DNA of 64,000 bases from Vigna angularis (Eukaryota; Streptophyta; Magnoliopsida; Fabales; Fabaceae), in the NCBI RefSeq assembly GCF_016808095.1, contig NC_068970.1, positions 43,931,630-43,995,629 of the forward strand. Direction: 5' to 3'. Both the position numbers and the translations under genes were made by a program. The notes under the pieces are model-generated. The model had not been told where the DNA came from. It ran no database searches and saw only the letters and a list, made by a program, of their open reading frames with translations. Numbering within the stretch: the stretch's first letter is position 1; every line of letters begins with the position of its first letter. Below are positions 1 to 64,000 of this stretch, piece after piece.

Positions 1-2100
1 CATTAATTTGTTCTTTTTTTTATCTAAAATACCATTTCTTACCTATTTGTATTTGTCGACATGTTTTTAGAACTGAGGGTCAGGATGTAAGCCTTTTGGA
101 AGCATTTGGAAATTAAAATCTCTAAACATCCTGGGCATCCCCTGCTAAGTTTCCTTCCTTACAAATGTTAGAATTTATGATAGACAGAAATGCAATAAAC
201 TCTTTAATCAAAATAGATCACAATATCTTACAATAATAAAGCGGAAATGTATATGATTCACATGGGAAACAATGAATAAATAACCTGAGTTGGTTTTTGA
301 TCTTTCCTACGTAGAGCACGTTTAATTTTCTCAAGATTTTCTTTTCTGATAGAGATAAAGAGAAAGAAACATGAATGATACCATGTGCTCACATATGGGG
401 ACCATGACCCTTTAAATAAACATCTGACAATAATTATAATTTGGCCTCTTCAACAAATTAAAATTATTGCTGATGTCTACACAATATTCTTTCATGACAA
501 ATATATTTTTAACCATATTTATCTTAATTAGACCACTTTATGAAGTTGGCTAATAAAATATAATGATCCTAACACATTTGATAATTGTTATATATATATA
601 TATAAAGTGACCCAAATTGCTAACACAAAAATATATATTGCATGAAAGAGGACTAAACCTTCTTCCACTCTTCTCCATTCCTAAACTTAAAAGGCACTCT
701 TTTCTATCAACTTCACCCTTTTCTCCTTCATAGACCCTTCATCAAACCTTAAGTGTCCTGATTAAACAAGGTAATATTTTAGGATTCATGAGACAAGATT
801 TTAGCATCAAGTCATTGATTTGCCTTTTTCTTTTCCTTTATGTAAACTTTGTTTTTTCAGTTGTTTCGTAAACCTATTGATGTGGGTTGAAGAAAAGGTA
901 AAACATTTCGTTTTTAGAAGGCTTTGCTTGCATGATAAAATGTCTTTACACTGATCAAATATTACTATTAAACTCTTTGAAATGACCTAGTTGCTATTTA
1001 GTTCTTAAGAAGTGAGAATTATAACTTTCAAATGCAAGTAAAATACTTCAGATAATTTAGACATGAAATTTCAAAATTGCTTTTATGGATTCATAGGGTG
1101 ATATACCCACGATAGGAAATGGGGGCAAAGAGTTGAATACATATTGTTCAAAGTTGGTGTATAATAAATAAATAAATGAAGTTAAATAGATATTTTAACT
1201 AAAAATAATATGTTTTATTAATTATACAATTTAAAAAATTTATTTTGGAAAAAATAAAATTTGGTAAATAACCATTCAATTAAAAAGATATTAAATAGTG
1301 TTATGTATTGTTATATATTTGATATTATTATATATTTTTTATATTATTAAATATTATTAGGGTCTCTTAAGTGTTGAAACAGAAGATGAATATTTTTGGA
1401 CAAAATACTCTTTTGATACTTCATTTTTGTTTGCTGATATTAGTTTTGTGGTTGTGGTATCCACTTTCAATTATCGTGGTTTATCACAAGAGCAAATGAC
1501 TGTAGGTATTGAGAAAGATACACAGCATTACAAATAATGATAAAAAATCTGGAGATATTTGAAATAGTCTTTTAGTTTTATATTTTTCCTTTTCAATAAA
1601 ATTTATAGTTATAAAAAAATTTTCAGATTTCCAATAAGTTTTATTATAGAATGTATGTTAATTATAAATTCTAGAAAATTAAAAATTGAAGTGTTATATA
1701 TTTTTATACCAGAGCAATGGTTTTGTATCTAGGGAATGTGGGGATTAAGCTTATTGTACATATATTGTGTACTGTCTATCTGAATATGAATGTGTTGTTG
1801 TATTTGTTTAACTACATTTTTTTAGTATTTATTTTAGGTATTATAGAGGAAAGACATGTAAGAAGATATTCTTATCTTTTTACGTACATTTTCGAAGATG
1901 AAAATTTGATTTTGGTAAAATTATAATAATTAGATTGTTAAATGAGGTTAAGTAGATATTTTAACTAAAAGATAATATGTTTATTAGTTATATAATTTAA
2001 AAGATTTATTTTGTAAGAAATAAGATTTGATGTATAATATTTAATTTTTCTGATTTTCAGGTTAAATAAATTATGAAATTATAAAATGATTGAAATAATT
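1..2100. other. AT-rich intergenic DNA
   Basis: No supportable gene was seen. A TA-repeat ending in a TATAAAG-like box (about 590-607) is followed by a CT-rich stretch (about 657-735), a GT donor-like site at 771, an acceptor-like TTTTTTCAG near 860 and another GTAAAA donor near 898. This is the layout of a promoter with short untranslated exons, but no reading frame follows. The rest is AT-rich with only random short ORFs. Confidence 0.4.
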
Positions 2101-3500
2101 TTACATTTAAATTACGACAGTTCAAAATGTCGTATTATTTAAGTATCGATTTTTGCATTGAAATTCTTTTAAAATAATAAAAAAAAATGTATGTAGTTTT
2201 AATTGCCATTATTGGGCATACATTAAATGGTGGGTTTGGCAACTGTTCGCGTAAGATCGTTATATTATACATGGTGACGGTAAGATCTATTGTAGTATGC
2301 GGACCTACCACACACATAAAATGTATCATAAGCGTCATTATATACAACAAATATATATTGGCTAATGCTCCAATTCACGGAGGTAGACTACGTTAAATAT
2401 ATTGTCTTGGTAACATGATAAAATGGTATTTTATAACCACGTAACACATAAAAAGACGCCATGGACTTAAATAATTTTTAATTTAAAAAAGCTTTTTTTG
2501 GATTTCATTAATTCTAATTAATTTGATTTCTAATTAATTTAAAAATCAATTAATTTCCTTTTACACTAAATTAATTTCTTTCTCCAGTAAATTAATTTTA
2601 TTTTTAATTAATTTTATTTTTAAAAACAAAATGCAAATCCCTATTTCAACTTGAATAAACCATGCGTCTCAAATCAGAAGAAATCACATAAACCCCCAAA
2701 ATTTGATGAACAACTGAAATCCTAAAATCGCAAAATTAGAAGGAGAAGGAGGATTTCGTCGTGAATCAAAATCTACAGAAAAGGAAACCAAAATCATCCA
2801 CCCAAAATTGTTAGCTTGAAGCGAGAACAAAGAACCCAAAAGAAATCCCCAAACGACACCCTCGTCGCAACACGCAGAGGCCCTCTCCGCAAAACGCAAA
2901 AGCTATCGTCGCGCCATAATCGCGCCTCCGTTGCGCTTCAGTCGCGCCTTCGTGTTCACCCCCACAAAGCCTCTCCGTATGCGCGAGCCATGGATGAGTT
3001 TCTCAAGATTGGGTGGTCAGCGAGATCAGAGAGGAGAAGAAGCTTGAAGCTTCTGATTACGGAATCAAAACGAAAAGGAGGAAGGGGACCTATTGTCCGT
3101 GAGAGAGGCACCAAAAAGAAAGGGAAAAAAGTTTGAATTGCATGAATCAGATTTAGGGTTCACTTGTATTAGATTTAGGATTTTAGAATTAATAATTAAT
3201 AGCAATTTAAAGAAATCCTAATCAATTATAATTAAATAATTTAATTAGGATTAATAGAAAACCCTCATCTTAAATTCAAAGAATGTTTTTTAAATTAAAA
3301 ATCCTTTGAGTCTACGTAACGAGGTCTTTATGTCCACGTAATCATTTAAGTTCAAAGTATGTGTCTCACATTAAACGTCGTCCACAAAATTTAACGGCAC
3401 AAACTTTATTAATTCAATTTTACATAAAAGGGACCCAATTCAGCTCTTTCAAAACAGGGAGACCTAATTGATGCAAATATGTGAAAATAAGGACCTCCGA
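2100..3500. other. Intergenic, probable degenerate repeat
   Basis: A less AT-rich patch (about 2650-3140) lies between very AT-rich flanks. It has a 106-residue plus-strand ORF that is basic and low in complexity and matches no family I recognise. The stretch at about 3340-3500 (GGGACCCAATT, GGAGACCTAATT style) reads like a non-autonomous transposon terminus in legume genomes. No terminal repeats could be fixed by eye. Confidence 0.25.
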
Positions 3501-3649
3501 ATCTATTAAACCTTCTTTTAACATGAAAAACTGTATTAATTAAAAGTTTTGACATTTAAAATCGACGAAATTAAAACGAAGTTGTAACTTTATCAAAAAT
3601 ATAATTCATTTATAAAAATTTTAAATTAAAAAAATAAACTAAGAAATAT

Positions 3650-4480
3650 AAATAATTCATGTATCTTGTTTCTAAAAGAATAGCACAAAACTTTAAATAA
3701 ATCACCACTTTCCTCCACTCTCACGTTTGTATCATGTATTTGAAGCATTTGCAACATCCATTGTTCTCGTATAACTAAAGGTCATACGATCATCGCAAGA
3801 CACATACAACCACACAAACAAATATGGGTAAGTTGTAGTTAACACTACTAATAACAATATAATATAAACATAGCAAGTAAGCATAATTTAATATCCAACA
3901 TCCATCTACAACACTATCCTTACGAAAATTATCATTCTACACCATGATCGTCGTCAACACCTTCATCAGCCATATAATTACCATACTGTCAATGTCATCC
4001 AAATCAACATAGTTTCCAAACATATCATCATCATGAATCACCAACATCATCATGAAGGATCTTGGTCTATCTCCTGTACCCAACCTCACACATGTTATAC
4101 TGAACAGGTTCCCTCAAGTCGTCCCGCCCTCGCGGCTAAAGGACTTGTTTCCTTACTCCGCAAGAACTTACAAGTAAAAACGTCAGCACATCGCGCACCG
4201 AGTACTATACTTAGCAACGAGTCAGAGACCACGCAAAACATCATTCCCCTCATATAAAGAGGGGGCAACACTTGAACGTCATTATCTTTTCACACACAAG
4301 GCCAAAAACAACATTTTTCTCATGTCGCACGGTCGAAAGCCCAAAACCCAAGATTTACAAGATACAGGATAGACACGTCCATCTTCTCACACATATACTA
4401 CTAACAAGCAAAACTCACATATCTCAACTTCACCCTCAAAGATATATTATATCATAACCTCTGCCTAAATGTTTCAAATT
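3650..4480. repeat. Degenerate LTR fragment (same family as 28.2-29.7 kb)
   Basis: The segment has the same order of short motifs as the fragments near 14.3-14.7 kb and 28.4-29.0 kb: a CACAAACAAATATGGGTAAG-type block, a Met-poor C/A-rich stretch, then AACAGG..CGTC..GGACTTG and GAGACC..CATC..CCC near a small AGAGGGGG tract at 4256-4265. This suggests one dispersed LTR family. No coding sequence is present. The boundaries are approximate and the match was made by eye. Confidence 0.35.
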
Positions 4481-4893
4481 TTTCCATGTGAAAAAATGCA
4501 ATTAAGAAACCTATCTACAAAAAAAAAGATATATCAATGGCAAAGTTCACCAACACATTCATCACCTACATCATCAGCCCAACAAAAACCCTAAATGAAA
4601 CTAATAGAAACCTTACCTTCATCTTCACCATGGAATTCCTTCTTCTTAAGAAAAATCTCCTTTCTCTAGAAGTCGTGATTCCTCCGTTGGCAGCCTAACT
4701 CTGTCAAACATGCCAAAAACCCTTTATAAGCCACGATTCCAACTCTGTTTACTCGCAACCCACCTCTGTTCGTTTAGCCATTTCACAATCTTCTTCTCAA
4801 TCAATATTGCTCGCAATTCTTCTAAGTCACAATGCTCGGGATTTCAGTGTTTCACAATTCCCTTGCAACATACCTTTACAACTTCAAATTCAT

Positions 4894-5360
4894 AGTGTTT
4901 TTCAAAATGGGTTGAAACCGTGAGCCAACCTAGTCCACCACGGGTTCGGGTTGGGTTGAAAAAAATGTGAAATTTTGATGCGAGCCAATTTTGACTTGAC
5001 TCACTAAGAACCCGACTCACCCAAGTTGAGCTCTGACTCACCAACCCATTTTTTTTAATAAAATGAAATTAATTAATTATTCAATGAAACTAAAAACATT
5101 TCAATTCAAACCCTTATTCGCAAAATCCTTTTTTATATTAATTAGTCCAATTATTATTATTTCAATTTGATCGATCAACGTAACCTGTTATAAGAATCTT
5201 GAAGAAAATGGTGAAAAAAAAATTGAGTCAATGAGTCAACCCGTTTAACCTACCAATTTATGGTAGGTTAAGTCGAATTTAAATTTTTTCGACTCATTTA
5301 TAAATGAACTGGGTTGAATTGGCTTACCAAGTAACCAACTTGTCCCGTTTTGACATCACT
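4894..5360. mobile_element. hAT-like MITE
   Basis: The left end reads AGTGTTTTTCAAAATGGG and the reverse complement of the right end reads AGTGATGTCAAAACGGG. These are imperfect terminal inverted repeats of the AGTGATGTCAAAACGGG type known from plant hAT elements. The inside is rich in GGGTT / AACCC words and holds no ORF. The 8-bp flanks do not match as a target duplication, so the copy is old or my ends are slightly off. Confidence 0.45.
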
Positions 5361-5448
5361 TTATTTTTTTTAGGGTAAAACAATCCAAATTCTTATAACT
5401 TAAACGATACATTTTAAAAAATTATTTAAATAAAAAAAGGAAGAAAAT

Positions 5449-5745
5449 ATGTGTTACATAGGTGTTAAAATCTCATACACTAAGTTAGAACATCTATTGC
5501 CACATATGATCAAGTTAAGGTTTTCTTAAAATATTATTTAACTAAACAAAGAAGACAACATGTGTCACACATATGTTAAAATCTCATACACTAAGTTGGA
5601 ACGCCAATTGCCACATATGATCAAGTTAATGTTTTCTTAAAAAATTATTTAACTAAAAAAAGAGAAGACAACATGTGTCAGACAGGTGTTAAAATCTCAT
5701 ACACTAAGTTGGAACGTCGATTGCCACATATTATCAAATTTAACA
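5449..5745. repeat. 112-bp tandem repeat, about 2.7 copies
   Basis: Units start at 5449, 5560 and 5673 (steps of 111 and 113). Each begins ATGTGT(C/T)A(C/G)A and contains TAAAATCTCATACACTAAG, a CCACATAT(G/T)ATCAA block and an AT-rich tail. The third unit is truncated. A degenerate partial unit may lie just upstream (about 5385-5448). Confidence 0.8.
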
Positions 5746-6419
5746 GCGTTGAAGAATAGAGACCAAAGTTTTTAGAAAACATGAGAACCAAACAATGCAA
5801 AAGTTTCAACCAAGGATCATTGCCAATTTTACGCCAAACTTCATGCAGGGACCAAAAACCCTTTTTCCCTTTTCCAACTTCGCAAAATAGTAAAACAAAT
5901 CTGATATCTGATTAAAATCGAAGATCAGAAATTATTTTAAAAATGAATTTAGGTATCTAAAACAAACTTAAATTGACTTGCATAATCTCTTAAGAGTAGT
6001 ACTAAAACATTGATCAAAATCACTGTTAATTTTTTTCCCCAAGATAAAAACATTAATCAGTTTGTGACAAACGTATGCGTTTGATTGAGAATGAGATAAC
6101 CAAGGATGTAAACACTTCAATAGGCATTGCCAAAAAAAACGGTATACCGTACGTCTGAACATGCAAACTTCAATCACACAGTGGATATTAGTGAGTGAGA
6201 GATGACAGATAAACTCATATTCCAAGCTAATCTGAATCTGACATGAAACCATAAAATATTCGCCCATCTTAAAGTTGTGACAAGAATTTTAAACTATCCT
6301 CAGACAGCACAAATTATTTAGGCTACATTGAATTCTGAATTTCAAGAAAAGATTATTTGACCATAATGTACAAACAAAAGAAATAAGCACCGAAAAAGCT
6401 GCAACAGTGAAGTGTGAGT
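5746..6419. other. Spacer and 3' flank of the subunit F gene
   Basis: The left half (to about 5870) carries GGGACCAAAAACCC-type words common in legume transposon ends. The right half is the downstream region of the minus-strand V-ATPase subunit F gene and should contain its 3' untranslated region. No separate gene was seen. Confidence 0.4.
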
Positions 6420-9400
6420 TCAGCGTCTCCCAGATGCAACCGATTCGGTATTAAAGAGATACTTCACTCGTGACAGAACTGAATCATGTGCCGGATCATA
6501 AGGATGGTCTTTAGAAGGGATCTCGAGAATTGCAGGAACAGGCTTGTTATAACTATCAACCAAAAACCTTATCATATTTGCAACCTGCACAACGAAAGAA
6601 AGTCTAAGATCTTTGAATTTTTGTAAAACATGCTGGTAGAGCACGGGTTGCGGGTAGAAGGGTCGTAACCCAAGCTTACTGAACAAGTAAAAGTCATATA
6701 TGCGCGAAGATGGCGAACAAAAGAATAAAGTAAACCAAATACAATTTGAATCTCGGGCAGGATAACATGAAGGCTACAAGACAACAAAAGAAGAAATGAA
6801 GCTAATAATTTAATCAAATGTGAGAAACTATGTAACTTGGCAACAGTTAAACACACAGTATTACTTCTGAAAAGCAGCTACTGAGAGTGATATATTGCCC
6901 CTCGGTCAGACCAGTAAAACTCAACTATTGAATGGCATTATTCATTGTGCAATTTGTTCATTAAAATCCTCATGCAAATTTGGAACCTCCTTCCAGATTG
7001 TCCGAATTCTCACGATAATGACTTTGATTATGATGCAGAATATGTGCTAAACTACAGCTAACAGTAAATAAATAGGCTTACAGAAATACTAAGATCTGTT
7101 TCAGTCCATATGAAGTAGGAAAACAAATGCAGATATAGTGTTAATTAACAAGCAAGCACACAACAGCCTGAACCATTTATTATAATCATGAAATATGTAC
7201 TTACATATTGGCTAATCATCACAATTGCAATATCCTCCCTTGTTGTAAATTCTTTGAATGCATCCTCAATTTGTTTGACAGTTGTTTCTGAAAATCAAAT
7301 CAAGACAAAACAAGAACATAAAGTAAAATCAACTTGATTCCAAGCTGATCAAACATAGAACGAGACACTTCTGACACAAATGTTATAGTGTAAATCTGTA
7401 GTAACCCAAGCACTATCTGCAGTTTTAGCCGGATCAAACCAATAGTTTCTAGGATATCCACTAATAACCAGTGAGAAAAAAAAAAAAGGATACACAATAA
7501 AAGTATAAGTCAAATTCTTACAATGACAAGTGTCTATGGCATAAAAAGTATTCCCTGTCCTTTCTCATGTACTGCGGATAAGGAATATGAACTTTCATAT
7601 AGAAAACCTTAAGGCCTGTTTTCTTTCTTTAAAACGTTTTGTTTCAATTTCCTATTTTCACTAAATTAGGAAAATGTTATTTTGTTTTAAAAAATTTATA
7701 TAGCAAATGTGAAAACAACCGGTGCAAAACTTTATAAACAAGAAACAAAGTGAAAACAAGGTAGCATTTTTGGAACTGTTAGTGAAAACTACATGTACAA
7801 ATCTTCAATAGAACACATACCGTAACAGGAACATAGGTATATTTTTCTTTATTGGGTATCACAATTTGGATGGTAACTAAAAAGGGTAGGGAGTCACTTC
7901 ATTCCCAATGCACAATTTAACAAGAAAAAGATTGTGGTTTAAGGGATTGATACGAAACATACACAAAAGATTATAGAATAGCAGGTAAAATACAGTTCAA
8001 TGGCATACTTGCATCCACAATGAGGTAATTTGTCTTCCTACGTATGTCAACATTTCCCACTCCAGCCAACAGAAACCCAACTACAGTGTCCTGTGTAAAG
8101 TAAAGTAGTCACTGTAAACCTTTAGTATGTTTTAATCATTTCACTCATAATACCAATTACAAAAAAATACAAAAATAACAGAATGGGGAACTGGTGCAGT
8201 CATTGGAACATTAAAACATAATCTTAAAGTATAAAATATCTAATAATTGGTTTCAATTTTATTGGGGTTAATTTCTTAGTAGAATGGCTGTTTATTTTTA
8301 ATTTTTTTAGTAAATTTTTAAGCAATAGGGATATTTCAGAACTCTTCTGTTAAGGTTGTAAAGTCAAGAATTTAATTGTGTTGAACTGTCAATGTATGGG
8401 TTTTTTAGTTGTTTTTTTCTCTATTTTTGGGGTTCGATTATGTTAGTTAAAAGATGAACCTATAATAGGTCGGACACTAGTACTTAATTGATGCACTCAA
8501 CTATCATATTATGAATAGACGATCAGCTTATATCTTACCATGGCAGCAAATATATCTCTCTTCGTGCATCTGAGTGTTATGCAATCAATCAAATGCTGGA
8601 TACCCAAGACCCTAAGTGTGACACCTCGGTTAATTTCTCTTTTACCCAAAATTTCTAAATCTTTTTCTTTCCAGTTTTTCAGGTTACATATTTAATTCTT
8701 TGGATGAGAACAACAACTTCACGACTCCGTTTTCTTTTCCAAAATCCTTGTAATTATTGCTTGGTCTACTCAAAGAACTGTCAAATAATAAACAGCCAAA
8801 TTAGCTTCTTGCACAGCATCTAAATTCTGATAAACTTGACTCTCGAACAACCAAACCCATCATGGCTTACAACCCTTGGCTTCATATATCCTCAGGAAGC
8901 TAGTAACTCAATCCACTGTTATTATAACTCAAAATGTCTGAACCATATAAGAAACTTTAAGCGTAACCTGCCAAATCGTAAGCCTTTTTATTGCTCTGTA
9001 CCGAGTCACAGAATGGAATATATTTTTTATTTTTAATTATCCCGCATGCAGTGGTGCTTAATCACGAGCAGACTGATGGCAAAAGAGAGCTTCAAAATTA
9101 TTGCAACTTTCTCTAGCATTGCGGCAATCATAAACAAACTAGCTCGGATGATTTCGTAGCAATAAACCTCCACATAAACATTGCTGAATCCTAATTATAA
9201 TATCATCTACTTTAAGTCTTTTAGACAACATGATCCCAAGATAGAAGGCAACTTCTATATTTGCACAAAATACTCAACAATCATATCTCACGAAGCAACA
9301 ATCAGCATAATTCAACTGAACATACTCTAATTTCCCAAGTTACAAATTAAAGTAGAGTTAGTGAGTTATATTTATACTCAATACTTATTTCAACCTTCAC

Positions 9401-9570
9401 AAATTGAAATTTTAAATGTGCCCGGGAAAACTTAAAAGGCATGCATCACAAACACGCAGTATTTGTTGTTCTGCAGTAAAGAAAGTGTACAATCTCCGCA
9501 TTCATACCTCATCTGCAATCATGGCAATGAGTGCTGAATTGTTGCTAGGAATTTGAACTCTGTTGGCCAT
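6420..9570 (-). CDS. VHA-F: V-type proton ATPase subunit F
   Basis: The product is subunit F of the V1 sector, a small central-stalk protein that couples ATP hydrolysis to rotation of the vacuolar/endomembrane proton pump. The coding sequence joins four minus-strand exons: 9570-9508, 8090-8009, 7287-7205 and 6584-6420. All introns are GT-AG and phases match. The spliced product is 130 residues, the usual plant length. It starts MANRVQIPSNNSALIAMIAD, then EDTVVGFLLAGVGNVD, a KTTVKQIEDAFKEF stretch, REDIAIVMISQYVANMIR and a C-terminal EIPSKDHPYDPAHDSVLSR block, all hallmarks of the family. The start is fixed by the family N-terminus. No disrupted residue or frameshift was seen, so this looks like an active single-copy housekeeping gene. 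Short ORFs inside its introns are not coding. Confidence 0.96.
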
Positions 9571-10190
9571 TTGGTATGACTACTAAAAATAAGGGAAACA
9601 ACAGACGTCAGGGGTATTAGTTAGAGAGTAACCATTATAAAGCAATAAAATTTAAATGATATTTCCTTCCTAAATCAAATCATATTATCCATTCATAATT
9701 ATTTTGCATGCAAAACTCCTCTCGGAATAATTTACCCCAATTTTTAATGGGAATCCCAAAACTAACCTCACCAAAAAATTGTAATTCTAACGCAATCTGA
9801 GTGCTTCTAAACAGTAAATAATCACAGATCTTAGACACTTTAGACGTGATCCACTAAAATTACGATCCCTTTACTAGTCGTTAATCGCAATCAAAAGATC
9901 TATACATTGACAAATGGAATACGAATTGGAGCATACGTACAATAACCTAGATTCTACTTAAGTGAATTTAAACGAATTATGCACAGAAATTCCTCATAAA
10001 GGACCGAAGTAACCGATACCAGCATCTAAAGAACTGAATTCCAACCCAGAGCATAGAATAAATAAAACGCACCAGATCGGAAAACCGACAAGGCAGAGGG
10101 CGGAGACAACGGAGGATCTCACAGAGTACGGCGGCGCGTGGATGGAGTCAGGGAGGAGTCCGGTCTTTTGTGGAGCTCCAACAATTATGA
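9571..10190 (-). other. VHA-F: 5' untranslated region and leader intron of VHA-F
   Basis: Upstream of the start codon the minus strand shows a good acceptor (TTATTTTTAG at 9583-9592) leaving only 12 untranslated bases before ATG. A matching donor (CTG|GTGCGT) lies at 10073/10072, next to a GC-rich leader (about 10073-10180). A 490-bp leader intron (9583-10072) is therefore likely. The transcription start is not fixed by the sequence. Confidence 0.6.
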
Positions 10191-11480
10191 ATTCTATCAG
10201 TTTCGACCTTGTTCTCTCACCCTTTTTCAGCCGTTTTAATTTTCTATTTTTTTCCCTTTATTATTATGCTGTGTAATGAAAATTAAAACTCCCTTTTTTA
10301 GAAAATGTAAACCAGTCTAACATTATTATAATCTCAACTAATTTTTCATAACATATAACTAAATATTATATTTTAACATATTAAGAAACGCAAATATATT
10401 GTAAGGGTAAAATCATAACAAAATGTGAAGATTAAAAAGCGAGTAAAGAAATTTGTCCTTAATAGTCATAAAAAAATTATTTATAATAAATAATAACTAT
10501 CTTTAATAATTATAATATTATATAATTAATAAAAATATTTATTTCATATTATTTTTTATGTTATAATACTTATAATATCTAATTTTTAATTATATCTTTG
10601 ACATTTATTATCATAAAAAACATATACACATGTTCATAATATTGTATAAAATATTAACTAAAATCATAATAGAAACCAGAGTATTGACTGTAATATTCAA
10701 TTAAATATTTTATTGATTTATTTCTTAAATTTATTTAAAAATTTTCAAAATTTAGTAATTTTCATATAATATTTTTCAAATGTCAAAATTTTATTTATAA
10801 AAATATATAAATTTGAAGAAGCTAAACATAATAAAATTAAAAGAAATTATTTGTATTTTTATACTCCATCTTACATATGAGATGGACATGTTGGCCTTCT
10901 ATAATTGTGAGAACAAAGAGATGAGGAATTAAGAAGAATGAAGTAATCTAAATCATGCATGGATATGTTGTAGAGTTGTTAATTTGGCATCTCTTACATG
11001 GTTTAATACTGATTCACACAAGTTAGAACCAGCAAAACTCATGGGTCAAAAAGTCTCTTTTTAAAAAAAACTTACGGAACCAAAATATTCACAAAAATGT
11101 TCATTTTGAATACAAGAAAAAATATAATTAATTCTTAATTTGTCATAAATCTAAGTGCTTTTAATTTGTGAAAGAACTATATACAAACATTTCAATCAAA
11201 CTAACATAGACTTTGTAAGATGTTTCAATAAACTTGATTGTTTCTTTATATAGTTTTCCTTGACTGGTAATACATATTTAGTTTTCCTTGACTAGTTAAA
11301 CATATTTGTAAAGTATATGAAATAATAATTTAATTTTGTTGTGCGAAAAATTCATCTAAATCTAAATAAAAAATAAATAAGACATCTTTTTTTATTATAT
11401 GTTGCTTATTTCTCTCAAATAATCAATATACATATATAATAAACATATATTTAGTAATTATAAAAATCTTTAGTGTGAAT
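10191..11480. other. AT-rich intergenic DNA
   Basis: The first ~150 bp are probably the promoter of VHA-F (minus strand). The rest is A/T-rich with no ORF of note, no clear repeat and no RNA gene that I can support. Confidence 0.5.
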
Positions 11481-11522
11481 TTTATTAAAATTAATTCAAT
11501 ATTCTCACATTTTGGCTAGACT

Positions 11523-12926
11523 TTCTTTTTTCTTTAGTTAATTTATTATTATTCCTTATTTGTATTTTGAGCTTAACCCATATTTCTTTTATTATAAATA
11601 GAGTATCCTATGTGTATATTCAACACAAGAGAGATTAATCTTATAATATTAAAGTTTAGGTTAGAGTTAGGTTAAAGTTTATCCTATCGAAATTTGTTAG
11701 GCATATCATTCAACCCACTATTGGGTCACTATCAGACCACCCACTAATGTATAGTCTCATGCTCGAGATGTATATACCTTGGCCTGAAGGAGGTGTTGGA
11801 AGTCCCACATCGACTAGAGATAAGGTCAATTTATAGTATAACAAACACATTTTGTGGGATGGAGTTAGGCTTAAAGTCCACTTCTTAATATGGTATTTAG
11901 AGCTTGGTTCTTTTGAGAAAAAAAAAATTGTCTCTGCCACTACACCTGTCGTTGCCAACAGTGGCGTCGTTTACTATTGTCGGCAACACCATCGTCTACC
12001 GCTGTCACTACAAGAGTTCTAGTTTCGACCGATGATAACACGATTTTTATTCTTTTGGTCAAGCGACCACCGTGTCATCAATGATGCCTTCATCGGAGCT
12101 CTTACACGTTCTCAACACCTATTGAAGTTGCAGATTTGCTCTATTTTCTATCATGTGTGGTGGCATGTCTTGTGTCCTCTGAAGCAGTGATTCAGAGCGT
12201 CGAAGTCATTGTTTTTCCTTTTTCAAGTTCGTTGTGTGTGGTTGCATGTCCCGTCTCCTCTCAGGCACCTATCAGAGTGTCGAGGTTGCTCCTTTTTCTC
12301 TTTCAAGTGCCTTGATTGGAGAATATTTGATTTTTAAGGTTTCTCTTTCCTGTTTAACAATTGTTTCTTTCGTTATTGTCTCTTCTGAACTCCCTTCTAT
12401 TACCATTGCATTTGACCCGTCCAGATATGTTTTTTCTCCTATGGTAAAGATGTTTTTTGTTAGTTTATTTATAGCCGTTGTGACTCTTCAACAATGACTT
12501 CTTTATCCACTCGATGTTAACAATGCATTCCTCAATGACGATTTGCAAGAAAAGATTTATATACAGTAACCTCCCAAATTTGTTGCTCAGAGGGAGTCTT
12601 CTGGGTTGATATTTTATCTTGTATGTCGTCTTTGCAAATCATTAACAATTTGGTGTCACTCGAGTGCAAAAACAGATATTTTCACTAAGTCTTTATTAAT
12701 TATATTAGTAACAAGCTCGTAAGCTCGATACATATGAACTTGAGGGACAGTGTTAAATATATTATATTTATCTTATCTTTATTTTTTATCTTTAGTTAGT
12801 TTGTTATTATTCGTTATTTGTATTTTGGACTTGGCCCATATTTATTCTATTATAAATAGAGTACCTCATGTGTATATTCAACATAAGGGAAATTAATCTC
12901 ATACATAATTTTCATTGTATTCAACA
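11523..12926 (+). mobile_element. Ty1/Copia retrotransposon relic with short LTRs
   Basis: A 176-bp 3' LTR (12751-12926, TGTTAAATAT...TTCAACA) contains a TATAAATAGAGTACC promoter box and follows a polypurine tract (TTGAGGGACAG). A diverged partial 5' LTR lies at about 11523-11650. Between them the plus strand keeps a reverse transcriptase scrap (LDVNNAFLNDDLQEKIYIQ, 12509-12565) and the end of RNase H (KTDIFTKSL, about 12670-12700). Most of pol is deleted. A second Copia-type LTR start (TGTTGGAAGTCCCACATCG, 11794) and a decayed tRNA-iMet-type primer site (TGGTATTTAGAGC, 11891) show nesting or recombination of two related elements. It is not functional. Confidence 0.75.
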
Positions 12927-13370
12927 ATCGCAATGTACTAAGTACTACTTTATTAAATGCTACAAGTTTTCCTTTCTAAGAAATTGATAAATTTAATAAA
13001 TAGATTATAGTTAGTAACTATATTAAACTATATATTTTATATTTTATTTAATAACATAATAATAAGTTTGATATAAAAATATTGATTTAAATATAATAAA
13101 ATTACAACTTGTTAGACTATCTCATAAAATATATAATTTTATACGTATACATAAATGATATTGTTTTTAAGAGTTAATTAAAGTCTTAGAGTAGATAAGG
13201 AAATAAACTTTTCTAGAAGAACCTTCATAATTGATGTATTTCCAAAATGGTTATAGTGGATTATCTTGTTTCTTTAGGAAGTGATATATTTTAAGATAAT
13301 TATTGTTAAAATCAATAAACATGTCATCTATAATTTGTGATTAATTACAATTGGTATGAATTTTAATATG
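12927..13370. other. AT-rich spacer
   Basis: Only A/T-rich sequence was seen here, with no ORF, repeat or RNA gene that I can support. Confidence 0.5.
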
Positions 13371-13376
13371 ATAAAT

Positions 13377-14285
13377 GTTAAAGTCAATAAATATTGTATG
13401 TAATCAAAGACCCTTCGGCTTTGTCAACAATGATCTCTTCTTAGGACAATTAATTACACAACACATCTTACATGCCGACTACCAAGGACTAGACAAATCC
13501 TAGTGAAGGTTAATAACGAACTTACAAAAGCTTACCACTATTTAGTAGAGGCTAGAAGTCGGTTTTTACCTAGTAAAGCTTATTATTTGTCTACTAATGG
13601 CTAAGTACTATATGTTAAAGGTTATAGCTGTCTATCGAAAATCGAGAACTACTTGCCAAAGGTAAACATCTGCCAAAGGGTAAGTACAATGCATAACATG
13701 TTGAGTACCACATACTCCCTACCAAAGATCAAGCACTCTGATGATGGACGTGTGTCTTTTACCATGAACTAAGTGTTACCAACTATTATTTGATGTTGCC
13801 TACAAATATCAAATTACCATTTGCCGAGAGCTATATGCTTTCTATCGTTATTTTGTGTCATTTGTCAAAGATATTAATGAACCATGTACTAAATAACATA
13901 ACTAAACTAACTAACCATCATCGTATGTAAAATGTGTCATTGGACCACTAGACCACTAGGCCCACACCTAGGCCCATTCAAACAAAGGTCCACAAGAATT
14001 AAAATATTGCTATAAATACAACAATAATCAGGTTTTGACTTAATTTTACGCATTAATTGCCATTTTGATTGTTCTCTTATTCTGAGAGCTAACTTGAACA
14101 TTGAAGAATCTTCTGTAGTTATAATATTCGTTCTCCTTGTGGAGGACGAGTACCGAGAGGAGGAAGAGAAAATTATTAACAAAGTGAAGGTTAAAGAAGT
14201 TCCTGAAGTTGAAATCTCTTTATAGGGTACCTCTTTCGCTTTGTAAGTACAATTGAAGCTCATTATGGATACCTTTAATCAACAT
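13377..14285 (+). repeat. Probable Gypsy (Tat-type) LTR fragment
   Basis: A promoter-like TATAAATACAACAATAATCAGG region near 14010 is followed by GGTTTTGACTTAATTTTACGCATTAATT and TCTGAGAGCTAACTTGAAC. This order is typical of the R/U5 part of Tat-lineage Gypsy LTRs in dicots. The upstream part (about 13400-13900) is a degenerate run of ACCAAAG / CTACCAA words that would be U3. No internal coding region is attached. The ends are approximate. Confidence 0.4.
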
Positions 14286-14289
14286 CAAC

Positions 14290-14665
14290 AATATTTGTAA
14301 TATCATACGCTCCCGCATAACAACAAAAGTTATATAATTATCACACAACACAAACAAACAAGAAAGAGTGAGCTAATAGAAACAATATTAGATAACATAC
14401 AATAATCATACTCACTCACTTTACACAAAACATTCATTTCAATAACTGAGTTAACTCCATTAACATGTCACAAGATCAATGTCACCTCAACCAAAACCAA
14501 ACCAAAGTCACACCATATCAAAGTGATTCCAAACCACGTGTCATTCTCTCACAGTTTACTTTACACAACCTATTTACTAAAACAGGACGATTCATGTCGT
14601 CATATTATCACTACAAGGACTTGTCTTCCTTGCTTCTTAACGAACTTGATATATGATTTTTTTAT
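14290..14665. repeat. Degenerate LTR fragment
   Basis: It shares motif order with 3650-4480 and 28,203-29,710: CACAAACAAACAAGAAAGAG, TGAGCTAATAG, then ACTAAAACAGGACGATTCA and AAGGACTTGTCTTCC. It has no coding capacity. It probably represents a piece of the same LTR family. Confidence 0.35.
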
Positions 14666-15985
14666 TAATTTTAAAATACTAGGATATTAAATGTATTATG
14701 AGAAAAAAAATTTAACTTATATTAATTTTCACTCATAGAGTTTTATCGCTTAGTATTATGTATTCTATGTAAATAGGTTTAAAAATAGATAATACAATGC
14801 AGGATTAACCTGAAAATAAAGTTTTAGATAAAATTGACAGTTTATTTGAATCTATATATAATCTTTTGATCAATCAATAGTATAATACTTACTCCTATTA
14901 TTTAGATATCTTTTTATTGTAAATTTTGTTATCCATATATCTTTGATGTGTTATGTCCATGTCCTCTTGTTATATTTATTATATATTTATATATTACTTA
15001 TCCATAAAAGAACATTTTAATCATTTTAGGTGTGCTTTGGAAACCTTAAACAAAAATGTTTATTAGAAAACCCAAGTTTTTTCGTGAATAGCATTATTCT
15101 TAGGATTTGAGAAGGGTTAATGCAAATAAGGCAACGTCCACCAAAAATCCTACTACACTCACGAAAGTAAGAAGTTTTCATAGATTTACAAATTTCTGTA
15201 GAATGTTTGTATGAGACTTTAAATTATTGAAAAAGATGTTGAGTTTAAATGGGGGTTTGGAACAATATAATATTTTCATACAGTGTATTTATTCTCATTT
15301 GAGGTTTAACTACTTTGATTAATTATATTGACTAAATGGATTTTTTTTATGTGAATCATTAAATTAAGATGAAAACAATTTCATTTTTCCACGTGTTATT
15401 ACAGTTATAAATTTTCGTACGAGAAGCTCTTAATAATATCATTAGTAAAATTTGATTAGTCTTGGCACATCATATTTTGATATATAAATTATTTTAATTA
15501 AGTGATGATGTGAAAGTAAAATTTATCAATATTCTACCATGTCTAGTTACAATTAAATTTTTTGATAACTTTTAATTAAAAGTCTTTATTATAAGTAAAC
15601 ATTTTCTAGCATCTAAAAATAGCTACTATGCCTCAATTATAAACGTATAACATATTCCGCAACAAAAGGCAATTGATTAATTGCATAGCACAACATCACA
15701 CTAACATGAGTGCTATTCTCACCTTTTTTTATTGATTGTAACATATAACACATATTAAAGAGTGATCTTCTTTAACGATTTAATGATATATTTTATTTGT
15801 AATTTCATGTAACATTCCAAAAATATAACAAATATATATTATGGTAGTCTACAATTTTGATATAAGAGAACAGTTAGGAGTCAAACTTGCAGCTAAGTCT
15901 TAATAATTACAGTCATCTCAAAAATGACTATAATTTAAGACTTTAAACACCCATGAGAGTATTTCAAGATAGAATAACTTAACTA
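14666..15985. other. AT-rich intergenic DNA
   Basis: This stretch is A/T-rich and without ORFs above background. No repeat or RNA gene was recognised. Confidence 0.5.
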
Positions 15986-16515
15986 AGAAATCCTAAACAA
16001 ACTAAGCTGCAGCATCATCACCATCCAAGGCCTGCTCCAGGGGTACTTCATCCACCTCTGCTCACATCCAAGTGGATGATCATTGCAACAGAAACACGAC
16101 ACAAACAACAGACAAACACAAGAAGAAGGGTGAGCTAGATATACAAAAATCATGTTATACAGTCACACACACAGCATGCATAGTTCACTCAAAACATGGT
16201 AAATGACATTACAAGACTTGTTGCATTATAAACCGACTCGTCCGGACTAGAATGATTGCCGAGCTATGGCGGGTTATGCACTCATGGTGGCCTCTACTAC
16301 TTTGCAAAGCCATTGCCAATGGGTTTCACCCTACCACACTCACAATGTTAGTCTGTTATCACTCACCTTGGGTCGTACTGGAAGCACCCAAGACTAGGAC
16401 CTCCTGCTACTCCTCACCACATGGATCAATTCTCTCTACTTGAGAATGAAAGACCATTGGAGCGTCAGGAAAACCCCCAAGACTGAACTACCATGCAAAT
16501 CATTCTAAACATTCA

Positions 16516-16676
16516 GGGCACCACCATGAATCTTCTCCTTGAAGATCATGGAATTACGTCCAATAACATAGGGCACCACCATGTAACCTCCCTTTGAGAT
16601 CCATGGAATTACGTCCATAACATAGGGCACCACCATGTGACCTCCCTTTGAGATCCATGGAATTACGTCCATCAAC
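16516..16676. repeat. 55-bp tandem repeat, 3 copies
   Basis: Units begin GGGCACCACCATG at 16516, 16571 and 16625, each with GAGATC(C)ATGGAATTACGTCC. The second and third are nearly identical and the first is more diverged. Six-frame ORFs across it are by-products of the repeat. Confidence 0.85.
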
Positions 16677-16823
16677 CATACTAGTACAAGCACATACTTT
16701 TAACCACCAAACATGTTTCACATACTCGCATACTTGTAATATAATCACATTATCACATCATACTATGCATTGCAATCATCCCACACACTTAATTCAACCC
16801 AAAACAAGAGCAAAAGAGGCTGG

Positions 16824-17275
16824 AACCGAACACTATGAGCTTTGGCCGAGCACTTAGGGCTTTGGCCGAACGATATGATTTTGGCCGAGCACTGAGAGCT
16901 TTGGCCGAACGCTACAAGATTTGGCCGAGCACTTAGGGCTTTGGCCGAACGGTATGACTTTGGCCGAGCATTAAGAGCTTTGGCCGAACGCTACAAGATT
17001 TGACCGAGCACTTAGGGCTTTGGCCGAACGGTATGACTTTGGCCGAGCACTAAGAGCTTTGGCCGAACGCTACAAGATTTGGCCGAACACTATTGAACTT
17101 TGACCGAACGCTATTTAGACCACGTACCGCTAAGACCGAACGGTACCAAGACCGAGCACCATCAAGACCGAACGCTACCTATGACCGAATGGTTTGAACT
17201 GGTAAGGCTAAAGAGACCGACCACTCAAAGCAGAATAAGGCCGAACGCTAAGTCAGGACATGACCGAACGGTCAG
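16824..17275. repeat. CCGAACG repeat array with a 79-bp higher-order period
   Basis: About twenty ~20-bp monomers of the form TTTGGCCGA(A/G)C(G/A) fill this block. Four monomers make a higher-order unit of 79 bp (starts at 16841, 16920 and 16999) that is repeated almost exactly. After about 17,100 the monomers become irregular (GACCGAACG). CpG is plentiful, in contrast to the AT-rich surroundings. Confidence 0.85.
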
Positions 17276-18436
17276 CTATCGCGTTCTGTAGAATTCTACA
17301 TAATTCTGCAGAATTGCAACCAGACTCTAGAGTACCATTTCTAGCCATTTTTACTAACTTCTAACACCCTTAATTCTTGTTTTATACTTAATTGTACTTA
17401 TCTAAATGATTCTAAACATTCCTACTACCATTCTAAAGTGATTAAAACTCAAATTCAACTCTAAAACACCAATTGCCACAACTTAGGTACCCAAATCCAA
17501 TTCTACTACTTTGCACCTATTTTGATCAATTTAGTGATTCAAACAAGTCACAATACAGTGGCTAAGACTGCCTCAACAGCCCAATCATGCTTTAGACCTC
17601 AAATGCCCAAAATCACTACCTCACTTCCTCTCAAAGTGACCTAAAAACCACAAAACTCCAAATTTCTATCCAACCAAAAATATACCAGATTTCACACTTA
17701 AATCACTTCCAATTGGTCAATTATAGCAATTCAAACCCATCCAAATCAATTCCAAACAGCTCAACACAGTTTCATGGATTTCACGTATCAACACATACAT
17801 TACAACATACTCAAAACGCAAGATACAACTCCAAACGGTGCACCAATTCAGAATCCAATATACATACATTTCATACAAGCAATTTAAAGAAGTATTCTAG
17901 CTCCCCTTACCTCAGAGTTGAACTATCAAGCTCACAGGAACACTGTAACACCCTAATATTTTAAAGGGTATTACTGATAGTAGAGACTAAATTAATTTGA
18001 TATCTCATATAAACAATCAAACTTTATTTCAATTACTCCAAAGTACAATACCAAACTTACACACTTTAACAATATAGTCTTCACCATTGAAATTTCAACT
18101 TATAAGTTTTACACAACATAATCTTCCCAATACAAATTTATTCTTTTTACAAAAATCCCTGAAAGTTTTTCCCCGCATCTCTCTCATCTCTAAGCTTTTT
18201 CAACCGCATCTGCAACATTATCTAATCACATATAACATGAGTTATATGATCATAGTACAAACAAATAAGGGTAAGCCAACCATATCATAAAATCATTAAA
18301 CTTGTAATAAAAATATTATAATCATGTATTTCTGCAATTGATAAAATATCCTTATTCCGATGTCATTAATTCATCATTATCAAAATCATCTTTTCCATTT
18401 CCATAAATCTTACAAGTGTACCATGCTTACTCATGA

Positions 18437-18606
18437 AGCCTTATGGTCAGACCGCTCTCTGCCTGCTTCCTTAAGCCTCACTTATATACTATGTCTTACT
18501 TTCTGAAGCCTTATGGTCAGACCCCTCTCTGCCTGCTTCTATATAACTTACGAATCATACGTTTATGTCAAAGCCTTATGGTCAGACCACTTTCTGCCTG
18601 CTTTCA
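18437..18606. repeat. Dispersed repeat, 3 copies
   Basis: AAGCCTTATGGTCAGACC followed by (G/C/A)CT(C/T)TCTGCCTGCTT occurs at about 18,438, 18,508 and 18,572. Each copy can pair GAAGC with GCTTC at its ends. It is non-coding. Confidence 0.75.
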
Positions 18607-19635
18607 TAAACCTCAGGTGTTACGTTGCTCATACCAAACTCTCATGGTATAACTCGAACATACTACTCCCGGTAGTAAACATCATTTCATAAGTAATGAT
18701 TTCTCATATCCACTCCAACATTTCATAAAACCAACAATTCATACCCTCTTATCCACCTAACTCAATCATGTTCATTCTTTAATCATGAATTCATAATAAC
18801 CCGTTTTGGTATCAATAAATTAAACATATTGCCATATATCATGCTTCATATTATAAACTCATTTTGCCCATAACGAGTATAACTCAACATATTTTCACCA
18901 AACAAAGATCATGGATCAACCAAAATATATCAACATATCGTAGGAACTACATATTAAAGTCTGGGCTCAATGTAATGATAAATAAAATATATATGAAATT
19001 TTTACCATGATAATATTATGCATCTACAATCAACTTGTTTTATTTTATTTTCATCCTAGTAGAGATTTTTCTTTACCCCAATTGGTCACCGGAGAGGACC
19101 CAGATGTCTGAACGCATCAAACTCACCTTCAACGCCAGCACATATGACTAGTCACAACTGACTGGACCAGGCCAGGGCTGCTCTATGATCAGGGATGTGC
19201 CAACTCAGGTTTTTAAGGTTCCTCTATCCTACCAACAAAGGGAGGGCCCCAATAATTAATCAATTTATTTATTTAATTTATCTACCTTGTTGTCTTATGC
19301 TCTAAATCTAAAATGCCTAATTTTAATATTTTTACTTCCTCTCACAACAACCTCAAACAGTATCTGTATATCTATTTAATACTCATATATAAGCTATTAC
19401 AGAACCCTTACTCCAGACCTTCCAACAAGATCAATTTCAGCCAACAAACTCATTCAATAAATTCATCACATCACAACATGTACAATTTAACAATTTCAGT
19501 TATAACACCCAATATAATAAAAGTCATAAAACAGTTTCGCAAGAGAACACCAGTTCAACATTCGTATATTTATAAATTCATACAAAAATAATTAGTTGCC
19601 CTTACCATCAAAATAATATTAATATAAAAATTCAA

Positions 19636-20090
19636 GGGAAACAAGAAGTTGAATCTGGCAGAGCCGGTTAGACAACTTCTCATCCTTCCACAAAGATGCA
19701 ATAAAAAGAATAGATAAAACAATAAAATTTCTGGGGAAACAAGAAGTTGAATCTGGCAGAGCCGGTTAGACAACTTCACATCCTTCCAAAAATACAATAT
19801 AAAGATATAAAAAAACAACAACAAAAGCTTTGGGGAAACAAGAAGTTGAATCTGGCAGAGCCGGTTAGACAACTTCTCGTCCTTCCAAAAATACAATATA
19901 AAGATATAAGAAACAACCAAAGTTTTGGGGAAACAAGAAGTTGAATCTGGCAGAGCCGGTTAGACAACTTCTCGTCCTTCCAAAAATACCATATAAAGAT
20001 ATAAGAAACAACCAAAGCTTTGGGGAAACAAGAAGTTGAATCTGGCAGAGCCGGTTAGACAACTTCTCGTCCTTCCAAAAATACAAAAGA
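19636..20090. repeat. 97-bp tandem array of hairpins, 5 copies
   Basis: Units start at 19636, 19734, 19833, 19928 and 20023 (steps 98, 99, 95, 95). The conserved core GAAGTTGAATCTGGCAGAGC, then CGGTTAGACAACTTC, is an inverted repeat: GAAGTTG pairs with CAACTTC, and inside it CTGGC can pair with GCCGG. The linkers are A-rich and vary more than the core. Confidence 0.85.
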
Positions 20091-20657
20091 AACAAATAAA
20101 TGTTCTCATTCAAAATTCAAGACCATACAGCAACAAAATACTACATATTCAAGATTTAGGATTAGAGAAAAGCAAAGTATAAGAGTGGCTTCCCTTACCT
20201 CTATTACAGACTTAATCTCCTCGCTCTCTGAAAACTTCCAGAATATCCCCTTTGCAATTAGAAATTCTTCCAACTCTCTTCTCTCAACATTTTTCTAAGT
20301 TCTTTGGTGTAAATTTTCAGCCTTCCCCCTTGGCTATTTATAGTAAAAAATTTTACTATTCATTTTTACTATTCATTTGTACTATTCATTTTTTTATTCA
20401 TTTTACTATTACAAAAATAATTTTTTATTTGCAAATTGGTGAATTCTGATCTCAAAGCTACGTGTAACACTTATCCTTTCCAAAAATAATTTTTTTTACT
20501 ATTCACTTTTTACTATTCACTTTTTACTATTCACAATTCACAATTTACTATTCACTATTTTTTTTTTTAATAATTTTTTTTTTAATTTTTTTTTTCTAGT
20601 ATCTAACTTACAAATATTTTCAAGGATCTTACAAACACTCTTTTATGGTGTCTCACA

Positions 20658-21103
20658 CCACGAAAATTCCACCACACCCTATAAACCACCCAAGTGGTGA
20701 CATCAACAACTCTTAGAGCTTGATTTGACAAAGAGTATGAAAAGGAAACTTCACTGGTGACATGCAACCAGTAACGTTGCATGCCCTAGGCTCAAAGACA
20801 GCGAATGAAAAAGGGAAAAACGACTTACCGGTCGGAACGGAGAAAACATTCGGTAGAAATGAGGCTCTCTATGCCGCGAACGCTTGGGTAGCGCCTATCT
20901 CGAATTCTTACGGTTCAGAGAGTTGGAAATCTAGAGAGAAGGCAGAGAAAGCTTTAGGGCACAAGAGTTTAGAGAGAGAAAAGAGCTCAGGAAAGTTAGA
21001 AATCTGAGGAACCCTTTCTAAGGTATGGTTAGCCTTAGAGTGATGGGCCTATTTGCCCCCATGTAAGGCCTAGTGGCCTAATAATTTATCAGACCCTTAC
21101 ATT
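20658..21103 (-). repeat. Right part of the interrupted LTR
   Basis: This continues the LTR after the insertion and ends ...TTATCAGACCCTTACA. On the minus strand the LTR would begin TGTAAGGGTCTGATAAATTATTAGG directly after a polypurine tract (GTTGGGGAGAA, 21,104-21,114). A near-copy of the same ~75-bp terminus stands at 22,935-23,007, giving the second end of the element. The 81-codon ORF here is non-coding by appearance. Confidence 0.6.
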
Positions 21104-23007
21104 CTCCCCAACAATTTAAAATTTTCGTCTTTGAAAATTCGCTTAACAGATAGAGGAACAACCTACTCTCATCACATGCCTCTGTGTTAAAATGCTCTAG
21201 TGTTCAATAGTATAGATTGATTTAGCCATTATCCTTAAAACAAATCTGAACTCTTAAACTTCAGTTGTGGAGAATCTTTCTTTCAGCTAACCAATCGCAT
21301 TGTGTCTGCCACACCGCCAACCTCTCCTCTATCCTTCGCCACTTCTTGTAATTCTCTTCTAAAACATCTATTAGTCTTGACTTCAAATCAACTCGTGACT
21401 GTACTCGTTTACCTCCTCTTGCTTCTTTTAAGAACCATCATACCACTGACTTGATCACTACCACTTCTGATTAATCCACCAGCTGTTATGCTTTTGATCA
21501 TCTTCAACCATACCCATTCTGAAGACTTCACATTACTTTACTGATTTACACTCTTGAGTAGTATAGTTTCCAACTATATTATCCCATTACCACAGTAAAA
21601 CTCTTCTCCTTGCAACGACAATACCAATTTAAGCACTCCATTTCCATTACGTTATCTTACTGACCTGAACTCTATTTAATTCTTGGTCCACTAGCCTGAA
21701 GTCATACTTAGAGCTGTAACCTCTTCGACTTGAGATCACTAGCTTGATCAGTATCAAGCCAACTTAGGATACATCTCAAACTAGGATTGTCCAAACTGCG
21801 TTTTCTCAACCATTTTGAGAAACTCACTAGTTATAGTATTTCAACTATACTAATGAAATTGCTTTACAACTTCACTATAGACCCCTAATCTTCATATTCT
21901 TCAACCCACTCTTACTTAATCCTTATCACACCAAGAACCTGAATCTTTCCTCTGTTTAAACTAACAATTGACATTTCCTTACCTGTAGATTGCCACTATA
22001 ACTCAAAACCATAGCTCAAATAGTCTCCTTCGTCCATTGACCCACTCTTCCCATTCCAAAGTCATTAATACTTTCTCACTTTAAAGTTGACCCTGTAGCT
22101 TGCAACCGAAGGCTCACTTATCTTCCCTGCCTGATACATGTTTCTTTCACACCTAAACTCACTTCTGACTCTTGAAGATTACCAAACACTCCCGACTCAT
22201 GCTCATATAACAACACCAATAATGTTTCAAAGAACTCGTCCCTCACAAACCACCAATCTACAATTTTGAAAGCTCTTCATGCATACCTATTACTGAAAAT
22301 AACATGCTCACCATCATCCGCTGCGCTACTCTGATCCTTATACTTCCTTACACACCAATTTACTGAAAAGAACACTTCCTTCATGACAACTGTAACCAGA
22401 AAATGATCACCCTCGAAGAAACTTTCTCAAAACTTCTATGACCTTACAAAACCCTAAAAACTCTTCCCTTGCATAATAGCCTTGTCATTCCATTTCCTCA
22501 ACACTGTTTTCTACTCCCCAAAACGACCATGCCCGAAATCACTCCTGATTGTTAAGACTTATACTGGACTGTGCCAACCTGTCCTCTATTTCTCTTCTGC
22601 GATTCTTCAACCTTGTAGATCTCCCTATGATTATACTGAGTCCAAATATTATTGCTCTAACTCAACCTCCATCTTCCTCTTGCACTACACAACTTAAACA
22701 GGTACCACCCAAAAATTTCTGACACTAGTGTTGCCTAAGACCCCACTCCAAAGTGAATTCCACTTCTCCAAGTTATAAAATCCCATACTTGTTGCAGAAC
22801 ACCAACCAAAACCCTTACACCATAAAGATTTATCTTCTCTTTTCCACATATCCATGCTAACCTCTTTTGATTCTCACACCCCTTTTTCCCCCTTTTTCTT
22901 CACTTTCTAATTTGATCCAAAATTGATATATAAGGTCTGATTAGTTTTAGAGTGATGGACCTATTTGCCTCCAGGCCCAGTGGCCTAATAATTTATCAGA
23001 CCCTTAC
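21104..23007 (-). mobile_element. Dead Gypsy element: internal relic and second LTR terminus
   Basis: The stretch begins with a minus-strand polypurine tract and carries no open frame. On the minus strand the last part reads like the decayed C-terminus of a Gypsy polyprotein (FEDEN-like words followed by the LTR). At 22,935-23,007 the sequence TTAGAGTGATGG, CCTATTTGCC, GGCCTAATAATTTATCAGAC repeats the LTR end of 21,030-21,103. Most of the 5' LTR and internal region are deleted. Confidence 0.5.
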
Positions 23008-23470
23008 ATCATTTCTCACTCCACATGACAAATAACTATTCACTCAATAAAATTTATTCAAAACAAAGAACCAACAAAAATAAATAAAATTTAACCAAAA
23101 ATTAATATTAATCAAATTAATCAATTTTTTTTAAAATTCCCTTTAAATCAAATTAAATACATAAAAAAAAATGTGTCCACGAGAAATCGTGTGTATTAAA
23201 ATACCTACCACCACCTTTCACTCACCTACCACCCACCCACCCTCCAATGGAGGCTCCCAATTAAAGCTCATGTTCTACTGTTTCAACAATAAAAAAACGT
23301 TTTCGGTTTACCATATATGTTTATTTTAACATAAAATATATAAATAAAATTGACTTTTAACCTAAAAAGAGTAACCTGATGTTTAAACCCCAAACAAACA
23401 AACCCAACCTTCTTCTTCCTTAGCATTATTCTCTCCGCTCAATCCACTCTGTGTAAACCCTAATTCCACG
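23008..23470 (+). promoter_or_regulatory. Upstream region of the TPR gene, with telo-box
   Basis: The region is A/T-rich with a C-rich patch (CACCTACCACCCACCC, about 23,220). A telo-box AAACCCTAA lies at 23,455-23,463, eight bases before the start codon. Telo-boxes are common in 5' regions of plant housekeeping and plastid-biogenesis genes. A clear TATA box was not identified. Confidence 0.5.
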
Positions 23471-24337
23471 ATGTTGACTTCTGCATCTTCCTCCATCTTC
23501 TACTTCATCCCCACTCCAAAGCCCTCACATTCTTCTCGCTTCACCGTTCGGGCTCACTCCAAACCCCCCGCTCTCCCCAACCTCAAAGCCCTCGCTGGCG
23601 CCGCAGTCTTCGCCGCCGTCGCCCTCCAATTCCCCTCCGCACGCGCCTCTCCCCCTCCTTCGCCCCCTCTCCAAACCGACTACCGCCACGAAGAATCCCT
23701 CACGCCGCTCTCAGACATCCTCGAAACGAACGTCGAGGCCCTCGCCGCTCTCAAGTCCCTCCTCCAGCAGAAGCTCGAGCTCGGCGAGGACGACGAGGCG
23801 CGGGCCATCCTCAAGCGCCTAATCGCCGCGCAGCCCGACGTCGTCGACTGGAAGTTCCTCGCAGCGCGCCTCGCCGCCGAGACTGGCGACGCCGATGGTG
23901 CTCGCGCGTACTACGAGGAAGTTCTGGCGGCAAACCCGCTCTCGTTCGAGGCGCTGTTCGAGAACGCACTGCTGATGGACCGGTCAGGGGAAGGGGAGGC
24001 GGCTATGCGGCGGCTGGAGGAGGCGCTGCGCGTGGCCGAGGAGGACAACAAGAAGAAGGAGGCGAGGGACGTGAGGCTCATCATAGCTCAGATCATGTTT
24101 CTTCAGAAGAATGTGGATGAAGCGTTAGGGATTTATGATCAGCTCACGAAAGAGGATTCGAGTGATTTCAGACCTTACTTTTGCAGAGGCATGATTTATA
24201 GCTTGCTTGATAGAAACGAGGAGGCAAAGGAGCAGTTTGCAAAGTACAGAGAGTTGAGTCCCAAGAAATTTGAGGTGGATGGGTATTTGAGAACCCCTTT
24301 GTCAAGGATGAAGCTGTTTAGCACCGATGAGAGCTGA
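23471..24337 (+). CDS. SG1: SLOW GREEN 1-like chloroplast TPR protein
   Basis: An intact single-exon gene of 288 codons. Residues 1-35 are rich in Ser, Pro and Arg with almost no acidic residues, as in a chloroplast transit peptide. Residues 39-53 form an alanine-rich hydrophobic stretch followed by ARA (57-59), suggesting membrane or thylakoid association. From about residue 85 to 270 the chain is helical with TPR-type spacing. Blocks such as NPLSFEALFENALLMDRSGE, ARDVRLIIAQI, FLQKNVDEAL, FRPYFCRGMIYSLLD and EQFAKYRELSPKKFEV match what I know of Arabidopsis SLOW GREEN 1, which is needed for chloroplast development and early greening. The start is set by the transit peptide and the telo-box just upstream. 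The first ~200 codons are very GC-rich and the remainder is not. An AATAAA stands at 24,371. Orthology rather than paralogy to SG1 is inferred. Confidence 0.9.
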   Translation: MLTSASSSIFYFIPTPKPSHSSRFTVRAHSKPPALPNLKALAGAAVFAAVALQFPSARASPPPSPPLQTDYRHEESLTPLSDILETNVEALAALKSLLQQKLELGEDDEARAILKRLIAAQPDVVDWKFLAARLAAETGDADGARAYYEEVLAANPLSFEALFENALLMDRSGEGEAAMRRLEEALRVAEEDNKKKEARDVRLIIAQIMFLQKNVDEALGIYDQLTKEDSSDFRPYFCRGMIYSLLDRNEEAKEQFAKYRELSPKKFEVDGYLRTPLSRMKLFSTDES

Positions 24338-25930
24338 AAATTGGTCGGTGACAGTCATAATAATAGTAGCAATAAATTTGCGGCAACTGGAATAATAAGG
24401 ATGGTAAACTGAGTTGGATTCTTTTGTTTTAGCTATGCTGTATTGCTTGCTATACCACGGTTGAATGATGGGTGGGTGTAAAGCCTTCTATTTTTAGAGT
24501 AAATCAAAGAGAAATAAGGATTCTTATTATTGAATTCGGTTGCTGTTGGAACTGATGAACTTGACCAAGCTTTTGGGATTGCTTGGCTGTAACATTAATT
24601 TCATATTAGTTCTGCTATGATTGGATTATTGTAGTAGAATCAGCAGCTATTACTGTTTTGTGATATTTAGACTGTTACATATCAAATGTTTCGTTTTGTG
24701 TCTCTTGTGGGATGGTTACCTTTATATTGATTTGGTGATTCTGTAAGCTCAAAGGACTAGCTTTGTCCGTCCATCAAAGATTCCAGCCACTATACGAACA
24801 CTTCAAATTGGATTCCAAACACACATAATGGGTTTGCTTCTATGTTTATAATAAGAGTGAGTGACAACTGTTAGGTTATTATTTTAACTCTTGAGAATGA
24901 GTTTAGAATCAAATCAGTTTATGTTAATCTTGTTTGGAATTTTGCATTCGTTTTCGGATGTTAAAGAATAAAAATGATTCAAGTAGTTTTATTTTGAATG
25001 TGATTATGAATGGAAGTGTATTTTGATTTAAAGTGGAATTAAGTAGAAACTTATGTATTCGTGGTTTTTCATGCAGGTTCAGTCAAGCTCGTGTGTAGAA
25101 ACTTATGTAACACTGGATATAGTGGAAATCACTTCAAACGAAGGAAGGAACTACGCAAAAGGTTAGACTGAAGCTTTTCAAAAGCGACAATGTTATTTCT
25201 TTTGAAAAAATGTGTCTTGAAAAAAATTCAGCTATGCAAGCATGCCATTAATAGCTTTTTGTTTTTAGTGGACGTTGGTCAGATTTGCAAGGGCACAAAC
25301 AATCACACTTTTAAATCATTTCCCATTTTCACGTCAAAACCAGAAATATGCAGTAGCTTTGGAACGAATTTTGGAATGGCCAAATCAAAACATGCGGAAA
25401 CTGCTTCTGAAGGACATGGTTTGTCACATTTGCGCCAGACACGCATAAACTTGCATATGGGACTTTGATTACTTCAACACGAGACCTTTTGGTTAAGAAA
25501 TTAAATTAGGAATACTTATATCTATATTTCTTAAAAGATATATGAAAATATACCCATTTCATAGAATTTAAACAAATTTTTAGAAATATGAAAAGTTAAC
25601 CAAACATTTTACGACTTGTCCGACCGCAGTGAAATATGAAAATTTTCCATGATGATATCTGTTTGAAGTATGAGATCGAGTCTTTACATCAAATTAGTTG
25701 GTTTCAACTGTTCACTCACAAATTCAAGTTTTAATAGTTGGTCTGTGAGTATTTGGCAAAAGTATTTAAAGTCAATCCGATTCAAATTTTAAAGATGATA
25801 AATTTTTAATTGAAATTGTCTAATAAAGGTATAAACATAATTAAAGATGATTTAATCGTCAAGTAAGATAATTTTAAGTTAATTTGTTTCAATTCAACGT
25901 GTAAATCCTATATTGCAAAACCTATTGCTT
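24338..25930. other. 3' flank and intergenic DNA
   Basis: It begins with the 3' untranslated region of the TPR gene (AATAAA at 24,371). A 92-codon ORF at 25,190-25,468 has no features I recognise and is probably chance. The rest is A/T-rich. Confidence 0.45.
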
Positions 25931-26069
25931 TCGAAGACTATGGGTGCAAAATCAGATGTCTTGGCTCGCAAGAATTGGATAGAGATTTTGTGGAACGGTT
26001 TTTGACCAAACCGCAATGTGCAGTTAAAAGGTCAAAATAACAGACGTTAAATGTCCTTTCTGCACTAGT

Positions 26070-28200
26070 GGAGGCAAAATTGGTCGCGCTTAGAGCAGAG
26101 AACACAACCATGAGTGTTGGGCAGAAGACTGTTGAAGCAGGACACAAGATTGTCCGGGTTGAGCGGACAGAGCAAAATACGACACCTGATGGTTTGTGGT
26201 GACCGAATGGAACGAAGGTCAGGGAGAGTAGGACGAAAACTATCCTAGAGGAGAGTATCGTAATGAGCAAAAAGATGGTGGTAAAGGTCGAGAGCACTAA
26301 CGATTAACTACTGTTTGTTCCTGCCACCTTTGAGGTTCATATTTCTAAGTTGTTTGTCTCACCGTAGTTCAAAATGTACGATGTCACAACTAACCTGGAA
26401 GACCACATCAAGACATTTACCAATCGGATAACGTTTCATACTTGGAAGGACGCCATCTGGTGTCGAGCCTTCTCCTTATCTCTAGAAGGGGAAGGGCTAG
26501 AGTGGTTCAATTCCTTGCCTCTTAACACAATTAAGAACTTTGAAAGACTTAAGCGCATGTTTGGACAACAATTTGCGGGCAACCAGGCCCAAGACTTGAC
26601 CGTTTTTGCGTTGGTAAACCCTAAGAAGGAGAAGGAAGAATCATTCAGGGCATTCATGGACCGGTATTAGAAGATCGTATGGCGGGTGAAGGACCTCAAC
26701 CTTGAACTCGCCTTGCAGTATGTACTCTCTACCCTCAGGCTAGAACTGTTCGTCGATAGCATTTGTCAACGAGCCCTTATGACTATGGAGGAGTTAAGGG
26801 AACGGGCGGAGGAGGTTATAAGGGTGGAGGAGATGAAGGAGGTTCATAAGAAGTAGAGACCGGAGGCGGCGGGTGAGAGAAAGGATGGAAAAAAGTCGGG
26901 CGGTTTCCTGGAGAAGCAAGGAGTATCTAGACAGAAAGAACCACCTAGGGGGCCCTGTTTTCAACAATACACCCCGTTGAATGCGACCAGGGCTAAAATT
27001 TTGCAGGAAGCTCTTAGCATAGAGCTAACTCCCATGCTGAAAAGACGCCCTACATCGCCCGGCGCGGACGACAATAAATGTTGTCTATACCGCAAAAATA
27101 TGGGTAACACTATGGAGGAGTACGTGACCCTAAGGGATAAGATTGAAGAGTTGATTCGGGCGGGGCAACTGAAAAAATAAGTAAAAATCGATCGCCAGCC
27201 AAAGCTATCGGAGCGAAGTCCGAGACGGAGGAGTCTAAACATGAGGGAATACTGTGGACGGTCGCGGTATAACAAAGACGACCGTCCATGAACGGCTACA
27301 AGGAGCAGGAGTCGCAACTGGAGCAACAATCGCCCCTTACGCGGGCATATTAATATCATTTCGGGAGGCTTCGCGGGCGGCGGGTCCTCGTCAGTAACCA
27401 GGAAGCGTCATGTCAAAGCTCTCTGGACCGTTCATGCTATGGATAGGCCTAAGAAGACCGCCCCTGACCTAGAGCAGGATGATCCTATGGTCATTACGGC
27501 GGAGATAACCAGGTATGGGGTGAGCAAGGTGCTTGTAGACAAGGACAACTTTGTCGACATTCTGTATTGGAAGATGTTCCAACAGATGTTGGAAGATCTG
27601 ATTGTGCCCTAAAACGAGCAAATAGTGGGCTTCGCAGGAAAACAAGTGGATACTTGGGGGTACGTGGAGCTTCGTACCCCCCTCGGGACCGGTCGGGAGA
27701 GCGAAGATTAGCGGGGCGTTACTTGTTGGTGGAAGTCAACACATCTTACAACGTGCTACTGAGCACCATGTTTTAACGCTTTCGGCGCTATCGTGTCAAC
27801 CCCTCATCTAACGATGAAGTACCCCTCGGACAGAGGGACGATCTATATCGTTCGGGAAAAACAAAAGATGGTTCGTAAATGCTACGTCGTTGGCCTAAAG
27901 CTCTATCCGCACACGACTTGGAGAAAAGCGAAGCGGTTGGAGGTCGCAATGGCGAATTTAGACCCGCGAACAAACACGGAGGATCGAATGAAACCTTTGG
28001 GGGAGGTGCAGTCGGTTGTCATGGGGAAAGACGACTCTCAAGTTACCACAATGGCTAAAGGGCTGGGACAAGGGGCCAAGCGGGAGCTGAGGTCCTTCCT
28101 TTGGCGTAACCGCGATCTCTTTGCCTGGATGGCGGTCGACATACTAAGGATCCACCCCTCGGTCATGTCTCACAAGTTGGCGCTTTTTAAGCAAGCGCGT
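26070..28200 (+). pseudogene. Broken Ty3/Gypsy gag-protease
   Basis: Plus-strand remains of a retrotransposon polyprotein with several stops and frameshifts. A gag N-terminal part (about 26,070-26,330) is followed by a capsid-like domain at 26,374-26,667 (W..A.WCRAFSLSLEG, LEWFNSLP, FERLKRMFGQQF), which stops early and then continues in frame (26,670-26,850). A further gag stretch is open at 26,977-27,177. A retropepsin-like part follows at about 27,340-27,780: ITRYGVSKVLVDKDNFVDIL sits where related elements have VLVD(G/N)GSS(A/V)DIL, so the active-site region is changed. The linker to reverse transcriptase (PHTTWRKAKRLEVAM, NRDLFAW, HKLALFKQAR, 27,793-28,200) is open and then ends abruptly at another repeat. 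No reverse transcriptase, RNase H or integrase remains. Confidence 0.8.
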
Positions 28201-29710
28201 AACACCCCTTACGGAGTACCACTAGAAAATAACAAAATCCAAAATTTTACGCCAGTTTTTTTTTTTAGATTAACATCACGGAACTAAACATCAAAAGTCT
28301 AGGCGTCTTACAACATAAGGTTAAAACCTTACAAATATCAAATTCATTATTCAAAAACATAAAATTACTTTAAAACATGATAAATCCCCCATAGTTATTC
28401 CCATAACTCTCATCTGGCTACTCCATCTCTGCCTCATCTGCAACGCCATCTACTTCTGTACAAGTACGATCATCGTAGGTGGAACCACAACCACAAAATG
28501 AAAGGGTGAGTAACTAAGAATTTAACATAGCATATAATTTCAATATCAAAATATCATAACTTAGATTATCCTAGTCACAACCTTACAATACAACACAATA
28601 TTCAACTCATAACTTAGATCATCACCACCCAGACTATCAAAGTCACAATATTACAATACATCACAGTATTAAACTCCCGACTGAATCATTTACACGAGCT
28701 TCTGTTGTTTCCTTGAATTTTGTCGTACCAAACCTGTTTCGCAAAACAGGGCGATTCGAGCCGTCTTCCATCGCAACTTCAGACCTATCTTCCCGACTGC
28801 TCAAGGAATTACGAGAAAAAACTTCGGTTAGACGCACCCACCGAGCACTATACTCACACAAGCCGAAGTCATTGGGCGAGACATCCAACCCTCTCTAGTC
28901 CCCGCGCATGAGGAAAGGGTGACACTCGAACCTCAGCCTCCGCAGAGACTCAACACACTATCGTATCGCAATACGAATACCATCGATTCGACAAAAATTA
29001 TAAGGAAATGACAGAACGCTTGCTCTCACAATTTTACCATCACAACCATCACACTCAAACCTCAGTCTCCGCATAGACTCAACACACTATCGTATCGCAA
29101 TACGAATACCATCGATTCAACAAAATTCTAGGGAAATGACAGAACGCTTGCTCTCACAATTTTACCATCACAACCATCACCATCATATATAAAGTCAACT
29201 AAATTCATTGACTAACAAATAATTAAATAACTTAATTTAATTATTTATCCTACTACTGCACCCCTCTGAAATTACTAATTTCACACTTCCATAAACTAGA
29301 ACAACATTTCTAGTGCACCCTCACTTTTTAATAAATTCCCAACACCAAAGAAAATACCTAATTTCAATACACCCATTTTTACTCTAAACACACTCCCTTC
29401 TACATCTAACTCTTCAAGTAAACCCCAAAACCATTAAATTACATTTTCTCTTACTTCCAAGTAGGTCCTAAATGAAACTACTCTCTCTCTTTCTCTATTT
29501 ACGTAACCCTTCACTTCTTTCTCTTTCTCTTTTGTTTTCAATACACAAATTTCATTCACTCATCTTTTCTCATAAAACCATGGATCCCACTTCCCACTTT
29601 ATTTGACTTTTCAAACCAAACAATTTCTTCCTCACACCAAAGTTAGGTAACCACTCTTCTTCACCCAACCACCTTACCTTTTTTTTTCCTTAAATTAAAT
29701 CCATCAACAC
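28201..29710. repeat. LTR fragment cut by the giant element
   Basis: It starts GTAACACCCCTTACGG, an LTR-style terminus directly abutting the gag-protease relic, and runs to the left end of the large array. It includes an AAATGAAAGGGTGAGTAACT block, an AACAGGGCGATTCGAGCCG stretch, a 129-bp tandem duplication (28,923-29,180) and a CT-rich tail. No coding region is present. It looks like an older LTR insertion into the Gypsy relic, later split by the Ogre-like element at 29,711. Confidence 0.45.
28923..29180. repeat. 129-bp tandem duplication
   Basis: Two units begin CACTC(G/A)AACCTCAG(C/T)CTCCGC at 28,923 and 29,052. Both contain ACACACTATCGTATCGCAAT, then ACGAATACCATCGATTC, and a CTTGCTCTCACAATTTTACC end. 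They differ at a handful of positions. Confidence 0.9.
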
Positions 29711-30038
29711 TGTCGCAACCGGAATCGCGACGGGACGACGATCCAATAAAAAGAATAGAATATTAGTTTTGAAAAGAGATTTTGGAGTCGCCACCATAGT
29801 TTATTCTGGAAAACTACGGAAAAACCATAAAATGATAAGGCATGGTCAAATTGAACCAGATTCTTGGTTCGGGAGTCGGTTACGTGTAGGGAAGGTATCA
29901 GCACCCTACAACGCCTGCCCTAAGGCAGTACCTTTAACTAAATGCGCGAATGTGGATGTGGTTTCAAAGTGTTTAACTTTCCCTTAAAATAAAACTCAAA
30001 AGAAACAAACAACATTTTTTTTAGTTTTTTGGGCTCGA

Positions 30039-30248
30039 CAAGGATTGACCTTGCTCCTACGTATTCTCATGCAGGATGAGAAATCAGGGTTACGTAGTTC
30101 TTTTAGAAACTGCTTGAGAAACTTGTTTGAAAATTTGTTTGAGAAATTGTTTGGAAAATGATTTGGATTTATGGGAAAGTGAGCCTGACAAGGACTGGCC
30201 TTGCTCCTACGTATCTCCACTTTTGATGGAGAATCAAGGATCACGTAG
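30039..30248 (-). repeat. Duplicated compound hairpin module in LTR1
   Basis: Two related modules, 30,039-30,097 and 30,189-30,248. Each has a small stem CAAGG/CCTTG, then an outer stem CTACGT(A)/(T)ACGTAG enclosing an inner stem. The inner stem is CTCAT/ATGAG in the first and CTCCA/TGGAG in the second, so both arms changed together. The same pair is at 45,365-45,574 and 60,602-60,811. The position is near the 3' end of the LTR in element orientation (U5 side). Confidence 0.7.
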
Positions 30249-30347
30249 TTCTGCAAGGCAATATTGTTTGTTGTTTGAAAATGTTGATGTTTTTAGTTTT
30301 TGAAGATTTTTTATATTTTTTGGTATTTTTTATTTAGGAGAATGAAG

Positions 30348-30491
30348 AGGTTTTTAGCACAAGGACGATGCGTGCGATCACACATGTGCCTAAACCTTTA
30401 AAACATATTTTTTTTGGATTTTTAATTTTAGAAAAGAGAAAAGGTTTTTAGCACAAGGACGATGCGTGCGATCACACATGTGCCTAAACCT
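30348..30491 (-). repeat. 94-bp hairpin unit, two copies in LTR1
   Basis: AGGTTTTTAGCACA pairs with TGTGCCTAAACCT around a GCGTGCGATCAC loop. The unit occurs at 30,348 and 30,442 here and only once in LTR2 (about 45,673) and LTR3 (about 60,910). This alone accounts for the LTR length difference. Confidence 0.8.
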
Positions 30492-30510
30492 TTGAAACAT
30501 ATTTTTTGCG

Positions 30511-30770
30511 TAATGAGTACTAGGCTGATGCGTACGATCGCACGAGCACTCACACGGCTTTTTTTTCCTTTTATTGTTTTGCGTAATGAGTACTAGGCTG
30601 ATGCGTACGATCGCACGAGCACTCACACGGCTTTTTTTTCCTTTTATTGTTTTGCGTAATGAGTACTAGGCTGATGCGTACGATCGCACGAGCACTCACA
30701 CGGCTTTTTATTTATTTTATATTTGGGCAATAAGTACTAGGCTGATGCGTACGATCGCACGAGTACTCAT
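30511..30770 (-). repeat. Hairpin array, 4 copies (LTR1)
   Basis: About 70-bp units, each TGAGTACTAGGCTGATGCGT followed by ACGATCGCACGAGCACTCA. The outer arms TGAGTACT and AGCACTCA pair fully only if the minus strand is the RNA (G-U instead of A-C). The last unit has AGTACTCA and pairs perfectly. The same array is at about 45,741-46,003 and 60,978-61,240. Confidence 0.8.
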
Positions 30771-31329
30771 ACCGAAATTTATTACATTAAATGTTTTTTA
30801 AAGTTTTATGTATTTTTTATTATTTATCATTTTTTCCCTTTTCTTTTTGAAATAAAACGAAATGAACAAATTCACTAAAACAAAAGGGTGTGGGGTATCT
30901 TACAAGGGGTTACATAAGTAAAAACTAATAACCAAACAAATAATAAAAATAAAGAAACAAAAGCTTAAAAATAAAACAAGAGAAACAAAACATGGATGTA
31001 GAGATAAAACCAGGAGTGACGTGTGAAATTGATGCTCCTTTGTATGGGCCAAAATCCCCTCTTTTGTCTTTGTATCCGTCAGGGGTGTCAAGGTAAAACT
31101 GGGGGTGCCATTGAATCTTTGCTTGTCAGGCTCAATTTCCCTTCTTTTTTTTTTACTTGCAGAAACAAATGGGCTTCGGCCCAAATGGAAGGGGTGTGAA
31201 TGGAGTTAGCGTGATGGCAGACAGAGAGAAATTGACCGAATAGGTAGGCCCAAGGTTTTGTTCCAAGCAGCAACATTAGGGGTTCTACTACTTTTCTCAG
31301 TGAAGCTCTTCCCCCTCCACTATACCGCA

Positions 31330-32600
31330 ACGCAGGGACCACAGGGAGGCATCGGTCTCCTCTCATGCGCGCTCACGGAGCAACCACGGCAACGGCCACC
31401 GCACCGAGAGCTAGGGCGTCGTCGGAGCCACTGATCACCGTCGAGGTCGCTGCTGGCCACTGCGCCAATCTCTTCTTCCTCTTTTCTTCCACCCGCGAGA
31501 GAAAGACCCTCACCTCTCCACGCCGCGCCAACGCCGTCATCGACGAGATCAACCACCGCGAGCCATGAGTCCAGGTCGCGGTCACGCGGCTGAGATCGCG
31601 GAGAGGAGTAGTGCGAGTCTGAGGAAGCTGCCGCGAGAGTGGCGGGGATGGAGGCGATTCGCGATGGTCGACGAAGGGGCAAAGGTGGGTGGCTGGTGTT
31701 AGGGAAACTTCACGGTGATGTTGGATTGCAGTTCGGAGCTGGGTGAAGGCAATGACGGAGATTGACGGTGGTGTTGTGGTGAGTTTGAGTTGATCTGAGA
31801 TGAGAAGATGATGGGTGGTGAACGCGGTATCTATGAGAGTTTCGGTGGCGGTAGCGGTGGTGACAGTGAGGGGAGTGTGGTTAGGAGTGATGAGTTGAGG
31901 AAAGTGAATGTTGTTGAAGGGGAAGGCCCGTGAAGTAAGGTGAAGATGATGAGGTTGTATGACCGTGGGATAAGGTTGGTCGTGGCAGTGGGTTTGGAAG
32001 AAAAAGAAAGCGGTTTGGAAGGTTACGGGTGAAGGTCGTGAGAGGCAAAGGCCCTGGTCAGAGGTTGAGAGAGTCAGCTGAAGATGATGGCTTCCCAGTA
32101 GCCGTGGTATTCATTGTTGGAGGTGAAACTGAAGAAGAAAGGGATGGAGGTAATGGATGGATGAAGATCAAGTGTTGGAGGTGAATGAAGAGATGATAGG
32201 TAACGGTGCTGCAGTGAGTGGTAGCCGTGAGGTGTTGGTTGCAGCAGAGGATGAATGATGATGGGTTCTATGGGATAGGTTTCAGGAGCATAGTGATGGC
32301 TGGAGTGGAAATAATGTGTTGGAGATGGCTATGGCAGTGAGTGATAATGGTCGTGAGGGGAAAAGGCCCTGGTTGTGGCACTGGTGAATATGGGTGTTAG
32401 GAAATTGGCCGTGTATAAGGTGGCTGTGACAGTGGGGAATATGGATGGTAGGTTGGGAGCCGTGAGGTAAGGTGAAGATGGAAGGGATGTCTTCATCACA
32501 GGTGTCTCCCCCCCCTTTTCCCTCTGCTGCTTGCCTTCTTTCATAGCCAAATCTCAGAACCCGTGAGCCTCCCAATCTACTCAGAAATCTTCCCGTGACC
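31330..32600. other. GC-rich block inside the LTR
   Basis: The composition changes sharply here, with CpG-rich sequence (31,330-31,700) followed by G-rich, AAGGTGAAGATG-like sequence containing many (G)CCGTGAGG words. Open frames up to 120 codons exist on the minus strand (31,320-31,682) and are the same in all three LTRs, but I recognise no domain. It may be acquired host DNA or LTR leader sequence. Counterparts are at 46,560-47,830 and 61,798-63,068. Confidence 0.4.
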
Positions 32601-33064
32601 CTCTTTTCTTTTGCATGCTGAGCTACAGTTTTTTGGCCGTGAGAAAACAGGGTGAGGGCCCCTCAATCTTGTCTTCTTCTTCATACGGTGGACACCCTGT
32701 GCGTGTGGTTGCTTCCTCTTCTGTGCATGCTGGATGGTGAATCGAAATTGGTGTAGATGAGTTGATTGAAACTGGAGCTGCTGTCCGTGTGTGCTGGACG
32801 GTTGTTGGACGCTACTTCTGGAGTTGGACGTGTTGGAGCTGCTGGACAATGGCAGTTGCTCTCCAAGGTTGGCCACTTGCTGGATGTGCTTCTCCCAAGT
32901 GATAGCACCTCTCCTTTTTCAATAATATCACATGTGTGGCAAAAGTAACGTGGAGGATGCAATTCATGTTTCAGCTTTGTTAAAATGAAGCATTTCCTCC
33001 AGCTAGGCCGTGGGCATTTTGTGTGGCAGGAGCACTTCTTTACGCATACTCCAAGTTGCTCTCC

Positions 33065-33846
33065 TGGACGAGTGGTAGAAAAGGGTGAGTTGGACGAGCG
33101 TAGATGAGGGGGAACGAATTCGGCGAGCGGTCGCGCAAAGGACGAGCGCTCAAAACCGAATGCAGGGAAAACGAACGCTGTAGGAGACCGAACGTTCAAA
33201 AAAAGAAAGTGAGTGCCCAAGTGATGACCGAACGCTCATTAAACAATAAAAACCGAACGCTCAATAAACAATATAAAAACCGAACGCTCACTAACACATA
33301 ACACTTCAAAACCGAACGTTCACTAACACAAACATGACCGAACGCTATTTGCTGAACATCACAATGGGACGAACGTGCAAAGCCGAACGCTAAGGCATAT
33401 ATCATTGAGCCCGAACGTTTGTCAAAACATTATGACCGAACGGTTGAAGATGAGGACGAACGTCCTAACACAACGAAAAGCCGAACGGTTGAACAGTGCA
33501 AAGGACGAACGGTCACTGTTTGGACGAGCGGCCACAGTAACAGTGGGAAAGGACGAATGGTTGAACAGTTTGGACGAACGGTTGAACAATTTGGAAGGAC
33601 GAACGGTTGAACAGTGGGGAAGGACGAACGGCTGAACAGTTTGGACGAACGGTTGAACAATTTGGACGAACGGTTGAACAATAGTGGGGAAGGACGAACG
33701 GTTGAACAGTTTGGACGAACGGTTGAACAATTTGGACGAACGGTTGAACAATTTGGACGAACGGCCTCAGCAACAGTGGGGAAGGACGAACGCTTTCAGC
33801 AACAGTGAGGAAGGACGTACGCTCACTATTTGGACGAACGTTTGAT
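33065..33846. repeat. GACGAACG / CCGAACG repeat array in LTR1
   Basis: More than thirty copies of a (G)ACGAACG or CCGAACG core. They are irregular at first (CCGAACGCTCA spaced by A-rich linkers) and then regular with a ~23-bp GGACGAACGGTTGAACAAT unit. It is CpG-rich and undecayed. The same arrays are at 48,295-49,076 and 63,533-64,000 (cut by the window). The proteins read across it are repeat artefacts. Confidence 0.9.
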
Positions 33847-33949
33847 ACCCCTTTTTTTATTATTTATTTTTTTGCTATTTTATTTTATTTTTTAATTTTT
33901 GTTATTATATACCCCTTTTTTTTGTATTTTTGATATTTATTTCCTTTGT

Positions 33950-34400
33950 TGGTGAAAATAAATTTTATTTAATCAACCCGGACGAAATTGAGTGTTGACA
34001 GCTGCCCCTCTTTACTTAGATTTTACTAGATCATATGATAAACAAAGTTTTCATATTATCAGAGTAAAAGATAAGTAAAGATAGAAATACCAATTTCGTC
34101 TGGATTTGAAGATGAACAAGAAACAAACATAGAATAAAACAAACAAACAAAGCTGAGAGAAATGAAGTGCGACAACCTCGTGGAAGGTGTACCAACGCTA
34201 CAGATGAAATGAACGAGGAAAATTTTTTTTTTGATAAAAGTAAATTTATTAATCAACCCGGACGAAATTGAGTGTTGCCCCTCTTTACTTAGATTTTACT
34301 AGATCATATGATAAACAATGTTTTCATATTATCAGAGTAAAATATAAGTAAAGATAGAAATATTAATTTCGTTCGGATTTCAAAATACACAAGGAAAAAC
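33950..34400. repeat. Duplication of the LTR start and polypurine tract
   Basis: About 175 bp spanning the LTR/polypurine junction (33,950-34,125) occurs again at about 34,232-34,400, inside the internal region. The second copy lacks the six bases ACAGCT exactly at the junction (GTGTTGCCCCTC in place of GTGTTG-ACAGCT-GCCCCTC). The same structure is in copy 2 (about 49,182-49,630). Confidence 0.85.
34001..34015 (-). other. Polypurine tract, copy 1
   Basis: On the minus strand GTAAAGAGGGGCAGC lies directly before the LTR start TGTCAACACTC. It would prime plus-strand DNA synthesis. It fixes the LTR boundary and element orientation. Confidence 0.85.
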
Positions 34401-34476
34401 AGAGAATTTTCAATGACAAAGAAACAGGAACAAACAGGAAAATTTTTTTGAATTAATTAAAAAAATTTTGTTTGTT

Positions 34477-34510
<34 letters not shown>

Positions 34511-34560
34511 CAAATAAAATGAACAAGATTAAATGAATGAGAAATTTGAATTTGATTGGG

Positions 34561-35104
34561 TTCGACCATTGTCATGCAGAGGGTCGTTTGAAAAAAATTA
34601 AACTCTGTACCTGACCATTGCCATGCAGAGGGTCGAGACAAAATAAAACTGAAAACTGCTTTCGACCATTATCTTGCAGATGGCCGGGATAAAAACAAAA
34701 TTGAAACGTGCGCTCGACCATTATCTAGCAGATGGCCGAGATAAAAAACAGAACAAAAGGTGCTTTCGACCATTATCTTGCAGATGGTCGAGATAAAACA
34801 AAATTGAAAAGGTGCTTTCGACCATTATCTTGCAGATGGCCGAGATAAAACAAAATTGAAACGTGCGCTCGACCATTATCTAGCAGATGGCCGAGATAAA
34901 AAACAGAACAAAAGGTGCTTTCGACCATTATCTTGCAGATGGTCGAGATAAAACAAAATTGAAAAGGTGCTTTCGACCATTATCTTGCAGATGGCCGAGA
35001 TAAAACAAAATTGAAACGTGCGCTCGACCATTATCTAGCAGATGGCCGAGATAAAAAACAGAACAAAAGGTTTCGACCATTATCTTGCAGATGGCCGAGA
35101 TAAA
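34561..35104 (-). repeat. Hairpin array next to the polypurine tract, copy 1
   Basis: About eleven units with a 51-53-bp step, each a TCGACCATTATCTTGCAGAT + GG(T/C)CGA inverted repeat (8-bp arms, 10-base loop). In units ending GGCCGA the arm pairs with a G-U pair only in the minus-strand RNA. Linkers are A-rich and alternate among three types (GATAAAACAAAATTG, GATAAAAAACAGAAC and others). Confidence 0.85.
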
Positions 35105-38100
35105 ATGGCAGAGAGAAAAAATGTTTGATTGCTTTGAAATTGACAATTGGAATTGGTTGAAATTTTGAGATGTTGAAAATTTTTTTGATTTTGATTGATT
35201 TTTTTTTTTTTTTTGAAAATTTTGCATAAGGTTGAAATTAAAAACAAGGTGCTGCATTTTTGTACAAGGATTTGAAATCTTGATATGCAAGAGAAACTTG
35301 ATTGATGTAAATTTTGAAATTTGGAGAAGAAAAGTTTGATGCATGTTGATTTTTTTTGTCTTTTTGAAGGAAGAAAATTTGATGTAATATACATGGAAGG
35401 GAAAACTTTGATGCATTTTTTTTGTCTTTTTGAAGAAGAAAATTTGATGAATATACCTGGAGGCAAGTTCAAAGTTGATGAAAATACGTACATGATGTAT
35501 TGGAATATTATGAAACTATGATTTTTGAGTCAATTTGCTTTCTTTGAAATCATCAAATTTATGACGATCTAGACTTCCAATTTCTTTTCAATGGACGTCC
35601 AAATTCTAAAGTCAACTGTGCAAAATGAAGCTTGTGTGCCACACATTTCTTGACGAGATACTAGTGTGTACATGCTTGATATCAAGGGTTTGAAAAATAT
35701 GTGGAGGATGATTGGAAGGATTTGGAGAGTACCGGGATGGCTACTTGAGCCTCTTACTCCTTAAAACGGCTACAAAGGCCAATGTGAGGTAGTAGATACC
35801 CAGAAGCTGCTCTGGAACATGGTAGAAGTATTGGTATGGACACATGTATCTGAAATGAGAGGGAATAAGTCAGGAATCAGGGAGTGAGAATATCATGTGT
35901 GATTTGCAAATTGCCCCAATTATGGTGGTTTTAGACTTTGAAGTTCGGGGCGAACCAAGATCATGCAAGGCCCAACAAGGGATGCCCCAGTCTTTGTATG
36001 AACTTTGAATGTTCAGATGAAAAAATTTGAGATTTTACAAAATTGCTCAATACTCTGAATGGGCTGAAGCATATGAAAGTCACGCCTTGGTTTTGGGTAT
36101 GAGTCAATTAAGCGAGGTTCCACAAGAAGTTGCCCCCCACTTTGGGTTTACGAATGATAAGATGGACTCAAAATCATACAAAACCCCAAAGTGTCTGCCC
36201 CTGTTTTGAGGGTGGATTCATGAATTTCAGTGCGGACAAATCTGAGAGGCCCAACAAGGGATGCCCCGGTCCTGGTATGAACTTTGAATATACAGATGAA
36301 ACAAATATGAGATTGACAAAGTCGACCAGTATTCTGAATGGGCCGGGCCGAAACATATGAAACTCACATAGTTGCCCCAGTTTGGAAGAACAGGCGAAAA
36401 GGTTATGAAGAGCTTACAAAGTTGTCCTAAGTTTGGGAATCGGGGGAAGAGTTTGGATGGGATTTGAATGTGTTCAGGAAATTGTGATGGGTATGGAAAG
36501 GATTGGCTTGAAAAGATTGCCCCAAACGGTTTGATTTTCCTCTGTAAAATCTTAATCAAAAGGGAGTTCCCTTCATCCGAGGACATTTATTTTTCATCAT
36601 CATTTTCATTTTTTTTTTTGACTGCATTGTTAATCATTTTTGCCTTGTCCCAAAAATTAAGCTTCATGAAAATTTAAGCAACCATTATTCAATCTGTGTG
36701 GACTTTTATTGGGCTTGTAATGTGGCTTGGGTTAAGGGGTATTGAAAGAAAGGATATAAAGGCTCAAATAAAATTTTGTGGGTTATTTGAAACAAGAGTT
36801 ATCATCTGCACCTTGCGTCAGTTATTCGTCAAAACTGTTTTGACTATTTTGCCCTTTCTCAAATTTCATTCTTTGCTTGCCATCACTTCGTGATTCTTGC
36901 CATTTTTGCTTCACTTTTGAGGAGTTCTCTTTATTTGATCACTAAGTGTGTTCTTTTGCAATCTGAGTCGACTTCTACTGTGATGGTAACCCTTGTTTGG
37001 GTAAAATTTTGAAAAGAAAATTCTGATTGGCTCAAATTGGGTATCAAAGGATATATTTTTGTTTTTTTTTTTTTTGGATGAAGAAAAATGGCCACACGTC
37101 ATTTCAAATATTGGTTGTTTCATTTTCAAAAGATTAATTAAGAGACAAAGACTAAATGATCTCAAGAGAGTCATTTTTCATTCCCTTTTTTTATTTTTTC
37201 TCTTTTTTTTCGGGCTTCAGGATCTCCCAAATGAAAGTAGTGAAGGATGGAAAATCTGCCCCAGTGTAAAGCTTGGTGTTTATCATTTGGGCTCAAGAAC
37301 ATGATTGGGCCAATCTCTTGGTATAGCGAGGGCTGAAGGATGATGTTTCCAAGCAATGCACACACAGATATCTCTTAAGAATATGTGACTCAAACATTTG
37401 ACTACAGGAGATTATGACATCCATTACAATTTTTTTGAAATCTCATAAAATGGATGATTTGCATCGAAAACAAATGACTCAAACTTTTGCGTATTTTTTG
37501 GTTTTATGCATGAAGAAAAGTATATGAAATGAAAATGATGATGCTAGTTGAAAAACAGATTCTTTTTTTTCTTGTTTGAAAAATGGGCTTTGCAGATCAG
37601 CCTGGAAACTGGACCTTGTGAGCCATTGGGGAAAATGAGATTTTTTTGGAATCTGGGCCTTGCGGGTCAGTATGGAAACTGAGCTTTGCAGACTAGTATG
37701 GGAAATGGGCTTTCTTGGCCATTGGGGAAATGTGATTTATGAGCTGTTGTGGAAATTGAGATTTTTTTTCGTGGAATCTGGGACTTGCGGGTCAGTATGG
37801 AAACTGAGCTTTGCAAGCCAGTAAGGGAAATGGGCTTTCTGAGCTTATATGGAAATTGAGATTTTTGCCATTATGGAATTTGGGCCTTGCGAGCCAGCAT
37901 GAAAACTGGGCTTTGCAAGCCATTATGAAAAATGAACTTTCTGGGCTAATGTGGAAAATGAGCTTGGGAACCAGTGCAGAAACTCGGTTTGGCGAACAAT
38001 GCAAAAATTGATATGAGGAAACTTGATTTTAGAAAAACGTTTGAAAAATAAAAATGTTTTGTTTTATTCATTTACACAATGTGAAAACACTAAACATATT

Positions 38101-39360
38101 AGAAAAATGTTTTTGTGTTTTTTATCTTTTAGAAATAGAAATTAATTTGAAATATGCATGTAATGGGCCGAGTTGGGCCAAAAACGTCTGAAAACCTGAG
38201 GAGAAGTAACAAAAGGAAGTTGGACTTACCAGGCACATTGACCCAATGGATCAGATGACTTGAGCCGTGTGAACTTGACACAAGAAGGTGACCAAGAAAA
38301 CATTTTTTCATTTTTCGAAGTTTATGGAACAAGCTAAAAGAAATTCATTTTCATTTTTTTTTTGTTATGAGAGGATTTCACAAGATTGAACTAAAGAAAA
38401 ATTTGCAACACCACTAGACTCAATGGGCCCAACACTATTCCCTTTTTACAATTGTGACAAAATCTTCAGACAAGGGTCTGAATTCCATTATTTTACTTTT
38501 TGCACAAATACTTGTTCACACAAATGGAAAGGGAAATTATGAATTGAAAACACGAAATCTACATAAACATGTATTTTTTATTTTTCATAAATTCAGACGC
38601 ACTGGTTCAAGAGAAACCACATATGACAAAGGGGCCTAATGGACTCAAAAACTGTTCATCTTTCATTCTCAGATTTTTTTTTAAAATTCAAAGAAAATCA
38701 CACAAGACAAATTGAACAAAATGTACAAAACATCATTCAACAGCAAAAATGTGAAAACAAAATATTTTTGACATATTTTCAAAAGAAGTATACTCGAGAG
38801 AAAACCACGAAGGCCATTGGGCCTAATGGGCCCGAGCACTGTTCTCTTTTTTTTTCAGATTTTTTTTTTGACTACCAATTCAAAGAAATCACACAGGACA
38901 ATTTGAACAAAAGTACAAAACATCATTCAACAGCAAAAATGTGAAAACAAAATATTTTTGACATATTTTCAAAAGAAGTGGACTCGAGAGAAAACCACGA
39001 AGGCCATTGGGCCTAATGGGCTCGAGAACTATTCCTTTTTCAATATTTTTGATTTTTTTTTCTTTGGATTTATTCAAAATGTAGAAGAAGAAAGAATAAA
39101 ATCGAACAAAATGGCGTGATGTGAAATTACAAACATGCCAAAATAATTCTTCACTCATTTTTATATTTCAGAAGAAATGGGTTCAAAGAAGGCTAACATG
39201 ACAATGAGGCCCAATGAACCTGAAAAATGTCCTTTATCAAGCAAATGAAAAACAATTTCGAACACTTCAAATTTTACATCACTCCAATTATTATTTTTTT
39301 TGAAAATTTTCTATTTATCATATATTTTTTTTTATATTTTGTTTTATTATTTTTTTTTTG
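35105..39360. other. Internal region without recognised genes, copy 1
   Basis: There is no polyprotein frame on the minus (element) strand. It holds homopolymer-rich sequence, a run of imperfect ~30-bp GGGCTTTGCAAGCCAGTATG units (about 37,590-38,000) and a ~180-bp direct repeat (about 38,660-38,850 and 38,850-39,030). Short ORFs are conserved between copies only because the copies are nearly identical. Confidence 0.5.
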
Positions 39361-39540
39361 GTGAAATCGGATCATCCAAGAAGTCTTGAATTGGGCCGGA
39401 TCGACCCAACAAAACCCTACCCGTTTCAGATTTTCAAAAATTTTTATTATTATTTTTTTTTTTGAAAACTCAGAAAGAAATCAGACCGACACCAGGCAGT
39501 TGCAGCGACCGGAACTGTAGCCACAGTGGATTTGCTCAGC

Positions 39541-39723
39541 TATAAAACGGGTACCCCTTCGGCGTCTGAGCGACATTTTCCCGATCTCGCTCTCTCTCTA
39601 TCTTTCTCTTTCTCCCTCTTCTCTCTCTTCCTTGAGTGTCTGGACTTCTGCGAGGCTCCTCCGTCCCCGCCTTCCACAGCGTCCGTGCCTTCCGAGGAGC
39701 TTCCGTGTGTCTTCCACTTCCAG
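39541..39723 (+). promoter_or_regulatory. TATA box and untranslated exon 1 of the homeobox gene, copy 1
   Basis: TATAAAA at 39,541-39,547 is followed within about 30-40 bp by a CT-rich leader (GCTCTCTCTCTATCTTTCTC), a typical plant core promoter and 5' leader. A consensus donor CCAG|GTAAGTC ends exon 1 at 39,723. The intron runs to the acceptor TTTTGTTTTAG at 40,487 (764 bp), leaving 18 untranslated bases before the start codon. Confidence 0.7.
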
Positions 39724-40505
39724 GTAAGTCTTCTAAGCTCTAAATCCTCTTCCTTTCCTACTCTTCCGATCTTTCCTTCTCTCCTTTCTCTGCTTTTTTT
39801 TTTGTTCAGTTTTCCTGTCTTTCTTCTCATTATGCTCTTTTTTTTTTATCTCCTGCTTTCTGCTCTTCTTTTCTTTTATGCTTTTGCTTTCTGTTTTGCT
39901 TTCCTTCCCCTCTCCCCTTTCTGTTTTTCTTTTCTGCTTTCCCTTCTTGCAAGCTCTTTATTTTCTTCTGCTTTCTGCTTTGTCTGCTTTTATTTCTTTC
40001 TCGCCTTTCTCTGCCTTTCTTTCTGAGTCTTCTTTCTCTTTTCTTTTTTTTTTAATTTAAAAAAAAAACTCAAAACACTTAAAAACACAACTGTCTTAAA
40101 CTTAAGGGGTATATAGGCTGGAAACCAGACGTTAATCTCCCTTCGATTGAAGGTATGGCAGAGACAATCGGGTAGAACAACGCCACGTACCCCATAAAAT
40201 CAGAAAACTTAAAAAGAGAATTTTATTTGTATGAATCGAACATGGACAAATGGACAAGGACAAAAGGACAAGGATAAAAGGACATAGATCCGTTTAGGAC
40301 CCTCTTGCAAGGACCGTGAAACAGATCCGAGACCGGACACTGAAATAACAAAGACTGATCGGACAAAATAAACTAAAGGAAACAAAAACGAATAAAGAAA
40401 ACACTGCAAATACTTCTTTTTTTGTTTTATGCTTTTGTTATGTTCTTGTTCTTTTTACTTTTTTTTTATTATTTTTTTTTGTTTTAGAAAACTTAGAGAG
40501 GAAAG

Positions 40506-41074
40506 ATGAGCGAGATGGAGATGGAGAGATACTCCGGTCAGCGGTGGAGACCTACCGACGATCAGGTCAGAATGATGACCAATATTTACAATCATGGGGT
40601 CACACATCCCAGCCGAGCGCAAGTCGTCGAGATCGCGTCTCGACTAAGGGTTTTCGCTGATGTCACTGAATACAATGTGCACTGCTGGTTTAACAACCAC
40701 GGCAATCGAGTCAGACGCTGGCAAGCGGAGATAGACCCCACTGGCACTCAGTTTTCACAACTACCGCTATATATGTATGGTAAGTACCCTGATCACTTCC
40801 ATCTCCTTTCCTTTCTTTTTTTTTTCTTGAAAATATCTCCTCATCTTATTATTGACAAAAAAAATTTCTTTTATTATTTTTTTTGGAAGAATACGACTGG
40901 GTGATCATGAGGGCGCCGAGGCTGCTGAACTTGTTCCCCGTTCCGATCATCATTGACGACGACAGGGACACACGACAAATCGCTCCACCCATGCTTCTCA
41001 CATTCCGGACTAGAGCTCCCTCGACGGAGCTCTCCCTCAGACCACCGCAACCAGCTCGGGAATTTTTTCGCTGA
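40506..41074 (+). CDS. WUSCHEL-like (WOX) homeobox gene carried antisense in the retroelement, copy 1
   Basis: Two coding exons, 40,506-40,779 and 40,890-41,074, join through a GTAAGT...GGAAG intron in phase and encode 152 residues. Residues about 12-73 are a WOX-type homeodomain: RWRPTDDQ start (W14), a PSRAQVVEIASRL second helix, and NVHCWFNNHGNRVRRWQ as recognition helix with the invariant W61, F62 and N64 and the WOX-type NH. Residues 102-109 (RLLNLFPV) resemble the WUS-box (TLxLFP). They are followed by an acidic patch (IDDDRD, 113-118) and an EAR-like ELSLRP (138-143). That order is the one seen in WUS-clade WOX repressors, which control stem-cell and organ founder cells. It would be a nuclear DNA-binding protein. 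The gene is opposite in strand to the retroelement and keeps its introns. Function and expression are unknown. It is diverged from known WOX proteins, so binding specificity may differ. Confidence 0.8.
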
Positions 41075-42180
41075 AATGTTGTTTTTTTTTTTATTTTCAT
41101 ATATTATGGTCTGTAACTTAACGATCACCCGTGATCGAACCACGAACATTGTTTATTTGCTTTTGTTTATTTTCCTTGCTTTTTTTGCTTTTCTTCTTTT
41201 TTTTTTGCTGCTTTTTTTTAATTGTGACTTTGCACCTTTTCTGTTATATCTGCTTTTTTCTCTTTTTTATGCATTTTTATTTTATTTATCATGATGCCAA
41301 GATCTTATAAGTGTATCCGACCTTTACTGTAATTTCCTGCTCCGATGATGAAATGAAATTAGATTTTTATGCTTTTTCTTTTATTTTAGTCTAAACAAAA
41401 ATTCCAATCAAATAATCCTTTGAAAGAAAAAAAAATGAAGAAAAGGACTAAAAGAAAATATTTATAATGAAGGAAGATAAGGAAAATAACTTCGAAAGAT
41501 GAGAACTAAAGTAAAACTCAAAAATTATTTGCATGAAACAACGAAGAAATGGGCTCAAGATAAGCCTCTGATGGAAAACATGATGAAATACACACTGACA
41601 CAACTGTATGGATGGAAAACATGCCTCGCGAGAAAACAATTAAATTCGGGAAAATCTGATACTGCAACTTGGTTTTTGATTATCAGTTTTGCTATTGTTG
41701 AAAAACAGGAGTTTGACAATTTGCAATAAAGACAAGTGACTCAAGGTTTTTTTTTTTTTTAAATTTTTTTTTTTTTTTTTTTGCAATACCCTTTAAGGAC
41801 TCGATTTCCAGCACTGCTTTGAGAACCTTATAGTGAATGTTCACATTGAAAGTCATGGATGAAGGTGCTATATCGATGCGTATACCTCCTCGGTACTAAG
41901 ACACTTCACAACATCAAATTCTCTTGTATAATGACTTATGTTTTCCTAAAGCCCAATCCATCGAACTTTAAACATCTTGAATCAATTAAAGTTTGGCTTT
42001 GCGCTGGAACACCCAACACTTTCGATGAAACCATAAGCCCTGGATCATGGAAGTTTAACAGGTTTCACGAAACCAGTAGACAAGGCCTTTTCGTAGGAGA
42101 CTTGGTAGCATCACGCGTAAGTTTCCTCTCCGTCCAAATCTGCTTCTGCAACTCCTCTGAATCAGCTTTTAAAGAGAAGG
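41075..42180. other. Downstream of the homeobox gene, copy 1
   Basis: T-rich sequence that probably holds the 3' untranslated region, then unassigned internal sequence. A 176-codon plus-strand ORF (41,859-42,389) is present in both copies but shows no domain. I do not call it a gene. Confidence 0.4.
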
Positions 42181-42189
42181 GTTCAATAA

Positions 42190-42340
42190 TTGAGTCACAC
42201 GAGCGTCCACTTTCTGGACGAGCGTCTACTTTCTGGACGAGCGTCCACTACGCGCTGAACGAGCGTCGCTATGGAACGAGCGTGCGCTCGCTATGTGACG
42301 AGCGTCCGCTCACTTGGCGGCGAGCGTCCATGCAACACTT
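42190..42340. repeat. GACGAGCG repeat cluster, copy 1
   Basis: About eight copies of (G)ACGAGCGTC, several forming the short palindrome GGACGAGCGTCC. It is related in core to the CGAACG array of the LTR. The counterpart is at 57,428-57,578. Confidence 0.8.
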
Positions 42341-43059
42341 TCAAACTTGGCGCTTCATCCACCTTTTATGGCTTTCACAATTTTTCTAGCACCTCAAATT
42401 TGTGCCTGACAACCTCAACATTGACTTGGTGAGAAGATTTCAAACTTAGGCAGCTTTGTCCTCATCGTGCTCACAATACTTGGCTTAATAATTTCCCCAA
42501 AGGACCATGCAAGTGGTTGTCCCTAGCTTGTTTCCTCTTTCAAATGTGTTCTCCTTGGTCTTTTGTGGGCTTCATGACCCGAGCCTGCCTCTCACGGCGG
42601 AGTGTAATACGAGGAAAGACCAATAAGGAGGGAAAATTTGTGCCACTCAAACTCTATTGTAGTTGTGGTGTGTACAAATCTCCAAGTCATTGTAAGGCGC
42701 TTAGGGCCTCTAAGATTAAGCTCATTTGTTCCTTCAGTTGTCGGATATCGACTTTCATTCCTTCTTTTTGGTTCTCCAAGATTTGTGAACTGGTTCGAGT
42801 CCTTTAGGGTATCTTAGATGTTTAGCTGTATTTTAGTTTTTTTTTTTTTTTTTTTTTAAGAAATTAAAAAAAAAAGAATAAATAAAAAAAATGAAAAGAA
42901 CAGACAACGCAGTTCAAAATCTCTAGTCAGAAATTATAAAGCTGTGAAAATAATTGCCCCGGTATAATTTGGAAATTAACACAAAACAGAGTCAATAAGG
43001 CGACTCATCATTTAGAAATCCCCAAAATGCGAGACATAGGAATTCTTGGTCAACCATCG

Positions 43060-43880
43060 CAGGCTTTAGTCATCACATTCTTCATTTGTCTGATCAGCTT
43101 CTCGCAGTAATTGAGGAATGTTTCAATCCCCTTAGGCGGGTTGATGATTGATATTACAGACTCAGCATCAACTAAGAACTTAAGGACGTTTTCAATGGCT
43201 CCATTGGCAAGGGAAGCTAGCTGTGAGAGACTTCTCTTCCGATTCTTTTAACTTGTCCTTATTCAACGACATATTCTTTCTTCATCTGACTCACCAATCT
43301 TTTATGTTCCCTCTTAGCTAACGCCAACATTCCTTCTAGTTTTGTCAATGCTGCTTCTATCCACTGCTCATCATTTTGAAATTTCTTTTCGCAATTTGGG
43401 TAAGGGAAATTAATTACAACTTGATTGTCTTAACCCTTTATGTGATCCATTGGCTAAGGGAAACTTTCATTAACAGTTCATGATCTTGGGCCATTCATTG
43501 AAGCGAACAACATTGCCCCCAATTGTCTTTAACTTGATAGAACATTTCAGCGAAGATTCATTCCTCATATGATCTGCAATGTGGCGAGAGATGCAGGTGT
43601 TAGCGATCCTCTCAGGATACTCAAATCATTTTTTGCGCTAACACAGGATTGCAATTAATACAACACCTAATACCCATGAGGGGTACATTAGGATACCTCC
43701 CGCAATGATATGTAATCTGCGATCTATGCTCCTAAGGGACACACCATTTAACTTGTTCTTCATTTAAACTTGCACAAAGTTGCGCCCATTCATTTACTCT
43801 TTTCACATGTGGTTCACAAGGAACAACCTAAGACAAGCGCAAAAGTGCCTAAAAGTCACTTCTTTTTCCAATGGTGACCC
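43060..43880 (-). pseudogene. Relic of an Ogre/Tat-type ORF1, copy 1
   Basis: On the minus strand from about 43,795 a broken frame reads VNEWAQLCASLNEEQVKWCV, a stop, then SQITYHCGRYPNVPLMGIR and NPVLAQK. This resembles the extra ORF1 that precedes gag in legume Ogre/Tat-like elements. Farther on (about 43,370-43,290) KLEGMLALAKREHKRLVSQM looks like its coiled-coil tail. There are several stops and frameshifts. The position just inside the primer site is where ORF1 should be. The match is from memory of the family, not a search. Confidence 0.5.
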
Positions 43881-44249
43881 ATGTTCACCTGACTGAGTAC
43901 CTGTGATGGACTTTTTGTACAAAATCCAATTTTCTCGCGGGTAATCGTTTACAATGTCCTTGTAATCGATTACATACTACAATAATTCGTCCATGGGGTA
44001 CAGGGAATTTAAGGCGTCTCCAGTCTCACGGGAAATGAACCACAAATACACCACTGGTAGACAACATAACATCTTTCCCTCTCTAAGTTCGTAACAACGA
44101 TTAAGGGTCCCATAAACTTCAGCCAGGACGGGACATGGGTATATTGCCCGATTTAGTTGTATAGAGCTTTGGCCTCAAGACTTGCATTTAATATTTTCCC
44201 AAATTCTTCCCCTCTGACAAACTCACCAAATTCTTATACCCCTTGACTC

Positions 44250-45015
44250 AAATTCCATGTTAATTTCCATTTAAAGGCCTTAATCACAACTTTATAATTT
44301 TTGACTAGAATCCACAAAATGTGACAAGACTATGAAGAAAAACAATGAGCGAAGAAAAAGGAAAAAGCAAAAGAAAGAAAGAAAAAAAAAAAAAGATAAA
44401 GAGATATGATGATATGTACAAGGTGCGTGATTTTTATTAAGCAAACATGAGGGTTATAAGAATACACATTTCTCCCTTTTGTGCCTTATCAAAGGTTGGA
44501 TGACTGAAGTTCTAAGGCCAAATATATGCACTCACAAGGATAGCTTCCTAATGCTTAAGTCAGGCCACCAGAGCTATGGCTCCTTTCACTGTTTCTCCAC
44601 AACAGTCAGAGTAATCAACTAGATGTGGAGACACAAATGAAAAGAACAGACTCTGGCTGGGGTTCTCACGATAGCCAAACAGGAAGTACATCCCAGAGTG
44701 ACACCGCTACACAACCCCTCTATTTCTAAGTTGCGCTCAGACCCGGGTATAGGGCCTCACTCATGATATGCATATGATGTGTGTGTGTGAAGGGAGAATG
44801 CAACTGTACACCCCAAACCCTTACCTGCAAAACAACCAGAAGATTCCCAGGCAGATATAACATGTTTCCTACCCTAGGGTTCAATATAACCAAAACAAAC
44901 ACAGATATAATTATGATAAATATCAAACAAAGATAAAGAAAAAGAAAGGGAAGAAAAACACAAAGAAAACCACATTGAATTCGCACATCTAATTAAATGG
45001 CCTGACTCTCTGGTA
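44250..45015. other. Leader region between ORF1 relic and primer site, copy 1
   Basis: Untranslated leader of the element on the minus strand. No ORF is recognised. An 86-codon minus ORF at 44,726-44,986 looks fortuitous. A palindromic word GTAATCGATTAC lies a little upstream in plus coordinates, at 43,962-43,973. Confidence 0.4.
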
Positions 45016-45033
45016 TCCCCAGTGGAGTCGCCA
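45016..45033 (-). other. Primer binding site (tRNA-Arg), copy 1
   Basis: Minus strand TGGCGACTCCACTGGGGA, two bases after the LTR end. Its complement is the 3' end (with CCA) of a plant tRNA-Arg with acceptor GACTCCA. An Arg primer is a known feature of Ogre elements. Confidence 0.85.
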
Positions 45034-45035
45034 TC

Positions 45036-48000
45036 TGTCGCAACCGGAATCGCGACGGGACGACGATCCAATAAAAAAAGATAGAATATTAGTTTTGAAA
45101 AGAGATTTTGGAGTCGCCACCATAGTTTATTCTGGAAAACTACGGAAAAACCATAAAATGATAAGGCATGGTCAAATTGAACCAGATTCTTGGTTCGGGA
45201 GTCGGTTACGTGTAGGGAAGGTATCAGCACCCTACAACGCCTGCCCTAAGGCAGTACCTTTAACTAAATGCGCGAATGTGGATGTGGTTTCAAAGTGTTT
45301 AACTTTCCCTTAAAATAAAACTCAAAAGAAACAAACAACATTTTTTTTAGTTTTTTGGGCCCGACAAGGATTGACCTTGCTCCTACGTATTCTCATGCAG
45401 GATGAGAAATCAGGGTTACGTAGTTCTTTTAGAAACTGCTTGAGAAACTTGTTTGAAAATTTGTTTGAGAAATTGTTTGGAAAATGATTTGGATTTATGG
45501 GAAAGTGAGCCTGACAAGGACTGGCCTTGCTCCTACGTATCTCCACTTTTGATGGAGAATCAAGGATCACGTAGTTCTGCAAGGCAATATTGTTTGTTGT
45601 TTGAAAATGTTGATGTTTTTAGTTTTTGAAGATTTTTTATATTTTTTGGTATTTTTTATTTAGGAGAATGAAGAGGTTTTTAGCACAAGGACGATGCGTG
45701 CGATCACACATGTGCCTAAACCTTTAAAACATATTTTTTGCGTAATGAGTACTAGGCTGATGCGTACGATCGCACGAGCACTCACACGGCTTTTTTTTCC
45801 TTTTATTGTTTTGCGTAATGAGTACTAGGCTGATGCGTACGATCGCACGAGCACTCACACGGCTTTTTATTTCTTTTGTTTTGCGTAATGAGTACTAGGC
45901 TGATGCGTACGATCGCACGAGCACTCACACGGCTTTTTATTTATTTTATATTTGGGCAATAAGTACTAGGCTGATGCGTACGATCGCACGAGTACTCATA
46001 CCGAAATTTATTACATTAAATGTTTTTTTAAAGTTTTATGTATTTTTTATTATTTATCATTTTTTCCCTTTTCTTTTTGAAATAAAACGAAATGAACAAA
46101 TTCACTAAAACAAAAGGGTGTGGGGTATCTTACAAGGGGTTACATAAGTAAAAACTAATAACCAAACAAATAATAAAAATAAAGAAACAAAAGCTTAAAA
46201 ATAAAACAAGAGAAACAAAACATGGATGTAGAGATAAAACCAGGAGTGACGTGTGAAATTGATGCTCCTTTGTATGGGCCAAAATCCCCTCTTTTGTCTT
46301 TGTATCCGTCAGGGGTGTCAAGGTAAAACTGGGGGTGCCATTGAATCTTTGCTTGTCAGGCTCAATTTCCCTTCTTTTTTTTTTACTTGCAGAAACAAAT
46401 GGGCTTCGGCCCAAATGGAAGGGGTGTGAATGGAGTTAGCGTGATGGCAGACAGAGAGAAATTGACCGAATAGGTAGGCCCAAGGTTTTGTTCCAAGCAG
46501 CAACATTAGGGGTTCTACTACTTTTCTCAGTGAAGCTCTTCCCCCTCCACTATACCGCAACGCAGGGACCACAGGGAGGCATCGGTCTCCTCTCATGCGC
46601 GCTCACGGAGCAACCACGGCAACGGCCACCGCACCGAGAGCTAGGGCGTCGTCGGAGCCACTGATCACCGTCGAGGTCGCTGCTGGCCACTGCGCCAATC
46701 TCTTCTTCCTCTTTTCTTCCACCCGCGAGAGAAAGACCCTCACCTCTCCACGCCGCGCCAACGCCGTCATCGACGAGATCAACCACCGCGAGCCATGAGT
46801 CCAGGTCGCGGTCACGCGGCTGAGATCGCGGAGAGGAGTAGTGCGAGTCTGAGGAAGCTGCCGCGAGAGTGGCGGGGATGGAGGCGATTCGCGATGGTCG
46901 ACGAAGGGGCAAAGGTGGGTGGCTGGTGTTAGGGAAACTTCACGGTGATGTTGGATTGCAGTTCGGAGCTGGGTGAAGGCAATGACGGAGATTGACGGTG
47001 GTGTTGTGGTGAGTTTGAGTTGATCTGAGATGAGAAGATGATGGGTGGTGAACGCGGTATCTATGAGAGTTTCGGTGGCGGTAGCGGTGGTGACAGTGAG
47101 GGGAGTGTGGTTAGGAGTGATGAGTTGAGGAAAGTGAATGTTGTTGAAGGGGAAGGCCCGTGAAGTAAGGTGAAGATGATGAGGTTGTATGACCGTGGGA
47201 TAAGGTTGGTCGTGGCAGTGGGTTTGGAAGAAAAAGAAAGCGGTTTGGAAGGTTACGGGTGAAGGTCGTGAGAGGCAAAGGCCCTGGTCAGAGGTTGAGA
47301 GAGTCAGCTGAAGATGATGGCTTCCCAGTAGCCGTGGTATTCATTGTTGGAGGTGAAACTGAAGAAGAAAGGGATGGAGGTAATGGATGGATGAAGATCA
47401 AGTGTTGGAGGTGAATGAAGAGATGATAGGTAACGGTGCTGCAGTGAGTGGTAGCCGTGAGGTGTTGGTTGCAGCAGAGGATGAATGATGATGGGTTCTA
47501 TGGGATAGGTTTCAGGAGCATAGTGATGGCTGGAGTGGAAATAATGTGTTGGAGATGGCTATGGCAGTGAGTGATAATGGTCATGAGGGGAAAAGGCCCT
47601 GGTTGTGGCACTGGTGAATATGGGTGTTAGGAAATTGGCCGTGTATAAGGTGGCTGTGACAGTGGGGAATATGGATGGTAGGTTGGGAGCCGTGAGGTAA
47701 GGTGAAGATGGAAGGGATGTCTTCATCACAGGTGTCTCCCCCCCCTTTTCCCTCTGCTGCTTGCCTTCTTTCATAGCCAAATCTCAGAACCCGTGAGCCT
47801 CCCAATCTACTCAGAAATCTTCCCGTGACCCTCTTTTCTTTTGCATGCTGAGCTACAGTTTTTTGGCCGTGAGAAAACAGGGTGAGGGCCCCTCAATCTT
47901 GTCTTCTTCTTCATACGGTGGACACCCTGTGCGTGTGGTTGCTTCCTCTTCTGTGCATGCTGGATGGTGAATCGAAATTGGTGTAGATGAGTTGATTGAA

Positions 48001-49231
48001 ACTGGAGCTGCTGTCCGTGTGTGCTGGACGGTTGTTGGACGCTACTTCTGGAGTTGGACGTGTTGGAGCTGCTGGACAATGGCAGTTGCTCTCCAAGGTT
48101 GGCCACTTGCTGGATGTGCTTCTCCCAAGTGATAGCACCTCTCCTTTTTCAATAATATCACATGTGTGGCAAAAGTAACGTGGAGGATGCAATTCATGTT
48201 TCAGCTTTGTTAAAATGAAGCATTTCCTCCAGCTAGGCCGTGGGCATTTTGTGTGGCAGGAGCACTTCTTTACGCATACTCCAAGTTGCTCTCCTGGACG
48301 AGTGGTAGAAAAGGGTGAGTTGGACGAGCGTAGATGAGGGGGAACGAATTCGGCGAGCGGTCGCGCAAAGGACGAGCGCTCAAAACCGAATGCAGGGAAA
48401 ACGAACGCTGTAGGAGACCGAACGTTCAAAAAAAGAAAGTGAGTGCCCAAGTGATGACCGAACGCTCATTAAACAATAAAAACCGAACGCTCAATAAACA
48501 ATATAAAAACCGAACGCTCACTAACACATAACACTTCAAAACCGAACGTTCACTAACACAAACATGACCGAACGCTATTTGCTGAACATCACAATGGGAC
48601 GAACGTGCAAAGCCGAACGCTAAGGCATATATCATTGAGCCCGAACGTTTGTCAAAACATTATGACCGAACGGTTGAAGATGAGGACGAACGTCCTAACA
48701 CAACGAAAAGCCGAACGGTTGAACAGTGCAAAGGACGAACGGTCACTGTTTGGACGAGCGGCCACAGTAACAGTGGGAAAGGACGAATGGTTGAACAGTT
48801 TGGACGAACGGTTGAACAATTTGGAAGGACGAACGGTTGAACAGTGGGGAAGGACGAACGGCTGAACAGTTTGGACGAACGGTTGAACAATTTGGACGAA
48901 CGGTTGAACAATAGTGGGGAAGGACGAACGGTTGAACAGTTTGGACGAACGGTTGAACAATTTGGACGAACGGTTGAACAATTTGGACGAACGGCCTCAG
49001 CAACAGTGGGGAAGGACGAACGCTTTCAGCAACAGTGAGGAAGGACGTACGCTCACTATTTGGACGAACGTTTGATACCCCTTTTTTTTATTATTTATTT
49101 TTTTGCTATTTTATTTTATTTTTTAATTTTTGTTATTATATACCCCTTTTTTTTGTATTTTTGATATTTATTTCCTTTGTTGGTGAAAATAAATTTTATT
49201 TAATCAACCCGGACGAAATTGAGTGTTGACA
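45036..49231 (-). repeat. LTR2, shared by copies 1 and 2
   Basis: 4,196 bp. It begins TGTCGCAACC directly after the primer site and ends AGTGTTGACA directly before the polypurine tract. It differs from LTR1 by the missing 94-bp unit and a few bases. It has one private change, TGGTCATGAGG where LTR1 and LTR3 have TGGTCGTGAGG (near 47,580). Confidence 0.88.
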
Positions 49232-49246
49232 GCTGCCCCTCTTTAC
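49232..49246 (-). other. Polypurine tract, copy 2
   Basis: Same GTAAAGAGGGGCAGC on the minus strand, directly abutting LTR2. Confidence 0.85.
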
Positions 49247-49707
49247 TTAGATTTTACTAGATCATATGATAAACAAAGTTTTCATATTATCAGAGTAAAA
49301 GATAAGTAAAGATAGAAATACCAATTTCGTCTGGATTTGAAGATGAACAAGAAACAAACATAGAATAAAACAAACAAACAAAGCTGAGAGAAATGAAGTG
49401 CGACAACCTCGTGGAAGGTGTACCAACGCTACAGATGAAATGAACGAGGAAAATTTTTTTTTTGATAAAAGTAAATTTATTAATCAACCCGGACGAAATT
49501 GAGTGTTGCCCCTCTTTACTTAGATTTTACTAGATCATATGATAAACAATGTTTTCATATTATCAGAGTAAAATATAAGTAAAGATAGAAATATTAATTT
49601 CGTTCGGATTTCAAAATACACAAGGAAAAACAGAGAATTTTCAATGACAAAGAAACAGGAACAAACAGGAAAATTTTTTTGAATTAATTAAAAAAATTTT
49701 GTTTGTT

Positions 49708-49738
<31 letters not shown>

Positions 49739-49788
49739 CAAATAAAATGAACAAGATTAAATGAATGAGAAATTTGAATTTGATTGGG

Positions 49789-50332
49789 TTCGACCATTGT
49801 CATGCAGAGGGTCGTTTGAAAAAAATTAAACTCTGTACCTGACCATTGCCATGCAGAGGGTCGAGACAAAATAAAACTGAAAACTGCTTTCGACCATTAT
49901 CTTGCAGATGGCCGGGATAAAAACAAAATTGAAACGTGCGCTCGACCATTATCTAGCAGATGGCCGAGATAAAAAACAGAACAAAAGGTGCTTTCGACCA
50001 TTATCTTGCAGATGGTCGAGATAAAACAAAATTGAAAAGGTGCTTTCGACCATTATCTTGCAGATGGCCGAGATAAAACAAAATTGAAACGTGCGCTCGA
50101 CCATTATCTAGCAGATGGCCGAGATAAAAAACAGAACAAAAGGTGCTTTCGACCATTATCTTGCAGATGGTCGAGATAAAACAAAATTGAAAAGGTGCTT
50201 TCGACCATTATCTTGCAGATGACCGAGATAAAACAAAATTGAAACGTGCGCTCGACCATTATCTAGCAGATGGCCGAGATAAAAAACAGAACAAAAGGTT
50301 TCGACCATTATCTTGCAGATGGCCGAGATAAA
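49789..50332 (-). repeat. Hairpin array next to the polypurine tract, copy 2
   Basis: Near-identical to the copy-1 array. One unit reads GATGACCGA in place of GATGGCCGA near 50,218. Confidence 0.85.
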
Positions 50333-53300
50333 ATGGCAGAGAGAAAAAATGTTTGATTGCTTTGAAATTGACAATTGGAATTGGTTGAAATTTTGAGATG
50401 TTGAAAATTTTTTTGATTTTGATTGATTTTTTTTTTTTTTTTGAAAATTTTGCATAAGGTTGAAATTAAAAACAAGGTGCTGCATTTTTGTACAAGGATT
50501 TGAAATCTTGATATGCAAGAGAAACTTGATTGATGTAAATTTTGAAATTTGGAGAAGAAAAGTTTGATGCATGTTGATTTTTTTTGTCTTTTTGAAGGAA
50601 GAAAATTTGATGTAATATACATGGAAGGGAAAACTTTGATGCATTTTTTTTGTCTTTTTGAAGAAGAAAATTTGATGAATATACCTGGAGGCAAGTTCAA
50701 AGTTGATGAAAATACGTACATGATGTATTGGAAGATTATGAAACTATGATTTTTGAGTCAATTTGCTTTCTTTGAAATCATCAAATTTATGACGATCTAG
50801 ACTTCCAATTTCTTTTCAATGGACGTCCAAATTCTAAAGTCAACTGTGCAAAATGAAGCTTGTGTGCCACGCATTTCTTGACGAGATACTAGTGTGTACA
50901 TGCTTGATATCAAGGGTTTGAAAAATATGTGGAGGATGATTGGAAGGATTTGGAGAGTACCGGGATGGCTACTTGAGCTTCTTACTCCTTAAAACGGCTA
51001 CAAAGGCCAATGTGAGGTAGTAGATACCCAGAAGCTGCTCTGGAACATGGTAGAAGTATTGGTATGGACACATGTATCTGAAATGAGAGGGAATAAGTCA
51101 GGAATCAGGGAGTGAGAATATCATGTGTGATTTGTAAATTGCCCCAATTATGGTGGTTTTAGACTTTGAAGTTCGGGGCGAACCAAGATCATGCAAGGCC
51201 CAACAAGGGATGCCCCAGTCTTTGTATGAACTTTGAATGTTCAGATGAAAAAATTTGAGATTTTACAAAATTGCTCAATACTCTGAATGGGCTGAAGCAT
51301 ATGAAAGTCACGCCTTGGTTTTGGGTATGAGTCAATTAAGCGAGGTTCCACAAGAAGTTGCCCCCCACTTTGGGTTTACGAATGATAAGATGGACTCAAA
51401 ATCATACAAAACCCCAAAGTGTCTGCCCCTGTTTTGAGGGTGGATTCATGAATTTCAGTGCGGACAAATCTGAGAGGCCCAACAAGGGATGCCCCGGTCC
51501 TGGTATGAACTTTGAATATACAGATGAAACAAATATGAGATTGACAAAGTCGACCAGTATTCTGAATGGGCCGGGCCGAAACATATGAAACTCACATAGT
51601 TGCCCCAGTTTGGAAGAACAGGCGAAAAGGTTATGAAGAGCTTACAAAGTTGTCCTAAGTTTGGGAATCGGGGGAAGAGTTTGGATGGGATTTGAATGTG
51701 TTCAGGAAATTGTGATGGGTATGGAAAGGATTGGCTTGAAAAGATTGCCCCAAACGGTTTGATTTTCCTCTGTAAAATCTTAATCAAAAGGGAGTTCCCT
51801 TCATCCGAGGACATTTATTTTTCATCATCATTTTCATTTTTTTTTTTGACTGCATTGTTAATCATTTTTGCCTTGTCCCAAAAATTAAGCTTCATGAAAA
51901 TTTAAGCAACCATTATTCAATCTGTGTGGACTTTTATTGGGCTTGTAATGTGGCTTGGGTTAAGGGGTATTGAAAGAAAGGATATAAAGGCTCAAATAAA
52001 ATTTTGTGGGTTATTTGAAACAAGAGTTATCATCTGCACCTTGCGTCAGTTATTCGTCAAAACTGTTTTGACTATTTTGCCCTTTCTCAAATTTCATTCT
52101 TTGCTTGCCATCACTTCGTGATTCTTGCCATTTTTGCTTCACTTTTGAGGAGTTCTCTTTATTTGATCACTAAGTGTGTTCTTTTGCAATCTGAGTCGAC
52201 TTCTACTGTGATGGTAACCCTTGTTTGGGTAAAATTTTGAAAAGAAAATTCTGATTGGCTCAAATTGGGTATCAAAGGATATATTTTTGTTTTTTTTTTT
52301 TTTGGATGAAGAAAAATGGCCACACGTCATTTCAAATATTGGTTGTTTCATTTTCAAAAGATTAATTAAGAGACAAAGACTAAATGATCTCAAGAGAGTC
52401 ATTTTTCATTCCCTTTTTTTATTTTTTCTCTTTTTTTTCGGGCTTCAGGATCTCCCAAATGAAAGTAGTGAAGGATGGAAAATCTGCCCCAGTGTAAAGC
52501 TTGGTGTTTATCATTTGGGCTCAAGAACATGATTGGGCCAATCTCTTGGTATAGCGAGGGCTGAAGGATGATGTTTCCAAGCAATGCACACACAGATATC
52601 TCTTAAGAATATGTGACTCAAACATTTGACTACAGGAGATTATGACATCCATTACAATTTTTTTGAAATCTCATAAAATGGATGATTTGCATCGAAAACA
52701 AATGACTCAAACTTTTGCGTATTTTTTGGTTTTATGCATGAAGAAAAGTATATGAAATGAAAATGATGATGCTAGTTGAAAAACAGATTCTTTTTTTTCT
52801 TGTTTGAAAAATGGGCTTTGCAGATCAGCCTGGAAACTGGACCTTGTGAGCCATTGGGGAAAATGAGATTTTTTTGGAATCTGGGCCTTGCGGGTCAGTA
52901 TGGAAACTGAGCTTTGCAGACTAGTATGGGAAATGGGCTTTCTTGGCCATTGGGGAAATGTGATTTATGAGCTGTTGTGGAAATTGAGATTTTTTTTCGT
53001 GGAATCTGGGACTTGCGGGTCAGTATGGAAACTGAGCTTTGCAAGCCAGTAAGGGAAATGGGCTTTCTGAGCTTATATGGAAATTGAGATTTTTGCCATT
53101 ATGGAATTTGGGCCTTGCGAGCCAGCATGAAAACTGGGCTTTGCAAGCCATTATGAAAAATGAACTTTCTGGGCTAATGTGGAAAATGAGCTTGGGAACC
53201 AGTGCAGAAACTCGGTTTGGCGAACAATGCAAAAATTGATATGAGGAAACTTGATTTTAGAAAAACGTTTGAAAAATAAAAATGTTTTGTTTTATTCATT

Positions 53301-54588
53301 TACACAATGTGAAAACACTAAACATATTAGAAAAATGTTTTTGTGTTTTTTATCTTTTAGAAATAGAAATTAATTTGAAATATGCATGTAATGGGCCGAG
53401 TTGGGCCAAAAACGTCTGAAAACCTGAGGAGAAGTAACAAAAGGAAGTTGGACTTACCAGGCACATTGACCCAATGGATCAGATGACTTGAGCCGTGTGA
53501 ACTTGACACAAGAAGGTGACCAAGAAAACATTTTTTCATTTTTCGAAGTTTATGGAACAAGCTAAAAGAAATTCATTTTCATTTTTTTTTTGTTATGAGA
53601 GGATTTCACAAGATTGAACTAAAGAAAAATTTGCAACACCACTAGACTCAATGGGCCCAACACTATTCCCTTTTTACAATCGTGACAAAATCTTCAGACA
53701 AGGGTCTGAATTCCATTATTTTACTTTTTGCACAAATACTTGTTCACACAAATGGAAAGGGAAATTATGAATTGAAAACACGAAATCTGCATAAACATGT
53801 ATTTTTTATTTTTCATAAATTCAGACGCACTGGTTCAAGAGAAACCACATATGACAAAGGGGCCTAATGGACTCAAAAACTGTTCATCTTTCATTCTCAG
53901 ATTTTTTTTTAAAATTCAAAGAAAATCACACAAGACAAATTGAACAAAATGTACAAAACATCATTCAACAGCAAAAATGTGAAAACAAAATATTTTTGAC
54001 ATATTTTCAAAAGAAGTATACTCGAGAGAAAACCACGAAGGCCATTGGGCCTAATGGGCCCGAGCACTGTTCTCTTTTTTTTTCAGATTTTTTTTTTGAC
54101 TACCAATTCAAAGAAATCACACAGGACAATTTGAACAAAAGTACAAAACATCATTCAACAGCAAAAATGTGAAAACAAAATATTTTTGACATATTTTCAA
54201 AAGAAGTGGACTCGAGAGAAAACCACGAAGGCCATTGGGCCTAATGGGCTCGAGAACTATTCCTTTTTCAATATTTTTGATTTTTTTTTCTTTGGATTTA
54301 TTCAAAATGTAGAAGAAGAAAGAATAAAATCGAACAAAATGGCGTGATGTGAAATTACAAACATGCCAAAATAATTCTTCACTCATTTTTATATTTCAGA
54401 AGAAATGGGTTCAAAGAAGGCTAACATGACAATGAGGCCCAATGAACCTGAAAAATGTCCTTTATCAAGCAAATGAAAAACAATTTCGAACACTTCAAAT
54501 TTTACATCACTCCAATTATTATTTTTTTTGAAAATTTTCTATTTATCATATATTTTTTTTTATATTTTGTTTTATTATTTTTTTTTTG
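50333..54588. other. Internal region without recognised genes, copy 2
   Basis: Counterpart of the copy-1 stretch, shifted by 15,228 bp, with scattered single-base differences (for example T to G near 50,732). Confidence 0.5.
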
Positions 54589-54768
54589 GTGAAATCGGAT
54601 CATCCAAGAAGTCTTGAATTGGGCCGGATCGACCCAACAAAACCCTACCCGTTTCAGATTTTCAAAAATTTTTATTATTATTTTTTTTTTTGAAAACTCA
54701 GAAAGAAATCAGACCGACACCAGGCAGTTGCAGCGACCGGAACTGTAGCCACAGTGGATTTGCTCAGC

Positions 54769-54960
54769 TATAAAACGGGTACCCCTTCGGCGTCTGAGCG
54801 ACATTTTCCCGATCTCGCTCTCTCTCTATCTTTCTCTTTCTCCCTCTTCTCTCTCTTCTCTCTCTTCCTTGAGTGTCTGGACTTCTGCGAGGCTCCTCCG
54901 TCCCCGCCTTCCACAGCGTCCGTGCCTTCCGAGGAGCTTCCGTGTGTCTTCCACTTCCAG
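54769..54960 (+). promoter_or_regulatory. TATA box and untranslated exon 1 of the homeobox gene, copy 2
   Basis: TATAAAA at 54,769-54,775, a CT-rich leader nine bases longer than in copy 1 (one more TCTCTCTTC unit), and donor CCAG|GTAAGTC at 54,960. The acceptor TTTTAG ends at 55,725. Confidence 0.7.
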
Positions 54961-55743
54961 GTAAGTCTTCTAAGCTCTAAATCCTCTTCCTTTCCTACTC
55001 TTCCGATCTTTCCTTCTCTCCTTTCTCTGCTTTTTTTTTTTGTTCAGTTTTCCTGTCTTTCTTCTCATTATGCTCTTTTTTTTTATCTCCTGCTTTCTGC
55101 TCTTCTTTTCTTTTATGCTTTTGCTTTCTGTTTTGCTTTCCTTCCCCTCTCCCCTTTCTGTTTTTCTTTTCTGCTTTCCCTTCTTGCAAGCTCTTTATTT
55201 TCTTCTGCTTTCTGCTTTGTCTGCTTTTATTTCTTTCTCGCCTTTCTCTGCCTTTCTTTCTGAGTCTTCTTTCTCTTTTCTTTTTTTTTTAATTTAAAAA
55301 AAAAAACTCAAAACACTTAAAAACACAACTGTCTTAAACTTAAGGGGTATATAGGCTGGAAACCAGACGTTAATCTCCCTTCGATTGAAGGTATGGCAGA
55401 GACAATCGGGTAGAACAACGCCACGTACCCCATAAAATCAGAAAACTTAAAAAGAGAATTTTATTTGTATGAATCGAACATGGACAAATGGACAAGGACA
55501 AAAGGACAAGGATAAAAGGACATAGATCTGTTTAGGACCCTCTTGCAAGGACCGTGAAACAGATCCGAGACCGGACACTGAAATAACAAAGAATGATCGG
55601 ACAAAATAAACTAAAGGAAACAAAAACGAATAAAGAAAACACTGCAAATACTTCTTTTTTTGTTTTATGCTTTTGTTATGTTCTTGTTCTTTTTACTTTT
55701 TTTTTATTATTTTTTTTTGTTTTAGAAAACTTAGAGAGGAAAG

Positions 55744-56314
55744 ATGAGCGAGATGGAGATGGAGAGATACTCCGGTCAGCGGTGGAGACCTACCGACGAT
55801 CAGGTCAGAATGATGACCAATATTTACAATCATGGGGTCACACATCCCAGCCGAGCGCAAGTCGTCGAGATCGCGTCTCGACTAAGGGTTTTCGCTGATG
55901 TCACTGAATACAATGTGCACTGCTGGTTTAACAACCACGGCAATCGAGTCAGACGCTGGCAAGCGGAGATAGACCCCACTGGCACTCAGTTTTCACAACT
56001 GCCGCTATATATGTATGGTAAGTACCCTGATCACTTCCATCTCCTTTCCTTTCTTTTTTTTTTTTCTTGAAAATATCTCCTCATCTTATTATTGACAAAA
56101 AAAATTTCTTTTATTATTTTTTTTGGAAGAATACGACTGGGTGATCATGAGGGCGCCGAGGCTGCTGAACTTGTTCCCCGTTCCGATCATCATTGACGAC
56201 GACAGGGACACACGACAAATCGCTCCACCCATGCTTCTCACATTCCGGACTAGAGCTCCCTCGACGGAGCTCTCCCTCAGACCACCGCAACCAGCTCGGG
56301 AATTTTTTCGCTGA
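55744..56314 (+). CDS. WUSCHEL-like (WOX) homeobox gene carried antisense in the retroelement, copy 2
   Basis: Coding exons 55,744-56,017 and 56,130-56,314 predict the same 152-residue protein as copy 1, with homeodomain, WUS-box-like LNLFPV and EAR-like ELSLRP. The only coding difference I see is CTA to CTG (Leu, residue 87), which is silent. The splice sites are the same. The intron between the coding exons is 2 bp longer, from T-tract variation. So both copies remain able to make the protein. Confidence 0.8.
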
Positions 56315-57427
56315 AATGTTGTTTTTTTTTTTATTTTCATATATTATGGTCTGTAACTTAACGATCACCCGTGATCGAACCACGAACATTGTTTATTTGC
56401 TTTTGTTTATTTTCCTTGCTTTTTTTGCTTTTCTTCTTTTTTTTTTGCTGCTTTTTTTTAATTGTGACTTTGCACCTTTTCTGTTATATCTGCTTTTTTC
56501 TCTTTTTTATGCATTTTTATTTTATTTATCATGATGCCAAGATCTTATAAGTGTATCCGACCTTTACTGTAATTTCCTGCTCCGATGATGAAATGAAATT
56601 AGATTTTTATGCTTTTTCTTTTATTTTAGTCTAAACAAAAATTCCAATCAAATAATCCTTTGAAAGAAAAAAAATGAAGAAAAGGACTAAAAGAAAATAT
56701 TTATAATGAAGGAAGATAAGGAAAATAACTTCGAAAGATGAGAACTAAAGTAAAACTCAAAAATTATTTGCATGAAACAACGAAGAAATGGGCTCAAGAT
56801 AAGCCTCTGATGGAAAACATGATGAAATACACACTGACACAACTGTATGGATGGAAAACATGCCTCGCGAGAAAACAATTAAATTCGGGAAAATCTGATA
56901 CTGCAACTTGGTTTTTGATTATCAGTTTTGCTATTGTTGAAAAACAGGAGTTTGGCAATTTGCAATAAAGACAAGTGACTCAAGGTTTTTTTTTTTTTAA
57001 ATTTTTTTTTTTTTTTTTTTGCAATACCCTTTAAGGACTCGATTTCCAGCACTGCTTTGAGAACCTTATAGTGAATGTTCACATTGAAAGTCATGGATGA
57101 AGGTGCTATATCGATGCGTATACCTCCTCGGTACTAAGACACTTCACAACATCAAATTCTCTTGTATAATGACTTATGTTTTCCTAAAGCCCAATCCATC
57201 GAACTTTAAACATCTTGAATCAATTAAAGTTTGGCTTTGCGCTGGAACACCCAACACTTTCGATGAAACCATAAGCCCTGGATCATGGAAGTTTAACAGG
57301 TTTCACGAAACCAGTAGACAAGGCCTTTTCGTAGGAGACTTGGTAGCATCACGCGTAAGTTTCCTCTCCGTCCAAATCTGCTTCTGCAACTCCTCTGAAT
57401 CAGCTTTTAAAGAGAAGGGTTCAATAA
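56315..57427. other. Downstream of the homeobox gene, copy 2
   Basis: Counterpart of 41,075-42,189. Nothing further can be supported. Confidence 0.4.
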
Positions 57428-57578
57428 TTGAGTCACACGAGCGTCCACTTTCTGGACGAGCGTCTACTTTCTGGACGAGCGTCCACTACGCGCTGAACGA
57501 GCGTCGCTATGGAACGAGCGTGCGCTCGCTATGTGACGAGCGTCCGCTCACTTGGCGGCGAGCGTCCATGCAACACTT
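57428..57578. repeat. GACGAGCG repeat cluster, copy 2
   Basis: Same as the cluster at 42,190-42,340, without visible change. Confidence 0.8.
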
Positions 57579-58296
57579 TCAAACTTGGCGCTTCATCCAC
57601 CTTTTATGGCTTTCACAATTTTTCTAGCACCTCAAATTTGTGCCTGACAACCTCAACATTGACTTGGTGAGAAGATTTCAAACTTAGGCAGCTTTGTCCT
57701 CATCGTGCTCACAATACTTGGCTTAATAATTTCCCCAAAGGACCATGCAAGTGGTTGTCCCTAGCTTGTTTCCTCTTTCAAATGTGTTCTCCTTGGTCTT
57801 TTGTGGGCTTCATGACCCGAGCCTGCCTCTCACGGCGGAGTGTAATACGAGGAAAGACCAATAAGGAGGGAAAATTTGTGCCACTCAAACTCTATTGTAG
57901 TTGTGGTGTGTACAAATCTCCAAGTCATTGTAAGGCGCTTAGGGCCTCTAAGATTAAGCTCATTTGTTCCTTCAGTTGTCGGATATCGACTTTCATTCCT
58001 TCTTTTTGGTTCTCCAAGATTTGTGAACTGGTTCGAGTCCTTTAGGGTATCTTAGATGTTTAGCTGTATTTTAGTTTTTTTTTTTTTTTTTTTTTAAGAA
58101 ATTAAAAAAAAAAGAATAAATAAAAAAAATGAAAAGAACAGACAACGCAGTTCAAAATCTCTAGTCAGAAATTATAAAGCTGTGAAAATAATTGCCCCGG
58201 TATAATTTGGAAATTAACACAAAACAGAGTCAATAAGGCGACTCATCATTTAGAAATCCCCAAAATGCGAGACATAGGAATTCTTGGTCAACCATC

Positions 58297-59118
58297 GCAG
58301 GCTTTAGTCATCACATTCTTCATTTGTCTGATCAGCTTCTCGCAGTAATTGAGGAATGTTTCAATCCCCTTAGGCGGGTTGATGATTGATATTACAGACT
58401 CAGCATCAACTAAGAACTTAAGGACGTTTTCAATGGCTCCATTGGCAAGGGAAGCTAGCTGTGAGAGACTTCTCTTCCGATTCTTTTAACTTGTCCTTAT
58501 TCAACGACATATTCTTTCTTCATCTGACTCACCAATCTTTTATGTTCCCTCTTAGCTAACGCCAACATTCCTTCTAGTTTTGTCAATGCTGCTTCTATCC
58601 ACTGCTCATCATTTTGAAATTTCTTTTCGCAATTTGGGTAAGGGAAATTAATTACAACTTGATTGTCTTAACCCTTTATGTGATCCATTGGCTAAGGGAA
58701 ACTTTCATTAACAGTTCATGATCTTGGGCCATTCATTGAAGCGAACAACATTGCCCCCAATTGTCTTTAACTTGATAGAACATTTCAGCGAAGATTCATT
58801 CCTCATATGATCTGCAATGTGGCGAGAGATGCAGGTGTTAGCGATCCTCTCAGGATACTCAAATCATTTTTTGCGCTAACACAGGATTGCAATTAATACA
58901 ACACCTAATACCCATGAGGGGTACATTAGGATACCTCCCGCAATGATATGTAATCTGCGATCTATGCTCCTAAGGGACACACCATTTAACTTGTTCTTCA
59001 TTTAAACTTGCACAAAGTTGCGCCCATTCATTTACTCTTTTCACATGTGGTTCACAAGGAACAACCTAAGACAAGCGCAAAAGTGCCTAAAAGTCACTTC
59101 TTTTTCCAATGGTGACCC
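58297..59118 (-). pseudogene. Relic of an Ogre/Tat-type ORF1, copy 2
   Basis: Same broken frame as in copy 1 with the same stops, so the damage predates the tandem duplication. Confidence 0.5.
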
Positions 59119-60252
59119 ATGTTCACCTGACTGAGTACCTGTGATGGACTTTTTGTACAAAATCCAATTTTCTCGCGGGTAATCGTTTACAATGTCCTTG
59201 TAATCGATTACATACTACAATAATTCGTCCATGGGGTACAGGGAATTTAAGGCGTCTCCAGTCTCACGGGAAATGAACCACAAATACACCACTGGTAGAC
59301 AACATAACATCTTTCCCTCTCTAAGTTCGTAACAACGATTAAGGGTCCCATAAACTTCAGCCAGGACGGGACATGGGTATATTGCCCGATTTAGTTGTAT
59401 AGAGCTTTGGCCTCAAGACTTGCATTTAATATTTTCCCAAATTCTTCCCCTCTGACAAACTCACCAAATTCTTATACCCCTTGACTCAAATTCCATGTTA
59501 ATTTCCATTTAAAGGCCTTAATCACAACTTTATAATTTTTGACTAGAATCCACAAAATGTGACAAGACTATGAAGAAAAACAATGAGCGAAGAAAAAGGA
59601 AAAAGCAAAAGAAAGAAAGAAAAAAAAAAAAGATAAAGAGATATGATGATATGTACAAGGTGCGTGATTTTTATTAAGCAAACATGAGGGTTATAAGAAT
59701 ACACATTTCTCCCTTTTGTGCCTTATCAAAGGTTGGATGACTGAAGTTCTAAGGCCAAATATATGCACTCACAAGGATAGCTTCCTAATGCTTAAGTCAG
59801 GCCACCAGAGCTATGGCTCCTTTCACTGTTTCTCCACAACAGTCAGAGTAATCAACTAGATGTGGAGACACAAATGAAAAGAACAGACTCTGGCTGGGGT
59901 TCTCACGATAGCCAAACAGGAAGTACATCCCAGAGTGACACCGCTACACAACCCCTCTATTTCTAAGTTGCGCTCAGACCCGGGTATAGGGCCTCACTCA
60001 TGATATGCATATGATGTGTGTGTGTGAAGGGAGAATGCAACTGTACACCCCAAACCCTTACCTGCAAAACAACCAGAAGATTCCCAGGCAGATATAACAT
60101 GTTTCCTACCCTAGGGTTCAATATAACCAAAACAAACACAGATATAATTATGATAAATATCAAACAAAGATAAAGAAAAAGAAAGGGAAGAAAAACACAA
60201 AGAAAACCACATTGAATTCGCACATCTAATTAAATGGCCTGACTCTCTGGTA

Positions 60253-60270
60253 TCCCCAGTGGAGTCGCCA
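60253..60270 (-). other. Primer binding site (tRNA-Arg), copy 2
   Basis: Identical 18-base site, two bases from the LTR3 end. The leader before it matches copy 1. Confidence 0.85.
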
Positions 60271-60272
60271 TC

Positions 60273-63200
60273 TGTCGCAACCGGAATCGCGACGGGACGA
60301 CGATCCAATAAAAAAAGATAGAATATTAGTTTTGAAAAGAGATTTTGGAGTCGCCACCATAGTTTATTCTGGAAAACTACGGAAAAACCATAAAATGATA
60401 AGGCATGGTCAAATTGAACCAGATTCTTGGTTCGGGAGTCGGTTACGTGTAGGGAAGGTATCAGCACCCTACAACGCCTGCCCTAAGGCAGTACCTTTAA
60501 CTAAATGCGCGAATGTGGATGTGGTTTCAAAGTGTTTAACTTTCCCTTAAAATAAAACTCAAAAGAAACAAACAACATTTTTTTTAGTTTTTTGGGCCCG
60601 ACAAGGATTGACCTTGCTCCTACGTATTCTCATGCAGGATGAGAAATCAGGGTTACGTAGTTCTTTTAGAAACTGCTTGAGAAACTTGTTTGAAAATTTG
60701 TTTGAGAAATTGTTTGGAAAATGATTTGGATTTATGGGAAAGTGAGCCTGACAAGGACTGGCCTTGCTCCTACGTATCTCCACTTTTGATGGAGAATCAA
60801 GGATCACGTAGTTCTGCAAGGCAATATTGTTTGTTGTTTGAAAATGTTGATGTTTTTAGTTTTTGAAGATTTTTTATATTTTTTGGTATTTTTTATTTAG
60901 GAGAATGAAGAGGTTTTTAGCACAAGGACGATGCGTGCGATCACACATGTGCCTAAACCTTTAAAACATATTTTTTGCGTAATGAGTACTAGGCTGATGC
61001 GTACGATCGCACGAGCACTCACACGGCTTTTTTTTCCTTTTATTGTTTTGCGTAATGAGTACTAGGCTGATGCGTACGATCGCACGAGCACTCACACGGC
61101 TTTTTATTTCTTTTGTTTTGCGTAATGAGTACTAGGCTGATGCGTACGATCGCACGAGCACTCACACGGCTTTTTATTTATTTTATATTTGGGCAATAAG
61201 TACTAGGCTGATGCGTACGATCGCACGAGTACTCATACCGAAATTTATTACATTAAATGTTTTTTTAAAGTTTTATGTATTTTTTATTATTTATCATTTT
61301 TTCCCTTTTCTTTTTGAAATAAAACGAAATGAACAAATTCACTAAAACAAAAGGGTGTGGGGTATCTTACAAGGGGTTACATAAGTAAAAACTAATAACC
61401 AAACAAATAATAAAAATAAAGAAACAAAAGCTTAAAAATAAAACAAGAGAAACAAAACATGGATGTAGAGATAAAACCAGGAGTGACGTGTGAAATTGAT
61501 GCTCCTTTGTATGGGCCAAAATCCCCTCTTTTGTCTTTGTATCCGTCAGGGGTGTCAAGGTAAAACTGGGGGTGCCATTGAATCTTTGCTTGTCAGGCTC
61601 AATTTCCCTTCTTTTTTTTTTTACTTGCAGAAACAAATGGGCTTCGGCCCAAATGGAAGGGGTGTGAATGGAGTTAGCGTGATGGCAGACAGAGAGAAAT
61701 TGACCGAATAGGTAGGCCCAAGGTTTTGTTCCAAGCAGCAACATTAGGGGTTCTACTACTTTTCTCAGTGAAGCTCTTCCCCCTCCACTATACCGCAACG
61801 CAGGGACCACAGGGAGGCATCGGTCTCCTCTCATGCGCGCTCACGGAGCAACCACGGCAACGACCACCGCACCGAGAGCTAGGGCGTCGTCGGAGCCACT
61901 GATCACCGTCGAGGTCGCTGCTGGCCACTGCGCCAATCTCTTCTTCCTCTTTTCTTCCACCCGCGAGAGAAAGACCCTCACCTCTCCACGCCGCGCCAAC
62001 GCCGTCATCGACGAGATCAACCACCGCGAGCCATGAGTCCAGGTCGCGGTCACGCGGCTGAGATCGCGGAGAGGAGTAGTGCGAGTCTGAGGAAGCTGCC
62101 GCGAGAGTGGCGGGGATGGAGGCGATTCGCGATGGTCGACGAAGGGGCAAAGGTGGGTGGCTGGTGTTAGGGAAACTTCACGGTGATGTTGGATTGCAGT
62201 TCGGAGCTGGGTGAAGGCAATGACGGAGATTGACGGTGGTGTTGTGGTGAGTTTGAGTTGATCTGAGATGAGAAGATGATGGGTGGTGAACGCGGTATCT
62301 ATGAGAGTTTCGGTGGCGGTAGCGGTGGTGACAGTGAGGGGAGTGTGGTTAGGAGTGATGAGTTGAGGAAAGTGAATGTTGTTGAAGGGGAAGGCCCGTG
62401 AAGTAAGGTGAAGATGATGAGGTTGTATGACCGTGGGATAAGGTTGGTCGTGGCAGTGGGTTTGGAAGAAAAAGAAAGCGGTTTGGAAGGTTACGGGTGA
62501 AGGTCGTGAGAGGCAAAGGCCCTGGTCAGAGGTTGAGAGAGTCAGCTGAAGATGATGGCTTCCCAGTAGCCGTGGTATTCATTGTTGGAGGTGAAACTGA
62601 AGAAGAAAGGGATGGAGGTAATGGATGGATGAAGATCAAGTGTTGGAGGTGAATGAAGAGATGATAGGTAACGGTGCTGCAGTGAGTGGTAGCCGTGAGG
62701 TGTTGGTTGCAGCAGAGGATGAATGATGATGGGTTCTATGGGATAGGTTTCAGGAGCATAGTGATGGCTGGAGTGGAAATAATGTGTTGGAGATGGCTAT
62801 GGCAGTGAGTGATAATGGTCGTGAGGGGAAAAGGCCCTGGTTGTGGCACTGGTGAATATGGGTGTTAGGAAATTGGCCGTGTATAAGGTGGCTGTGACAG
62901 TGGGGAATATGGATGGTAGGTTGGGAGCCGTGAGGTAAGGTGAAGATGGAAGGGATGTCTTCATCACAGGTGTCTCCCCCCCCTTTTCCCTCTACTGCTT
63001 GCCTTCTTTCATAGCCAAATCTCAGAACCCGTGAGCCTCCCAATCTACTCAGAAATCTTCCCGTGACCCTCTTTTCTTTTGCATGCTGAGCTACAGTTTT
63101 TTGGCCGTGAGAAAACAGGGTGAGGGCCCCTCAATCTTGTCTTCTTCTTCATACGGTGGACACCCTGTGCGTGTGGTTGCTTCCTCTTCTGTGCATGCTG

Positions 63201-64000
63201 GATGGTGAACCGAAATTGGTGTAGATGAGTTGATTGAAACTGGAGCTGCTGTCCGTGTGTGCTGGACGGTTGTTGGACGCTACTTCTGGAGTTGGACGTG
63301 TTGGAGCTGCTGGACAATGGCAGTTGCTCTCCAAGGTTGGCCACTTGCTGGATGTGCTTCTCCCAAGTGATAGCACCTCTCCTTTTTCAATAATATCACA
63401 TGTGTGGCAAAAGTAACGTGGAGGATGCAATTCATGTTTCAGCTTTGTTAAAATGAAGCATTTCCTCCAGCTAGGCCGTGGGCATTTTGTGTGGCAGGAG
63501 CACTTCTTTACGCATACTCCAAGTTGCTCTCCTGGACGAGTGGTAGAAAAGGGTGAGTTGGACGAGCGTAGATGAGGGGGAACGAATTCGGCGAGCGGTC
63601 GCGCAAAGGACGAGCGCTCAAAACCGAATGCAGGGAAAACGAACGCTGTAGGAGACCGAACGTTCAAAAAAAGAAAGTGAGTGCCCAAGTGATGACCGAA
63701 CGCTCATTAAACAATAAAAACCGAACGCTCAATAAACAATATAAAAACCGAACGCTCACTAACACATAACACTTCAAAACCGAACGTTCACTAACACAAA
63801 CATGACCGAACGCTATTTGCTGAACATCACAATGGGACGAACGTGCAAAGCCGAACGCTAAGGCATATATCATTGAGCCCGAACGTTTGTCAAAACATTA
63901 TGACCGAACGGTTGAAGATGAGGACGAACGTCCTAACACAACGAAAAGCCGAACGGTTGAACAGTGCAAAGGACGAACGGTCACTGTTTGGACGAGCGGC
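60273..64000 (-). repeat. LTR3, truncated by the window end
   Basis: 3,728 bp of the same LTR, starting TGTCGCAACC after the second primer site. It follows LTR2 closely, including the single copy of the 94-bp hairpin unit, with a few own changes (for example CTCTACTGC near 62,990). The window ends inside its CGAACG array. Confidence 0.88.

What the first reader, a model, noticed from the sequence alone, without database searches (positions are those of the whole stretch)
39541..41074. A WUSCHEL-clade-like homeobox gene inside a giant LTR retrotransposon
Seen: a TATA box, CT-rich leader, two consensus introns and a 152-residue reading frame with a WOX-type homeodomain (RWRPT start, WFNNH recognition helix), a WUS-box-like LNLFPV and an EAR-like ELSLRP, all between the primer site and polypurine tract of one element. 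Known: this motif order defines WUS-clade developmental regulators. Inference: the element has captured, and is spreading, a plant stem-cell-type transcription factor gene with its own promoter. I know of no described element of this kind.
Basis: partly seen in the sequence, partly recalled or inferred. Interest (0 to 1): 0.93.

Follow-up and report, generated by a model that had tools for sequence, protein, structure and literature searches.

The report
Retrotransposon carrying a WUSCHEL-type regulator gene
A large jumping DNA element without detectable replication genes, in what is likely a Vigna (bean) genome, carries an intact WUSCHEL-type homeobox gene written backwards inside it; its relatives number over two hundred database proteins from adzuki bean and one from mung bean, and their DNA-binding and repressor-like parts are conserved, so the gene is likely a working regulator kept by the element and not an accidental passenger.

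Summary
At 39541-41074 (+) lies a predicted spliced gene for a 152-residue protein with a significant homeodomain (Pfam E 8.7e-8); its best solved relatives are STENOFOLIA and WUSCHEL, and LNLFPV and ELSLRP follow. A second copy encoding the identical protein lies at 55744-56314 in a tandem array of a 15.2-kb unit. The unit reads as an LTR retrotransposon on the MINUS strand: an LTR end in CA stands two bases before a primer site matching a recalled tRNA-Arg (17 of 18), so the gene is antisense to its element. No gag/pol was found. Protein searches gave 71 clusters (278 member sequences, possibly redundant): 70 named Vigna angularis, 1 V. radiata. Six predicted proteins extend into other parts of this unit, so the gene travels with it. 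Across 26 copies, changes avoid the recognition helix and WUS-box region and pile up in linkers; a more distant group, 39-53% identical, mostly keeps the motifs. This is a conserved host-derived transcription-factor gene in an antisense-accessory-gene arrangement known from Grande, RIRE2 and Retand, whose origin and function are unknown. Placement in the WUS clade proper is not established. Expression, splicing and function are untested.

The parts
29711..30829 (-). LTR at the left end of the array (3' LTR of the leftmost unit, minus-strand reading); ends CCGGTTGCGACA at 29711. Its inner border (TGATAAAT at 30829) is a candidate only
   Evidence: Same terminal sequence precedes the primer site at 45036 and abuts unrelated DNA at 29711; candidate polypurine tract and TG
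30830..30848 (-). candidate polypurine tract AAAAAGAAAAGGGAAAAAA
   Evidence: purine-run scans; one of several candidates, unproven
45016..45033 (-). primer binding site TGGCGACTCCACTGGGGA, 2 nt after the LTR end
   Evidence: 17 of 18 to the 3' end of a recalled plant tRNA-Arg(ACG); the two array copies are the best matches in the 64-kb window, next best 14 of 18
45036..46059 (-). LTR shared between unit 1 and unit 2; inner border is a candidate only
60253..60270 (-). primer binding site of the second unit
39541..39723 (+). TATA box, CT-rich leader, untranslated exon 1 (predicted; transcription start not known)
   Evidence: sequence; predicted protein P0179 of another copy reads through this region (match to 39472-39678)
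39724..40487 (+). intron 1 (predicted, before the start codon)
   Evidence: consensus splice sites
40506..40779 (+). coding exon: homeodomain (protein residues 12-73)
40780..40889 (+). intron 2 (predicted); intron-like stretches at the same place occur in second-clade proteins P0184, P0186, P0188
40890..41074 (+). coding exon: WUS-box-like RLLNLFPVP and EAR-like STELSLRP, stop at 41074
55744..56314 (+). second copy of the gene, identical protein, in unit 2 (exons 55744-56017 and 56130-56314)

Best explanation
By its LTR end and primer site it is an LTR retrotransposon without detectable gag or pol that carries an intact WOX-type homeobox gene on the strand opposite to its own reading direction, likely as an accessory gene whose predicted product is a DNA-binding repressor that would act in trans for the element. 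Shown: gene, motifs, antisense placement, primer site, a multi-copy family with the gene joined to other parts of the same element at other loci, and position-specific conservation. Inferred: a WOX gene was captured with its intron; being antisense, its introns would not be spliced out of the element's genomic RNA, so an intron-bearing gene with its own promoter can pass through reverse transcription. Inferred: the protein enters the nucleus, reads DNA through retained residues (R38, N90, R94 in WUS numbering) and recruits TOPLESS-type co-repressors through its WUS-box/EAR-like motifs, repressing host or element genes in a way that favours the element, for example in meristem cells that lead to the germline. 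Gag and Pol would come from an autonomous partner.
For: Homeodomain by profile, PDB sequence and fold (the 11 best Foldseek matches of the P0001 model are STENOFOLIA and WUS homeodomains, best E 7e-5). 71 clusters, 70 named V. angularis and 1 V. radiata. Six of 71 family proteins tested by tblastn carry stretches matching other parts of this unit (33.3, 37.6-38.0, 39.5, 44.7-44.9 kb; a seventh, P0049, matches 16 residues of intron 1). Conservation: of 161 distinct residue changes in 26 of 59 first-clade proteins, 4 fall in the recognition helix (16.3 expected) and 4 in the WUS-box region (14.2 expected), 102 in linkers/tails (70.2 expected); at most 9 of 2000 simulations are as extreme under three mutation models. 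Seven of the 12 second-clade proteins compared with P0001: identity 0.70 in the helix, 0.69 WUS-box region, 0.84 EAR region, but 0.34 and 0.18 in the two linkers and 0.01 in the tail; 10 of 12 keep LLxLFP and 11 of 12 LSLR. Element: LTR end and primer site, 15.2-kb tandem units. WUS base-reading residues from PMC7203112 passages; WUS-box and EAR essential for TOPLESS binding, PMC10573764 passage.
Against: No transcript, protein or phenotype data. No enrichment of the WUS-type site TGAATGA in the putative LTR (0 sites) or unit 1 (5 observed, 5.7 expected), and a non-significant 2 sites in the 1-kb promoter (26 of 300 simulations reach it); TAAT cores are not enriched in the LTR either. The window copy has Q89->N, K92->G and Y86->C against WUS, which may weaken or shift binding. 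The first WUS-box residue (T, recalled consensus) and a strict LxLxL are not kept in the window copy. P0185 keeps only 0.44 of the helix, and P0189 lacks both C-terminal motifs. Only 39 of 59 first-clade representatives keep LL/LM-x-LFP and 38 of 59 LS/LT-LR; many of the rest are truncated or differently predicted models. The residue-similarity test is weak: observed mean BLOSUM62 -0.16 against simulated means -0.55 to -0.36; it clearly beats all 500 simulations only at the lowest transition bias. No DNA of other copies was available, so no dN/dS.
Confidence: 0.6

Rival explanations
1. Passive passenger: a WOX gene was captured once and is merely copied along; intact frames reflect youth and annotation bias.
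For: Window units 1 and 2 are nearly identical (16 substitutions in 15.2 kb), so recent copies would be intact anyway; 33 of 59 first-clade proteins fail the near-full-length filter.
Against: Changes avoid the helix and the WUS-box region; more distant proteins, 39-53% identical and one of them from V. radiata, mostly keep the same motifs, which neutral drift would be unlikely to leave.
Confidence: 0.17
2. The antisense transcript, not the protein, is what matters: it pairs with the element's genomic RNA and tunes silencing or replication.
For: Proposed in the literature for antisense accessory genes (PMC7264820); the gene is antisense here.
Against: Does not explain amino-acid-level conservation of two separate motifs.
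Confidence: 0.08
3. Ordinary host WOX gene family expansion by tandem duplication, wrongly read as a retrotransposon.
For: The window shows a tandem array; no gag/pol; target-site duplication not testable because the right end lies outside the window.
Against: LTR end in CA, 2 nt, then a primer site that is the best match of the window to a recalled tRNA-Arg; the array border falls exactly at that LTR end; family proteins come from many contigs and some drag other parts of the unit along.
Confidence: 0.05
4. The protein is a host-directed developmental effector: it shifts meristem fate so that more element-permissive stem cells reach the germline.
For: Its motifs are those by which WUS binds DNA and TOPLESS.
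Against: No expression or phenotype data; changes in the recognition helix (Q89->N, K92->G, Y86->C) may move it off host WOX targets.
Confidence: 0.1

Closest known systems
Antisense accessory genes (aORF-3R) of Tat-group retrotransposons: maize Grande gene23, rice RIRE2, Silene Retand, bean PvRetro13
   Same: Large element, extra gene antisense to it, own promoter (reported for Grande), nuclear or DNA-binding product suspected (PMC7264820, parts 1-2 of 3 read; PMC11963269, parts 1-2 of 5 read)
   Different: The review says those proteins show no clear similarity to others (SMC or transposase-28 domains at most); here the product is a recognisable WOX protein and the gene has an intron in its frame. 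Here gag/pol are absent and the gene lies in the primer-site-proximal half of the internal region
WUSCHEL-related homeobox (WOX) family
   Same: Homeodomain, WUS-box-like LLxLFPxP, C-terminal EAR-like SLRL/P
   Different: Carried by a mobile element, divergent (24-26% identity of P0001 to three host WOX5 proteins; all family homeodomains in the tree split from all WOX references with 99 support)
Host-gene capture by LTR retrotransposons (maize Bs1 and rice/sorghum surveys, as reviewed in PMC7264820)
   Same: Host-derived coding sequence inside an LTR element
   Different: The review says captured genes are usually in the sense direction and present in one or a few copies; here antisense, intron-bearing, in many predicted copies, with motif conservation

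Membership tests
LTR retrotransposon | LTR ending in CA next to a tRNA primer binding site | tested here: met
   tRNA sequence recalled, read by ARAGORN as tRNA-Arg (acg)
LTR retrotransposon | polypurine tract directly before the 3' LTR | tested here: inconclusive
   candidate at 30830-30848; several alternatives, LTR inner border not fixed because the whole unit repeats with one period
LTR retrotransposon | 5-bp target-site duplication | not testable with these tools
   right end of the array lies beyond the window
LTR retrotransposon (autonomous) | gag and pol | tested here: not met
   longest stop-to-stop ORF in the array 245 aa. Of 13 such ORFs of 120 aa or more in unit 1, the 12 besides the gene's own, plus one of unit 3, gave no Pfam match above cut-off; two lay below cut-off, zf-U1 E 0.054 and ChAPs E 0.0016, neither gag/pol. 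Shorter degenerate pieces were not searched
Tat/Ogre/Retand lineage | reverse transcriptase phylogeny | not testable with these tools
   no reverse transcriptase found in the unit
Tat/Ogre/Retand lineage | non-Met primer such as tRNA-Arg | tested here: met
   PMC6317226 passages say non-chromoviruses mainly use tRNA-Ala, Arg, Asp, Lys, Trp; suggestive only
antisense accessory gene (aORF-3R) | gene antisense to the element | tested here: met
[quoted passage not shown]
   no pol found; the gene's stop lies 4.0 kb and its TATA box 5.5 kb from the primer site in a 14.2-kb internal region, so it could equally be a 5' reverse type
WOX family | WOX homeodomain | tested here: met
WUS clade of WOX | WUS-box (T-L-x-L-F-P-x-x, recalled consensus) | tested here: inconclusive
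   LLNLFPVP / LLDLFPIP kept without the first T
WUS clade of WOX | phylogenetic placement | tested here: inconclusive
   64-residue tree with 11 recalled Arabidopsis homeodomains and 5 fetched WOX5 proteins: element proteins separate from all WOX (99), subclade unresolved

The most novel reading that the evidence does not exclude
A plant retrotransposon lineage has domesticated a stem-cell transcription factor: its antisense WOX gene, kept under selection since before adzuki and mung bean parted, reprograms meristem or germline gene expression to make cells permissive for transposition, the plant counterpart of a retroviral regulatory gene.
Probability: 0.3. Interest if true: 0.93.

Novelty: new variant of a known kind. 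Interest (0 to 1): 0.78.

Why it matters
Antisense accessory genes of plant retrotransposons have no settled origin or function; the 2020 review reports no clear similarity to other proteins and argues against capture from host genes (PMC7264820). This family offers one with an identifiable source (a WOX gene), known DNA-contact residues and known co-repressor motifs, so both questions become testable. It also suggests why the antisense direction suits an intron-bearing gene. Surveys that start from reverse transcriptase and ORFs of 600 bp (PMC11963269) or ask for extra ORFs of 250 codons (PMC6317226) would likely miss it, and it can inflate WOX annotation in Vigna genomes (several family members are named WUSCHEL-related homeobox 1, 2, 4, 7 or 8).

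Tried and rejected
Rejected: chance ORF; element on the plus strand (the tRNA-Arg match is on the minus strand); an early idea of strongly altered DNA specificity (base-reading R38, N90, R94 are kept by comparison with PMC7203112 passages). Led nowhere: WUS-type sites in LTR, promoter or unit; viral-contig scan for the primer-site sequence, 0 hits; tRNA genes in the window, 0. Literature searches for a WOX or homeobox gene in a retrotransposon showed no such report in what was listed: 3 of 3 listed; 1 of 1; 20 of 24; 1 of 1; 20 of 71; 5 of 5; 0; WOX surveys naming V. angularis, (25 of 742 listed); antisense ORFs, (20 of 111). Most listed papers were not opened, and the library holds open-licence papers only. 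PMC6317226 says 21.4% of extra-ORF proteins resemble known domains (its Additional file 4, not seen), so an unremarked homeobox case there cannot be excluded. The residue-similarity test was weak.

Full report
1. The gene. A predicted spliced gene lies at 39541-41074 on the plus strand: TATA box, CT-rich leader, a 764-nt intron before the start codon and a 110-nt intron inside the frame, both with GTAAGT donors. The product has 152 residues. Pfam gives Homeodomain, E 8.7e-8; the two significant solved relatives are STENOFOLIA (1e-10) and WUSCHEL (7.5e-10). An AlphaFold2 model of P0001 (97% identical) has helices at 18-29, 37-47 and 55-76; block means of pLDDT are 80-91 for residues 11-60, 73 for 61-70 and 56 for 71-80, 61.5 overall. 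Its 11 best PDB matches are STENOFOLIA and WUS homeodomains. A second copy, 15.2 kb on, encodes the identical protein.

2. The element. From 29711 to the window's end a 15.2-kb unit repeats in tandem, with 16 substitutions and a few indels between units 1 and 2. Read on the minus strand, the unit border is an LTR end, CCGGTTGCGACA, two bases before TGGCGACTCCACTGGGGA, which matches the 3' end of a recalled plant tRNA-Arg(ACG) at 17 of 18 positions; these two sites are the best in the window, the next reaches 14. At 29711 the same LTR end abuts unrelated DNA. So the element runs from about 45036 down to 29711 and the WOX gene is antisense to it. The inner LTR border (LTR about 1.0-1.1 kb) and the polypurine tract are candidates only. 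The longest stop-to-stop ORF is 245 aa; of 13 ORFs of 120 aa or more in unit 1, the 12 besides the gene's own, plus one of unit 3, gave no Pfam family above its cut-off (two sub-cut-off matches, zf-U1 and ChAPs). I read this as a non-autonomous element. The unit also holds several tandem subrepeats.

3. The family. A search of 5.8 billion proteins returned 58 clusters at E 1e-3 or better among 65 candidates, all with V. angularis names, summing to 257 member sequences; the largest clusters have 62, 50, 34 and 30. A profile search returned 71 among 826 candidates: the 58 and 13 new ones, 12 V. angularis and 1 V. radiata (P0187), the new ones summing to 21 members. Members may be redundant between several V. 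angularis annotations and two UniRef names are cut off at 'Phaseolu', so this is neither a copy count nor a strict species list. Predicted proteins P0002, P0016, P0039, P0056, P0057 and P0179 include stretches that match unit 1 at 44.7-44.9, 37.6-38.0, 33.3 and 39.5 kb (6 of 71 tested, E 1e-3; the P0039 match is 19 residues on the minus strand), plus P0049 with 16 residues of intron 1. So the gene is joined to other parts of this element at other loci.

4. Conservation. In 26 of 59 first-clade proteins (58 plus P0179) that pass a 93% coverage and 70% identity filter there are 161 distinct residue changes. Recognition helix 4 (16.3 expected), WUS-box region 4 (14.2), whole homeodomain 45 (65.6), linkers and tails 102 (70.2); at most 9 of 2000 simulations are as extreme under any of three mutation models. 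The residue-similarity test points the same way but clearly beats all simulations only at the lowest transition bias. The 12 second-clade proteins are 39-53% identical to P0001 in local alignment and 41-51% in the multiple alignment. Seven of them, taken together, keep the helix (0.70), WUS-box region (0.69) and EAR region (0.84) against 0.34 and 0.18 in the linkers; V. radiata P0187 gives 0.62, 0.64 and 0.73; P0185 keeps only 0.44 of the helix but 0.79 and 0.82 of the other two. LLxLFP is present in 10 of 12 and LSLR in 11 of 12; P0189 has neither. P0184, P0186 and P0188 carry intron-like stretches at the place of intron 2, so that intron is likely shared by both clades. Limits: protein data only, cluster representatives, predicted gene models, and changes counted as distinct site/residue pairs.

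5. Relation to WOX. Against recalled Arabidopsis homeodomains the window copy scores best with WOX2, then WUS, WOX1 and WOX6; five second-clade proteins score best with WOX8/9. A 64-residue tree separates all element proteins used from all WOX references (99) without resolving the subclade. The C-terminal motifs recall the WUS clade. Filing it as WUS clade is therefore not justified; filing it as WOX-derived is.

6. Working model. Residues that read bases in WUS (R38, Q89, N90, R94; passages of PMC7203112) are R, N, N, R in the window copy and R, Q, N, R in the second clade (read by me from alignments). WUS-box and EAR are essential for TOPLESS binding (PMC10573764 passage). The predicted product is thus a DNA-binding repressor. 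The antisense direction means that its introns would not be recognised in the element's genomic RNA, which would let an intron-bearing gene survive reverse transcription (inference). Its targets are unknown; the simple idea of binding its own LTR got no support.

7. Known or new. Antisense accessory genes are known in Grande, RIRE2, Retand and PvRetro13. The 2020 review (PMC7264820, parts 1 and 2 of 3 read) says their proteins have no clear similarity to others and argues that they are not captured genes; the 2025 Retand survey (PMC11963269, parts 1 and 2 of 5 read) has no occurrence of homeo-, WUSCHEL, WOX or Vigna in its main text. Neumann 2019 (PMC6317226, passages) reports that 21.4% of extra-ORF proteins resemble known domains, in a file I did not see. 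I therefore rate this a new variant of a known kind: as far as these searches show, the first such gene with a recognisable host transcription-factor origin.

Noticed in passing
window 23387-24337 (+): Intact 316-codon stop-to-stop frame with tetratricopeptide repeats; looks like an ordinary host chloroplast TPR gene (SLOW GREEN-like by recall).
   Followed up: partly
window 27763-28287 (+): 174-codon frame that by eye resembles part of a Tat/Ogre-type polyprotein (recalled), left of the array; no Pfam match. Possibly a relic of an autonomous relative.
   Followed up: no
window 29711-64000: Tandem array of two full units and a quarter, sharing LTRs, nearly identical; the leftmost LTR differs by a 94-bp subrepeat.
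   Followed up: partly
window 34613-35105 and 49841-50333: 52/103/155-bp nested tandem subrepeats inside the element, reminiscent of the tandem arrays described in Retand elements.
   Followed up: no
protein clusters P0180-P0191: More distant group of WOX-like proteins, several copies in V. angularis and one in V. radiata; some annotated as WOX1/2/4/7/8-like. Whether they lie in retrotransposons is unknown.
   Followed up: partly
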